Made by a program: the position numbers and the translations under genes | The notes under the pieces: model-generated | Database searches by the model: none | The model's input: only the letters and a program-made list of their open reading frames with translations | Told to the model about the DNA's origin: nothing | Shown here: positions 1-43,590 of the stretch, piece by piece | Position numbering within the stretch: position 1 is the first letter of the stretch | How the letters are laid out: every line of letters begins with the position of its first letter | NCBI GenBank assembly: GCA_900315265.1 | Contig: OMYN01000015.1 | Coordinates: forward strand, 1 to 43,590 | Reading direction: 5' to 3' | Source: an uncultured Eubacteriales bacterium | GTDB taxonomy: Bacteria > Bacillota > Clostridia > Lachnospirales > Bianqueaceae | DNA: 43,590 nucleotides

Positions 1-115
1 CGGAAGATAGCCTTTGAACAGCAGAAGCTCTTTGCTGCAGCATGACAGTGGCATACCTAAAGGAAATCTAATTTACACACAATTTTGGACTTGACTCCTT
101 TGCAGCGGGAAAAAT

Positions 116-153
116 GGCAGATAATTTCGCCCATCCTGGAGAATATATCCGCC
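116..153. repeat. 38-nt imperfect palindrome, copy 1
   Basis: The element begins GGCAGATAAT and ends ATATATCCGCC, so its arms are near-complementary around a variable core of about 16 nt. It is exactly as long as copies at 179-216 and 28359-28396. Only 25 nt separate it from copy 2. Confidence 0.6.
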
Positions 154-178
154 TTGCCTTCCTTCTCCCTCTAAAAAT

Positions 179-216
179 GGCGGATATACTCCGTCAGAAA
201 ACCGAATTTATCTGCC
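179..216. repeat. 38-nt imperfect palindrome, copy 2
   Basis: The element begins GGCGGATATA and ends ATTTATCTGCC. Length and arms match copy 1 (116-153) and the copy at 28359-28396, while the cores differ. It could act as DNA (protein site) or as an RNA hairpin in the 3' region of the upstream minus-strand transcript. Confidence 0.6.
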
Positions 217-335
217 GCCTGTCCTAGGCCGGATGCTTCTTAGCCCGGGGCCGGGGGCTGCGCTGCCTTATCTTAGCTGTGCTCAAAACCGCTGCCCCTC
301 AGCCCCTCCACCAAGGCCCCGCCCACAAGTTACCT

Positions 336-1124
336 TCACACTAAAAATTTCCGAATCAATACATCGACATACTTGGTATTCAGCCTCATCTCAGACGTTT
401 CGAAGGTTACCAGCAAACGGTCCCCTATAAAATACCCTGCTTTCGCATAGCATTCGATACGGTACAAAGCTTTGTTCCGGTAATCCCGGTCATCCATCAG
501 GCCAAAATGCTCCCAGTAGATTTCCTTTCTTGTCTTTCTGTCAAAAATGGTAAAATCCGGGTACACAGTACCAAGTTCCGGCAGCAGCAAGGGCTTTTCA
601 TACAGGAAAGGAACATGCGCGGCATCCAGCCGGTCACCAATCAACATCTCCGATTTGGATCTCATCAACCTTCCCTTCATGGTATAATATCCCTCTTGAA
701 TAATAAAGGGATTACTCTCATAAGAGGTATTCAGAAAATCCCGGACGGCTGTTTCAATAGGAATGACAAGCGGCCGAATCAGCGGTTGAAACGATTTCGG
801 CATTGAAGAATAAACGTCCTCTTCCTCACCCGAAGCACGAACCCGAGCCAACCGCGTCAAAAGAGTATATTCTTTACGGAAGGAAGCCAGCAGTTTCCGA
901 TCATAATCCCTCTGTGCGATCTTTTTGGCAAGCGTCATCTGAGACTTCTTAATATAAACCCCGTTGCCGTCCTTAGGATCTTTGCGGTAGTAATACTGCC
1001 AGCCGGCACCGTGTTTATTTCCTCTCAACCGCCCCTTAGGTGCCTTCTCCAGTTCTTTTTCCAGTATGCTAAGGCTTTTTTTCAGATACCGGATCCGCTG
1101 TGCGATCATAAAAACAAATGTCAT
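336..1124 (-). CDS. Hypothetical protein with PD-(D/E)XK-nuclease-like region
   Basis: 262 aa. The start at 1124 is preceded by AGGAGG with 8-nt spacing. Residues 1-100 are basic and coiled-coil-like (RIRYLKKSLSILEKELEK), followed by a Trp/Tyr-rich patch. The second half has the order SKSEMLIGDRLD, YPDFTIFD, IYWEHFG and LLVTFE. That order resembles the core of restriction-endonuclease-fold proteins, with an acidic pair (PDF and WEH) where catalytic residues would sit, but the canonical ExK is changed to EHF. I recognise this as a recurring uncharacterised Clostridia protein and do not know its role. It could be a nuclease or an inactive relative. It is the last gene of a minus-strand run after yqeY. 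Confidence 0.75.
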   Translation of the reverse strand: MTFVFMIAQRIRYLKKSLSILEKELEKAPKGRLRGNKHGAGWQYYYRKDPKDGNGVYIKKSQMTLAKKIAQRDYDRKLLASFRKEYTLLTRLARVRASGEEEDVYSSMPKSFQPLIRPLVIPIETAVRDFLNTSYESNPFIIQEGYYTMKGRLMRSKSEMLIGDRLDAAHVPFLYEKPLLLPELGTVYPDFTIFDRKTRKEIYWEHFGLMDDRDYRNKALYRIECYAKAGYFIGDRLLVTFETSEMRLNTKYVDVLIRKFLV

Positions 1125-1344
1125 TTTTCAATCCTCCTGATCATAGTATGTAAGCGATGGGGTCAAGGAGGACCCGATATCTGAATGCGTACATCAATCC
1201 AAATACGAACGCCGATCCGAATACGTACTTCACATTTTCCGCTGCACCTGACACGGTAGGTACAAGCGCCTAAAACGAATGAGGGGCGGCTAAGATCCGG
1301 AACACCCGAATCAAAACCGCCCATATTTCCCCATCTTTTTGAAC

Positions 1345-1782
1345 TTACTTCAGTAAATCTCCCACTACTTTATTAATCAGCTTGCCGTCGGCCTTGCCCT
1401 TCAGCTCGCCCATGACTGCCTTCATGATCTGGCCGCGGTTCTTGGTCGCCAGCACATCCGCAAACTTCTCGGAAATGATAGCGCGCACCTCGTCCTCCGA
1501 CAGCTGCTTGGGAGCAAAGGCCGCCACAGCGTCATAATACTTCTGATACTCTTCTTTTAAATCGGTCCGATCCGCCGGACAGGTCTCCAGCTGTTCTTTG
1601 GCCGTTTTCAGCTCTTTACTGATAGCGCCGTCGACAATGTCCTCGGTGATATTGTCGCGGACGCCGTTATCAATGGCCGTCTTTTTAGCGTTGGAAATAA
1701 TAGCGGAGACCGCCTGTTTCTTTACGCTGTCGCGCGCCTTCATGGCTGCGATCAACTGTTTTTGTAATTCTGCAAACTGCAT
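1345..1782 (-). CDS. yqeY: GatB/YqeY domain protein
   Basis: 145 aa from the ATG at 1782, which is preceded by GGAGG with 8-nt spacing. A TTG five codons further up (1797) lies on the ribosome site itself and is rejected. The protein is the small stand-alone YqeY family, homologous to the C-terminal tail domain of the GatB amidotransferase subunit. The family is helical, with the LKTAKEQLE and LSEDEVRAII segments and a conserved GQIMKAVMGELKGKADG end that fits the family terminus GkvMkaLmpklkGkaDG. A tRNA-related role is inferred from GatB homology, but the exact function is not known. It lies 76 nt downstream of pyk on the same strand and may share its transcript. Confidence 0.9.
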   Translation of the reverse strand: MQFAELQKQLIAAMKARDSVKKQAVSAIISNAKKTAIDNGVRDNITEDIVDGAISKELKTAKEQLETCPADRTDLKEEYQKYYDAVAAFAPKQLSEDEVRAIISEKFADVLATKNRGQIMKAVMGELKGKADGKLINKVVGDLLK

Positions 1783-1858
1783 GATATTAACCTCCAAAAA
1801 ATAAACTTTAACATTCTTCCCGCCGTTTTAACGGCTCCGCAGTGGCGGCCGGCCTGGT

Positions 1859-3280
1859 TTATTCGACTTCCACGACCCGGATCATGTTGGTATTGCCGGA
1901 TTGGCCCAAAGGATAGCCGGCTACCAGGACGATTTTATCACCCTTCTGAAGAAGGCCGGTCATCTTGGCCCGGTCAACGGCCGAATTGAACAGCATATCC
2001 AGGTTCTGCTCCTCGTTGATGATTAAAGGGATCAGCGCATAGTTGAGGTTGAGCTGGCAGGCCACGCGGGAGCTGGTGGTGCAGGCGAGCACCGGGACCG
2101 GGGGACGCAGACGGGACAAAGCCCGGGCCGTCGCTCCGGACAGGGTGACCGCCAGGATGGCTTTGGCTTTGGTATCTTCCGCTACCGTGATGGCTGCGTG
2201 GCAGATGGCTGTGGTTACATTGTGCTCGGTGCGGTCCTGTGCCAGGATGGCGCGGCGCTGCATATGGTAATCGATATCCTTCTCCGCCCGCTCGGCGATA
2301 CGGCCCATGACACGACAGGCCTCCACCGGATACTGGCCGGAAGCCGTCTCCCCGGACAGCATGGTCGCAGACGTACCTTCCACGATGGCGTCGGCCACAT
2401 CGGTAACCTCCGCCCGGGTCGGCCGCGGATTGTGGATCATGGAATCCAGCATTTGAGTTGCCGTGATAACGACCTTACTGTTTTGCTGGCAGTAACGAAT
2501 GATCCGGCGCTGGATGCTTGGTACCTCTTCCATTGGCACTTCGACGCCCAAATCACCGCGCGCCACCATGATGCCGTCCACTACCGGCAGGATCTCATCC
2601 AGATTGCGGACTCCCTGGGTGTTTTCGATTTTGGCAATGACCTTCATGTTGCTTCCGTAGGCGTCCAGGATCTTTCTTACCTGAAGAATGTCGTCAGCGC
2701 AGCGGACAAACGAGCACGCGATCAGGTCAAAGCCAAGTTTGCAGCCAAACTCAATGTCGGAGCGGTCCTGCTCACTGATAAAAGGCATCGACAGCTCGGC
2801 GTCCGGAACGTTGACGCCTTTTTTATTGCTGATGATACCCGCGTTCTGCACCGTGCAAATAATATCCGTATCCGTTACCCGGTCGACCTGAAGGCCCACC
2901 AGACCATCATCGATCAGAATCACATTGCCCGGATGGACATCTTTGGGCAGATCCTTATAGGTGATACTGGCAATCGACTGATCGCCTTCTACCTGACGGG
3001 TCGTCAGTGTAAACGTCTGTCCGGTCGTCAGTTCGACTTTACCATCTTTAAAATTACGAAGACGGATCTCCGGCCCTTTGGTGTCCAGCATTGTTGCGAT
3101 CGGCTTATTCAGCGAGATCCGCACATGGCGCAGGCGGCGGAACTTCGCTTCGTGCTCCTCATGGGAACCGTGGGAGAAATTGAAACGAGCCACATCCATA
3201 CCGGCCAGCATCAACTGGCGCAGGGTCTCTTCATCTTCACTGGCAGGACCGATGGTGCAAATGATCTTTGTTTTACGCAT
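1859..3280 (-). CDS. pyk: Pyruvate kinase
   Basis: 473 aa, the usual length for the bacterial enzyme without the extra C-terminal PEP-utiliser domain seen in some Bacilli. It converts phosphoenolpyruvate and ADP to pyruvate and ATP in the last step of glycolysis. Visible landmarks are the N-terminal TKIICTIGPAS, the substrate-loop ARFNFSHG, the IAKIENTQG catalytic lysine/glutamate motif, MVARGDLGVE, ATQMLDSM and MLSGETASG. The start at 3280 has AAGGGG about 5 nt upstream. The C-terminal allosteric domain is complete (GNTNMIRVVEVE). It is first in a minus-strand run with yqeY behind it. Confidence 0.97.
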   Translation of the reverse strand: MRKTKIICTIGPASEDEETLRQLMLAGMDVARFNFSHGSHEEHEAKFRRLRHVRISLNKPIATMLDTKGPEIRLRNFKDGKVELTTGQTFTLTTRQVEGDQSIASITYKDLPKDVHPGNVILIDDGLVGLQVDRVTDTDIICTVQNAGIISNKKGVNVPDAELSMPFISEQDRSDIEFGCKLGFDLIACSFVRCADDILQVRKILDAYGSNMKVIAKIENTQGVRNLDEILPVVDGIMVARGDLGVEVPMEEVPSIQRRIIRYCQQNSKVVITATQMLDSMIHNPRPTRAEVTDVADAIVEGTSATMLSGETASGQYPVEACRVMGRIAERAEKDIDYHMQRRAILAQDRTEHNVTTAICHAAITVAEDTKAKAILAVTLSGATARALSRLRPPVPVLACTTSSRVACQLNLNYALIPLIINEEQNLDMLFNSAVDRAKMTGLLQKGDKIVLVAGYPLGQSGNTNMIRVVEVE

Positions 3281-3686
3281 ACATACCCCTTAGCATCTTA
3301 TCCCCGTCCCTTCCAATCTATCGACTGTCCTTACCGACTTACAGGCTGTCATTTTCAATCTACTGCTTGTTCTTCGGATTCTCTGACTGTCCTTTCGATC
3401 TGGGGAAGGCAAACATAATTAATTATTATTATACTCGCAATCGGTGTCTGCTGCTCAGAAAACCTTACCACTCTGCGTATTATTTTTTCGAATTTCTTGT
3501 ACAGAATACGTAAAAGCTTTTTTAAACAGAATGGCGGATAGGACAGCGGGCAAGTGCGTGGCCAGGTAGGGCTAGGTTGGCGTTCAGGAAGGTGACCAAA
3601 TGTAACACGCTTTGCAGCCGGACGGCTGGATCGATCATGTAAAGTATACCTGTATATGGTAGAATATATTTTGTATTTGATTGAAT

Positions 3687-3708
3687 ATTATATCGTGGTC
3701 GATATAAT
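3687..3708. promoter_or_regulatory. Palindrome, candidate operator
   Basis: ATTATATCG and CGATATAAT form perfect 9-bp arms around TGGT. The right arm contains TATAAT (3703-3708), so a protein bound here would cover a -10-like box. It lies 120 bp before the transposase-like gene. Confidence 0.45.
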
Positions 3709-3737
3709 CAACCATATCAAGATAAGAAATCGTTCCA

Positions 3738-3827
3738 TTCGAAAGATGGAGTATACGATAACGGACACAGTCCGAAAGATGGGATGCACGATTACGGACT
3801 CAGTTCGAAAGACGGGAGTATAAAACT
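3738..3827 (+). repeat. 33-bp tandem repeat, 2.7 copies
   Basis: Copies at 3738-3770, 3771-3803 and a partial copy at 3804-3827 all begin TYCGAAAGAYGG. Each full copy has ACGATWACGGACWCAG at its end. The last copy runs directly into the ATG at 3828, so the repeats form the leader of the next gene. Confidence 0.7.
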
Positions 3828-4985
3828 ATGGATATAAAACTTCCTTCAAATGCTCGTAAACAAACGATCAATAAAACGACCTATGTATACATTGATAAAC
3901 CTTTTTGGAATCCGCAGCGAAAACGCGGGGAGCATAAAAGAGAATATATCGGAAAAATGGATAACGATGTTTTCATCCCTAATAAACTGTACCGGAAACA
4001 ACTTGAAATAGAAGAGATGCGAAAACAAAAAGCGCTTTCGGAGGGTGCCGCTGATCCTACTTCCAGCGACAATCCTTCCGATAGTCTTTCCGACAGCCTA
4101 TCCGGCAGTTCCTCCAATAAAATAAAAAGCCCTTTATTGGTGCTGGACCGGATCAGTGAGAAATATCAGGTCAAACAAGCACTATGCTGCTTATTTCCGG
4201 ATCATTATCAAGAGTTACTTTATTTATGTTATTATATTGCCTTGGAAGGCGCTGTTACTTTTGACCATTTTACCAACTGGGCTATCCAACAGAATATACC
4301 GTGGCAGAAAGAACGTACGATGCAAGATATCGAAGCGCTGCTGCATTCAATAACCCCTGCGATCTATGACGGGTACTGTCAAAAAATCTCCTTTGTCTTC
4401 AAACAGGCTGATATGATCGCCTATGATATCACGATGGAGCAAGATCAAAGACAGGTTTCAACTGTATCTTGCTCTGACTCGTTTTTTTCCCCGCATTTTC
4501 TGCTGATCGTCCATCGCCGTTTTGGGATCCCTGTCTATCTTTGCGGTTGTGAAAACCAAACTGAAATCAACGACCGCATTCGAGGCATTCGCATCGGCCG
4601 TTCTGATGCTCAGCCTGTCTATTCCAAGATCACTGTTTATCCGGATCCTTATCTTGAATCTTCTGCAGGGGAAAACTTCCTGCACAAACCATTAATAGAG
4701 AGCATTCTTCAAGTGATCCGTAAATGCAAATACTTTTATACCTATCAAACATCCGGACATGGCATTTCCGGCTACCCCTATTTTTTCCTGTCTTTTATTG
4801 CTTTACAATTGACAACTATTTTGGATATTTACTGTGACCTTCTGCTTTCCAAACCATCTGAACAGGTAATCGCCGATCTTTACCGTTTTGATAACAAAAG
4901 GGAAGCCTCCTCTTCGACCTTGGGCCCCGAAGACAAGAAAACGGATGGGTTTTTAAGGCTGATAGATAATATCGCCAAAATATGA
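3828..4985 (+). CDS. IS1634-type transposase derivative, internally deleted
   Basis: 385 aa, against roughly 550-600 for intact IS1634-group (IS4 superfamily) transposases. The N-terminus (TTYVYIDKPFWNPQRKRGEHK, then EYIGKMDNDVFIPNK) matches the family opening KtYVYe..yWd..kkq.r.kR..IGKld. It is followed by a Ser/Asp-rich linker (residues 70-100), SPLLVLDRISEKYQV and a first DDE-type Asp in MIAYDIT. The segment normally carrying the second Asp (DRGF) and the catalytic Glu is absent; the protein passes straight to the C-terminal FLSFIALQL helix. The long frame has stayed open despite the loss of catalytic parts. It may be a decaying remnant or a domesticated DNA-binding protein. It has no visible ribosome site; the TATAAAAC next to the start lies inside the 33-bp repeat. 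Confidence 0.6.
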   Translation: MDIKLPSNARKQTINKTTYVYIDKPFWNPQRKRGEHKREYIGKMDNDVFIPNKLYRKQLEIEEMRKQKALSEGAADPTSSDNPSDSLSDSLSGSSSNKIKSPLLVLDRISEKYQVKQALCCLFPDHYQELLYLCYYIALEGAVTFDHFTNWAIQQNIPWQKERTMQDIEALLHSITPAIYDGYCQKISFVFKQADMIAYDITMEQDQRQVSTVSCSDSFFSPHFLLIVHRRFGIPVYLCGCENQTEINDRIRGIRIGRSDAQPVYSKITVYPDPYLESSAGENFLHKPLIESILQVIRKCKYFYTYQTSGHGISGYPYFFLSFIALQLTTILDIYCDLLLSKPSEQVIADLYRFDNKREASSSTLGPEDKKTDGFLRLIDNIAKI

Positions 4986-5012
4986 ATCCTCATCCTAATC
5001 AATGGAGGGCTA

Positions 5013-5041
5013 TTGACATCATTCGAAGTTGATGATATAAA
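5013..5041 (+). promoter_or_regulatory. Sigma-A-type promoter of the RiPP operon
   Basis: TTGACA (5013-5018), a 17-bp spacer and TATAAA (5036-5041) form a near-consensus promoter. It lies 60 bp before the glycosyltransferase start, and no other good promoter is seen before the ABC transporter. Confidence 0.75.
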
Positions 5042-5062
5042 ATAGATACAGGTTATATCTAT
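5042..5062. promoter_or_regulatory. Inverted repeat at the operon transcription start
   Basis: ATAGATA and TATCTAT are perfect 7-bp arms separated by 7 nt, directly after the -10 box. The position fits a repressor operator or a 5' UTR hairpin. No regulator gene is present in the operon. Confidence 0.45.
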
Positions 5063-5100
5063 TAAACCTTGTCGTTTGCGACCTGCACAAGAGGAAAACT

Positions 5101-6102
5101 ATGCGTAAAGTTCTGTTTCTCGTTAATGGTCAAGGATGGGGACATGCCGTAAGGGATCTTATGATTGCAAAGAAGATCCACGAACTCGATAAAAGCACGA
5201 TGATTTATTTTGCTTCGTCTGAAGATGGGCTGCGTTACTTTACTCTTCAGGATATCGATTGTCTCTCTCTTGACGCAATCACTTATCTTGATCTTTATTC
5301 TCTTGTGAAACCGGATCTGATCGTATCGGATGAAGACTTTAAGGCATTAGCCAGCTATCAGCTGCTATTGTCCAAACTGGTTTTCATCACCAATTATCTG
5401 GATCTGATCGATAGGGATACTTTGACACTCTTGTCGCAATGTCATTGTGTCCTGTTCTGTGAATTCTCTGATTCCGTACACAATAAAAACGCGATTTCGG
5501 ACAATGTGCTGTTTGTCGGTCCCCCATGCTCCTGGGACTGTACAGCCGTTTCTACTTCGAATACAGAAAAAACGGGAGTTCGAACATTCATAGGTCGAAC
5601 CATTCTGATTAGGCTGGGTGGGTGTCATAACTCCTCTGCACGCTTGGAGAATTACCAGCTGCTGTATCGATTAGGTAAGGTTCGCTTGCATAACTATACT
5701 TTTTTACTGGCAGATACTTCGTATACTGCCCTTCACATTCCCTGGAACACGACTATGCATGTGATCGACCCCGGCCGGATCGACCAATCCCTTCTTGATT
5801 CGTGTCATCTGATCATTGCAAGAGGGGGATGGAACACTCTTTGGGAAAGTGCTTTTTTAAAAAAACGCTGTCTCTCTATTCCCTACTCCGACAAAGTCAA
5901 CCCATTGGAAGAGTACACAGCTCTTACGATGAAACAAAGACACCTGATTTCAAGCATCTGTCTGGACAATGGTCAAACCGACCTTCAAGCGCAGTTGGCT
6001 CAATCGATCGATTCGAAAGATCCTCTTATTTCTCCTGCAAGCTGGATCGCTCAGCAGCCGAACCGATCAAGCCTGAACGATGTTCTTCGAAAACTAGCGT
6101 GA
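5101..6102 (+). CDS. GT-B fold glycosyltransferase of the RiPP operon
   Basis: 333 aa. The N-terminal GQGWGHAVRDLMIAKKI is the glycine-rich acceptor-domain loop of MurG/UGT-like GT-B enzymes. The C-terminal half holds IIARGGWNTLWES (RGGWN at residues 241-245), the family's nucleotide-sugar-binding G.GG/E region. The middle residues D-L-I-V-S-D-E-D and VLFVGPP fit the inter-domain beta-alpha units. No membrane segment is seen. It is the first gene after the promoter at 5013, 33 nt before the radical SAM gene. The place in the operon suggests that it glycosylates the peptide product, as the S- or O-glycosyltransferases of glycocins do. That is inference; the sugar and acceptor are unknown. Codons are AT-rich compared with the ATP synthase genes. 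Confidence 0.75.
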   Translation: MRKVLFLVNGQGWGHAVRDLMIAKKIHELDKSTMIYFASSEDGLRYFTLQDIDCLSLDAITYLDLYSLVKPDLIVSDEDFKALASYQLLLSKLVFITNYLDLIDRDTLTLLSQCHCVLFCEFSDSVHNKNAISDNVLFVGPPCSWDCTAVSTSNTEKTGVRTFIGRTILIRLGGCHNSSARLENYQLLYRLGKVRLHNYTFLLADTSYTALHIPWNTTMHVIDPGRIDQSLLDSCHLIIARGGWNTLWESAFLKKRCLSIPYSDKVNPLEEYTALTMKQRHLISSICLDNGQTDLQAQLAQSIDSKDPLISPASWIAQQPNRSSLNDVLRKLA

Positions 6103-6135
6103 TTTTCATAAAATCATTTTGTAAAGGAGGCAGTC

Positions 6136-7461
6136 ATGAACTGGAAGAAAAAGATCGAAACTCACGACCGGTATCTGGCTATTTCTTTTCCAAACACTGA
6201 AAACTGCCTTCTTACCAACCTATATGATAATTGTACGATGTCGGTGACACAGGATGACCTTGCCAAATTTCAAAGTATCCTTAAGGAGGAAAAACTGTCT
6301 CAGCTGGCTTCAAAACTGATCGCTAACGGCCTTTTACGGTTTCGCGGGCAGCAGACCGTCCTGGATCAGGAAAATGATCGATTTCCCTCTGTCGTATACT
6401 GGGGACTGACCGATCGCTGCAATCTTAGATGCCGTTATTGTTACGGTTGTTTTGGGGAAAACAAAGAAGCGGTCCCTTTGTCCCGGATGGATGCCTGCAC
6501 GATAATCGATCGATCAACAGAACTCGGCGTTCAAAAAATCAACCTGACAGGCGGTGAGGCATCCCTGCATCCCCTGCTTTTCCAAATAGCCGAACAGATC
6601 CGTGCCAAAGGAATCGACTGCGGACTATTAACGAACGCACAGGCCATCACCGCTGAAAATGCAGGTAAGTATAAGGTTTTCAGTTATGTAAAAGTAAGTT
6701 TGGATTCGCAGTATGCGGATCTCAATGACGCCTGCCGGGGCTCCGGCAGCTATCAGAAAACGATCGAAAGTCTTTCTTTACTGCGCCGGGAAAACATTCC
6801 GGTCAGTATAGGATGTGTCATCAACCGACTGAACTACCGGCAGATCGATTCATTTCAACAATGGTTGGAAGATCGTTTCGGCATCACGGACGTTTACCCT
6901 GCTTATCTGACTCCTACCGGACGCGGGACCGGTACAGGCTTGGATCTATCGGAAGATCAAGTACTGGAAACAGAAAATCAACTGTTTACCAGACTGATGA
7001 AGGATGACCGATATCGACAGCGTGCGCTTAAAAAGCAAAACCTTAAACGTGCCCGCGTGAGTACCCGCTGCGGCATGGGCATGACGGAAGTCTTCCTTAA
7101 TTATGCCGGGCAGGTTTACCCCTGCCGAGCAACGTATGAGCCGGACATGGATGCCGGTAATCTTTTGACTGATCCCCCGGAAACCATCCTTGACAGATTG
7201 CATGCTATTTCGGACCAATATGATGTAGCCCGCCTTTCCTGCCGTGACTGTGATTTTCGTTTTCTCTGCTCCGGAGGCTGCCGGGTCTATCATAAGGCGT
7301 ACACAGGCAGCTGGACCATCAATAGTCCGGTCATCTGCCGGCGAAAAATCAATGAAATCTGTCATTCGATCATACTGAATTCCGGATTATCCGGAATCTC
7401 ATCCTACACCTATCAGGTTATATCTCTGACAAGCGAAACCAATCAGCCTGGCAGGGTATAA
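6136..7461 (+). CDS. Radical SAM/SPASM peptide maturase
   Basis: 441 aa, start preceded by GGAGG. Residues 1-85 form a small domain that may be a winged-helix recognition element. The radical SAM cluster motif is Cys95, Cys99 and Cys102 in CNLRCRYCYG, followed by LTGGEASLHP (SAM-binding GGE) and VKVSLDS. A C-terminal SPASM domain has Cys312, Cys330, then CX2CX5CX3C at Cys369, 372, 378 and 382, and Cys401, ligands for auxiliary 4Fe-4S clusters. Such enzymes install thioether (sactionine or ranthionine), C-C or epimer modifications on ribosomal peptides. Immediately downstream (27 nt) lies a 32-aa Cys/Gly-rich peptide that is the likely substrate. Which reaction occurs cannot be told from sequence. 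Confidence 0.92.
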   Translation: MNWKKKIETHDRYLAISFPNTENCLLTNLYDNCTMSVTQDDLAKFQSILKEEKLSQLASKLIANGLLRFRGQQTVLDQENDRFPSVVYWGLTDRCNLRCRYCYGCFGENKEAVPLSRMDACTIIDRSTELGVQKINLTGGEASLHPLLFQIAEQIRAKGIDCGLLTNAQAITAENAGKYKVFSYVKVSLDSQYADLNDACRGSGSYQKTIESLSLLRRENIPVSIGCVINRLNYRQIDSFQQWLEDRFGITDVYPAYLTPTGRGTGTGLDLSEDQVLETENQLFTRLMKDDRYRQRALKKQNLKRARVSTRCGMGMTEVFLNYAGQVYPCRATYEPDMDAGNLLTDPPETILDRLHAISDQYDVARLSCRDCDFRFLCSGGCRVYHKAYTGSWTINSPVICRRKINEICHSIILNSGLSGISSYTYQVISLTSETNQPGRV

Positions 7462-7488
7462 TAAAATCTCGAAAGGAGGAACATGACC

Positions 7489-7587
7489 ATGTATGAAAAG
7501 CCTGCAATGGAAGAGACCGAACTGATCGTTTATACGAAGTGCGGATGTGGGTGCGGCGGCCACAACGGCGAAGGCGCCGGCTGCTGA
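7489..7587 (+). CDS. RiPP precursor peptide (CGCGC core)
   Basis: 32 aa. The ATG at 7489 is 9 nt from AGGAGG (7474-7479); an in-frame ATG at 7483 is only 3 nt away and is less likely. The leader is MYEKPAMEETELIVYTK, acidic in the middle with a hydrophobic LIVY, the type of stretch bound by PqqD/RRE domains. The putative core is CGCGCGGHNGEGAGC: Cys18, Cys20 and Cys22, and a final Cys32, with 7 Gly in 15 residues. It has no double-Gly processing site. The gene lies between the maturase and the PqqD gene, with a very strong ribosome site and a hairpin behind it, the usual arrangement for an over-produced precursor. Four cysteines could accept thioethers from the radical SAM enzyme or a sugar from the glycosyltransferase; both are inference. 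Confidence 0.85.
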   Translation: MYEKPAMEETELIVYTKCGCGCGGHNGEGAGC

Positions 7588-7604
7588 AAGGTACATGTCA
7601 TCGA

Positions 7605-7631
7605 CCGCGGCCTTGTTTACCTGGGCCGCGG
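7605..7631 (+). terminator. Hairpin after the precursor gene (attenuator or stabiliser)
   Basis: CCGCGGCC (7605-7612) and GGCCGCGG (7624-7631) form a perfect 8-bp GC stem with an 11-nt loop, 18 nt after the precursor stop. The T-run needed for full intrinsic termination is missing (CCTCCCCTT follows). It more likely protects or partly terminates the upstream mRNA, so that precursor exceeds downstream enzymes. Confidence 0.6.
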
Positions 7632-7682
7632 CCTCCCCTTACCATCGAATCAAGCTTACGGAAAAACATAAGGAGGCCCTTT

Positions 7683-7940
7683 ATGCTTCATTTACGTGAC
7701 GGGATCGTGATCGAATTCAGCGAAGGCAATGACGCCTATGTACTGATGGATCTTGACGAAGGTAAAGTATATAAGCTTAACTCTACCGCTCATAAAATGC
7801 TCTCTTCCATTGAAAACACCGGAAGCCTTCAGCAATACTATGATGAGGTCAGAGACCAGGCAGATGATCAGACGATCCGCCGGGATGCGTCTGATTATTT
7901 GAATGAACTTATCAGTAAGGGATATGTTATCGATGAATGA
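7683..7940 (+). CDS. PqqD-family RiPP recognition protein
   Basis: 85 aa, preceded by AAGGAGG. It has the PqqD/RRE pattern: an N-terminal beta hairpin (LRDGIVIEFSEGNDAYVLMDLDEGKVYKLN), then STAHKMLSSIEN and a helical end (DYLNELISKGYVIDE). Free-standing PqqD-like proteins bind the precursor leader and hand it to the radical SAM enzyme or peptidase. Its stop overlaps the start of the next gene by 8 nt, which implies coupled translation. Confidence 0.85.
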   Translation: MLHLRDGIVIEFSEGNDAYVLMDLDEGKVYKLNSTAHKMLSSIENTGSLQQYYDEVRDQADDQTIRRDASDYLNELISKGYVIDE

Positions 7941-8691
7941 ACCGGATATACCATCACATTTACCCGCCTATCATATTGGCAATGCAAAAGAAATTAAACC
8001 AGTAGAAAATTTTTCAGCCACGACTCGCGGCCAATCGATGCTCCCTTTGATCAAAGATGGAGATAAGATAAGTTACAGACCTGTCAATGAGGGAAAAGTT
8101 GACATCGGTCAGGTCGTTCTGGCTTTTGACGGCAAACATTTTTTCAGTCACAGGATCATTGATCGAATCGGAAGCAAATATGTGCTTAAAGGGGATAACA
8201 ATCATTATATCGACGGTTTGTTCGAAAAAAAGTCTCTGATCGGAGCCGCTGTATCCGAAAAGGTAAATGACGACCGATTTTCTGTTCTTTTTAAAGAAAA
8301 GGAAGCTTTTTGGGCCAAGATCACTTTTACAGGAAACCTGTTCGAGTCATCGACTTTTCAAAAGGCCTGTTTTGAACATATGCCTTTCCATTTTGAATCA
8401 CAGGTACCCTCCGGAACGGATCTACACATAGGAATCGACCGGACAAGTGGGATCACTTTTTCCGAGGGACTTTTAAATCATTTTGAAGAACTATATAACG
8501 CTCGATCCATTTGTATCGATTTTTCCCTTAAGGAAGATGATCCTCATAAAGATATGACCTACACGTATTGTTGGAATATAGAAGGGCAATATCAGATTCC
8601 CGGACTCGATCAAAAGGATCAATGTCTGATGATTATTGGCATGTTAAGTCAATGCCTTACCAGGAGGCTGCGTCATGACAAATCTATTTAA
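7933..8691 (+). CDS. S24/S26-type serine peptidase with unknown C-terminal domain
   Basis: 252 aa from the ATG at 7933 inside the end of the PqqD gene. Residues 28-110 hold the LexA/signal-peptidase fold: TRGQSMLPLI with nucleophile Ser35, DIGQVVLAF, HRIID, and YVLKGDNN with general base Lys86. There is no N-terminal membrane anchor, unlike true signal peptidase I. About 130 residues follow (PFHFESQVPSG, LHIGIDRTSGITFSEG, YTYCWNIEGQYQI) that I do not recognise. They could be a substrate-binding domain and are faintly like the N-terminus of HPr-kinase-like RiPP proteins. As the exporter has no C39 peptidase domain and the leader lacks a GG site, this is the best candidate for leader removal. 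It overlaps the ABC gene by 17 nt. Confidence 0.75.
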   Translation: MNEPDIPSHLPAYHIGNAKEIKPVENFSATTRGQSMLPLIKDGDKISYRPVNEGKVDIGQVVLAFDGKHFFSHRIIDRIGSKYVLKGDNNHYIDGLFEKKSLIGAAVSEKVNDDRFSVLFKEKEAFWAKITFTGNLFESSTFQKACFEHMPFHFESQVPSGTDLHIGIDRTSGITFSEGLLNHFEELYNARSICIDFSLKEDDPHKDMTYTYCWNIEGQYQIPGLDQKDQCLMIIGMLSQCLTRRLRHDKSI

Positions 8692-10369
8692 GATTTCGTC
8701 TGCTTTTAATAAGGATAAAGAACTGACACAAAAAGCTCACCGGCTTTTGTGGATATGTCTGGCCGTTTCCCTTGTGACGGCGGCGATCCAGTTTTTCGGT
8801 CCGCTTGCTGCCCGGCAGTATCTGGATCAGATTTCCACCGCAAACATCCTGACGGCCTGCGCTATTATCCTGGGCAGTTTTCTGTCAGTCGGTCTTTTGC
8901 AGCTTCTGTTTCTGCTCTACAAATATAAAAGCGGGGTCCATATCAAGGCTTCCATGCTGGGGACCCTGATCACCCGTATCCTGACCATGCGCTACGATGC
9001 CCTGATTGCCAAAGAACCGACTTATCTTTTGGACAGGTCCGGAGAATGCGTCAACAACCTTTTCGATTACTACACCGAGACCCTGCCGGATCTGTTTAGG
9101 ACCCTGATCACCCTTGCCGCCTGTTATGCAGCCGCTTTTCTGATTCACTGGCCCTTAGCGGTTATTTTCACGCTGGTCCTTCTGGTCCAGGTTTTCGGCT
9201 ACCGCGGGCTCAATCAGAAGCTGGGGACCATGAGCGTGAAGCTCTCCAAGATCGCCTCCCGCAAATTCACCATCCTCAGTTCGCTGCTGGGCAATGTTGA
9301 CTTTTTGAAGCAGCTGCCGGACCGCAGCGCGGTTGCCAAATTTGTCTATGACAAAGACCGCGAGGAAAAACAGGTCGAAGCGGACATCAACATTTACGCC
9401 GGTAAGGTCAGCATCATCTTCGATAACCTCCTGTCCATCCTGTCCAACGGGGTCTATGTCTACATCCCTATCGCCCTCATGCTGGGCTGGCTGGACCTGG
9501 GCGACTCTGTCTATCTGGCCCTGGTAAGCGGGCTTTTTATGCCGGCCGCCAAACGCATGGTCGGCGTACAGCTGAACATGAAAGCCCTTTACGCAGCCAA
9601 TGACTTTTTGAGTCAGGATCTGGCTCCCAACCTGGAAGAGGAAAATAAAGGGATGTCTCTGGCCGGACCGGTCACCGACATTTCCATGGATATCAACAAC
9701 TTTTCCATCGATAAGAAGCTGCTGGTACAAAACGGCAAGGCTCATATCGAATCCGGCAACATCGTCAAAGTGGCCGGTCAGACGGGCTGCGGAAAATCAA
9801 CGCTGATGAAAGCCCTGGTCGGCTTCCGCCCGGTCGACAAGGTGACGCTGGACGGGCAGGCCCTCGACACGCTGAGCAAGGCCAGCATCCGCAGCCACAT
9901 CCTCTACATCCCCCAGCAGGCGCCTATCTTTTCGGGGACCGTCGCGGACAATATCACCCTGGGGCTTACTCCGCCCATGAGCGTGGATCAGCTGGCCAAG
10001 CGTTTAAAGGGCACGGTTTTTGAAAAATATGTATCCGATGCTTACGGTCTGTCGACCGCCATCGTTGAAAACGGCGCCAACCTATCAGGCGGCGACCGCC
10101 AGAAGATCTCGCTGGCCAAGGTCGAAGTCTTCGACTGGGACGTGCTGATTTTGGACGAGGCCACCAGCGCCATGGACGCCGAGACTGAAGACCGCATGCT
10201 GGGCTATATCTGTCAAAAAGCCAAAGAGCGCCGCGCCATCGTCTTCATTATTTCCCACTCAAGCACCATCGACGCTTTCTGCAGCAAAGAAATCCTGATC
10301 CAAGACCGGCATCTGGAATGCCTGCCGCTGGATCCGTGTCCTGAACGTCAGCCTCTTGAGGAAATGTAA
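8675..10369 (+). CDS. ABC exporter (fused permease-ATPase) of the RiPP operon
   Basis: 564 aa half-transporter, which should work as a homodimer in the membrane. Residues 20-320 hold about six hydrophobic segments (LLWICLAVSLVTAAIQFFG, ILTACAIILGSFLSVGLL, FLIHWPLAVIFTLVLLVQV and others). The ATPase domain has Walker A GQTGCGKST at residue 368, signature LSGGDRQKISLAK near 470, Walker B VLILDEATSAMD near 490, and the H-loop IISHSS. No N-terminal C39 peptidase is present. It is last in the operon and likely exports the modified peptide or gives self-protection. The first 75 bp keep the AT-rich codon style of the upstream genes, but from about 8740 on the gene is strongly GC-rich. Confidence 0.9.
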   Translation: MTNLFKISSAFNKDKELTQKAHRLLWICLAVSLVTAAIQFFGPLAARQYLDQISTANILTACAIILGSFLSVGLLQLLFLLYKYKSGVHIKASMLGTLITRILTMRYDALIAKEPTYLLDRSGECVNNLFDYYTETLPDLFRTLITLAACYAAAFLIHWPLAVIFTLVLLVQVFGYRGLNQKLGTMSVKLSKIASRKFTILSSLLGNVDFLKQLPDRSAVAKFVYDKDREEKQVEADINIYAGKVSIIFDNLLSILSNGVYVYIPIALMLGWLDLGDSVYLALVSGLFMPAAKRMVGVQLNMKALYAANDFLSQDLAPNLEEENKGMSLAGPVTDISMDINNFSIDKKLLVQNGKAHIESGNIVKVAGQTGCGKSTLMKALVGFRPVDKVTLDGQALDTLSKASIRSHILYIPQQAPIFSGTVADNITLGLTPPMSVDQLAKRLKGTVFEKYVSDAYGLSTAIVENGANLSGGDRQKISLAKVEVFDWDVLILDEATSAMDAETEDRMLGYICQKAKERRAIVFIISHSSTIDAFCSKEILIQDRHLECLPLDPCPERQPLEEM

Positions 10370-10378
10370 GACCCGCCT

Positions 10379-12910
10379 TCAGGCCAGGAACCTGCCGGTC
10401 CGGCTCTGGGAACAGTTTTTCACGTCCTTAAGCGTTCCGGCCGCCACGATGGTGCCGCCTTCCTCTCCGCCTCCGGGCCCCATATCGATGATGTAATCAG
10501 CATTGCTGATCACGTCCAGGTCGTGCTCAATGACGATCAGCGTTGCTCCCTGCCGGATCAGGCGCTGGAAAACCGTCAGCAGATTCTGCACGTCCGCAGG
10601 ATGCAGGCCTATGGTCGGCTCATCAAAGACAAAAACGGATCCTTCCTGTCCTCTTCCCATCTCATCCGCCAGTTTCAGCCTCTGTGCCTCCCCGCCGGAA
10701 AGGCCAGGCGTCTCTTCGCCCAGGGTAAGATAGCCAAGACCCAGGTCATGGAGCGTCTGAAGGCGCCGGGCGATCTGCGGCCGTGACGCGCAGACGGCAA
10801 GGGCCTGGTCGACGCTCATATTCATCAGATCCGGCAGGCTGTATTCCTTTCCGTCATCCCACTTCCGTTTGATCTTTTCCGCCTCTTTTCCATAGCGGGA
10901 CCCTCGGCAGTCCGGGCAGGTCACCTCCACGTCCGGAAGAAATTGAATATCCAGCGAAATGGTGCCGGTCCCGTCACAGGTCGAACAGCGCAGTTTTCCC
11001 GTATTATAGGAAAAATCACCAGCCTTGAAGCCGCCTTCTTTTGCCGTCTTGCAAGAGGCATACAGCTTGCGCAGAGGGTCATGGATATCTGCATAGGTTG
11101 CCACCGTAGAACGAATATTGATGCCGATCGGAGTGGCATCGATCAGCTTGACCAGGCGGATGCCGTCCGCCTGGATCGACGTTACATGGGGCGGCAGGCT
11201 CTTGCCGTTTATGTGTGCCGCAAGAGCCGGAACCAGGCTTTCCAGTACCAGGGTCGTCTTACCCGACCCGGATACTCCGGTCACGACCGTCATCCTGCCG
11301 CAGGGGATATCCACCTGCAAAGGATGGACCGTATGGATACGGCCGGTTTCCATGTGGATCGTTCCCTGGCTGAAAATCTGATCCTCCGGGACCAAGGGAC
11401 GGATCCGCGTCTTTTTCCCCGCAAGATAGGGGCCGATCAAAGAATCCTTATTGTTGATCATGTCGCTGACGGTTCCCTTGGCGATAACGCTGCCTCCGTC
11501 AGCTCCCGCCCCTTTGCCCATTTCGATGAGATAGTCCGCGTGGCTTAAGACCTGGGTGTCATGATCCACCAGCACGACCGAATTGCCGTCGGCTGCCAGA
11601 TCGTCCATGACCCCGGTCAGGCCTTTCAGATTATAAGGGTGAAGTCCGATGGACGGTTCATCCAGTACATATAAAATACCGGTCGTACGGTTGCGGACGG
11701 CCCTGGCCAGCTGCACCCGCTGCCTTTCTCCCGTCGACAGGGTCCCGGCCGCCCGGTCCAGTGACAAATAGCCCAGTCCCAGGTCCATCAGCCGTTTGGA
11801 CGTATCCAGGAAGGATTCGCAGATGCTGTGGGCCATAGGCTTCATTGGATCCGGAAGCGAGTCCGGGACTTTTTTGACCCATTCGATCAGATCCGACAGA
11901 GTCATGGCAGAAGCGTCCGCCAGACTGATCCCGCACAGCTTAGGAGCCCTGGCCGCTTCCGACAGTCTGGTTCCATGACAGTCTGGACAGACCCCTTCCT
12001 TCAAATACTTTTCCACCCGCTTCATGCCCTTTTCATCTTTAACCTTGGAAAGGGCATTTTCAACGGTCCGGACCGCACTGAAGTAGGTAAAGTCCATCTC
12101 TCCCTGTTCCTGAGAGTTAGGATTGAAATAAGTCATATGCTTCTTGACCGCCGGTCCGTGCAGAACGATCTCCTTTTCCTGATCGGTCAGGTCCTTGTAG
12201 GGGACATCGGTCCTGACCCCCATCAGACGGCAGACGTCCTTCATCAGCGACCACATAAGGGTCCCCCAGACGGCAACGGCTCCCTGATCGATGGTCAGGT
12301 TTTCATCGGTGATCAGGGTGCTTTCGTCTACCGTACGGACGATCCCCGTGCCCCCGCAGGTGGGGCAGGCTCCGGAACTGTTAAAAGCCAGGTCTTCGGC
12401 CCCCGGCCCGTAAAATTGGGCTCCGCACACGGGGCAGATGATAGGAGTCATAGAAGCGACCGCAAAAGACGGCGGGCAGTAATGGCCGTTAGGGCAGCGA
12501 TGGCTGGCCAGTCTGGAAAACATAAGCCTGAGACTGTTCAAGAGCTCGGTCATGGTGCCGAAGGTGCTGCGGATGCCCGGTACCCCCGGCCGCTGGTGCA
12601 GGGCCAGGGAAGCAGGGATGTAACGGACATCATCTACATCCGCCCGTCCTGCCTGGGTCATGCGCCGTCTGGTATAAGTAGACAGGGATTCCAGATACCG
12701 CCGGGATCCTTCGGCATACAATACCCCCAGTGCCAGCGACGACTTGCCTGAGCCGGACACACCGGCGATCCCCACGATCTTGTGTAAGGGAACGTCCACA
12801 TCGATGTTCTTCAGATTGTGGACTCTGGCTCCCCTCACTTCTATGCATGGAGGGATGTTCTGCAGGCCGCTCTCAATCTGCTCATTGTTGACCCGTTCTC
12901 CTTCAGCCAT
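10379..12910 (-). CDS. UvrA-like ABC ATPase (class II UvrA)
   Basis: 843 aa from the ATG at 12910, which has GGGAGGG 9 nt upstream; an ATG at 12928 precedes that site. It contains two ABC cassettes: Walker [10 protein letters not shown] and GVSGSGKTT, signatures [12 protein letters not shown] and [12 protein letters not shown], Walker [12 protein letters not shown] and [11 protein letters not shown]. It has zinc-finger cysteines [13 protein letters not shown] and [15 protein letters not shown]. It is about 100 residues shorter than UvrA because the UvrB-binding part after the first Walker A is reduced, typical of class II UvrA proteins linked to drug tolerance (DrrC-like). It ends 9 bp from the end of the convergent ABC exporter gene. 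Whether it helps resist the island's product is unknown. Confidence 0.85.
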
Positions 12911-13042
12911 CTTACTATTCCCTCCCATTCATCGATTCGATCATATTGGATACTTTATTATTTAATCGGTGGTTTTTTGTTTTCACATTATTATACGAAA
13001 ACATTACTTATCCGATTGGTGAAGCCTCTGGCACTTCCTAGT

Positions 13043-14161
13043 TCAGCCCAACAGCGCCTGAAAATCCTCCGGAAGCGGGGCACGAACAGTCCGTCTTTCT
13101 CCCGTCATTGGCTGATCAAACGTCACCGTCATGGCATGTAACATACAGCGCTGCCGTCCGGGGCCTATCCCCCCTTCGGCAGCCCTATTTGTTTGTCCAT
13201 CCGCGTGCGGATGGACTTGGCCAACCGCTTGCGGATGGACTTGGCCAAACTTATGAGTTTGGACTTGTCCGTAAAGCCCATCAAACAAAAGAGGGTGCCC
13301 GATAAAGGCCATATGGGTGCGGATCTGGTGCATGCGGCCGGTACGGATATCCAGCCGGACAAAAGAGGCAGGGCTGCCGTCCGGAAGGTTAAAGTTCCGC
13401 AGCACTTCATAAGCAGTATAAGCCGTCAATACAGCCGACTCCGCCTGATATCCCTCTGAAGCCGCGGCAGTCGACCGAGTTCCGCTTACAATGATACCTT
13501 TTTTCAAAGCCTGCTGGGCTCTGGGGTCGCTGACCGCCAGCATCAGGCTCATAGGATGGCCGCTTTTTCCTAAAAGATCCGGGCATTTGACCCGGACCAG
13601 CGGGGTATCGATGACTCCCGTCCCTTCCAGCCATCCATGGACCAGGGCCACATACTCTTTGTGATAGACCCCCTCTTTGCGTTCCTTTTCCATACGGGTC
13701 AGGGCTACCGAAGACCGGCAGGCGCCGATGACCCCGGACGTGTCCATATCCAATCGTCCGATCAGGCGGACCGGCTCCGGATAGCGGGCCGCCAGGATAT
13801 TGGCAAGAGTTCCGGACGCATGATCACCGGACGGATGGACCGGCATCCCGGCCGGTTTACTAAGAAAAACAAGGTCCCTATCTTCATATAAGACAGGGAC
13901 CTTAAGGCCGGACCGATCCTCTTCCACCGTAGCGCCGCCGTCCGGGAAACAGACGCGGATGGTCTGTCCCTGGCGAACGATCGTACCGGTCGAAGTACGG
14001 CCGTCCTCTGCATAGGTTAATCCGTCAAGACTGATCCCGCCGGGAGTAAACTTTGCCCGGCTGATCTGACGGGACGAAAGTCCCATCTTCTGCCTGAGCA
14101 CCTGGCCAAGCCTCATGCCGTCTTCATCCCGGCTGACAAGGTGGGTAAGAATCAATTCCAT
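13043..14161 (-). CDS. RluA-family pseudouridine synthase with tandem-repeat insert
   Basis: 372 aa. The N-terminus has an S4-like RNA-binding domain (MRLGQVLRQKMGLSSRQISRA). The catalytic domain shows LVFLSKPAGMPVHPS and the active-site Asp in GRLDMDTSGV, then the RTGRMHQIRTHMAFIGHPLLFD substrate loop. It isomerises uridine in rRNA or tRNA; the site is not readable from sequence. Residues 298-329 are an 8-residue repeat GQVxxxxx present four times (13175-13270) inserted before the conserved CMLHA strand. Its start is 28 nt behind atpC on the same strand, so it is probably transcribed with the ATP synthase genes. Confidence 0.88.
   Translation of the reverse strand: MELILTHLVSRDEDGMRLGQVLRQKMGLSSRQISRAKFTPGGISLDGLTYAEDGRTSTGTIVRQGQTIRVCFPDGGATVEEDRSGLKVPVLYEDRDLVFLSKPAGMPVHPSGDHASGTLANILAARYPEPVRLIGRLDMDTSGVIGACRSSVALTRMEKERKEGVYHKEYVALVHGWLEGTGVIDTPLVRVKCPDLLGKSGHPMSLMLAVSDPRAQQALKKGIIVSGTRSTAAASEGYQAESAVLTAYTAYEVLRNFNLPDGSPASFVRLDIRTGRMHQIRTHMAFIGHPLLFDGLYGQVQTHKFGQVHPQAVGQVHPHADGQTNRAAEGGIGPGRQRCMLHAMTVTFDQPMTGERRTVRAPLPEDFQALLG
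13175..13270 (-). repeat. 24-bp tandem repeat inside the pseudouridine synthase gene
   Basis: Four 24-bp units encode GQVQTHKF, GQVHPQAV, GQVHPHAD and GQTNRAAE. The two middle units are nearly identical as DNA (TTGGCCAAGTCCATCCGCAM). As 24 is a multiple of three, copy number can change without breaking the frame. Confidence 0.7.
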
Positions 14162-14189
14162 ACACGCTGCCTTTTGTAAATCAAGCTGC

Positions 14190-14603
14190 TTATTTGCCGG
14201 CCTGATGGTGCTTTACCTTCAGACGGTTGGCCGTACGGGCAAATTCCAGCTCCGCCAGACGGTATTCCTGAATGCTCTTCTTCTGCAGCATGATCTCTTT
14301 GGCTCGGGCCTGCTCCTGCCTTGCCCGGTTGGCATCGATCTCTTCCGGCCGCTCGATGGTCTCGCACAAAATAAGCACTTCTCCATCCTCGCATTTGACA
14401 AAGCCGTGGGAAACCGCCGCGTACTGGTTCTGACCGCCGGGCACCCTCCAAGTCATCTGGCCCGGTACAATAGCACAGATCATATTGCTGTGTCCCGCCT
14501 GAATGCCCAGAAAACCGTCCCGGTAGGGAATGATCAAACTTTCCAAAGGTCCCTGGTAAAAGGGTCCTTCCGCTTTCAAGATACGTCCGTTGAACGCTTT
14601 CAC
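14190..14603 (-). CDS. atpC: ATP synthase F1 subunit epsilon
   Basis: 137 aa. Two adjacent GTG codons (14606, 14603) follow AGGAGG; the second has the better 6-nt spacing. The N-terminal beta sandwich shows the family pattern (ILKAEGPFYQG, IPYRDGFLGIQAGHSNMI), and the C-terminal helical hairpin is rich in Ala/Arg/Glu. Epsilon joins gamma to the c-ring and inhibits hydrolysis. It lies 10-13 nt after atpD, last of the ATP synthase genes. Confidence 0.92.
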   Translation of the reverse strand: MKAFNGRILKAEGPFYQGPLESLIIPYRDGFLGIQAGHSNMICAIVPGQMTWRVPGGQNQYAAVSHGFVKCEDGEVLILCETIERPEEIDANRARQEQARAKEIMLQKKSIQEYRLAELEFARTANRLKVKHHQAGK

Positions 14604-14615
14604 CACAGGCCTCCT

Positions 14616-17101
<2,486 letters not shown>

Positions 17102-17104
17102 GGC

Positions 17105-18856
17105 TTACTTCTTTCTGAAAGCAGCCAGCACCTCTTCCGCACTGTCCGTGATCTCCTGACGGGCTTCATCGGAAAGCTGGCCGGTCGTATCGATGGTCTT
17201 GCACAGATCAGCCTTTTCACGGGCAAAATAGGCAAGCAGCGTCTGGGCAGCTTCGCCTACCTTCTTGACGTCGATGCCTAAAAACTGATGAGCCAGCGCG
17301 CAGGTCAGCAGAATGACCTGTTCGTGCTGCTGATAGGGATGATGCTGATTCTGCCGAAGCAGCCGCATCAGTCCCTGGCCGTAGGCCAGCTGCTGTTTGG
17401 TCGTTTCGTCCAGATCACTGGAAAACTGCGTGAAGACTTCCATCTCCCGGTACTGGGACAGGTCCAGTTTGATGGATCCGGCGGCTTTTTTCATGGCCTT
17501 GGTCTGGGCTGCACCGCCCACACGGGATACGGACAGACCGACATTGACGGCCGGACGCTGTCCTTCGAAAAAGAGATCGCTCTCCAGGAAGATCTGTCCA
17601 TCGGTGATGGAAATGATGTTGGTGGGAATGTAGGCGGATACGTCGCCTGCCTGGGTCTCTACGATGGGCAGGGCCGTCATGCTGCCGCCGCCCTTCTCGT
17701 CAGACAGATGGGCTGCCCGCTCCAGAAGACGGGAATGCAGGTAAAAGACGTCGCCGGGATAGGCTTCCCGTCCGGGAGACCTCTCCAGAAGAAGACTCAT
17801 AGCCCGGTAAGCGACCGCATGCTTGGACAGATCGTCATACACGATCAAAACGTCCCTGCCTTTATCCATGAAGTACTCACCCATGGCGCAGCCGGCATAA
17901 GGAGCGATGTACTGAAGGGGCACCGCATCCGAAGCCGAGGCGTCAATGACAATGGTGTAATCCATAGCTCCGGTGTTTCTCAGAGTCTGGGTCAGCTGCA
18001 TGACGGAACTGTTTTTCTGGCCGATGGCCACATAAATGCAGACCACATCCTTACCTTTCTGGTTGAGGATGGTATCCAGCGCGATCGTGGTTTTTCCGGT
18101 CTGACGGTCGCCGATGATCAGCTCTCGCTGGCCGCGTCCGATGGGGAACATGGAATCAATGCTCAGGATACCGGTCTCCATGGGACGGTCGACCGGCTGA
18201 CGGTCAATGATCCCGGGTGCCGGCGATTCGACCGGACGGTAATCCGTTGCCTGGATGGTTCCTTTTCCGTCGATCGGAGACCCTAAGGCATCGATGACTC
18301 GTCCCAGGAACTGATCTCCTACCGGGATACCGGCTTCGCGTTTGGTCCGATAGACCTTGCTTCCTTCCAAAACGTCCTGATCGTCACCGAACAGGATGCA
18401 GCCGATCTGATCTCGTTTCAGATCCTGGACCATGCCTTTAATGCCGCATTCGAATACGACGATCTCGCCGTAGGTTGCGTTGGTAAGGCCCTGGACAAGA
18501 GCAATACCGTCGCCTACGGTCATCACCGTCCCCACTTCCTGAGGAACAACGGCAGGGCGCCACTTGGCGACATTTTCACGGATAAGGGGCATGAGACGGT
18601 CGGAAGGAACCTGCGGCAGCTCCTCGATCATCTCCCTCATCTGATAAAGACGTCCGGACAGACTCCAATCATACACGTCGTGGCCGATCTCCAGAACAAA
18701 GCCCGACTTTAGACTGGAGTCTTCCTGGAAGGTCAGCGTGCAGGGCCCGTATTTTTTGGTAAGGAAGCGCTCAAAAGCCCAGAGCTGGTCCTCCGAAGGC
18801 GCCTGGGCAGCGCGGATGACAGCCCGCTTCTGTTTGGAATCGGAAGTTGCGCTCAT
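17105..18856 (-). CDS. atpA: ATP synthase alpha subunit with N-terminal delta-like domain
   Basis: 583 aa, about 80 longer than usual alpha. The start at 18856 is well supported: it overlaps the end of atpF by 4 nt and has GGGGAGGGG 7 nt upstream. Residues about 10-75 are not alpha sequence: EDQLWAFERFLTKKYG, EDSSLKSGFVLEIGHDVYD and WSLSGRLYQMREMIEEL fit the end of the delta subunit (L-KK-, DxSxxGGxxxxxGDxVxDGSxxGRLxxL). Normal alpha then begins (LMPLIRENVAKWRP, EVGTVMTVGDGIALVQGL), with P-loop GDRQTGKTT and AYRAMSLLLERSPGREAYPGD. No separate delta gene lies between atpF and this gene, where it normally sits. The extension thus seems to replace the part of delta that holds the b stalk; the delta N-terminal domain is missing. 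Confidence 0.92.
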   Translation of the reverse strand: MSATSDSKQKRAVIRAAQAPSEDQLWAFERFLTKKYGPCTLTFQEDSSLKSGFVLEIGHDVYDWSLSGRLYQMREMIEELPQVPSDRLMPLIRENVAKWRPAVVPQEVGTVMTVGDGIALVQGLTNATYGEIVVFECGIKGMVQDLKRDQIGCILFGDDQDVLEGSKVYRTKREAGIPVGDQFLGRVIDALGSPIDGKGTIQATDYRPVESPAPGIIDRQPVDRPMETGILSIDSMFPIGRGQRELIIGDRQTGKTTIALDTILNQKGKDVVCIYVAIGQKNSSVMQLTQTLRNTGAMDYTIVIDASASDAVPLQYIAPYAGCAMGEYFMDKGRDVLIVYDDLSKHAVAYRAMSLLLERSPGREAYPGDVFYLHSRLLERAAHLSDEKGGGSMTALPIVETQAGDVSAYIPTNIISITDGQIFLESDLFFEGQRPAVNVGLSVSRVGGAAQTKAMKKAAGSIKLDLSQYREMEVFTQFSSDLDETTKQQLAYGQGLMRLLRQNQHHPYQQHEQVILLTCALAHQFLGIDVKKVGEAAQTLLAYFAREKADLCKTIDTTGQLSDEARQEITDSAEEVLAAFRKK

Positions 18857-19383
18857 GAACGATCCCCTCCCCGGGCAGGTTCATCCTCGTCATCGTCAAA
18901 GCCGTCATCGATGTCGGCCTTAGCGCTGTCGATAAACTCATCATATACATCGGATACCGACTGGCGGGCCAGCTTGGAAGCGGCTTCTTCTGCCAGAGAA
19001 CGGATCTGGCGGGAGGCGCTTTCCATAATATTTTCTTTGTCGCTTTCCGCTTCGCGGCGGGCTTTGGCAAGGAGCTGTTCCGCCTTTTGACGGGCATCGG
19101 CTTCCTGCTGGTTCAGCTTCTCCTGCATATCCTGCTGAGCCTGCTTTTTGCGCTCCGCGATCTCCTGGTCGGCCTGGTCCAGCTTAGCCTGATACTGGGA
19201 CTTCAAGGCTTCTGCCTGCTGGGTCGTTGACGCTGCCTGGTCGGCCATTTCTTTATACTTTGCCTGCCGTTTGTCCATAAAATCCTTGACAGGCTTATAA
19301 AGCAGCAGATAAAGCCCGCCGAACAAAATGGCAAAGTTGAACAGATGCAGCAGGATCTGCTGCAGATTGATATTCAGTGGCAT
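18853..19383 (-). CDS. atpF: ATP synthase Fo subunit b
   Basis: 176 aa. One membrane helix (residues 7-30, ILLHLFNFAILFGGLYLLLY) is followed by the family motif KPVKDFMDKRQ. A long Ala/Gln/Glu/Lys-rich coiled coil then runs to about residue 150, forming the peripheral stalk. The tail is very acidic (DIDDGFDDDEDE). In other bacteria the b C-terminus binds delta; here the only delta-like domain is on alpha. Its last 4 nt overlap atpA. Confidence 0.93.
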   Translation of the reverse strand: MPLNINLQQILLHLFNFAILFGGLYLLLYKPVKDFMDKRQAKYKEMADQAASTTQQAEALKSQYQAKLDQADQEIAERKKQAQQDMQEKLNQQEADARQKAEQLLAKARREAESDKENIMESASRQIRSLAEEAASKLARQSVSDVYDEFIDSAKADIDDGFDDDEDEPARGGDRS

Positions 19384-19402
19384 AGATTCGACCCCTCTTC
19401 CC

Positions 19403-19792
19403 TTACAGGGTGAAGACGATCAGGATGGCAACGATCAGGGCATAAATGATAGCCGTTTCAATAAAGACCAGACCCAGCATCAAGGCCGTACGGATACTGC
19501 CGGCAGCTTCGGGCTGGCGGGAAATGGACTCGACCGACTTGGAAATGGACATGCCCATGGAGAAGGCGCCGATGCCGGCAACGACAGCGATGGCAACAGC
19601 GGCTGCCCATGCTTTGCCCTTAACGGAACTTGCCTGGGCTGCGGCTGCGGAAACTTCGGTATCGGAAGAAGCTGCCTGGTCTTCGTAAGCGACCGGCTGG
19701 GCTGCTTTGGCCTCTACAGCGGGAAGCAGGGTCGAAAGGCCGATGACCAGAGCCAGAGCAACAAGGATGACACGTTTCATAATGGTTTTCAT
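19403..19792 (-). CDS. atpE: ATP synthase Fo subunit c with signal-peptide-like extension
   Basis: 129 aa instead of the usual 70-90. The start at 19792 has AAGGAGA 10 nt before. Residues 1-32 look like a signal peptide (MKTIMKR, hydrophobic VILVALALVIGLSTLL, then VEAKAA as a possible AxA cleavage site). A polar linker rich in Ala/Ser follows (residues 33-57). The c hairpin begins near residue 58: helix 1 VAIAVVAGIGAFSMG, loop SRQPEA, helix 2 with ion-binding Glu in LVFIETAIIYAL. The Gln that marks sodium-type rings in helix 1 is Met here, so I lean to proton use. Its place between a and b is normal. Confidence 0.9.
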   Translation of the reverse strand: MKTIMKRVILVALALVIGLSTLLPAVEAKAAQPVAYEDQAASSDTEVSAAAAQASSVKGKAWAAAVAIAVVAGIGAFSMGMSISKSVESISRQPEAAGSIRTALMLGLVFIETAIIYALIVAILIVFTL

Positions 19793-19899
19793 AATTAATA
19801 ATTCTCCTTTAAATAGACGATAGGGATCGTCCGTACATTCAAATGTTCAAAGTTCTTCAAAACGCTGAAACATTCAAAACGTTACTGCGCTTGGAAACT

Positions 19900-20754
19900 T
19901 TATGCTGCCGCTTTGACGGTTTTGGCAGCTTTAGTCTTAGTCTTTTTCGGCTTTTTAGGGCTGGGCAGAGACACTTCTCCGTAAAAGACCGTAGTCAGCA
20001 TGGTCAATACATAGGTTTGGATCACGGCATGCATCAAAGTAAACATGACGGCTACCGCTACCGGGATCACAAAACTCAGGCTCAGTGAGTAATACACCAG
20101 TTCGGTTACCAGCATACCGCTCAGAAGCGCACCGAACAGTCGGAAACTCATCGAGATCGGCAGTGAAAACTCCTTCAGTGTCAGGCCGATGCCTTTGACG
20201 TGATTGCCGGCGATGCCGCCCGACATGATGACCCCGTAAGACAGACAGCCAAGGGCAATGGCCGCGTTGATGTCCGACAGCGGAGACGGCAGCGACATGC
20301 TGGCACCGGTGGTTGTTACCGCCTGGATGCCGAAGAGTTCGAACAAAGTCCCGAAGAAAATATAGCTTCCGGCGAAAAATACGTAAGCTCCCAGGAATTT
20401 ATGACGGTGGGGACTGTTCTGTCTGGCCAGACCGTCAGCCAGATCGACCAGGCTCTCCAGGACCATCTGAAATTTACCGGGGACTTCTTTAAAATGCGGG
20501 ATCGCGAAAATACGGATCAGGGCTGCGGCCCCCAAAAGGATCCCTATGATCCACCAGTCGGCGATCACCGAGGGGTTCACCTGCATGCCGAGCGCATTGA
20601 TTTTATTGTGGTCATGAAGGACCCCATCCTTCATAACGTCCTGCAGGGTCTCCGCATTAGGACCCGGCTTGCCCATCAGGGCAATCAGGACCAGCAGGAT
20701 GACCAGCAAGGCTGCCCAGACAATCAGAAACCGTTTCTTTTTCTTCTTGTCCAC
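19900..20754 (-). CDS. atpB: ATP synthase Fo subunit a
   Basis: 284 aa from the GTG at 20754, which follows AAAGGAG; an in-frame ATG at 20784 has only AAGGA directly against it and is less likely. It has about six membrane segments, with the essential Arg in the FRLFGALLSGML helix and the family LPSPLSDINAAIALG segment. It forms the two proton half-channels against the c-ring. The C-terminus is a Lys/Ala tail (PKKPKKTKTKAAKTVKAAA) that is not usual. It is first in the operon; no atpI is seen upstream. Confidence 0.92.
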   Translation of the reverse strand: MDKKKKKRFLIVWAALLVILLVLIALMGKPGPNAETLQDVMKDGVLHDHNKINALGMQVNPSVIADWWIIGILLGAAALIRIFAIPHFKEVPGKFQMVLESLVDLADGLARQNSPHRHKFLGAYVFFAGSYIFFGTLFELFGIQAVTTTGASMSLPSPLSDINAAIALGCLSYGVIMSGGIAGNHVKGIGLTLKEFSLPISMSFRLFGALLSGMLVTELVYYSLSLSFVIPVAVAVMFTLMHAVIQTYVLTMLTTVFYGEVSLPSPKKPKKTKTKAAKTVKAAA

Positions 20755-20791
20755 AGTCTGTATCACTCCTTTCAGAGAAATCATTCCTTGC

Positions 20792-20827
20792 TAATAACAT
20801 TCATTTTGAATTTAGCGTATGTTATTA
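20792..20827. promoter_or_regulatory. Inverted repeat in the ATP synthase operon leader
   Basis: TAATAACAT and ATGTTATTA are perfect 9-bp arms 18 nt apart, just upstream of atpB. On the minus strand a TATAAT-like box (TGTATAATAACA) overlaps the far arm. This fits an operator or a 5' UTR hairpin of the atp operon. Confidence 0.45.
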
Positions 20828-20914
20828 TACACTATCTTTCAAAAAGAAAACAGCCAAAGCTCAAAGCTGTTGAAGGTCAAAAACTTGTGCTATTAGACAG
20901 AGTTATTGATTAAG

Positions 20915-20944
20915 TTGATTTTCAATATATAAAATACGTATAAT
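20915..20944 (+). promoter_or_regulatory. Promoter of the MATE gene
   Basis: TTGATT (20915-20920), an 18-bp spacer and TATAAT (20939-20944) lie 45 bp before the MATE start. Confidence 0.55.
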
Positions 20945-20989
20945 AAAATAAATGATTGAAAAATCTGCAGCTGGATAAGGACACTCTCT

Positions 20990-22333
20990 ATGGAAAACGA
21001 ATTATTTGAAAAGGCACCGATACACAAAGCCTACCTGAAGCTGGCCATGCCGGTCGTGTTAGGTATGGTCGTCAGCCTGGTCTATAACATGGTCGACACC
21101 TGGTTCATCGCCCGGACCGGCGATACCAGCCTGGTTGCCGGCGTTTCTTTGTGTGCGCCTGTCTTCTCACTGATGCTGGCTTTCGGCGATATTTTCGGCC
21201 TTGGCGCCAGCTCGGTCATCTCCCGTCTGTTCGGGGCCAGGCAGTATGAGGAATCGTCCCATGTGCATGCTTTTTCCTTTTACACGGCGCTTGGCTGGAG
21301 CCTTGTCTGCGCGCTTGTCATGTTTGTCTTTAAGAATCCGATCCTAAGGCTGCTTGGCGCCAAGGAGGATACCTTTGCCAGCGCCTCCGCCTATTACACC
21401 TGGCTGGCTGTCGGAGCCCCGGCCATCATCCTGTCCCTGGTCCCCAACAATACCCTCCGCACCGAGGGGCTGGCTTTTCCGGCCATGATCGGCACCATCA
21501 TCGGATCGGTCCTCAACATCATCCTGGATCCTATTTTTATCTTTACCTTAGGCCTTGGAGCAGCCGGCGCTGCCATCGCCACCGTCCTGAGTAATGCCGT
21601 GACCGTTATCCTATATATCGTGGTACTGCTAAAAAAGAGCAAAAACCTTTCGATTAAACTTTCCGATTATAAGGCAAGCGCTTCCGATATAGGCCAGCTG
21701 TTTGCCATCGGGCTTCCTGCTTCCATCACCAACCTCATGCAGAGCTTCGCCATCATGATGACCAACCGCTATCTTTTGCCTTACGGTACGGACAAGATCG
21801 CTGCCTTAGGGATCGCTATGAAGGTCAATATGATCGTCATGCTGACCATGGTTGGTTTCGCCTTCGGCGGGCAGCCCCTATACGGCTACAGTTATGGGGC
21901 TGGGAATACGGACCGTTTGAAAAAGACCCTGCGCTTTGCCCTGACCGTGGAACTGACCTTTTCCGTGGTCATGACAGCTTTGTTTATCCTGCTGGCGCCG
22001 GGCATCATCCGCATCTTTATCAAAGACCCGGCTGTCGTATCATCCGGTACCCAGATTTTGAGAGCTTTAGTTGTGTCAATGCCTTTGATGGGTGTGATCC
22101 TGGTGCTGACTACCCTCTTCCAGTCTGCCGGCAAAGCCCTTCCCGCCTTTATCCTGTCCCTCAGCCGTCAGGGACTTGTTCTTCTGCTCATGCTGATCCT
22201 TCTGTCCGCCCTCTTCGGCTATTACGGAGTGATTTATGCCCAGGCAGCCTCGGATCTGATCACCTGCCTGATCTCCGTGATCCTGACAAAAACCAGCCAT
22301 GTGTTCACAAAGCCTGCTCTGAAAAGCACCTGA
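20990..22333 (+). CDS. MATE family multidrug efflux transporter
   Basis: 447 aa with about 12 hydrophobic segments in two related halves, the MATE layout. Typical pieces are LAMPVVLGMVVSLVYNMVDTWFIA, VSLCAPVFSLMLAFGDIFGLGASSVISRLFGA and, in the second half, GLPASITNLMQSF and GFAFGGQPLYGYSYGA. Such proteins export cationic drugs or metabolites using a sodium or proton gradient. It is divergent from the atp operon and has its own promoter; the substrate cannot be told. Confidence 0.92.
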   Translation: MENELFEKAPIHKAYLKLAMPVVLGMVVSLVYNMVDTWFIARTGDTSLVAGVSLCAPVFSLMLAFGDIFGLGASSVISRLFGARQYEESSHVHAFSFYTALGWSLVCALVMFVFKNPILRLLGAKEDTFASASAYYTWLAVGAPAIILSLVPNNTLRTEGLAFPAMIGTIIGSVLNIILDPIFIFTLGLGAAGAAIATVLSNAVTVILYIVVLLKKSKNLSIKLSDYKASASDIGQLFAIGLPASITNLMQSFAIMMTNRYLLPYGTDKIAALGIAMKVNMIVMLTMVGFAFGGQPLYGYSYGAGNTDRLKKTLRFALTVELTFSVVMTALFILLAPGIIRIFIKDPAVVSSGTQILRALVVSMPLMGVILVLTTLFQSAGKALPAFILSLSRQGLVLLLMLILLSALFGYYGVIYAQAASDLITCLISVILTKTSHVFTKPALKST

Positions 22334-22439
22334 CGGGATAGATAGCTTCTGATTTGAATTCTGCGACATTGACAAATACTCATGAAAGTACCCATGAAAA
22401 GACCTATGAAAAATGATATACTGACCAAAAGGAGGCAAT

Positions 22440-22505
22440 ATGGACAAATATCAACCACACTTTTCGATCAGCAATGAAATGCTGCAGATGTTTATTTTAT
22501 TGTAA
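22440..22505 (+). pseudogene. Truncated Fic-like N-terminal remnant
   Basis: The frame has a strong AGGAGG ribosome site and a TATACT box (22418 region) but encodes only 21 residues: MDKYQPHFSISNEMLQMFILL. Its opening resembles the N-termini of Fic/DOC adenylyltransferases (M.Y.PPF.IT..il.lv). The frame ends in a stop just before a terminator hairpin. I read it as a gene start left after deletion of the rest. It could instead be a real small peptide. Confidence 0.4.
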
Positions 22506-22510
22506 CGAAA

Positions 22511-22547
22511 AAGACCTTTTCGATATCCTTCGAAAAGGTCTTCTTTT
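22511..22547. terminator. Bidirectional terminator
   Basis: AAGACCTTTTCG and CGAAAAGGTCTT form a perfect 12-bp stem with an 8-nt loop. On the plus strand CTTTT follows; on the minus strand TTTTTCG follows. It ends tRNA-Ala transcription on the minus strand. Confidence 0.8.
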
Positions 22548-22555
22548 ACTGTAAG

Positions 22556-22628
<73 letters not shown>

Positions 22629-22642
22629 AGCAGAACGGTATT

Positions 22643-22671
22643 ATCTTACCAGACACCTGCGCTTCTGTCAA
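22643..22671 (-). promoter_or_regulatory. Promoter of tRNA-Ala
   Basis: On the minus strand TTGACA, a 17-bp spacer and TAAGAT end 14 bp before the tRNA 5' end. The -35 box lies in the first of two 26-bp repeats. Confidence 0.75.
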
Positions 22672-22719
22672 CGAAAACTTTCAAAGAAACGGCTCAACGT
22701 AAACTTTCAAAGAAACGGC
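22668..22719. repeat. 26-bp tandem duplication upstream of tRNA-Ala
   Basis: TCAACGAAAACTTTCAAAGA (then AACGGC) at 22668-22693 is repeated with one change at 22694-22719, and a third copy starts (TCAACG). It fills the gap between the tRNA promoter and the acetyltransferase stop. Confidence 0.75.
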
Positions 22720-22729
22720 TCAACGGGAT

Positions 22730-23377
22730 TTAATGATCCCGATGATAGCGCGGATCTGTCCAGTCGTTCCAGTCGATCTTTTTGTCCCGGAAATAGTAAA
22801 TGTCATCCCTATCGCTGATGGGACGCAGCAGCCGGCAGGGCACACCCACAGCGACCACGTTGGCAGGGATATCTTTGGTAACGACCGAGCCGGCTCCGAT
22901 GACGCTGTTTTTGCCGATGGTGACTCCCGGCAGGATCACGACGTTGGCTCCGATCCAGACATTATCTTCGATGTGGATGGGCTGATTGCTCTGGATCCCA
23001 TAATAACGGAGATTGGGCTGGACGGGATGACCGGCCGTGGTCAGGGTCACATTGGGGCCGAACATGACATGGCTGCCTACGACGATCTCGCCGTCATCGA
23101 CCATAGTCAGGTTAAAGTTTACGTAGACGTAATCTCCGAAGGTGCAGAAGCGGCCTGCCCAATTGGCATGAAGGGGCGGCTCTATATAACAGCCCTTGCC
23201 GATCTTTTTAAACATCTTTGTCAGCAGTTCCTGCCTTTTTTCCGTATCCAGCGGACTGGTGACGTTGTACTCGTTCTGCAGCAGCAGGCACTGGGCCTGC
23301 AGTCTGGCTGCTTCCGGATCGGTTGGCTCATATAATTCTCCCGTACTCATCCGGGCTTTCTGTGTATTTTCCGACAT
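22730..23377 (-). CDS. Sugar O-acetyltransferase (Maa/LacA family)
   Basis: 215 aa. The N-terminal helical cap (LQAQCLLLQNEYNVTSPLD, RQELLTKMFKKIG) is followed by a left-handed beta helix of hexapeptide repeats (GEIVVGSHVMFGPNV, VWIGANVVILPGVTIGKNSVIGAGSVVTKDIP). The catalytic His is in TTAGHPV. It moves acetyl from acetyl-CoA to a sugar hydroxyl; the maltose, galactoside or nodulation type cannot be separated by eye. It stands alone between tRNA-Ala and the adhesin gene. Confidence 0.9.
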   Translation of the reverse strand: MSENTQKARMSTGELYEPTDPEAARLQAQCLLLQNEYNVTSPLDTEKRQELLTKMFKKIGKGCYIEPPLHANWAGRFCTFGDYVYVNFNLTMVDDGEIVVGSHVMFGPNVTLTTAGHPVQPNLRYYGIQSNQPIHIEDNVWIGANVVILPGVTIGKNSVIGAGSVVTKDIPANVVAVGVPCRLLRPISDRDDIYYFRDKKIDWNDWTDPRYHRDH

Positions 23378-23424
23378 GACCTTTCTCCTGATGTTCTTAT
23401 AATAATAAGTAATATTATAAAAAA

Positions 23425-26400
23425 TTATACCACTATTTTCGAGTGTTTTTTTCTGTTCAGGATAAAGAGGAACAGGACACCTGCCGCCAGCATGGCCCCT
23501 CCCGCACGATAAGCAAAGGTTCCGGGCCCGCCGGTAAACGGCAGCTCAAAGCCTTCCTCAACATTTTTAAGGGTCTGCCCGTTACCGATCCCGCATCCTG
23601 GTCGGCCAGGCCGTTTCCTGCTGAATCAGCATATTCCGTCCTGTAGCCATCCACTTTGACCTCGGTCAGCAAGTAGCTGTACTCATTGCCGCTGCTGTCG
23701 GCATAAGGAAGGTTCTGGAACTCGAAATTAAAGGTCCCTTCTCCGCTGCCGGTCACCAGAGCATAAGAAGAGATTTCCGCTTCCCCTGTCACCGGCGACT
23801 CTTCTGCTGTAAAGGATCCGTCCCCATTCTTTGTGATCACAAACCGGGAAGCGATCTTTTCCCCGCCGGAGCTTTTTCCCGTCAGAATGACCGTAATGTC
23901 CTTCTGCCAATCACTCTTAACGGTTCCATCAGTCCCGATCCACTGTTTATTGAAGGCAAAGGAGGTATACTGCACCAGATGGTCACTCTTATTGGTAACC
24001 GTAATGGTGCCCTTTTCGATACCGTCGTTGTTGACAGCGGTGGTGGTGAATCCGGCGACTGCCTCTTCCTTTACGTAGTAATAATATTTGTTTCCAGCCT
24101 CATCCTGAGCCGGCAGGTCGACCCAGGTGTGGCTCCAGTTGCTATCGGACGTAAGCGTTTCTTCCGGATAGGTGTTCCCGTCTGCATCCTTGGCCCGTTC
24201 ATCTATGGTGGTGCCGCTGTGCGTATACTTCCTCCACAGAGTCACCTTCGCCGTCTTGCTGGGATCGTTCAGATCCTTGTTGTCTGCGTTCAGCCAGACT
24301 TTATGGACAGTGATCGCTTTCATTTCATTGGGCACGAACATAGTCCCGCTGGACCGCACAAACTGTATCTGACTTTCCAGGTTGCTGTCGCTGGCGGAAG
24401 AAGCCATGTAAATGTCGTGGTCGCTCTTACTCTCGTTGCCGACCGGCACCCACATAAAGTAGTACGGAGTCGAACTTAACTGATATCCTTTAGCTTTATT
24501 GGCATCCCCCACGTCGACCTCCGTCAGCCGGTACAGGGTCCCGGTCTCCAGGCCGTCGTCCCGCTTGGAGAAGAACAGCTGACCGCTGGCATCCGTGGTC
24601 AGCGAATGAGTCCGAGGCGTTACCCCTACCCACTTATCCGAAGCAGAAGAATCATACTTTTCAAGCTTGAATGTGACTCCGTTCAACAATATTTTATTAT
24701 TGTCCGCGTCCACCTTATAGACGTACATCTCCTGGCGGACGACGCCCGCTCCGGTATTGGTGGTCGATACCTTTAGTCCCTTGTCATCGGTTTTGACTCC
24801 CAGACCCTGCAGCGATGCCGCATTGGTAACGGTGGGATCAGACTCTCCCAGCACAAAAGAATACTGATAGCTGACCACACAGGCAAGAGCGTCCGGCAGC
24901 GTGATCGTCAATTTATTGGTCTTCGTGTCGTAGGTGTACGAGTAACGGTTAGGATCCAGCTTAGCCCCTTTATTATGGGGCTTGGAAGCGTCAAAGGCAT
25001 ACACGTTCAGGCTCTCTGCCACAAAGTAGGGATCGTATCCTTTTTATCAACGGATAAAGTATCTTCCAGGGTTACCGTGTCCCCGCTTTGGTTCAGATCC
25101 TCCCCCTTGGGATTGACCGTAACGTTGTAATCGATGACGGCTGCGCCATTGCTATTGGACAAAAGCTGAGCCTGCTTATCCAGCGTTTTTACGACATGGT
25201 CGACTTCCGTCTTATTGAAAATAGAGACATTATTAAACGTCACTTCATTCTCGTAAACTTTTGAGGAATGATTCTGGTCCTGCCAGAAAGCCTGGTCCTT
25301 GATCGAAGCGGAATAAGTGATATCGATCTTGTCGCCGGGCTGGTAGCTGTACTTGACCGGATTATACTGGTCTTGTTGATATTGTCCTTTTCGAATGGTA
25401 AAAACAACTTTTGTACGGCCGTCCGACATGGTTTCCGGGGACGTATGGCTGAAATAATCATTTACGTCCAGCCGGGAATTATTAAGGGTGTCGCTGTCGT
25501 AAGACTCCAGATAAAAGCTGGCGTGCAGGGACGACTCATCGATGGTAAGGCCTGCCGGCAGGATATCCGTCAGTGTCAGCTGGTCCCCGGCATCTTCCGG
25601 AACGGTAAAGATGATGCGGTAATAGATCTTACCGTCCTTGTACTGGACCTTGGTCCCCGCCTCCGAAAAGCTGTCATGACCTCCGTCGGCCGAGGGTTCC
25701 TTTACGAAATCTTTTTCCGTTCTGGGTTTTTTATATTCGTAATATGCACTTGTATTATGGCCGGGAATGGCCGCTGCGTTCTTGAACCGCCAGGTTGTCT
25801 TATCGGCCTGATCCGAATAATCGGCGTAGGAACTGTAATAATAGGTAAGGTTCTGGGCGCCGCTGATTTTGTTCAGCGCCGGATCTTTGAATACGACCCT
25901 GAAGCCGTAGATAGGATCCTCCGACTGATCGTCGGCGGCAATAACCGTCCCGTCAAGTTTCTGGACGTCATAATCCGTCCCTCTGACCAGAGTATCCCCG
26001 TAGCCATTGTTTCCCAGGCCGCTGCCCAGGTAGGGAGTAAAACTCAGGGTAGCATTCAACTGCTTTGCTGTCGTATAATGATTGCCTTCCAGTTCACTGC
26101 CGTCGCAGCTGGTGGTCATGGTATCATCAAAGGTCAGCTTGGACAGGTCGGACGAGTAATACCTGCTATCCGGCAGTTCGATATAACCGCCCCACGGAAT
26201 GGTAAAGACGCTCCCATCGGAAGTGATGGAATTCGTATAGACCGTCTTTTCTACGGTAAATCCCTTAATGGTCCCTGTCCCGCTGGTCCCGTTTTGGTAT
26301 GTTTTCGTTCCGCCGCCGGGCGTATCATACACCGTATTGTTGACGGTTACTGAGCTTCCGGCATCCCCTTCGGGATAATCCGTTGTATAGGTGATGGTAT

Positions 26401-27823
26401 ACTGGCCGTCGGTCGATCCGGACGGAAACGTAAAGTTGCCGTTTTCATCCACGGTTACGGTAAAATCAGCCCCACCGTCGGTGGGATGGACCGTAAAGGA
26501 AGACGGGAGAGTCAGACTACTCCCGGAATCGGTCTTGATAACGTCCCGGAACGTATCCCTACTGAGGTCATGGCCGTCCGGATTGTTGATCGTAATGGTC
26601 CACGTGAATTTTCCGGTCGTATCGTTGCTGCTGACCGTTTTGGTCAGGTAAGGTTCCCGGCTGGTGATGGTGACCGTGTTGCTCCACTGGTTTTCTGCTT
26701 CCGCCTGGTTGCTAATAGTCCTTCTGCCTCCGGGGCCTTCCGCGTATCCATTTGCATCGTCGACCGTCACGTCATAACAGATTTTATAGGATCCTCCCGC
26801 AGCCAGTTCAGGCAGATCATCGATGGTCCAGTCATTGGAACCGCTGCTGTGGGAAAAATCGTAGGTCCCCAGCACATTGCCGTTGTTGTCATAAACGGTA
26901 GCTTTTGAAACCCTAATGTGATCGGGATAGATATCGGTAATACGATCATCGAAGCGATAAGTCCTGCCCGAGCCGTTGGTCGAGCTGGCAACTACGGTAT
27001 AATGATAGATGTTTTTATCGTTTTCGTCCTGACTGCCGCTTTTCTGAAGCGACACATCATGGTTTTCTTCCTGCGTCTTGGGATTGACAGTGATGGTGGT
27101 TTTACCCCCGATCGTGTAAGTGTCACTGCCGGAACTGTTGGTGTCGTGGACGAAACCTTCCAGTGTGATATACCCGTCGAACCCTTTGGAAGTATCAAAA
27201 TCGGAATTCAGCGTGATCGTAACGGTCCCGTCTCCGGAAACCGTATAGGTACCTGCATCTACTCCTCCGGACGTAAGCACATGGCCGCTGCTTCCTTCCA
27301 GAAGGGACAGGCCCGTCAGGTTGGTGCCTGCGCCGTTGATCTTAAAAGTAAGAACCGCTCCCGAAGGATATTTGCCGCTGTCTGCGCCGTAAATGATCTT
27401 AATACGGACCTTGTCGCCATCCGTAAATTCGGTCGAATCCTGCCATTCGCCGTTGACATTTTTCTGAACGACAATATTAGAAATAATGTCTGACATATCA
27501 TAGGTGCCGCCGGAGGGGTCCGTACCGTTCCCGGTATTGGCCGGCAGTTTGGCCGGACTCTGTTGAGGCTCACCTTCTTCTGCGGTGTTTTGGGAAGCTG
27601 TATTTACGGAGTCTGTGATTTCAGAATCTGTATTATCGGAATCTGTATTACCGGAATCTATATCTTCGGAATCTGTATTTCCGAGATCAGTATTTTTGGA
27701 ATTTGTATTTACGGAATCTTCGGCAGCTGATTCTTCCGCTGCTATGTCGGTAGACTTCATCATTCCGGTACAGGTCAACGTAATCATAATCGCTATCGCA
27801 ACGGCCACGGCTCTTGTTATCAT
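23425..27823 (-). pseudogene. LPXTG-anchored Cna-B type surface adhesin, two frameshifts
   Basis: One long gene of about 1466 codons split into three frames. Frame 1 (27823-25007) has a signal peptide (MITRAVAVAIAIMITLTC), a low-complexity stalk of NTDS repeats, then adhesin domains with DxxD/TVTV-type strands. Frame 2 (25022-23580) continues with several Cna-B repeats (YVYKVDADNNKILLNGVTFKLEK, ITVHKVWLNAD, YYYVKEEAVAGF). Frame 3 (about 23580-23425) gives LPFTG (23530-23544), a hydrophobic helix and NRKKHSKIVV, a sortase anchor. A single missing base near GGG 25029-25031 and another near CCC 23578-23580 (plus-strand runs) would restore one frame. The N-terminus may also start further up (ATG 27912, out of frame). 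Pseudogene, phase variation or sequencing error cannot be separated here. No sortase gene is in the window. Confidence 0.75.
27597..27715 (-). repeat. 15-bp coding repeats for the NTDS stalk
   Basis: Degenerate units of about 15 bp encode NTDSx five-residue repeats in the adhesin's N-terminal stalk, about eight copies. The unit is a multiple of three, so copy changes keep the frame. Confidence 0.65.
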
Positions 27824-28358
27824 CTTTCTTCTTCGCCAGGAATGGTTCTTGTTATGAATGCGCCGCTGGTTATTCTCTGCTCAGTATGTGTCTTTTGATC
27901 TGATACTCGCATAGAATTACCTCTTGTTTTCAATATAATTGATTCAGCCCAATGGAGGTCCGTTCAGCTTGTAAGTTCCGTCACTTTTATGTAGAAAAAT
28001 CCTTTGGCCGGCCAAAACCTCCAACCTTAACTCAGCTGCGGCCGGTTTCCCCATTTGCCGAACTTGTTGTTTCCTTTTGTTTTCCTGCATGTCCGTTCAA
28101 TCGATACAAAATCACCGGAAAGGCAAGAAAAACAGATGAATGATCATCTGCCTGCATCTACAAAATATATAGTTGTATCCCTGCCTCCGATAATAAAATA
28201 TTATATTCTTTACCGGTCACGCAGGCAAGTCTTTGAAAATATTTTCTACGTGTTTTAATATGTTTCAATATTTTTTAAACTATTTTTAACAACATTGCCG
28301 TTTGCATAGAGGACTTTTGAACTGAATTTCTCTTCTTTTCAACTTTGTATATGCCACT

Positions 28359-28396
28359 GGCGGATAATAGCAATAATGGGGGTTGTATTATCTGCC
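28359..28396. repeat. 38-nt imperfect palindrome, copy 3
   Basis: It starts GGCGGATAATA and ends TATTATCTGCC, giving 11-bp arms with one wobble around 16 nt. The same length and arms occur at 116-153 and 179-216, 28 kb away. Confidence 0.6.
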
Positions 28397-28494
28397 AATC
28401 TACAGCCCTCATCAACAAACATTTGACTACCGCCCTCAACCATGGTACTATTGCTATGTTCTGAACACAATTACATGGCGCCTGCAACTGACGG

Positions 28495-28675
28495 TAGACA
28501 GAGATCCTGTATAACAGTTCGATGATTGTTCAATGACTGTTCGATGACAGCTCTCTGTTAGGTGGATCACCACCGGGAAGCAGGAAGCCTTACGCTGTTC
28601 CGCTTTGCTGCGGCAGCCGTCGACCGTCTGGGCGCACCGCACAAAACAGGTTTTGTTTTGCCGCGATGCTTTTTT
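28495..28675 (+). promoter_or_regulatory. Probable ZTP (pfl) riboswitch with intrinsic terminator
   Basis: GGTGGATCACCACC then GGGAAGC (28561-28580) match the pfl-motif hairpin and its following GGGAAG-type junction. After a variable linker comes GCCGTCGACCGTCTGGGCG (28616-28634), the conserved 3' pseudoknot half of ZTP aptamers (CCGUCUGGGC). A hairpin CAAAAC/GTTTTG and a T6 run (28670-28675) follow as a terminator. The purine pair purO-purH downstream is a standard target, because ZTP signals lack of 10-formyl-THF. I cannot fix the 5' edge and did not find a clean outer stem. Confidence 0.6.
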
Positions 28676-28684
28676 ATTGTCATG

Positions 28685-28787
28685 AGATTTCATATAGGTA
28701 CGACCTTATATGCATGACGGTTTCACATGCATGAGGCTCACTTGCCTGACGCCCTCGTATGCATAAGGTCACCTATCCATGAAATCC
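28685..28787 (+). repeat. Long imperfect hairpin before purO
   Basis: GATTTCAT, ATAGGT, GACCTTAT and GCAT on the left pair in order with ATGC, ATAAGGTC, ACCTAT and ATGAAATC on the right, a stem of about 28 bp with small bulges. It ends 20 nt before the purO start, so it could affect translation. It is separate from the terminator at 28675. Confidence 0.55.
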
Positions 28788-28807
28788 CATAAGAAGGAGG
28801 TTCTTTT

Positions 28808-29518
28808 ATGAACATTGTCTCTCTGTCACAAGAGCTGAAAGGCTCCTCCTACCCCGGCCGGGGCATCGTTCTGGGCCGCAGCGAGGACGGCAGCAAAGCC
28901 GTCGCCGCCTACTTCATCATGGGCCGCAGCGAAAACAGCCGCAACCGGGTCTTTGTTACCGATGGCCGCGGCATCCGCACCCAGGCCTTCGATCCTTCCA
29001 AACTGACGGATCCCAGCCTGATCATTTATGCCCCCGTCCGCGTAATGGGCAACAAGACCATCGTCACCAACGGCGACCAGACCGATACCATCTACGACCT
29101 GATGAGACAGGGCAAAACTTTTGAAGAAGCCCTCCGCACCCGCACCTTCGAGCCGGACGGCCCCAACTTTACCCCTCGCATCAGCGGCCTGATGGATTTT
29201 GAAAACGGCTACGATTTCTGGCTGTCCATCCTCAAATCCGACAGCGGCGACCCCTCCTCCACCCTGCGCCAGACCTTCTCCTATACAAACCCCAAGGCCG
29301 GGACGGGCCGTTTCATCCACACCTATAAGGATGATGGCAGTCCCCTTCCCAGCTTTGAAGGAGAGCCTACTTTGGTCGACATCAAGGGCGGCATTGACGA
29401 ATTCACCGATCTTGTCTGGACCGGTCTGAACGAAGCCAATAAGGTTTCTTTGTTCGTCCGCTTTATCAACATTGCGACCGGCAGCGAAGAAACCAGAATC
29501 GTTAACAAAAACAAATAA
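28808..29518 (+). CDS. purO: IMP cyclohydrolase (PurO type)
   Basis: 236 aa, start preceded by AAGGAGG. It belongs to the archaeal-type IMP cyclohydrolase family found in Clostridia in place of the PurH N-terminal domain. Motifs seen are SYPGRGIVLGRSEDG, AYFIMGRSENSRNR, the DPSLIIYAPVR strand, FTPRISGLMD and GTGRFIHTY. It closes FAICAR to IMP, the last step of purine synthesis. The partner AICAR transformylase gene starts 50 nt later. Expression is probably controlled by the upstream ZTP riboswitch. Confidence 0.88.
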   Translation: MNIVSLSQELKGSSYPGRGIVLGRSEDGSKAVAAYFIMGRSENSRNRVFVTDGRGIRTQAFDPSKLTDPSLIIYAPVRVMGNKTIVTNGDQTDTIYDLMRQGKTFEEALRTRTFEPDGPNFTPRISGLMDFENGYDFWLSILKSDSGDPSSTLRQTFSYTNPKAGTGRFIHTYKDDGSPLPSFEGEPTLVDIKGGIDEFTDLVWTGLNEANKVSLFVRFINIATGSEETRIVNKNK

Positions 29519-29568
29519 CCTTTGTTTCACACGATCAATCCGACATGGATCAGAAAAGGAGCTTTGCA

Positions 29569-30747
29569 ATGAACGAACTGCAGCTTAAGTACGGTATGAA
29601 CCCCAACCAGAAGCCGGCCCGCATTTATATGGCCGACGGTTCCGATCTGCCGCTGACCGTTCTCAACGGCCGCCCCGGCTATATCAATCTTTTGGATGCC
29701 CTGAACGGCTGGCAGCTGGTTTCGCAGATGAAGGCTATTTCCGGCCTGCCCTCTGCTACCAGCTTCAAACACGTATCCCCCGCAGGCGCTGCCATCGGCC
29801 GTCCTCTGACCGACGTGTTGAAAAAGATCTACTGGGTCGATGACCAGAAGACCTTCACCCCTCTGTCCTGCGCCTATGCCCGGGCCCGCGGAGCCGACCG
29901 CATGAGCTCTTTCGGTGATTTTATCGCTCTGTCCGACTCCTGCGACGTGGCCACCGCCCGCCTGATCCGCCGTGAAGTATCCGACGGTATCATCGCTCCC
30001 GGCTATGAACCCAAGGCACTGGAAATGCTGAAAAGGAAAAAACAGGGCGGCTACTGCATCCTGCAGATCGATCCGGCCTATAAACCGGCTCCCCTGGAGA
30101 TCAAGCAGGTCTTCGGTGTTACCTTTGAGCAGGGGCGCAACGAACTGGTCATCGACGACAAGTTCTTTGCCAATATCGTGACCAAGAATAAAGATCTTCC
30201 GGATGAGGCCCGTCTGGATCTGGCCCTGTCCATGATCATCCTCAAATATACCCAGTCCAACTCGGTCTGCTATGTCAAAGACGGGCAGGCCATCGGTATC
30301 GGAGCCGGGCAGCAGTCCCGTATCCACTGCACCCGTCTGGCCGGCCAGAAGGCGGACAACTGGTGGCTGCGCCAAAGTCCTCAGGTCTTGAATCTTCCTT
30401 TCCGCGATGATATCAAACGCCCGGACCGCGACAACGCCATCGATCTGTATATCGGCGATGAATACGAAGACCTTTTGGCGGACGGTACCTGGCAGAACTT
30501 CTTTACCGAAAAGCCTCCGGTATTTACCCGCGAAGAAAAGAAGGCCTGGATCGCTAAGAACACCGACGTTGCCCTCGGCTCTGATGCTTTCTTCCCCTTC
30601 GGAGACAATATCGAGCGCGCCTTCAAGAGCGGCGTCCGCTACGTGGCCGAGCCCGGCGGATCGGTCCGTGACGACAATGTCATCGAAGCAGCCGATAACC
30701 ATAACATGGTCATGAGCTTTACCGGTCTGAGACTCTTCCATCATTAA
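29569..30747 (+). CDS. purH: AICAR transformylase (PurH C-terminal activity)
   Basis: 392 aa from the ATG at 29569, with AAGGAG 8 nt upstream; an ATG at 29545 has no site. It covers only the transformylase part of PurH: LKYGMNPNQKPARIY, the SFKHVSPAGAAIG active-site Lys-His, VKDGQAIGIGAGQQSRIHCTRLA and DAFFPFGDNIERA. The order of the Clostridia-type enzyme is complete to AEPGGSVRDDNVI. It transfers formyl from 10-formyl-THF to AICAR, and its product is used by PurO upstream. The IMP cyclohydrolase domain of fused PurH is absent, as expected with a separate PurO. Confidence 0.95.
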   Translation: MNELQLKYGMNPNQKPARIYMADGSDLPLTVLNGRPGYINLLDALNGWQLVSQMKAISGLPSATSFKHVSPAGAAIGRPLTDVLKKIYWVDDQKTFTPLSCAYARARGADRMSSFGDFIALSDSCDVATARLIRREVSDGIIAPGYEPKALEMLKRKKQGGYCILQIDPAYKPAPLEIKQVFGVTFEQGRNELVIDDKFFANIVTKNKDLPDEARLDLALSMIILKYTQSNSVCYVKDGQAIGIGAGQQSRIHCTRLAGQKADNWWLRQSPQVLNLPFRDDIKRPDRDNAIDLYIGDEYEDLLADGTWQNFFTEKPPVFTREEKKAWIAKNTDVALGSDAFFPFGDNIERAFKSGVRYVAEPGGSVRDDNVIEAADNHNMVMSFTGLRLFHH

Positions 30748-30828
30748 TGGTCGTTTTTAGACCGTTACCTGTTGCTAACGGTTGTTACTACGGTTGTTAC
30801 TAACGGTTAGTTACGGTTCAAGACAAAA

Positions 30829-30873
30829 GGGGCTGTGAAGAAACGGTAATTCGTTTCTCACAGCCCTTTTTTT
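30829..30873 (+). terminator. Terminator after purH
   Basis: GGGGCTGTGA and TCACAGCCC form a stem extended by AAACG/CGTTT, followed by seven T. It ends the purO-purH transcript. Confidence 0.85.
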
Positions 30874-30943
30874 GTGGTCGAATGAGATCGATCCGATTCA
30901 AAGAGCGTTTTCAAAGGTCCTGTTAAAAGGCATTTTCAAAGAG

Positions 30944-31318
30944 CGTTGTTAAATTTCCCATTTAATAACAATTTGACAAGATCTGTACAGCGAAAAATGA
31001 AATATCTTGTTAGATTTCCGAATTAAGCGCAAGCTGACAAGATTTGTCCCCCTATTTTTGGGCTCGAAAAAGGCCGGAACCTTTGCACTTAGACATATTT
31101 GAAATTTGTTTATAGAACATTTTCTTGATTTTATAATACTTGCAAAAAGGCCTCTTAATAGTCTTGTCAAAAATTCGGAAATACGATTTTTAACAAGATC
31201 CTCTTTTTTAGGATGACAAATCTTGTCAGCTGAGGCGAAAAATCAAATTTTAACAAGATTTTTGAAAATCAGCGTGACAAATCTTGTTAGAAATTCGAAA
31301 ATCAAAAATTTGACAATA
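30944..31318. repeat. Cluster of 37-38-nt imperfect palindromes (TCTTGTTA/TGACAAGA)
   Basis: Five units are seen: 30944-30981, 31005-31042, 31162-31198, 31221-31258 and 31282-31318. Each begins TCTTGTYA (or a variant) and ends TRACAAGA (or a variant), with a core that differs. Neighbouring units start 59-61 nt apart with 22-23-nt gaps, except for one 119-nt gap. The left pair and the right pair are also inverted copies of each other: reading the left pair on the minus strand gives the same order of motifs (ACAAATCTTGTCAGCT, TAACAAGAT, GATCTTGT). Confidence 0.7.
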
Positions 31319-31376
31319 TCAACAGCTGTGTCCATTTTCCAGGGTATACTTTATAAACCGCAGGCTTTGTCTGTGA

Positions 31377-32174
31377 TTATGATTCCCCGGGACTATCCTT
31401 TGTCACTACATCTTTTTTCGTCCTTCCCGTCAGCATGAAAACAATGCTCAGTCCTACCAGAAGCACCGCGATCACGATCATGCACTGAAGGAAAAATTCC
31501 TCAGGCAGGATGTTGATGACTGGGTCGGTATCGGGATCAAAGACCCAGTTGGTCTTGCCGGGAAAAAGGACCCCGTGAAGAAATAGGAATAGCCGTTCAA
31601 AGTCGATGGCGCTGCAAATACCCAAAAGAGCCGCCAGGATCAGCATGATGAGCCCGGAATAAAAGGGCCAGCCCATGGAGCCCAGGCGGGACGGCTGATA
31701 GATGTTGGCACGACCGACCTTACAGCCAACGGCACTGCCGCCGTTTGCATTACTGCCGATGGCATTACTGTCCGCCGCGAGCCGTTTCCGGCGGTTCATG
31801 AAAAGCCGGACCAGGCCGTTTATCAAAAGCAGGGCGGCAGAAACGGCCAGCACCTGAAAGTCCAGGATGAACAGGCGGCGGCAGTCCGCAAAATGAGAAG
31901 CCCCCGACTGAGAATAAGGCAGGATCCCCGCCGAAAAGGTATCGGTCCTGCCGATACAATAATCCAGGACCTCATTATAGGCCTCTTTGATCTGGTCTTT
32001 GGTCAGCCCCGACATCTGTGTAAGGTGCATGGAATCGATTCGGAGCGTGTAAAGCGGCCGGATCAGGATGGGGGCCGCAATGGAAAAGGACAGGATAAAA
32101 GCCAGGCCTGCGATGACCAGCACGATCGCCCATAGGTAGCTTTGGCGGACTGTCAGATTTGATTCTGATGTCAT
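31377..32174 (-). CDS. TIGR01906-type integral membrane protein
   Basis: 265 aa with about four hydrophobic helices (residues 13-35, 100-122, 175-195, 233-252). Family landmarks are LTKDQIKEAYNEVLDY in the first outer loop and FLFLHGVLFPGKTNWVFDPDTDPVI with NILPEEFF before the last helix. The function of the family is not known. A basic/Gly-Asn-rich loop (SNAIGSNANGGSAVG) near residue 140 looks inserted. It lies 28 nt behind the next membrane gene on the minus strand, and both are likely one transcript. Confidence 0.75.
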   Translation of the reverse strand: MTSESNLTVRQSYLWAIVLVIAGLAFILSFSIAAPILIRPLYTLRIDSMHLTQMSGLTKDQIKEAYNEVLDYCIGRTDTFSAGILPYSQSGASHFADCRRLFILDFQVLAVSAALLLINGLVRLFMNRRKRLAADSNAIGSNANGGSAVGCKVGRANIYQPSRLGSMGWPFYSGLIMLILAALLGICSAIDFERLFLFLHGVLFPGKTNWVFDPDTDPVINILPEEFFLQCMIVIAVLLVGLSIVFMLTGRTKKDVVTKDSPGES

Positions 32175-32202
32175 GACAAACTCCTTTCGAAGGTAAGTTT
32201 CC

Positions 32203-32973
32203 TTACCTGGTTTTTAAGCTTTGCGCAATCAGTACCTGTGCCGGCAGATAAAAGAGCCAGATCAGCAGGGATGCCGCCACCGCTGCCTCCCGCGGAAAAG
32301 CGGGAAAATATGCGGGAAAGTTGCGCAGGCCCACACACAGATCACAGCCCAGAAAAAGATCGATCCCCACCGCAAAAATCCGCGGGCAGCTGCCTTTTTT
32401 CCAGCAAAAGACCGCACTCAGGGCCAGCTGACTGATCGAATACATAGACAAGGCTGTCAGCAGATCCAGCACTCCCATGCCTTTCACAACGGCGATCAGG
32501 ATCAGAAACAGCCCGGCCCGCACGGCCAGCTGCCCCAGGACAGCCTTGGACAGGCCCCTTTTTTCTCCTTCATTGCTCAGCGGCAGCAGGACGATCAGAT
32601 ACAAAGTCTCTACCAGACAGAACAGGGCCGTCCCAAGTGTATAACAAGTATCCAGCAGGATGAGAAATGTGTCGGCAGCCATGGTTATCACCAGGGCCGT
32701 CAGAACGATAGGCCGGGCATATGCCTTGCCGACGGCCTTCCATTTGTCCTTTGTTTTTTCAAGTCCTTTCCGGGATGAGTCCGCTCCCTTTTCTCGTTCC
32801 TTATGGGACCGCAGGCTCTGCAGGCTGTATAGAACAGCCATCAGGACAAGCAGGACGATACCGGTATATTTGAGCTTATCGGCCGTCAAAATGGCACCTG
32901 TAAGATCACAATAAGAAAAGGCAGCCATCAGCAGCCCTTCGACGATCAGAAAGATAGGGCCAAGATATTTCAT
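32203..32973 (-). CDS. Membrane protein, possibly YhhN/lysoplasmalogenase-like
   Basis: 256 aa with about seven hydrophobic helices. The segment MAADTFLILLDTCYTLGTALFCLVETLYLIVLL recalls the YhhN/TMEM86 pattern (ADxFL...G...F...H..Y), with Glu at the His place, and the C-terminal FDLFLGCDLCVGL-like part fits a repeat of the same motif. The similarity is weak and the enzymatic role is not shown. It is the first gene of the two-gene minus-strand unit. Confidence 0.6.
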   Translation of the reverse strand: MKYLGPIFLIVEGLLMAAFSYCDLTGAILTADKLKYTGIVLLVLMAVLYSLQSLRSHKEREKGADSSRKGLEKTKDKWKAVGKAYARPIVLTALVITMAADTFLILLDTCYTLGTALFCLVETLYLIVLLPLSNEGEKRGLSKAVLGQLAVRAGLFLILIAVVKGMGVLDLLTALSMYSISQLALSAVFCWKKGSCPRIFAVGIDLFLGCDLCVGLRNFPAYFPAFPREAAVAASLLIWLFYLPAQVLIAQSLKTR

Positions 32974-33073
32974 GATTCTTCCACCAATCGGTATAGATAG
33001 AACAAGGATAGGGACATTATCAACCTTTTTGCCTGAAAATACAAACAGAAAACGATTTTTGCCTTCGGTGGGA

Positions 33074-33102
33074 TTGACTTTTGTATGGATAATATGTACT
33101 AT
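33074..33102 (+). promoter_or_regulatory. Promoter of the sugar isomerase-like gene
   Basis: TTGACT (33074-33079), a 17-bp spacer and TACTAT (33097-33102) precede the start by 60 bp. Confidence 0.6.
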
Positions 33103-33161
33103 TATATTGAAGAATCAAGCACTGTTTTTGTGCGTTTATTACATTAATGGAGGTGTTTTTT

Positions 33162-33974
33162 ATGCGTACGGATCTTCCTATCGGCATTCAGATGTTTAAC
33201 CTTCGCAATGAGGCTGCCAAGGATTTTAAGGGAACCGTTCAGCAGGTAAAGGATCTTGGTTTTGATTTTATCGAGCTGGCCGGCCTGTACGGCCATAGCT
33301 ATCAGGAGATCAAGGATATCCTGGACGAAGTCGGCATCCCTGCTCTGTCCGCTCATATCCCTTATCAGGAACTGGTACAGGATCCCGAAGGGGTGCTGGA
33401 AGGCTACAAACTGATCGGCATCAAATATGCTGCCTTCCCTTATCTGGATGAGACTGTCCGTCCCGGTACCGATGCCTTCCCCGAGACGCTGAAAAATATG
33501 CGCCACATCGCCGAAGTCGCCAAAGGACTGGGCATTCAGATGATGTATCACAACCATGACTTCGAGTTCATCAAGATGCCTAACGGCCCGTTCGGTCTGG
33601 ATTATATCTACAGCGAGATCCCGGCTGATCTGCTGACGGCTGAGCTGGATCTGTGCTGGGTCAAAGTTGCCGGTCAGGATCCTGTCGCTTACCTGGACAA
33701 ATATGCGGGACGCATCCCGGTCGTACATCTGAAGGACTTCTATCAGGAAGGCGCTGCTTCCAACATGTACGAGCTGATCGGTATCACCAAGAAAGAAGAG
33801 GCCCGCGGCTTCTTCCGCTTCCGTCCTCTGTCCTATGGTAAACAGTACTGGCCTCCGATCCTGGAAGCTGCCAAGAAAGACGGAGCCAAATACCTGATCT
33901 ACGAGCAGGATATGAGCTACACCAATACGCCTATTCAGAACGCCAAACTGAGCATCGATTACCTGAAAGGTTGA
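33162..33974 (+). CDS. Sugar phosphate isomerase/epimerase family protein
   Basis: 270 aa from the ATG at 33162, which has GGAGGTG 6 nt upstream; an ATG at 33147 lies on that site. It has the AP-endonuclease-2 TIM-barrel fold: IGIQMFNLRNEAAKDF, FDFIELAGLYG, SAHIPYQEL, MMYHNHDFEF, TAELDLCWVKVAG, VVHLKDF and YLIYEQDM, which carry the metal-binding Glu/His/Asp ladder of xylose-isomerase-like enzymes. The substrate is unknown. It stands alone with its own promoter and terminator. Its codons are the strongly biased type of well-expressed genes. Confidence 0.88.
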   Translation: MRTDLPIGIQMFNLRNEAAKDFKGTVQQVKDLGFDFIELAGLYGHSYQEIKDILDEVGIPALSAHIPYQELVQDPEGVLEGYKLIGIKYAAFPYLDETVRPGTDAFPETLKNMRHIAEVAKGLGIQMMYHNHDFEFIKMPNGPFGLDYIYSEIPADLLTAELDLCWVKVAGQDPVAYLDKYAGRIPVVHLKDFYQEGAASNMYELIGITKKEEARGFFRFRPLSYGKQYWPPILEAAKKDGAKYLIYEQDMSYTNTPIQNAKLSIDYLKG

Positions 33975-34019
33975 TCGGCGCTGTCGATGATCTTTCCGGC
34001 CTGCCGCCGGAAAGAGAAA

Positions 34020-34053
34020 GGGGGACCGCTTTCGGAGCGGTCCCCCTTTTTTT
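34020..34053 (+). terminator. Terminator after the isomerase gene
   Basis: GGGGGACCGCT and AGCGGTCCCCC form a perfect 11-bp stem with loop TTCGG and seven T. A second hairpin (CTTTCCGGC/GCCGGAAAG) sits just before it. Confidence 0.92.
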
Positions 34054-34077
34054 GTGGAAATACAATACTGAAACTAC

Positions 34078-35547
34078 TTACTGCTTAACATCAAAGGGAT
34101 TTTCCGTAGTGGCTTCCTGAGGCTGTGCGGGAGCATCCGTCGAAGCTTGGGGAGCCTCCGGAGCTTGAGCTGCCTGAGGTGCCTGATGACCTGCCCCTGT
34201 CTGAGGGGCCTGCGGTACAGCAGGAGCAGCAGGAGCCTGAGGAGCTGTCTGCTGCCACTGGGCCTGAGGATCGATCCGGCCGGAGCTGTAAGGATTCATG
34301 TTGACGCCGGTCTGCTGAGGATTCTGAGCAGGCTTTTGATAGGAACCGGTCTGATATGGCTGCTGATAAGGAGCCTGATAGGAGGGCTGGTTCTGCCCGG
34401 TGACCTGAGGTCTTTGCTGTGCGCCGGTCTGCTGGTAAGCAGTCTGGTTATAAGGAGCCTGATAGGAAGGCTGCTGATAGGTATTATAGTTTCCGGTCTG
34501 TGTATTGGAATTTTGATACCCACTGTTCGGATAAGCCGTATTTGTATAGCCGGTATTCGGATAACCGTTACTCTGGTACCCGCCATTCTGGTAGCCGGTG
34601 TTTTGATATCCGGCATTCGCATATCCGGCTGTCTGATAAGTGCCGGTCTGATAAGCGTTATACACAGGGGCTTGAGACAGGGTGCCCACATTTTTACGAA
34701 GCCGGATGAAGGTAATAGTCTCCAGAAGAAGGCCGACCGCTCCGGTCAGTCCAATCACCAGATTCAATACCGCATAGTTGGACGGGAGACCGATATACAG
34801 CCCCAGGCCGTTAAGGACAGACTGCATGGTGAAGCCGCCGAAAGAAGAAATAAAGTCGCGGATCAGGATCAGGAAGTTGAAAACGATGACCAGCATGGAG
34901 ACAGCCGTTAAGGTGCGTCCCTGTAAAGCTACTTCCTTTCCGGCTTTATAGATCCCTGCCAGTTTCAAGCGGTAAGCAAAGGCCAGGATCCCGATGACCA
35001 GAACGACCAAGAGAAGAAAGATCATAAGAGCGGTAAAAGCTCCCTGGCCCATGTCCAGTTCGCTGGACAAAGAATACAGAACATAATTACCGCCTGCCAT
35101 GACGACGATCATCAGGATAACGCCAACGACCAGACCGATCATGGTGAAGACGGCTTCAATGATATTCAAAACACGGAGCAGTGAAAAACCGCCGGTGGAA
35201 GCCTGTGCTTTCGAGGTGCGGGAGCCTGCCCAGGCAAGCCACATACCCAGAACGACCAGGATGGGGACGATCTGACCCAGGATGGCTTTGGTGACGCTGG
35301 CTGAAAACAGGTCGGTAAATTCACTGGGAAGGCCGGCATAATAAGCGACCTGACTGAAAATACCCAGAAAACCTCCTGTCGCGTTCTGTATGATCACCAA
35401 AAGGACGTTCAACGTTGCTAAAATCGTCGCGACCAGGTACAAGGGACTTCCGAACGTAGTTTCCAAAGCCCATTTGCCGGGTGCTTTATAAACAGGCTGC
35501 TGATAACCGCCGTAAGGATTGGTATTTGTCTGATAATACTGCTCCAT
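34078..35547 (-). CDS. Multi-pass membrane protein with Tyr/Gln/Asn-rich repeat tail
   Basis: 489 aa from the ATG at 35547, with GGAGG 6 nt upstream. Residues 30-300 hold about six hydrophobic helices (YLVATILATLNVLLVII, IVPILVVLGMWLAWAG, AVFTMIGLVVGVILMIVVMAG, FLLLVVLVIGILAFAY and others). From residue about 300 the chain is low complexity: short units such as GYQNTGYQNGGYQ, GYPNTGYTNTAYPN and SYQAPYNQTAYQQ, then a Pro/Ala/Gln end. The N-terminus also has YYQTNTNPYGGYQQP. I do not recognise the family. Such tails are disordered and may be surface-facing or self-associating. Confidence 0.75.
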   Translation of the reverse strand: MEQYYQTNTNPYGGYQQPVYKAPGKWALETTFGSPLYLVATILATLNVLLVIIQNATGGFLGIFSQVAYYAGLPSEFTDLFSASVTKAILGQIVPILVVLGMWLAWAGSRTSKAQASTGGFSLLRVLNIIEAVFTMIGLVVGVILMIVVMAGGNYVLYSLSSELDMGQGAFTALMIFLLLVVLVIGILAFAYRLKLAGIYKAGKEVALQGRTLTAVSMLVIVFNFLILIRDFISSFGGFTMQSVLNGLGLYIGLPSNYAVLNLVIGLTGAVGLLLETITFIRLRKNVGTLSQAPVYNAYQTGTYQTAGYANAGYQNTGYQNGGYQSNGYPNTGYTNTAYPNSGYQNSNTQTGNYNTYQQPSYQAPYNQTAYQQTGAQQRPQVTGQNQPSYQAPYQQPYQTGSYQKPAQNPQQTGVNMNPYSSGRIDPQAQWQQTAPQAPAAPAVPQAPQTGAGHQAPQAAQAPEAPQASTDAPAQPQEATTENPFDVKQ

Positions 35548-35680
35548 GATGAACCTCCATGTCCACATAGTATGGAATCATTTTAGCACGTTTCAAAATC
35601 CCTTCAATAACATGGATAAATCTTTTTTTGTAAAATTATTGTTAAAAGAAAGATAACACTTCAGGCTTACAAGTCCCCGT

Positions 35681-35709
35681 TTGCAAAGAAAACGAATGCT
35701 GACTATAAT
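35681..35709 (+). promoter_or_regulatory. Promoter of the cupin gene
   Basis: TTGCAA (35681-35686), a 17-bp spacer and TATAAT (35704-35709). Confidence 0.6.
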
Positions 35710-35723
35710 ATCAGAAAAGGCAC

Positions 35724-35770
35724 CTGCTGTAAGCAGGTTGCTGTAAGCAGGTTGCTGCAAGCAGGCTGCC
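35724..35770 (+). repeat. 14-bp tandem repeat in the cupin 5' UTR
   Basis: GCTGTAAGCAGGTT is present about three times in a row with small changes (GCTGCAAGCAGGCT), between the promoter and the ribosome site. Confidence 0.65.
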
Positions 35771-35813
35771 GTATAATCATGCAGAAAACATGAAAACGAA
35801 AGGAGAACTTACC

Positions 35814-36164
35814 ATGAAATATAATCTGTTTGCCGATCAGCCCTGGCTTCCCATGGACCCCAACGGCCATGCAAGCCGTCATCTTCTAGCCTTTGATGAC
35901 GGAGAAAACGGCTACACCCTCAATTATCTGAAGGCTGACCCCAAATGCGCTGCCAACATCCATAAACATCCTCACAAGCAGTTTGTCTATATCCTGAAGG
36001 GCAGCGGCAATTTCCAGTGCGGGGATGAGTTCAAGACTCTGAAAGCCGGAGACACCGTCCAGATCGATTCCAATGTCATGCATGGCTTCGTTTCTTTCGA
36101 CGAAAACTGCGAATGGCTGGAATTTTTCACGCCTCACCGCGAAGATTTCGCGCCTGAAAAATAA
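35814..36164 (+). CDS. Small cupin-domain protein
   Basis: 116 aa from the ATG at 35814, with AAAGGAG upstream. It is a single cupin barrel: motif 1 around KHPHKQFVYILKGSGNFQCGDEF and motif 2 GDTVQIDSNVMHGFVSF supply His residues for a metal. The family binds or isomerises small molecules or acts as a sensor; the ligand is unknown. It has its own promoter and terminator. Confidence 0.85.
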   Translation: MKYNLFADQPWLPMDPNGHASRHLLAFDDGENGYTLNYLKADPKCAANIHKHPHKQFVYILKGSGNFQCGDEFKTLKAGDTVQIDSNVMHGFVSFDENCEWLEFFTPHREDFAPEK

Positions 36165-36180
36165 GATGGGACAAAAGCAA

Positions 36181-36224
36181 AGCTCCGGGCAGGAGATGAT
36201 CTCTTCTGCTCCGGAGCTTTTTTT
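36181..36224 (+). terminator. Terminator after the cupin gene
   Basis: AGCTCCGG and CCGGAGCT with inner GCAG/CTGC form the stem, followed by a run of T. It lies between convergent genes. Confidence 0.85.
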
Positions 36225-36255
36225 ATGGGAAAGATCAGGACAAATATCAACCGGA

Positions 36256-37590
36256 TCAGGCCAGAGAACCCATAGGATCCCAGGGCTCCAGCACGATGGG
36301 TGCCTGCTCATAGGCCGCAAGGGCCTCCGCGGGCAGGTATTTCTTGTTTACGACGACCTGGTAGGTGTATTCGTTGAACCAGTCATCCGTCATTACGTAA
36401 TAACCGTCCTTACCGGTATCCTTGCCCCAGCTGTTCTCGACTCTCCACCGGGTAGGCCTGCCGGCATCGTCCAGGTCGACGCCCTGGAAGGTCATGGCGT
36501 GGGTCATAAGGCTGTGGCCGTAGTCGAGGCGCTGAGCCTTTGTCATGGTGAAATCGGTCTTGAACAGATCCTTGGTATCAAACAGATCCAGAGCCATCAG
36601 CCCTTCCGTTCTTTCGGAGGACTTGCCTACGTCGCAGCCGAACCATACCGGATCTCCGTCCTTCATCTGGGCAATGGCTGCTTTTTTCAGCTCTTCGATG
36701 GGCAGATTGACATATTTGACGGAGCGGCCGCCTCGAACGTTGCCCAGGAATTTAACAGTAAAGCTGCGCCAGTATGGCTTATCCTGAGTCGGAGCGTTGA
36801 TAACACTGATATAATCCGACAAATCAAGGCCAACATATTTATGGAAGAACTCCTGAGGAGTCAGGCCCGTATCACGGATGAATTTCTTATCCTTGTCGTG
36901 GACTTCCAGGTCGACGGTCTTGGGAGGAACGCCCAGGCAGATGGTCAGCATATTATAAATGGTGCTCATCATGTCTTCCTTCATGGAGCGCAGCTCCTCC
37001 CGGCTCTTGCCCTGCCCGTAGGCGGTACGAAGGACGCAGGCATCCTCGCGAAGCTTCTCGGTAAGGACGTTGTTCATTTCGCCGGTGTTGGAAGAGCTGT
37101 AGGTTTCAGGCATGCAGGCCTTAGGAACGACTCCGTATTTTTCCACCAGAGCACAGATCATGTCCCACTGGCCGCCGTCATTTACCGGAGCCATCAGCAG
37201 CCAGGCGATCAACCGGCTGTCGGTAGGCTGGTCCAGTGTCTCCAGGATGCTCTCCAGGAAGTAATTAGCCTTTTCCAGCTTATCATAGAAAAGAGTATAA
37301 GCCTGGCTCAGTTCAAAGGTCTCCAGATTCAGTTTTTTGATGACCTGAAAGCGCAGCGTGTTCAAAGCTGCGAACATCCAGCAGCGGCCGCTGCGTTTCT
37401 GGTTAGTGATCTCGCCCTGTTCCAGGCTGATCGAAAACTGATGAAGATCCGTACGGAAAGCCTCCGGATTTTTGCTGGCTGCGTAAACACCACTGTTGGT
37501 CACCGCATTCATGGCGATGCGGTTGCCCCGGCAGGCAGTAAAAGTTTCTTCGTAGTTTTTTAACTGATCGAACGTGATCTCTTTACCCAT
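36256..37590 (-). CDS. pepC: Aminopeptidase C (bleomycin hydrolase family)
   Basis: 444 aa, the family length. The catalytic Cys is in QKRSGRCWMFAALNTLR, His in MTHAMTFQGVD and Asn in WRVENSWGKD, the papain-type C1B triad. The family is a cytoplasmic hexameric barrel that trims peptides from the N-terminus. It lies 12 nt behind the DJ-1 gene and is last of a three-gene minus-strand unit. Confidence 0.95.
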   Translation of the reverse strand: MGKEITFDQLKNYEETFTACRGNRIAMNAVTNSGVYAASKNPEAFRTDLHQFSISLEQGEITNQKRSGRCWMFAALNTLRFQVIKKLNLETFELSQAYTLFYDKLEKANYFLESILETLDQPTDSRLIAWLLMAPVNDGGQWDMICALVEKYGVVPKACMPETYSSSNTGEMNNVLTEKLREDACVLRTAYGQGKSREELRSMKEDMMSTIYNMLTICLGVPPKTVDLEVHDKDKKFIRDTGLTPQEFFHKYVGLDLSDYISVINAPTQDKPYWRSFTVKFLGNVRGGRSVKYVNLPIEELKKAAIAQMKDGDPVWFGCDVGKSSERTEGLMALDLFDTKDLFKTDFTMTKAQRLDYGHSLMTHAMTFQGVDLDDAGRPTRWRVENSWGKDTGKDGYYVMTDDWFNEYTYQVVVNKKYLPAEALAAYEQAPIVLEPWDPMGSLA

Positions 37591-37602
37591 TGTTCTTCCT
37601 CC

Positions 37603-38166
37603 TTAATAATAAAAAGGATATTGGATCCTTGATTTTACGTCGTCGGCTTCATCTTTGCTTACCAGCCGTTTGATCAGGGTCAGGGCAAAGGGAATAGCCG
37701 ATCCCAGGCCGTTGGCGGTTACAAACCGTCCGCTTTCGACTACCGGTTCTTTAACGAATTCCGCCCCTTCCAGCTGGTCTTCAAAGCCCGGATAGCAGGT
37801 CGCTTTCTGTCCTTTCAAAAGGCCCAGGACTCCCAGTACGCTGGGGCCGGCGCAGATGGCAGCCATTTCCTTTCCCTCCTGCGTGGAAAAATACGTAACA
37901 AACTTGGTAGTAAGGGGAGAAGCCTTCAGGTTATTGACTCCTTTCAGGCCTCCGGGAACAATGCACAGATCATAGTCCGCCGGTTCCAGATCCGACGCCA
38001 AAGCGTCCGCGATGACCGTGACCTTGTGACTGGTCGTGACCTCTCTGCGGTCGGAAATGGAGGCAATGGTTACATCCAGACCGGCACGGCGCAGAAGATC
38101 CACGCAGATCAGACCTTCGCACTCTTCCAGGCCGTCCGCGAACAAAATGACAACTTTTTTACTCAT
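37603..38166 (-). CDS. DJ-1/PfpI family protein (YajL/ThiJ type)
   Basis: 187 aa. It has the glutamine-amidotransferase-like fold, with the nucleophile-elbow Cys in MAAICAGPSVLGVLGLL, a conserved Glu in FADGLEECEG and GGLKGVNNLKAS. Members act as stress-related chaperone, glyoxalase or deglycase; which one cannot be told. Its start overlaps the end of the HAD gene by 8 nt. Confidence 0.9.
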   Translation of the reverse strand: MSKKVVILFADGLEECEGLICVDLLRRAGLDVTIASISDRREVTTSHKVTVIADALASDLEPADYDLCIVPGGLKGVNNLKASPLTTKFVTYFSTQEGKEMAAICAGPSVLGVLGLLKGQKATCYPGFEDQLEGAEFVKEPVVESGRFVTANGLGSAIPFALTLIKRLVSKDEADDVKSRIQYPFYY

Positions 38167-38776
38167 GGATATGAATACCCCTTTCTATTAATTTCTGCCG
38201 AAGTTCCCGTTCATCCCCACGGTACAGGATCCCGTCCATTCCCGCCATGATTGAGGCAGCTATGTTGGCCTGACTGTCATCGATAAAAAGGCACTGGGAA
38301 GGATCCAGATGATAAGTATCGAAAAAGGTCCGGTACATAGTCTGATCCGGTTTATAGCAGTGATGAAAAGCGGAAACAAAGAGGCCGTCCATGTAGGTAA
38401 AAGCCTCAAAACGGTCTTTGTATTCCGAAAAACGGGTGCTGGCATTGGACAAAAGGTAGAGCTTGTAGCCTGCTTTTTTTAGCTGACGCACGATTTCCAG
38501 CGTTTCCTGAATGGGATGCAGACTGTAATCAATAAAATGAGCAATGGCAAAGCGGCAGTCATCATGAGCCCACTGGGGCAGCCGTTTCAGCGCTGCCTCT
38601 TCCATCTCTTTTTCGGTAATAAAGCCGGCGTCCACCATGACCCATTCGGGGGCCGTAAAGACTTCTTTTTTCAGCAGCGGCTTGCTGGCTTCCTGGATGG
38701 ACATTTCCTGCAGTATCTGATCGGCATTCCAGTCGGCCAGTACCCCGCCCATATCGAACACGACCGTTGTTATCAT
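38159..38776 (-). CDS. HAD-superfamily hydrolase (YihX-like)
   Basis: 205 aa. Motif I is VFDMGGVLADWN, where the second Asp of DxDx(T/V) is Gly, as in the YihX/epoxide-hydrolase-N branch; motif II LLSNAS, motif III Lys in HCYKPDQTMY, and motif IV CLFIDDSQANI. It likely removes phosphate from a small sugar phosphate or similar. It is first in the HAD, DJ-1, PepC unit. Confidence 0.9.
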   Translation of the reverse strand: MITTVVFDMGGVLADWNADQILQEMSIQEASKPLLKKEVFTAPEWVMVDAGFITEKEMEEAALKRLPQWAHDDCRFAIAHFIDYSLHPIQETLEIVRQLKKAGYKLYLLSNASTRFSEYKDRFEAFTYMDGLFVSAFHHCYKPDQTMYRTFFDTYHLDPSQCLFIDDSQANIAASIMAGMDGILYRGDERELRQKLIERGIHIHE

Positions 38777-38879
38777 CCTTTTCTCCTTTGCTTAGCAGCA
38801 AGCAGTGCAGCATTGCTTGCTGTGGTAACAGGTCAATGGTATACTGAAAAGCGTGAAAATTCAAGTCGGAGGTATATTT

Positions 38880-40067
38880 ATGGCAGACTCAGACGTTCGG
38901 CGCATCCTGTCGGCCGAAGACCAGAAACGGGCTGAAATGGTCGACGGCGCCGCCTTTTTATATTCAGTCGATTCATCCACTTTTAAAGCCAAGAATCCCG
39001 AAGAAATGGAGGCCCTTCCCTATCAATTATACGGAGCGGGCCGGCCGCTTACCTCTGTTTTATACGCCCACGACCACGATGTCTGGTTCGACGGGAATCT
39101 GACCAGGTCCGTCGGCATCGGCGGGGTCGCCACCCTGCCCGAGGGCCGTGTCAAAGGCGGCATGCGTTCCATCTTCGAGGCCTGTCTGCCCCAGTGGTAC
39201 CAGCAGGGGTATGTTTTTTCGACCCTCTACCCTTTTTCCCATCATTTTTACCGCAAATTCGGGTATGAACTAGTCCAAAAATCCTCCTATTATACCGTAC
39301 CCACCGCGTCGCTGGCTCCTTATCAAAATGACGAACCTGCTGCCCTAGTCACCGATCCTGCCCAGCTGGTTTCCATCGCTGACGCTTTCGGCAAAAGGAA
39401 CAACCTGACCATCCGCCGCAAGCCCAGCCAGTGGGGCTTCGTCAGCAAAGACCCTTATAAAGACGTCCGCTATACCTACAAGATCGGAGAAGAAGCCTAC
39501 CTTACCTTTAAAGTCAAAAAGAAGCCGCAGGGAGGCGACTACACCCTTAACGTTGTGGATCTGGCCTTTGTCAGCCCTCAGGCTTTCCGCCATCTTCTCG
39601 GTTTTATCTATACCCTGCGGGCCCAATTCGATCAGGTGGAGATGCAGCTGCCCGACAGTCTTCCCATGCACGATATGATCGACGAATGCTACGACGTTTC
39701 CCAGAAAGTGACCCAGCACGGCATGGCCCGGGTCATCAACCTCCAAAAAGCCCTGCAGCTGATGGCCTATCCTGCCGGAAGTTCAGGGTCTTTCACCATG
39801 AAGGTAAGTGACCCTCAGATTTCGCAGAATGACGGCTGCTTCAAGGTATCTTTTGCGGACGGCAAAGCAGTCTCGGTGGAAAAGCAAAGCGATGCCAACG
39901 CCTCTGCCGACCTGGCTGTGGACATTCAGACGGCTACCCGTTTGACCATCGGCTCTTTGTCGATTAGCGAAGCCTTGTATCTGCCCGGGGGCTTCGACTG
40001 TCCTCATCCTGAAAAAATTTCCTCTGTTTTCACCCGCCGGGACATTTATTTCAACGACGGATTCTGA
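38880..40067 (+). CDS. Eis-like GNAT acetyltransferase with SCP2-type C-terminal domain
   Basis: 395 aa from the ATG at 38880, with GGAGG 8 nt upstream. The N-terminal GNAT core shows SVGIGGVATLPEGRVKGGMRSIFEACLPQ (acetyl-CoA loop) and FSHHFYRKFGYELV. The middle is a second, degenerate GNAT domain. The last 110 residues (SGSFTMKVSDPQI, VDIQTATRLTIGSLSISEALYL) match the sterol-carrier-like domain of Eis proteins. Eis acetylates amines such as aminoglycosides; the native substrate is unknown here. Confidence 0.88.
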   Translation: MADSDVRRILSAEDQKRAEMVDGAAFLYSVDSSTFKAKNPEEMEALPYQLYGAGRPLTSVLYAHDHDVWFDGNLTRSVGIGGVATLPEGRVKGGMRSIFEACLPQWYQQGYVFSTLYPFSHHFYRKFGYELVQKSSYYTVPTASLAPYQNDEPAALVTDPAQLVSIADAFGKRNNLTIRRKPSQWGFVSKDPYKDVRYTYKIGEEAYLTFKVKKKPQGGDYTLNVVDLAFVSPQAFRHLLGFIYTLRAQFDQVEMQLPDSLPMHDMIDECYDVSQKVTQHGMARVINLQKALQLMAYPAGSSGSFTMKVSDPQISQNDGCFKVSFADGKAVSVEKQSDANASADLAVDIQTATRLTIGSLSISEALYLPGGFDCPHPEKISSVFTRRDIYFNDGF

Positions 40068-40079
40068 TTTTTATTTCAA

Positions 40080-40209
40080 CGACGGATTTGAATTTTTCTT
40101 GACAGAAAGGCTTTTCACTGGTATCGTATCCATTTGTCAGTTCGAAACCATCCTGACCCTGGCAGCGCGCGCTGCCTCGTAAAAAACAAAACTAAGGAGA
40201 CAATATCAC
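40080..40209 (+). promoter_or_regulatory. queT leader with GC hairpin, possible preQ1 element
   Basis: GGCAGC/GCTGCC (40161-40176) is a perfect hairpin around GCGC. It is followed by TCGTAAAAAACAAAACTAAGGAG, which recalls the A-rich tail and ribosome site of preQ1 riboswitches. A preQ1 switch is common before queT, but the loop is too short for the class I aptamer and I could not match class II or III. Confidence 0.25.
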
Positions 40210-40722
40210 ATGAAAAGCAAAACCCGCTTTCTGACAGAGGCAGGCTTGATAGCCGCTGCCTATGCCGCCACGACTTACCTGTGCGCACTATGGGGGCTGG
40301 CTTACGGAGAAGTGCAGTTCCGCTTCTCGGAAGCACTGACCATCCTGCCCCTCTTTACCCCCGCCGCCATCCCGGGCCTGACCCTTGGCTGCCTGATCGC
40401 TAATATCGGCAGTCCTTTAGGAATGGTGGATGTCGTATGCGGCAGTCTGGCCACTCTGATCGCCGCCGTCGGCGTCCGTCTGGTCCGTCACGTACGCATC
40501 AAAAACGTTGCCTGGCTGGCCCCCCTGATCCCGGTCGTTGCCAACGCTTTGATCGTCGGTCTTGAGATCAGCTGGTTCCTTCCCGAAGGCCTTACCTGGG
40601 CCGGTTTCGCCGGAGCCGCTCTTTCGGTTGGCCTGGGCGAACTGGTCGTCTGCTACGGGCTGGGGCTGCCCCTGTCCATCCTGTTGGACAAGCTGCCCAT
40701 TTTCAAAAAAGACAAAGATTAA
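40210..40722 (+). CDS. queT: QueT-family queuosine precursor transporter
   Basis: 170 aa with about five membrane helices. It is the S component of an ECF transporter for preQ0/preQ1: the N-terminal TRFLTEAGLIAAAYAATTYL, YGEVQFRFSEALTILPLFTPAAIPGLTLGCLIANI and GLGELVVCYGLGLPL are the COG4708 pattern. It needs a shared ECF energising module that is not in the window. AAGGAG lies 9 nt before the ATG. Confidence 0.92.
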   Translation: MKSKTRFLTEAGLIAAAYAATTYLCALWGLAYGEVQFRFSEALTILPLFTPAAIPGLTLGCLIANIGSPLGMVDVVCGSLATLIAAVGVRLVRHVRIKNVAWLAPLIPVVANALIVGLEISWFLPEGLTWAGFAGAALSVGLGELVVCYGLGLPLSILLDKLPIFKKDKD

Positions 40723-40746
40723 TGTTCAGGAAATAATGGATACATG

Positions 40747-40786
40747 CCTCCGGGCAGGTTCTCGAATAGGAGAAACTGCCCGGAGG
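40747..40786 (+). terminator. Hairpin after queT
   Basis: CCTCCGGGCAG and CTGCCCGGAGG form an 11-bp stem, extended inside by TTCTC/GAGAA. Only TATTATAAT follows, so termination may be partial. Confidence 0.65.
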
Positions 40787-40880
40787 TATTATAATATGTG
40801 AAAATGTCCGCGATCCCTCGATCGATACTGCAGGTGCTGCCCAACCAGGGAACCGTCAACGATCGGAAAGGAGTTATGTC

Positions 40881-41732
40881 ATGTCCAAGCAGGAGCATTT
40901 GATCCCTATAGGGACCATGGCCCGGATCAACCGGATCACCATCCCGACTCTTCGTTACTACGACCGCATCGGTCTGCTGAAACCCAAAAGGACCGACCCG
41001 GATACGGGATACCGTTATTATTCACTGGAACAAAATGCCCGTCTGGATATCATTTCATACATGAAAGAGATGGGGATGAGCATTTCGGAGATTTCGGAGA
41101 TCCTGCAGAAAGAAGACCTGAACCTGATCGAGGAGATCCTGTCGCGTAAGAACGAGCAGTTTTATAAGGAAATGGAAACACTGAAGATCCGGCAGGATTT
41201 CGTCCGTTCCGCCATCGACAGTATCGAACGCTACCGCAAAGCTCCCAGCACGGGAACGACCTCCCTGGAGTATATCGACCAGCGCTACATTTGGTCTATC
41301 CCCTGCAGCGAAAACTTTTACGAAAAGGATCTGGAATGCTACGAAAGGCTGCTGACTCAGCTGCGCTCTGCCCTGATCAGTAGCGACTTTCCTCAGGTCC
41401 ATTCCTATAATACAGGGACTTCGATCCTGCAGAAGGATTTTACAAAGCAGCGCTACATTGCTGACAAGGTCTTTATCTTTGCCGACTATCCGCTGGCAAA
41501 ACGCTATCCCAACATGACAGTGCTGCCAAGCGGCATGTACGCCTGCATCTATGCCGATAAGTATGAAGACGAACTGCCCTTTGCCCAAAAACTGTATGAC
41601 TACTGCCGGGACAAGGGGTATCTGATCAGCGGGGACTATATCTGTGAAGTGCTGACGGAATTTAATGTTTTCGACGCGGATCGCCGAAATATGTTCATGC
41701 GGCTGCAGGTGCCCGTGACCGTTTCTGAATAA
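40881..41732 (+). CDS. MerR-family transcription regulator (BmrR-like)
   Basis: 283 aa, with AAAGGAG upstream. The N-terminal winged helix reads IGTMARINRITIPTLRYYDRIGLLKPKRTDPDTGYRYYSLEQNARLD in family order, then a dimer coiled coil (residues 75-120). The C-terminal 150 residues (YIWSIPCSENFYEKD, VLPSGMYACIYADKY, DYICEVLTEFNVF) fit a GyrI/BmrR-type ligand-binding domain. It lacks the Cys residues of metal-sensing MerR proteins. The next gene has a promoter with the spacing of MerR targets, so it is the probable controlled gene. Confidence 0.9.
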   Translation: MSKQEHLIPIGTMARINRITIPTLRYYDRIGLLKPKRTDPDTGYRYYSLEQNARLDIISYMKEMGMSISEISEILQKEDLNLIEEILSRKNEQFYKEMETLKIRQDFVRSAIDSIERYRKAPSTGTTSLEYIDQRYIWSIPCSENFYEKDLECYERLLTQLRSALISSDFPQVHSYNTGTSILQKDFTKQRYIADKVFIFADYPLAKRYPNMTVLPSGMYACIYADKYEDELPFAQKLYDYCRDKGYLISGDYICEVLTEFNVFDADRRNMFMRLQVPVTVSE

Positions 41733-41769
41733 CAGAAGACCATACCCAAGAAGAGCGCTGTCCTAACAT

Positions 41770-41829
41770 CCTTGAGCATATTTCCCTTTAGCATGCTTAC
41801 CTTGAGCAAATTTCCCTTGAGCATACTCC
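41770..41829. repeat. 30-bp tandem repeat between merR and the dehydrogenase
   Basis: CCTTGAGCATATTTCCCTTT (41770-41799) recurs at 41800-41829 with few changes. Each copy holds two AGCAT cores. It lies 37 bp before the promoter at 41866. Confidence 0.65.
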
Positions 41830-41865
41830 CCGCGCCTTACTTTGATTATTTTTTATCAAAAACGC

Positions 41866-41896
41866 TTGACTCTACCTTTAGGTGAGACTTTATACT
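41866..41896 (+). promoter_or_regulatory. MerR-type promoter with 19-bp spacer
   Basis: TTGACT (41866-41871) and TATACT (41891-41896) are 19 bp apart, over-long for normal use. The spacer carries a dyad CTCTACC-TTTA-GGTGAG between the boxes. This is the layout of MerR-family activator sites, which twist the DNA to align the boxes. Confidence 0.65.
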
Positions 41897-41959
41897 TTAA
41901 CCATACTCGTTCGGCAGCAAGGGGCTGCCGTCATCACCTTATTATTGGGGGGTATTCAA

Positions 41960-42988
41960 ATGGAAAAAATCAAAGTTGTACAGTACGGCTGCGGCAAGAT
42001 GAGCAAGTACATCCTGCGCAATCTTTATGAGCACGGCGCTCAGATCGTCGGCGCCATCGATGTAAATCCCAGCATCGTCGGCATGGACGTGGGCGATTAT
42101 GCAGAACTGGGTGTAAAGACCGGTGTCAAGATCTCCAACGACGCAGATAAAGTCCTGGACGAATGCGACGCGGATATTGCCGTCGTTACCCTTTTCAGCT
42201 TCATCGACGACATTAATAAACACGTTGAAAAATGTGTCTCCAGAGGCATCAGCGTCATCACGACCTGCGAAGAGGCCATCTTCCCCTGGACCACTTCCGC
42301 TGCTGAGATCAATAAACTGGATGCACTGGCCAAAAAGACCGGCTGCACCATTACCGGTTCCGGCATGCAGGATATCTTCTGGGTCAACATGGTGGCTATG
42401 GTAGCCGGCGGCTGCGACAAGATCACCAAGATCAAAGGTGCTTACAGCTACAATGTTGATGAATACGGCCTGGCACTGGCAAATGCTCACGGCTGCGATC
42501 TGACTCCCGAAGAGTTCGAAAAGAAGATCGCTCATCCTACCGATTTTGAGCCTTCCTATGCTTGGAACTCCGCTGAGGCCATCTGCAATAAGCTTGGTCT
42601 TACCATCAAATCCATCGACCAGAAGCATGTTCCCTTTACTTCCGATAAGGATGTTTACAGCAGCACCCTGGGCAAGACCATCAAGGCCGGCAACTGCATT
42701 GGTATGTCCGCTGTCGTTACCATCGAGACCATGCAGGGAATCACGGTTGAAGAAGAGACCATCGGTAAGGTATATCAGCCCGGCGAAGGCGATATGTGCG
42801 ACTGGAAGATCAGCGGCGTTCCGGATACCGAATTCCACGTTGTTAAACCCAACACCGTTGAGCATACCTGCGCGACGATCGTAAACCGTATTCCTTCTGT
42901 CCTGAACGCTCCGGCCGGATATGTTACCGCCGATCAGCTGGACGAGATCCAGTATCTGACCTACCCGATGGAATATTATTTGTATTAA
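41960..42988 (+). CDS. 2,4-diaminopentanoate dehydrogenase-like oxidoreductase
   Basis: 342 aa from the ATG at 41960, after GGGGGG; an upstream frame (41882) covers the promoter. The N-terminal Rossmann domain has [17 protein letters not shown] and [12 protein letters not shown], as in DapB-like NAD(P) enzymes. [22 protein letters not shown] and [22 protein letters not shown] match the Ord family of the ornithine fermentation path. The other ornithine genes (oraS, oraE, ortA) are not in the window, so the true substrate is uncertain. Its codons are highly biased, like those of an abundant enzyme. Confidence 0.8.
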
Positions 42989-43002
42989 TTTGCACTTTGC
43001 TT

Positions 43003-43047
43003 AAAAAACGCAGAAGATGTACCCTCGTGTACACTTCTGCGTTTTTT
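43003..43047. terminator. Bidirectional terminator
   Basis: AAAAAACGCAGAAG pairs with CTTCTGCGTTTTTT around TGTAC/GTACA, a long stem with A and T tracts on both sides. It serves the dehydrogenase gene and the minus-strand remnants. Confidence 0.92.
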
Positions 43048-43048
43048 A

Positions 43049-43297
43049 TTATTTATTACTTTGTAGGAAGGTTTCGTCATTTCTTTCCTTTAAAATGGTT
43101 TTCGAACTCAGGCAGGATGTCGTCCAGGCCGTCCAGTTGGCATCTATGTCCATTGTCCCGCGTTTGAACTCATCAAACCCGTTTTCCTCCAGCACCAGAT
43201 TTGTGATCATTGCTCCTTTGAAGATGATTGGCAGACGGGACAGCGCGCCCATTATCCGGTACATTTGCGATTCAGCCGCTTTTGCTGCGTCAGTCAT
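43049..43297 (-). pseudogene. AbiEii-like nucleotidyltransferase toxin fragment
   Basis: 82 aa from the ATG at 43297 (GGAGG 5 nt upstream). It keeps only the start of the fold: RLPIIFKGAMITNLVL and RGTMDIDANW, the substrate-binding FKG and the DID metal motif. After NWT the frame leaves the family; another frame at the same place reads LDDILPEFENHFKGKK and a stop (43077), which looks like a true C-terminus. So an internal deletion of several hundred codons, with a frame change near 43125-43133, is likely. It overlaps the upstream gene by 8 nt. Confidence 0.55.
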
Positions 43298-43496
43298 CGT
43301 AACCTCCGTCATTCTTTAATTTTTTCGTGTCAACTTCCAGCCCGGCTATATGGGGATCAAATGCGGCATAGCATGTGATCGTGTCTTCGTCCATGTATCC
43401 AGGAAACAATCCCATGTATTCAAGTGCAGATGTTCGGGATAAAACGATATCCATTCCTCCTATTGAGTGCCTGAGCCACTCCTGATGAGATGTCAA
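43290..43496 (-). pseudogene. AbiEi-like antitoxin C-terminal fragment
   Basis: 68 codons open to a TTG, with no good start; a hairpin lies just upstream. MDIVLSRTSALEYMGLFPGYMDEDTITCYA and the GLEVDTKK part look like the inner part of AbiEi-like antitoxins, which normally begin with a winged helix that is absent here. The stop overlaps the toxin-like start (ATGACTGA), the tight coupling usual in toxin-antitoxin pairs. I treat it as a truncated remnant. Confidence 0.45.
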
Positions 43497-43499
43497 CTA

Positions 43500-43523
43500 C
43501 CCCGACCCGTAAAGGGATCGGGG
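43500..43523. terminator. GC hairpin at the edge of the AbiE remnants
   Basis: CCCCGACCC and GGGATCGGGG pair with one bulge around GTAAA. It sits where the antitoxin-like frame loses its N-terminus. Nothing else is recognised in 43524-43590. Confidence 0.5.
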
Positions 43524-43590
43524 CTTGATGAAAGTCCCTGCCCAATACAGTTTCAAAGGTTTGCGGCTCGCCCATCTGGTCCTAATGTAT

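Follow-up and report, generated by a model that had tools for sequence, protein, structure and literature searches.

The window analyzed here (a contig of 43,590 nucleotides) contains a run of six genes on the plus strand, preceded by a near-consensus promoter-like site, TTGACA-N17-TATAAA, at positions 5013 to 5041 of the same strand. This site was the sole 11/12 sigma-70-like match in the window (expected number over the two strands, 0.4) and was missed by a stock promoter scan that requires T at the last position. The genes encode, in order, a glycosyltransferase (GT; 5101 to 6102, 333 aa), a radical SAM/SPASM peptide maturase (6136 to 7461, 441 aa), a precursor peptide (7489 to 7587, 32 aa), a PqqD-like RiPP recognition protein (7683 to 7940, 85 aa), an S24/S26-type (signal-peptidase-like) peptidase (7933 to 8691, or from an alternative start at 7903), and an ABC exporter with a membrane domain and an ATPase (8675 to 10369). 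All six frames were open, and the promoter, the gene order, and the overlaps among the last three genes were confirmed as given in the preliminary description. The stop of the PqqD-like gene overlaps the start of the peptidase gene by 8 nt (start at 7933) or 38 nt (start at 7903), and the peptidase and exporter genes overlap by 17 nt. A single transcript would be expected to cover all six genes. A hairpin between the peptide and PqqD-like genes (7607 to 7629) was considered as an attenuator and rejected, being no more stable than shuffled sequences (z, −1.2).

Upstream of the operon, a 385-aa ORF (3828 to 4985) with a G+C content of 0.417 resembled an IS-type transposase by eye; a Pfam search gave no significant match for it. 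The G+C content of the operon was below that of its flanks, which together with the low-G+C ORF may be a mark of horizontal acquisition. Genes upstream of the exporter gene, the peptide gene excepted, had G+C contents of 0.40 to 0.48, and the exporter gene itself had approximately 0.49 over its first 330 nt and 0.55 thereafter. A UvrA-like protein (PF17755, PF00005) is encoded on the minus strand at 10379 to 12928, convergent with the operon. This extra UvrA-type paralogue could be a coincidental neighbor or a self-protection gene.

The precursor can be written as MYEKPAMEETELIVYTK-CGCGCGGHNGEGAGC, where the hyphen marks the probable border between a short, acidic leader and a 15-residue core. 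Of two in-frame ATG codons, the one at 7483 lies just 3 nt from a GGAGG motif and the one at 7489 has it 9 nt upstream; the latter was preferred as the start because of its good Shine-Dalgarno spacing. The core carries four Cys and a single Glu, lacks Ser and Thr, and ends in GEGAGC. When ORFs of 20 to 70 aa were required to have a Shine-Dalgarno site and four or more Cys among the last 20 residues, this CGCGC peptide alone passed in the 43.6 kb, compared with 0.07 per window in Markov random sequence. As a positive control, the scan recovered a SCIFF-like peptide in another genome; a SCIFF-like six-cysteine peptide from the ORF scan lies at locus L022, from position 4509 onward. The only NCBIfam match of the precursor was to StsA (NF045558; E value, 1.9e−4 with the 34-aa frame; 21.3 bits against a cut-off of 42) and was colinear across leader and core. 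Altered-sequence probes consisting of the leader alone, the core alone, or the peptide with Cys changed to Ser each lost the match, which thus rests on the leader and the Cys/Gly core combined. Searches of plasmids and phages with the precursor gave zero matches.

The maturase scored over the Pfam cut-offs for PF04055 (62 bits) and PF13186 (23 bits). Its radical SAM triad (CX3CX2C) was located at C95, C99, and C102, and it carries the auxiliary-cluster cysteines found in sactipeptide maturases, with all seven SPASM cysteines (312, 330, 369, 372, 378, 382, and 401) present and invariant in the alignment. Among 18,950 NCBIfam models the top match was StsB (NF045574; 173.5 bits against a cut-off of 625), followed by the mycofactocin radical SAM protein (TIGR03962; 111.7 bits against 265); the ranthipeptide model PapB gave 79.7 bits against a cut-off of 340. 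The core of an AF2 model matched anSME, CteB, SkfB, and SuiB with Z scores of 24 to 26.5, of which CteB and SkfB are thioether-forming maturases. Given these family matches and structural neighbors, the protein is predicted to be a peptide-modifying SPASM enzyme of the thioether-maker type that falls within no named subfamily. The N-terminal region, in which an RRE was sought, was modeled with a confidence under 50, and a BLAST comparison of the maturase with the PqqD-like protein showed no similarity.

Maturase and precursor thus independently gave the two halves of one named sactipeptide pair as their best NCBIfam matches. Since both scores are far under the cut-offs, the window pair appears to be a relative of StsA/StsB rather than a member. 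Of the available hints at sactionine chemistry, this agreement is the best. In sactipeptides the Cys sulfur is linked to a C-alpha atom, and in ranthipeptides to C-beta or C-gamma, for example of Asp or Glu. The StsA product could conceivably be streptosactin (GggA/GggB), whose reported Cys25/Cys31 spacing differs from the CGCGC of the window peptide. Radical SAM/SPASM enzymes catalyze many reactions, and the reaction is not fixed by sequence, so the peptide could also be a metal-binding or signaling (autoinducer) peptide in which the enzyme carries out epimerization or C-C linkage instead of thioether formation. Four Cys in a 15-residue core would suit such a role; however, the closest sequence relatives of the maturase that have an annotated peptide are sactipeptide maturases, and we regard this alternative as unlikely. 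Together, the family assignments, the StsA match, the peptide scan, and the structural model give good support to the earlier claim that this is a RiPP operon in which a radical SAM/SPASM enzyme accompanies a Gly/Cys peptide, and the operon very probably makes a 15-residue Cys/Gly-rich peptide cross-linked by the radical SAM enzyme.

The remaining RiPP functions were identified with varying strength. The PqqD-like protein matched PF05402 with 40 bits (cut-off, 23.4), and both exporter domains scored over their cut-offs (PF00664 and PF00005), with no C39 peptidase domain. The peptidase fell below the cut-offs for PF00717 (22.6 bits against 23.3) and TIGR02228 (25.5 bits), and the motifs GxSM and HRI...KGDNN could be read from its sequence; it is likely the leader protease.

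Searches for related clusters covered 19 genomes of the family, 392 of the order, and 391 of the class and recovered no strong maturase ortholog; viral contigs gave no maturase ortholog, and no ortholog of the exact cluster or peptide was found in the genomes searched. A pattern scan of genome contigs, built on an alignment of the real maturase and simulated rows that keep the catalytic motifs alone, returned distant radical SAM enzymes only, although relatives can escape such exact patterns. The radical SAM matches L009 to L013 and L020 to L024 and a match on a Streptantibioticus plasmid (L031) were set aside, as none had a similar peptide, GT, or PqqD/peptidase neighbors.

Sequence families described the GT weakly, with 38.1 bits to TIGR00661 (MJ1255), below the cut-off, and 21.3 bits to PF04101, slightly under it; a paralogue in the same genome scored 34.5 bits to PF04101, over the cut-off. 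The AF2 model (pLDDT, 70; pTM, 0.66) had Bacillus subtilis YjiC as its best Foldseek match (E value, 1.3e−9), with YjiC and MurG among the matches, and VIA gave Z scores near 20 for UGTs of plants and of the macrolide type. The model combines the GT-B fold with a C-terminal nucleotide-sugar motif, as in GT28 and GT1 enzymes, and the motifs RGGxxTLWE and PYSxKVNPxE are conserved. From model and sequence, the protein is most readily assigned as a GT-B enzyme of the GT28/YjiC-MurG type, related to MJ1255. No match to PF00535 was found, and the modeled fold is GT-B, so the GT-A features of the glycocin enzymes SunS and ThuS are absent.

The GT family is rare. Among 387 order and 391 class genomes, members were found at three loci only (the window, L035, and L036), confined to the genome of the window and that of a single congener, and at all three the gene that immediately follows the GT gene encodes a radical SAM enzyme. 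These represent two independent contexts rather than three, because the congener locus is orthologous to that on contig C23 of the window's genome, which carries L035. With approximately 9 radical SAM candidates in this genome and some 2,000 genes estimated from its size, the chance of such an adjacency arising twice is of the order of 1e−5. Shared ancestry of the gene pair is a natural alternative, but the radical SAM enzymes of the two contexts are only ∼25% identical across a partial match. The pairing of GT and radical SAM genes is the main new support obtained here; as members of the GT family were again seen upstream of radical SAM genes outside the window, the link between the two enzymes is better supported than from the window alone.

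The second cluster (L035, positions 1216 to 11475 of C23) encodes a putative regulator, a GT, three radical SAM/SPASM proteins directly downstream of it, an M16-like protein, two ABC proteins, and a 48-aa peptide. Its GT is 26% identical to that of the window across 312 aligned residues. The peptide has a Cys/Gly-rich tail, ends in the 15-residue core CASCCVVLGGGGTGC, and is followed by a terminator-like hairpin. Both clusters combine a GT upstream of radical SAM genes, ABC export, and a 15-residue Cys/Gly core ending in GxGC. L035 differs from the window in its three radical SAM genes, its M16-like gene, its pair of ABC genes, and its longer, unrelated leader, and no PqqD-like gene was seen in it. 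The congener cluster likewise starts with a GT (51.5% identical to that of L035) and a radical SAM gene, and its counterpart peptide, 72% conserved relative to the L035 peptide, is encoded on a separate contig beside an ABC pair; its core, CGQCCIILGGGGVGC, lacks Ser and Thr. The core layout common to the two clusters (Cys at 1, 5, and 15; Gly at 10, 12, and 14) was considered as proof of common chemistry and rejected as not significant, with a P value of 0.06 when the Cys/Gly composition was fixed and 0.31 when the end Cys was fixed as well. A third related peptide, MQEKTEINFEELKELVKQMHLEDEFDLMEIGRCSSCCDKCNGGNC, was seen on the minus strand at approximately 7995 to 8165 of contig C3 of the window's genome (L047), adjoining an ABC gene at the contig end.

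The best reading of the operon is a sactipeptide-like RiPP variant, possibly S-glycosylated. The PqqD-like protein, perhaps together with the N-terminal region of the maturase, would bind and present the leader MYEKPAMEETELIVYTK, and the radical SAM/SPASM enzyme would abstract hydrogen atoms at backbone positions of the core CGCGCGGHNGEGAGC. At least one Cys-thioether link would be set, most likely to a Gly C-alpha (sactionine type), with a loss of 2 Da for each. The GT-B enzyme would then add a sugar to the core, most likely to a Cys left out of the cross-links. Provided that the core is the substrate of the GT, S-glycosylation is the likeliest outcome, since both GT-associated cores (CGCGCGGHNGEGAGC and CGQCCIILGGGGVGC) lack Ser and Thr and share Cys as a nucleophile. 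The peptidase would remove the leader, and the exporter would carry the product out. We give this explanation as a whole, a small exported RiPP with Cys-thioether cross-links, a core sugar added by a GT-B enzyme, and a leader cut by the peptidase, about an even chance (∼50%).

That the cross-linked product may also carry a sugar follows from the finding of this rare GT family only next to radical SAM enzymes. The GT could instead act on a small molecule, on the leader, or on a lipid of the cell envelope. Alternatively, this may be a plain sactipeptide or ranthipeptide operon with a sugar-free product, its GT serving self-protection, modifying the envelope, or placing a sugar on the leader. The core RiPP functions are complete without the GT, and no characterized sactipeptide in the reviews consulted comes with one (PMC8172795 mentions none). 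Yet the operon opens with the GT gene, and members of its family directly precede radical SAM genes at every locus found, one of them in a cluster that differs in leader and in transport genes; we consider a sugar-free product possible but somewhat unlikely. A broader proposal, that a dedicated GT-B family and radical SAM maturases define a RiPP class of ∼15-residue thioether-cross-linked peptides S-glycosylated on Cys (perhaps the C-terminal one), represented by two or more distinct clusters within a single little-studied bacterial genus, is put forward tentatively and is itself rather doubtful.

Should the glycosylated, cross-linked product be correct, one short peptide would bear both a radical-derived cross-link and a sugar from a GT-B enzyme, a combination not described for sactipeptides in the literature searched. 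It would also provide an S-glycosyltransferase for peptides that differs in fold from SunS and ThuS, and the rare GT family would serve as a marker by which genomes could be searched for further clusters of this kind.

Comparison with known systems changed two statements of the preliminary description. Its view that no described class has both enzymes was too strong, as mycofactocin biosynthesis already brings a radical SAM/SPASM enzyme together with the glycosyltransferase MftF, along with a PqqD-like chaperone, a peptidase, and a precursor of 31 aa (PMC7491314). The MftA-F set matches the window in functions and precursor length, and its radical SAM model was the second best for the maturase, so that a small glycosylated redox molecule kept inside the cell could be envisaged. 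However, mycofactocin has a Val-Tyr core and a GT2 enzyme and is an intracellular cofactor, whereas the window has a Cys/Gly-rich core with no C-terminal Val-Tyr, a predicted GT-B enzyme, and an exporter that suggests secretion, and the maturase scored under the mycofactocin cut-off; this origin is very improbable. The placement of the GT with glycocins was not supported either. S-glycocins such as sublancin and glycocin F resemble the proposed product in being small secreted peptides with a Cys-bound sugar, but their S-glycosyltransferases, including SunS and ThuS, have the GT-A fold, and they involve no radical SAM enzyme and another precursor type (PMC10373908).

Streptosactin and the streptococcal RaS-RiPPs of the GGG subfamily share a short precursor and a radical SAM/SPASM enzyme with the window, and their thioether acceptor is Gly (PMC8172795, PMC13361665); unlike the window, the streptosactin cluster comprises precursor, radical SAM, protease, and regulator genes, with no GT or PqqD listed. 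Open-access text searches found no published glycosylated sactipeptide. Co-occurrence of radical SAM enzymes and glycosyltransferases was reported from mining of Bacteroidales (PMC10352776), and RRE-Finder identified RRE-glycosyltransferase fusions, for which 4/9 clusters encode radical SAM enzymes (PMC7470986). What is unusual in the window is the combination of a GT-B enzyme from a rare family, a sactipeptide-like maturase, and a 15-residue Cys/Gly core.

Follow-up and report, generated by a model that had tools for sequence, protein, structure and literature searches.

The StsA and StsB models of NCBIfam (NF045558 and NF045574), which represent a Streptomyces sactipeptide precursor and its maturase, describe the systems closest to the locus reported here. 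StsB is reportedly a sactisynthase that forms sactionines although it is MftC-like in sequence, and ordinary sequence similarity is said to file it with the mycofactocin maturases. The mycofactocin precursor is not known to carry Cys cross-links. Binding of the WxxP motif of StsA by a discrete RRE, StsC, has been demonstrated experimentally (PMC12710340). Streptosactin is a 14-mer (sequence in PMC12445099) in which Ser28 and Gly34 act as the acceptors for Cys (PMC8172795), and the documented acceptor classes include Gly, Ser, Asn and Glu (PMC8326336; PMC8172795).

The window, i.e. the whole stretch of 43,590 nucleotides that was analyzed, holds an operon in which a glycosyltransferase, a radical SAM (rSAM)/SPASM enzyme, a short precursor, a PqqD-type RRE, an S24/S26 peptidase and an ABC exporter follow each other on the + strand. 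Judged from its sequence, this is a divergent StsA/B/C-type cluster, in what is probably a Bacillota genome. Its features are as follows.

5101 to 6102, + strand: GT28/MJ1255-like glycosyltransferase (TIGR00661, 1e-9, far under its cut-off; PF04101, 2.9e-4, just under its cut-off)
6136 to 7461, + strand: StsB-like peptide maturase of the rSAM/SPASM type, 441 aa (StsB NF045574 as best NCBIfam match)
7474 to 7479, + strand: Shine-Dalgarno sequence AGGAGG (read from the sequence)
7489 to 7587, + strand: precursor peptide gene, StsA-like, 32 aa (NCBIfam StsA match; 8 homologues beside StsB genes)
7492 to 7503, + strand: YxxP recognition motif of the leader, Tyr2-Glu-Lys-Pro5 (aligns with WxxP in 8/8 homologues)
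7540 to 7584, + strand: core CGCGCGGHNGEGAGC (CxC and GxG common to the 8 homologues)
7605 to 7631, + strand: perfect 9-bp GC-rich inverted repeat in the gap between precursor and PqqD gene (fold -21.1 kcal/mol, z -1.34, no U-run)
7683 to 7940, + strand: discrete PqqD-type RRE, StsC-like, 85 aa (PF05402, 4.9e-10)
7933 to 8691, + strand: S24/S26 peptidase resembling archaeal/SipW-type signal peptidases (signal peptidase I TIGR02228, 1e-5; PF00717, 8.7e-5)
8675 to 10369, + strand: ABC exporter with fused permease and ATPase (PF00664, PF00005)

The frame from 7489 to 7587 translates to MYEKPAMEETELIVYTKCGCGCGGHNGEGAGC followed by TGA, and divides into a leader, MYEKPAMEETELIVYTK, and the core, CGCGCGGHNGEGAGC. 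The 15-residue core contains a CxCxC block, ends in Cys and includes 7 Gly in all, as the preliminary description had read it. Translation had been placed at 7489 or at the in-frame 7483; the former is the likelier start because it lies 9 nt from AGGAGG, compared to 3 nt for 7483, and the numbering Cys18, 20, 22 and 32 was therefore retained. Among 30,084 stop-terminated frames of 20–80 codons, drawn from the window and from unrelated loci, only this ORF combined C.C.C with at least 5 Gly in the last 20 residues. The precursor occurs once in the 2.16-Mb genome. A chance ORF or a degraded gene might be suspected from a length of just 32 codons, and from the lack of any close homologue of the neighboring rSAM enzyme in the sampled genus, family and order. 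The strong Shine-Dalgarno sequence and the position in the operon speak against this. The ORF is a real gene and more than a product of chance because homologous precursors adjoin homologous rSAM genes in other organisms, which leaves the chance explanation a negligible probability.

NCBIfam was used to assign both proteins to a family. The precursor matched a single model, StsA NF045558 (E=1.9e-4), with 21.3 bits against a cut-off of 42 bits. About half of this score comes from the leader and about half from the core: the core alone scored 10.8 bits, the precursor with a scrambled leader scored 9.7 bits, and the leader alone, a shuffled core or a core with Cys changed to Ala gave no match. 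The rSAM protein matched StsB NF045574 best of 79 matches (6.9e-51), with 173.5 bits against a cut-off of 625 bits; this was the highest StsB score among 398 genomes of the phylum. MftC was its second-best match (4e-32). The assignment is to a divergent variant, since neither score reaches its cut-off and the enzyme is only 25–30% identical to StsB proteins. The CxxxCxxC motif (C95, C99, C102) is conserved with StsB proteins, as are 7/7 SPASM Cys (C312, C330, C369, C372, C378, C382, C401), so that ligands for two auxiliary clusters are present in the sequence. In trees the enzyme, on a long branch, joins StsB with support of 94/84 when all rows are included (MftC then forming a separate clade), which falls to 88/47 without the long-branch comparators. 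An AlphaFold model of the enzyme had a mean pLDDT of 54, too poor for use. Of the features that broadly define the StsA type, this locus has a [WY]xxP leader and a core with CxC and GxG beside an rSAM gene, together with a discrete PqqD-type RRE. Two other precursor types were considered and rejected. Streptosactin is not what 'StsA' refers to, as the two have separate NCBIfam models; the streptosactin core matches NF050037 only and the window core does not match it. A SCIFF/ranthipeptide precursor would carry PapA-type repeats or else six Cys over some 45 residues, and the window precursor has 4 Cys in 32 residues.

Homologous loci were found in actinobacteria. On pSCAT of S. cattleyicolor, MVSSWIKPDITSAEPQMLPPACSCGCGSGGGGGAGS is encoded upstream of StsB, with PqqD and two ABC genes downstream. 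The rSAM protein at this locus exceeds the StsB cut-off (738 compared to 625 bits), and yet the precursor beside it reaches just 24 bits with the StsA model, near the 21.3 bits of the window precursor. When 84,980 species were scanned, the window rSAM protein alone found nothing, and a two-sequence rSAM alignment returned, among the matches listed, at least 7 further StsB-like loci, all actinobacterial, before the matches fell off to general rSAM proteins. There are thus at least 8 actinobacterial StsB loci, one of which was checked against the NCBIfam cut-off and passes it. In 8/8 a WxxP...CxC...GxG precursor lies upstream of StsB and a PqqD homologue downstream. The homologous cores, by locus, are:

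L067, Streptantibioticus cattleyicolor: CSCGCGSGGGGGAGS
L070: CSCSCGAFSGAGSGHGIEDPAAE
L071: CACGCAGGAGAGAGSAN
L072: CMCGVWSGSGQN
L073: CACGLWSGSGQAE
L074: CLCGAWSGSGSGAAN
L075: CACAIWSGSGAAN
L076: CLCGAWSGSGSGAE

The window locus agrees with these clusters in gene set, in most of the gene order, in the spacing from the aromatic-xxP motif to Cys and in the CxC...GxG core. The distance from Pro to the first Cys is 12 residues in the window precursor, L070 and L074. Homologues of the window S26 protein occur at the equivalent place in L071 (2.6e-8) and L070 (1.1e-7), i.e. in 2/3 of the homologous loci that share CxCxC, and among about 110 loci L088 was also matched weakly (0.001). Precursor, rSAM enzyme, RRE, peptidase and exporter are therefore common to the window, L070 and L071. 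The window differs in that Tyr replaces the Trp of the leader motif, the precursor gene lies 3' and not 5' of the rSAM gene, a single fused ABC exporter takes the place of two ABC genes, a fourth, C-terminal Cys and a glycosyltransferase are added, and the host is probably a member of the Bacillota. This placement, in preference to Actinomycetota, draws on two host proteins: ATP synthase beta is most similar to 2qe7 and other Bacillus-type entries (697–672 bits), clearly ahead of the mycobacterial 6foc (608 bits), and pyruvate kinase is most similar to the staphylococcal 3t05 and the Geobacillus 2e28. Searches for 16S and Spo0A as taxonomic markers found neither. The precursors of the window, L067, L070 and L071 are short, unlike the two-Cys homologues of L072–L076, which read as the C-terminal parts of longer ORFs (about 100–180 codons) with a common extra leader region.

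A profile of the 8 homologues, with the window precursor excluded, ranked that precursor 1st of 35,031 frames (E=4.9e-4), ahead of decoys chosen for StsA likeness from 398 genomes; its alignment was made by hand after the window precursor had been seen. A profile from an automatic MAFFT alignment did not retrieve the window precursor in a search of its whole genome, probably because MAFFT gapped the core. The NCBIfam StsA result is independent of both profiles. Within the related genomes searched, no second StsA/B/C-type cluster was found. The other StsA matches in 398 genomes of the phylum were taken as chance, as no rSAM gene was found in 30 of their loci within about 1.5 kb on each side. 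The stretches read around further StsB-like enzymes from the phylum and class held no StsA-like precursor.

Conservation in the core was assessed on distant relatives, no close homologue having been found in the genomes searched. CxC and GxG occur beside an StsB-like gene in 9/9 loci, the window included. CxC is invariant across the 8 homologues, and CxCxC is complete in three (L067, L070, L071). The two-Cys homologues can be aligned with the window core in two registers. Distance from the leader motif (MAFFT) places their CxC on Cys18 and Cys20, whereas distance from the GxG tail places it on Cys20 and Cys22; Cys20 is invariant in either register. In the GxG-tail register, His25 is replaced by Trp, Phe or Gly and Asn26 by Ser, Gly or Ala. 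Cys32 is found only in the window precursor. The alignment that the preliminary description had proposed as a check thus bears out the CxC and, in 3/8 homologues, the third Cys, but not Cys32, His25 or Asn26.

These comparisons uphold the identification of an rSAM-modified peptide precursor with an unusually short and Gly-rich core. The same core had been called unlike those of known sactipeptides, which is only partly right, as the StsA family shares its layout (e.g. CSCGCGSGGGGGAGS). The lack of bulky acceptor residues, which had been pointed out, is no obstacle because Gly, Ser, Asn and Glu are documented acceptors; the streptosactin 14-mer uses Ser and Gly (PMC8172795). Streptosactin (GGG subfamily, Streptococcus, NF050037) resembles the window core in being short and Gly-rich with Cys donors, and differs in its precursor model, with no cross-match, in the absence of CxC, in its unnested CxxS and CxxG rings and in its Rgg/SHP control. 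The mycofactocin MftC/PqqE SPASM enzymes likewise show similarity, through the MftC match and the small PqqD/MftB partner.

The S26 protein retains SMxP, HR and GDN motifs, its start (7933) overlaps the stop of the PqqD gene, and it is likely to be the leader protease; no C39 peptidase domain was detected in the ABC exporter. PDB sequence searches with the glycosyltransferase and S26 proteins gave no match. The inverted repeat at 7605–7631 might possibly be a weak candidate for an attenuator, and promoter and terminator scans gave no signal above shuffles. GC content is 40–50% over approximately 3.5–8.7 kb, compared to about 56% in the genes just outside, and a search of 392 genomes from the order gave no comparable rSAM enzyme. 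Acquisition of the cluster from elsewhere would fit both observations. The phage records searched gave no match. A 385-aa ORF (3828–4985, + strand) that borders the low-GC island has no credible Pfam or NCBIfam match, and its N-terminus resembles an IS1634-type transposase. Elsewhere in the window, an ATP synthase alpha subunit (17105–18856, - strand) carries the C-terminal half of delta/OSCP at its N-terminus (PF00213 positions 99–170), and the region between ATP synthase b and alpha showed no full delta ORF of its own. A large surface protein rich in Thr and Ser, in which Cna_B-like repeats were recognized by eye (23457–27823, - strand), reads as two ORFs that overlap in different frames, in the manner of a frameshifted gene.

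We consider it likely that the ORF encodes a precursor from which a divergent StsA-type sactipeptide is made by RRE-guided formation of alpha-thioethers, leader removal and export. The PqqD protein (7683–7940) would bind YxxP and present the 32-mer to the rSAM enzyme (6136–7461). A 5'-deoxyadenosyl radical would then abstract alpha-hydrogens within N26-G27-E28-G29-A30-G31, and the thiols of CxC(xC) would attack the alpha carbons. Two or three Cys-to-alpha-carbon thioethers into NGEGAG, with a mass change of -4.03 or -6.05 Da, would be the most likely chemistry. For the 16-mer KCGCGCGGHNGEGAGC, the computed monoisotopic MH+ is 1409.48 unmodified, 1405.45 with two links and 1403.43 with three. 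The S26-type protease would cleave the leader, and the ABC protein would export what is probably a signaling peptide or an antibacterial of narrow spectrum. Cys32 could be left free, disulfide-bonded or glycosylated.

SPASM rSAM enzymes make both alpha and beta/gamma thioethers (PMC8326336), so the same type of precursor might instead yield a ranthipeptide-like product with beta/gamma links, and PapB is indeed among the weaker matches of the rSAM protein (2.3e-22). However, StsB leads PapB by 94 bits, the precursor matches no SCIFF or PapA model, and Gly, which lacks a beta carbon, makes up 7/15 of the core and half of the acceptor stretch; beta/gamma chemistry is therefore unlikely. Still less probable is a metal-binding CxCxC mini-peptide or a disulfide knot, with the rSAM enzyme acting on another substrate. 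Such readings had been raised previously and draw on the CxCxC spacing, which is typical of thiolate metal sites, but they have no support here: the association of CxC and GxG with an StsB-like gene in 9/9 loci speaks against them, as does the RiPP arrangement formed by the leader YxxP and PqqD.

The glycosyltransferase gene raises a third alternative, in which this enzyme glycosylates one or more Cys or Asn26 and few or no thioethers are formed. The gene precedes the rSAM gene by 34 bp on the same strand, and since Ser and Thr are absent from the core, a sugar on the peptide would have to sit on Cys, on Asn or on the backbone. Only two relatives of the enzyme were found among 338 genomes of the phylum, one in its own genome and one in another. 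The former (L169, 2208–11336) belongs to a second rSAM peptide cluster, in which three rSAM genes stand in a row and which also encodes an M16-like peptidase and two ABC exporters; the latter (L170, 2807–8007) accompanies an rSAM/SPASM gene and an ABC exporter. Because both relatives adjoin rSAM and ABC genes, a role of the glycosyltransferase in rSAM peptide pathways is supported, though no particular target is. Against the glycopeptide route, the enzyme is GT28/MJ1255-like and not of the sublancin type, it had no tblastn match in any sts locus, none was seen in the clusters read, and the rSAM gene speaks for a radical step. We regard this route as improbable, although S-sugars, as suggested earlier, are possible given the adjacent gene. 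The preferred alpha-thioether reading also has a bolder form, which we hold to be a long shot: a glycosylated four-Cys sactipeptide in which three thioethers fold CxCxC onto NGEGAG, Cys32 is either glycosylated or engaged in a fourth link of reversed direction, and an StsB lineage outside the actinobacteria has recruited a glycosyltransferase.

Relative to the StsA kind, the new points are Cys32, the glycosyltransferase and the host. A distant StsB relative that keeps these partners in a different phylum would widen the known range of StsB-type chemistry and provide a second, independent sequence for defining the key positions of enzyme and peptide. The precursor would be a Gly-rich substrate of minimal size, with a single odd Cys, useful for establishing acceptor rules, and the association with a glycosyltransferase hints at a possible glycosylated sactipeptide.
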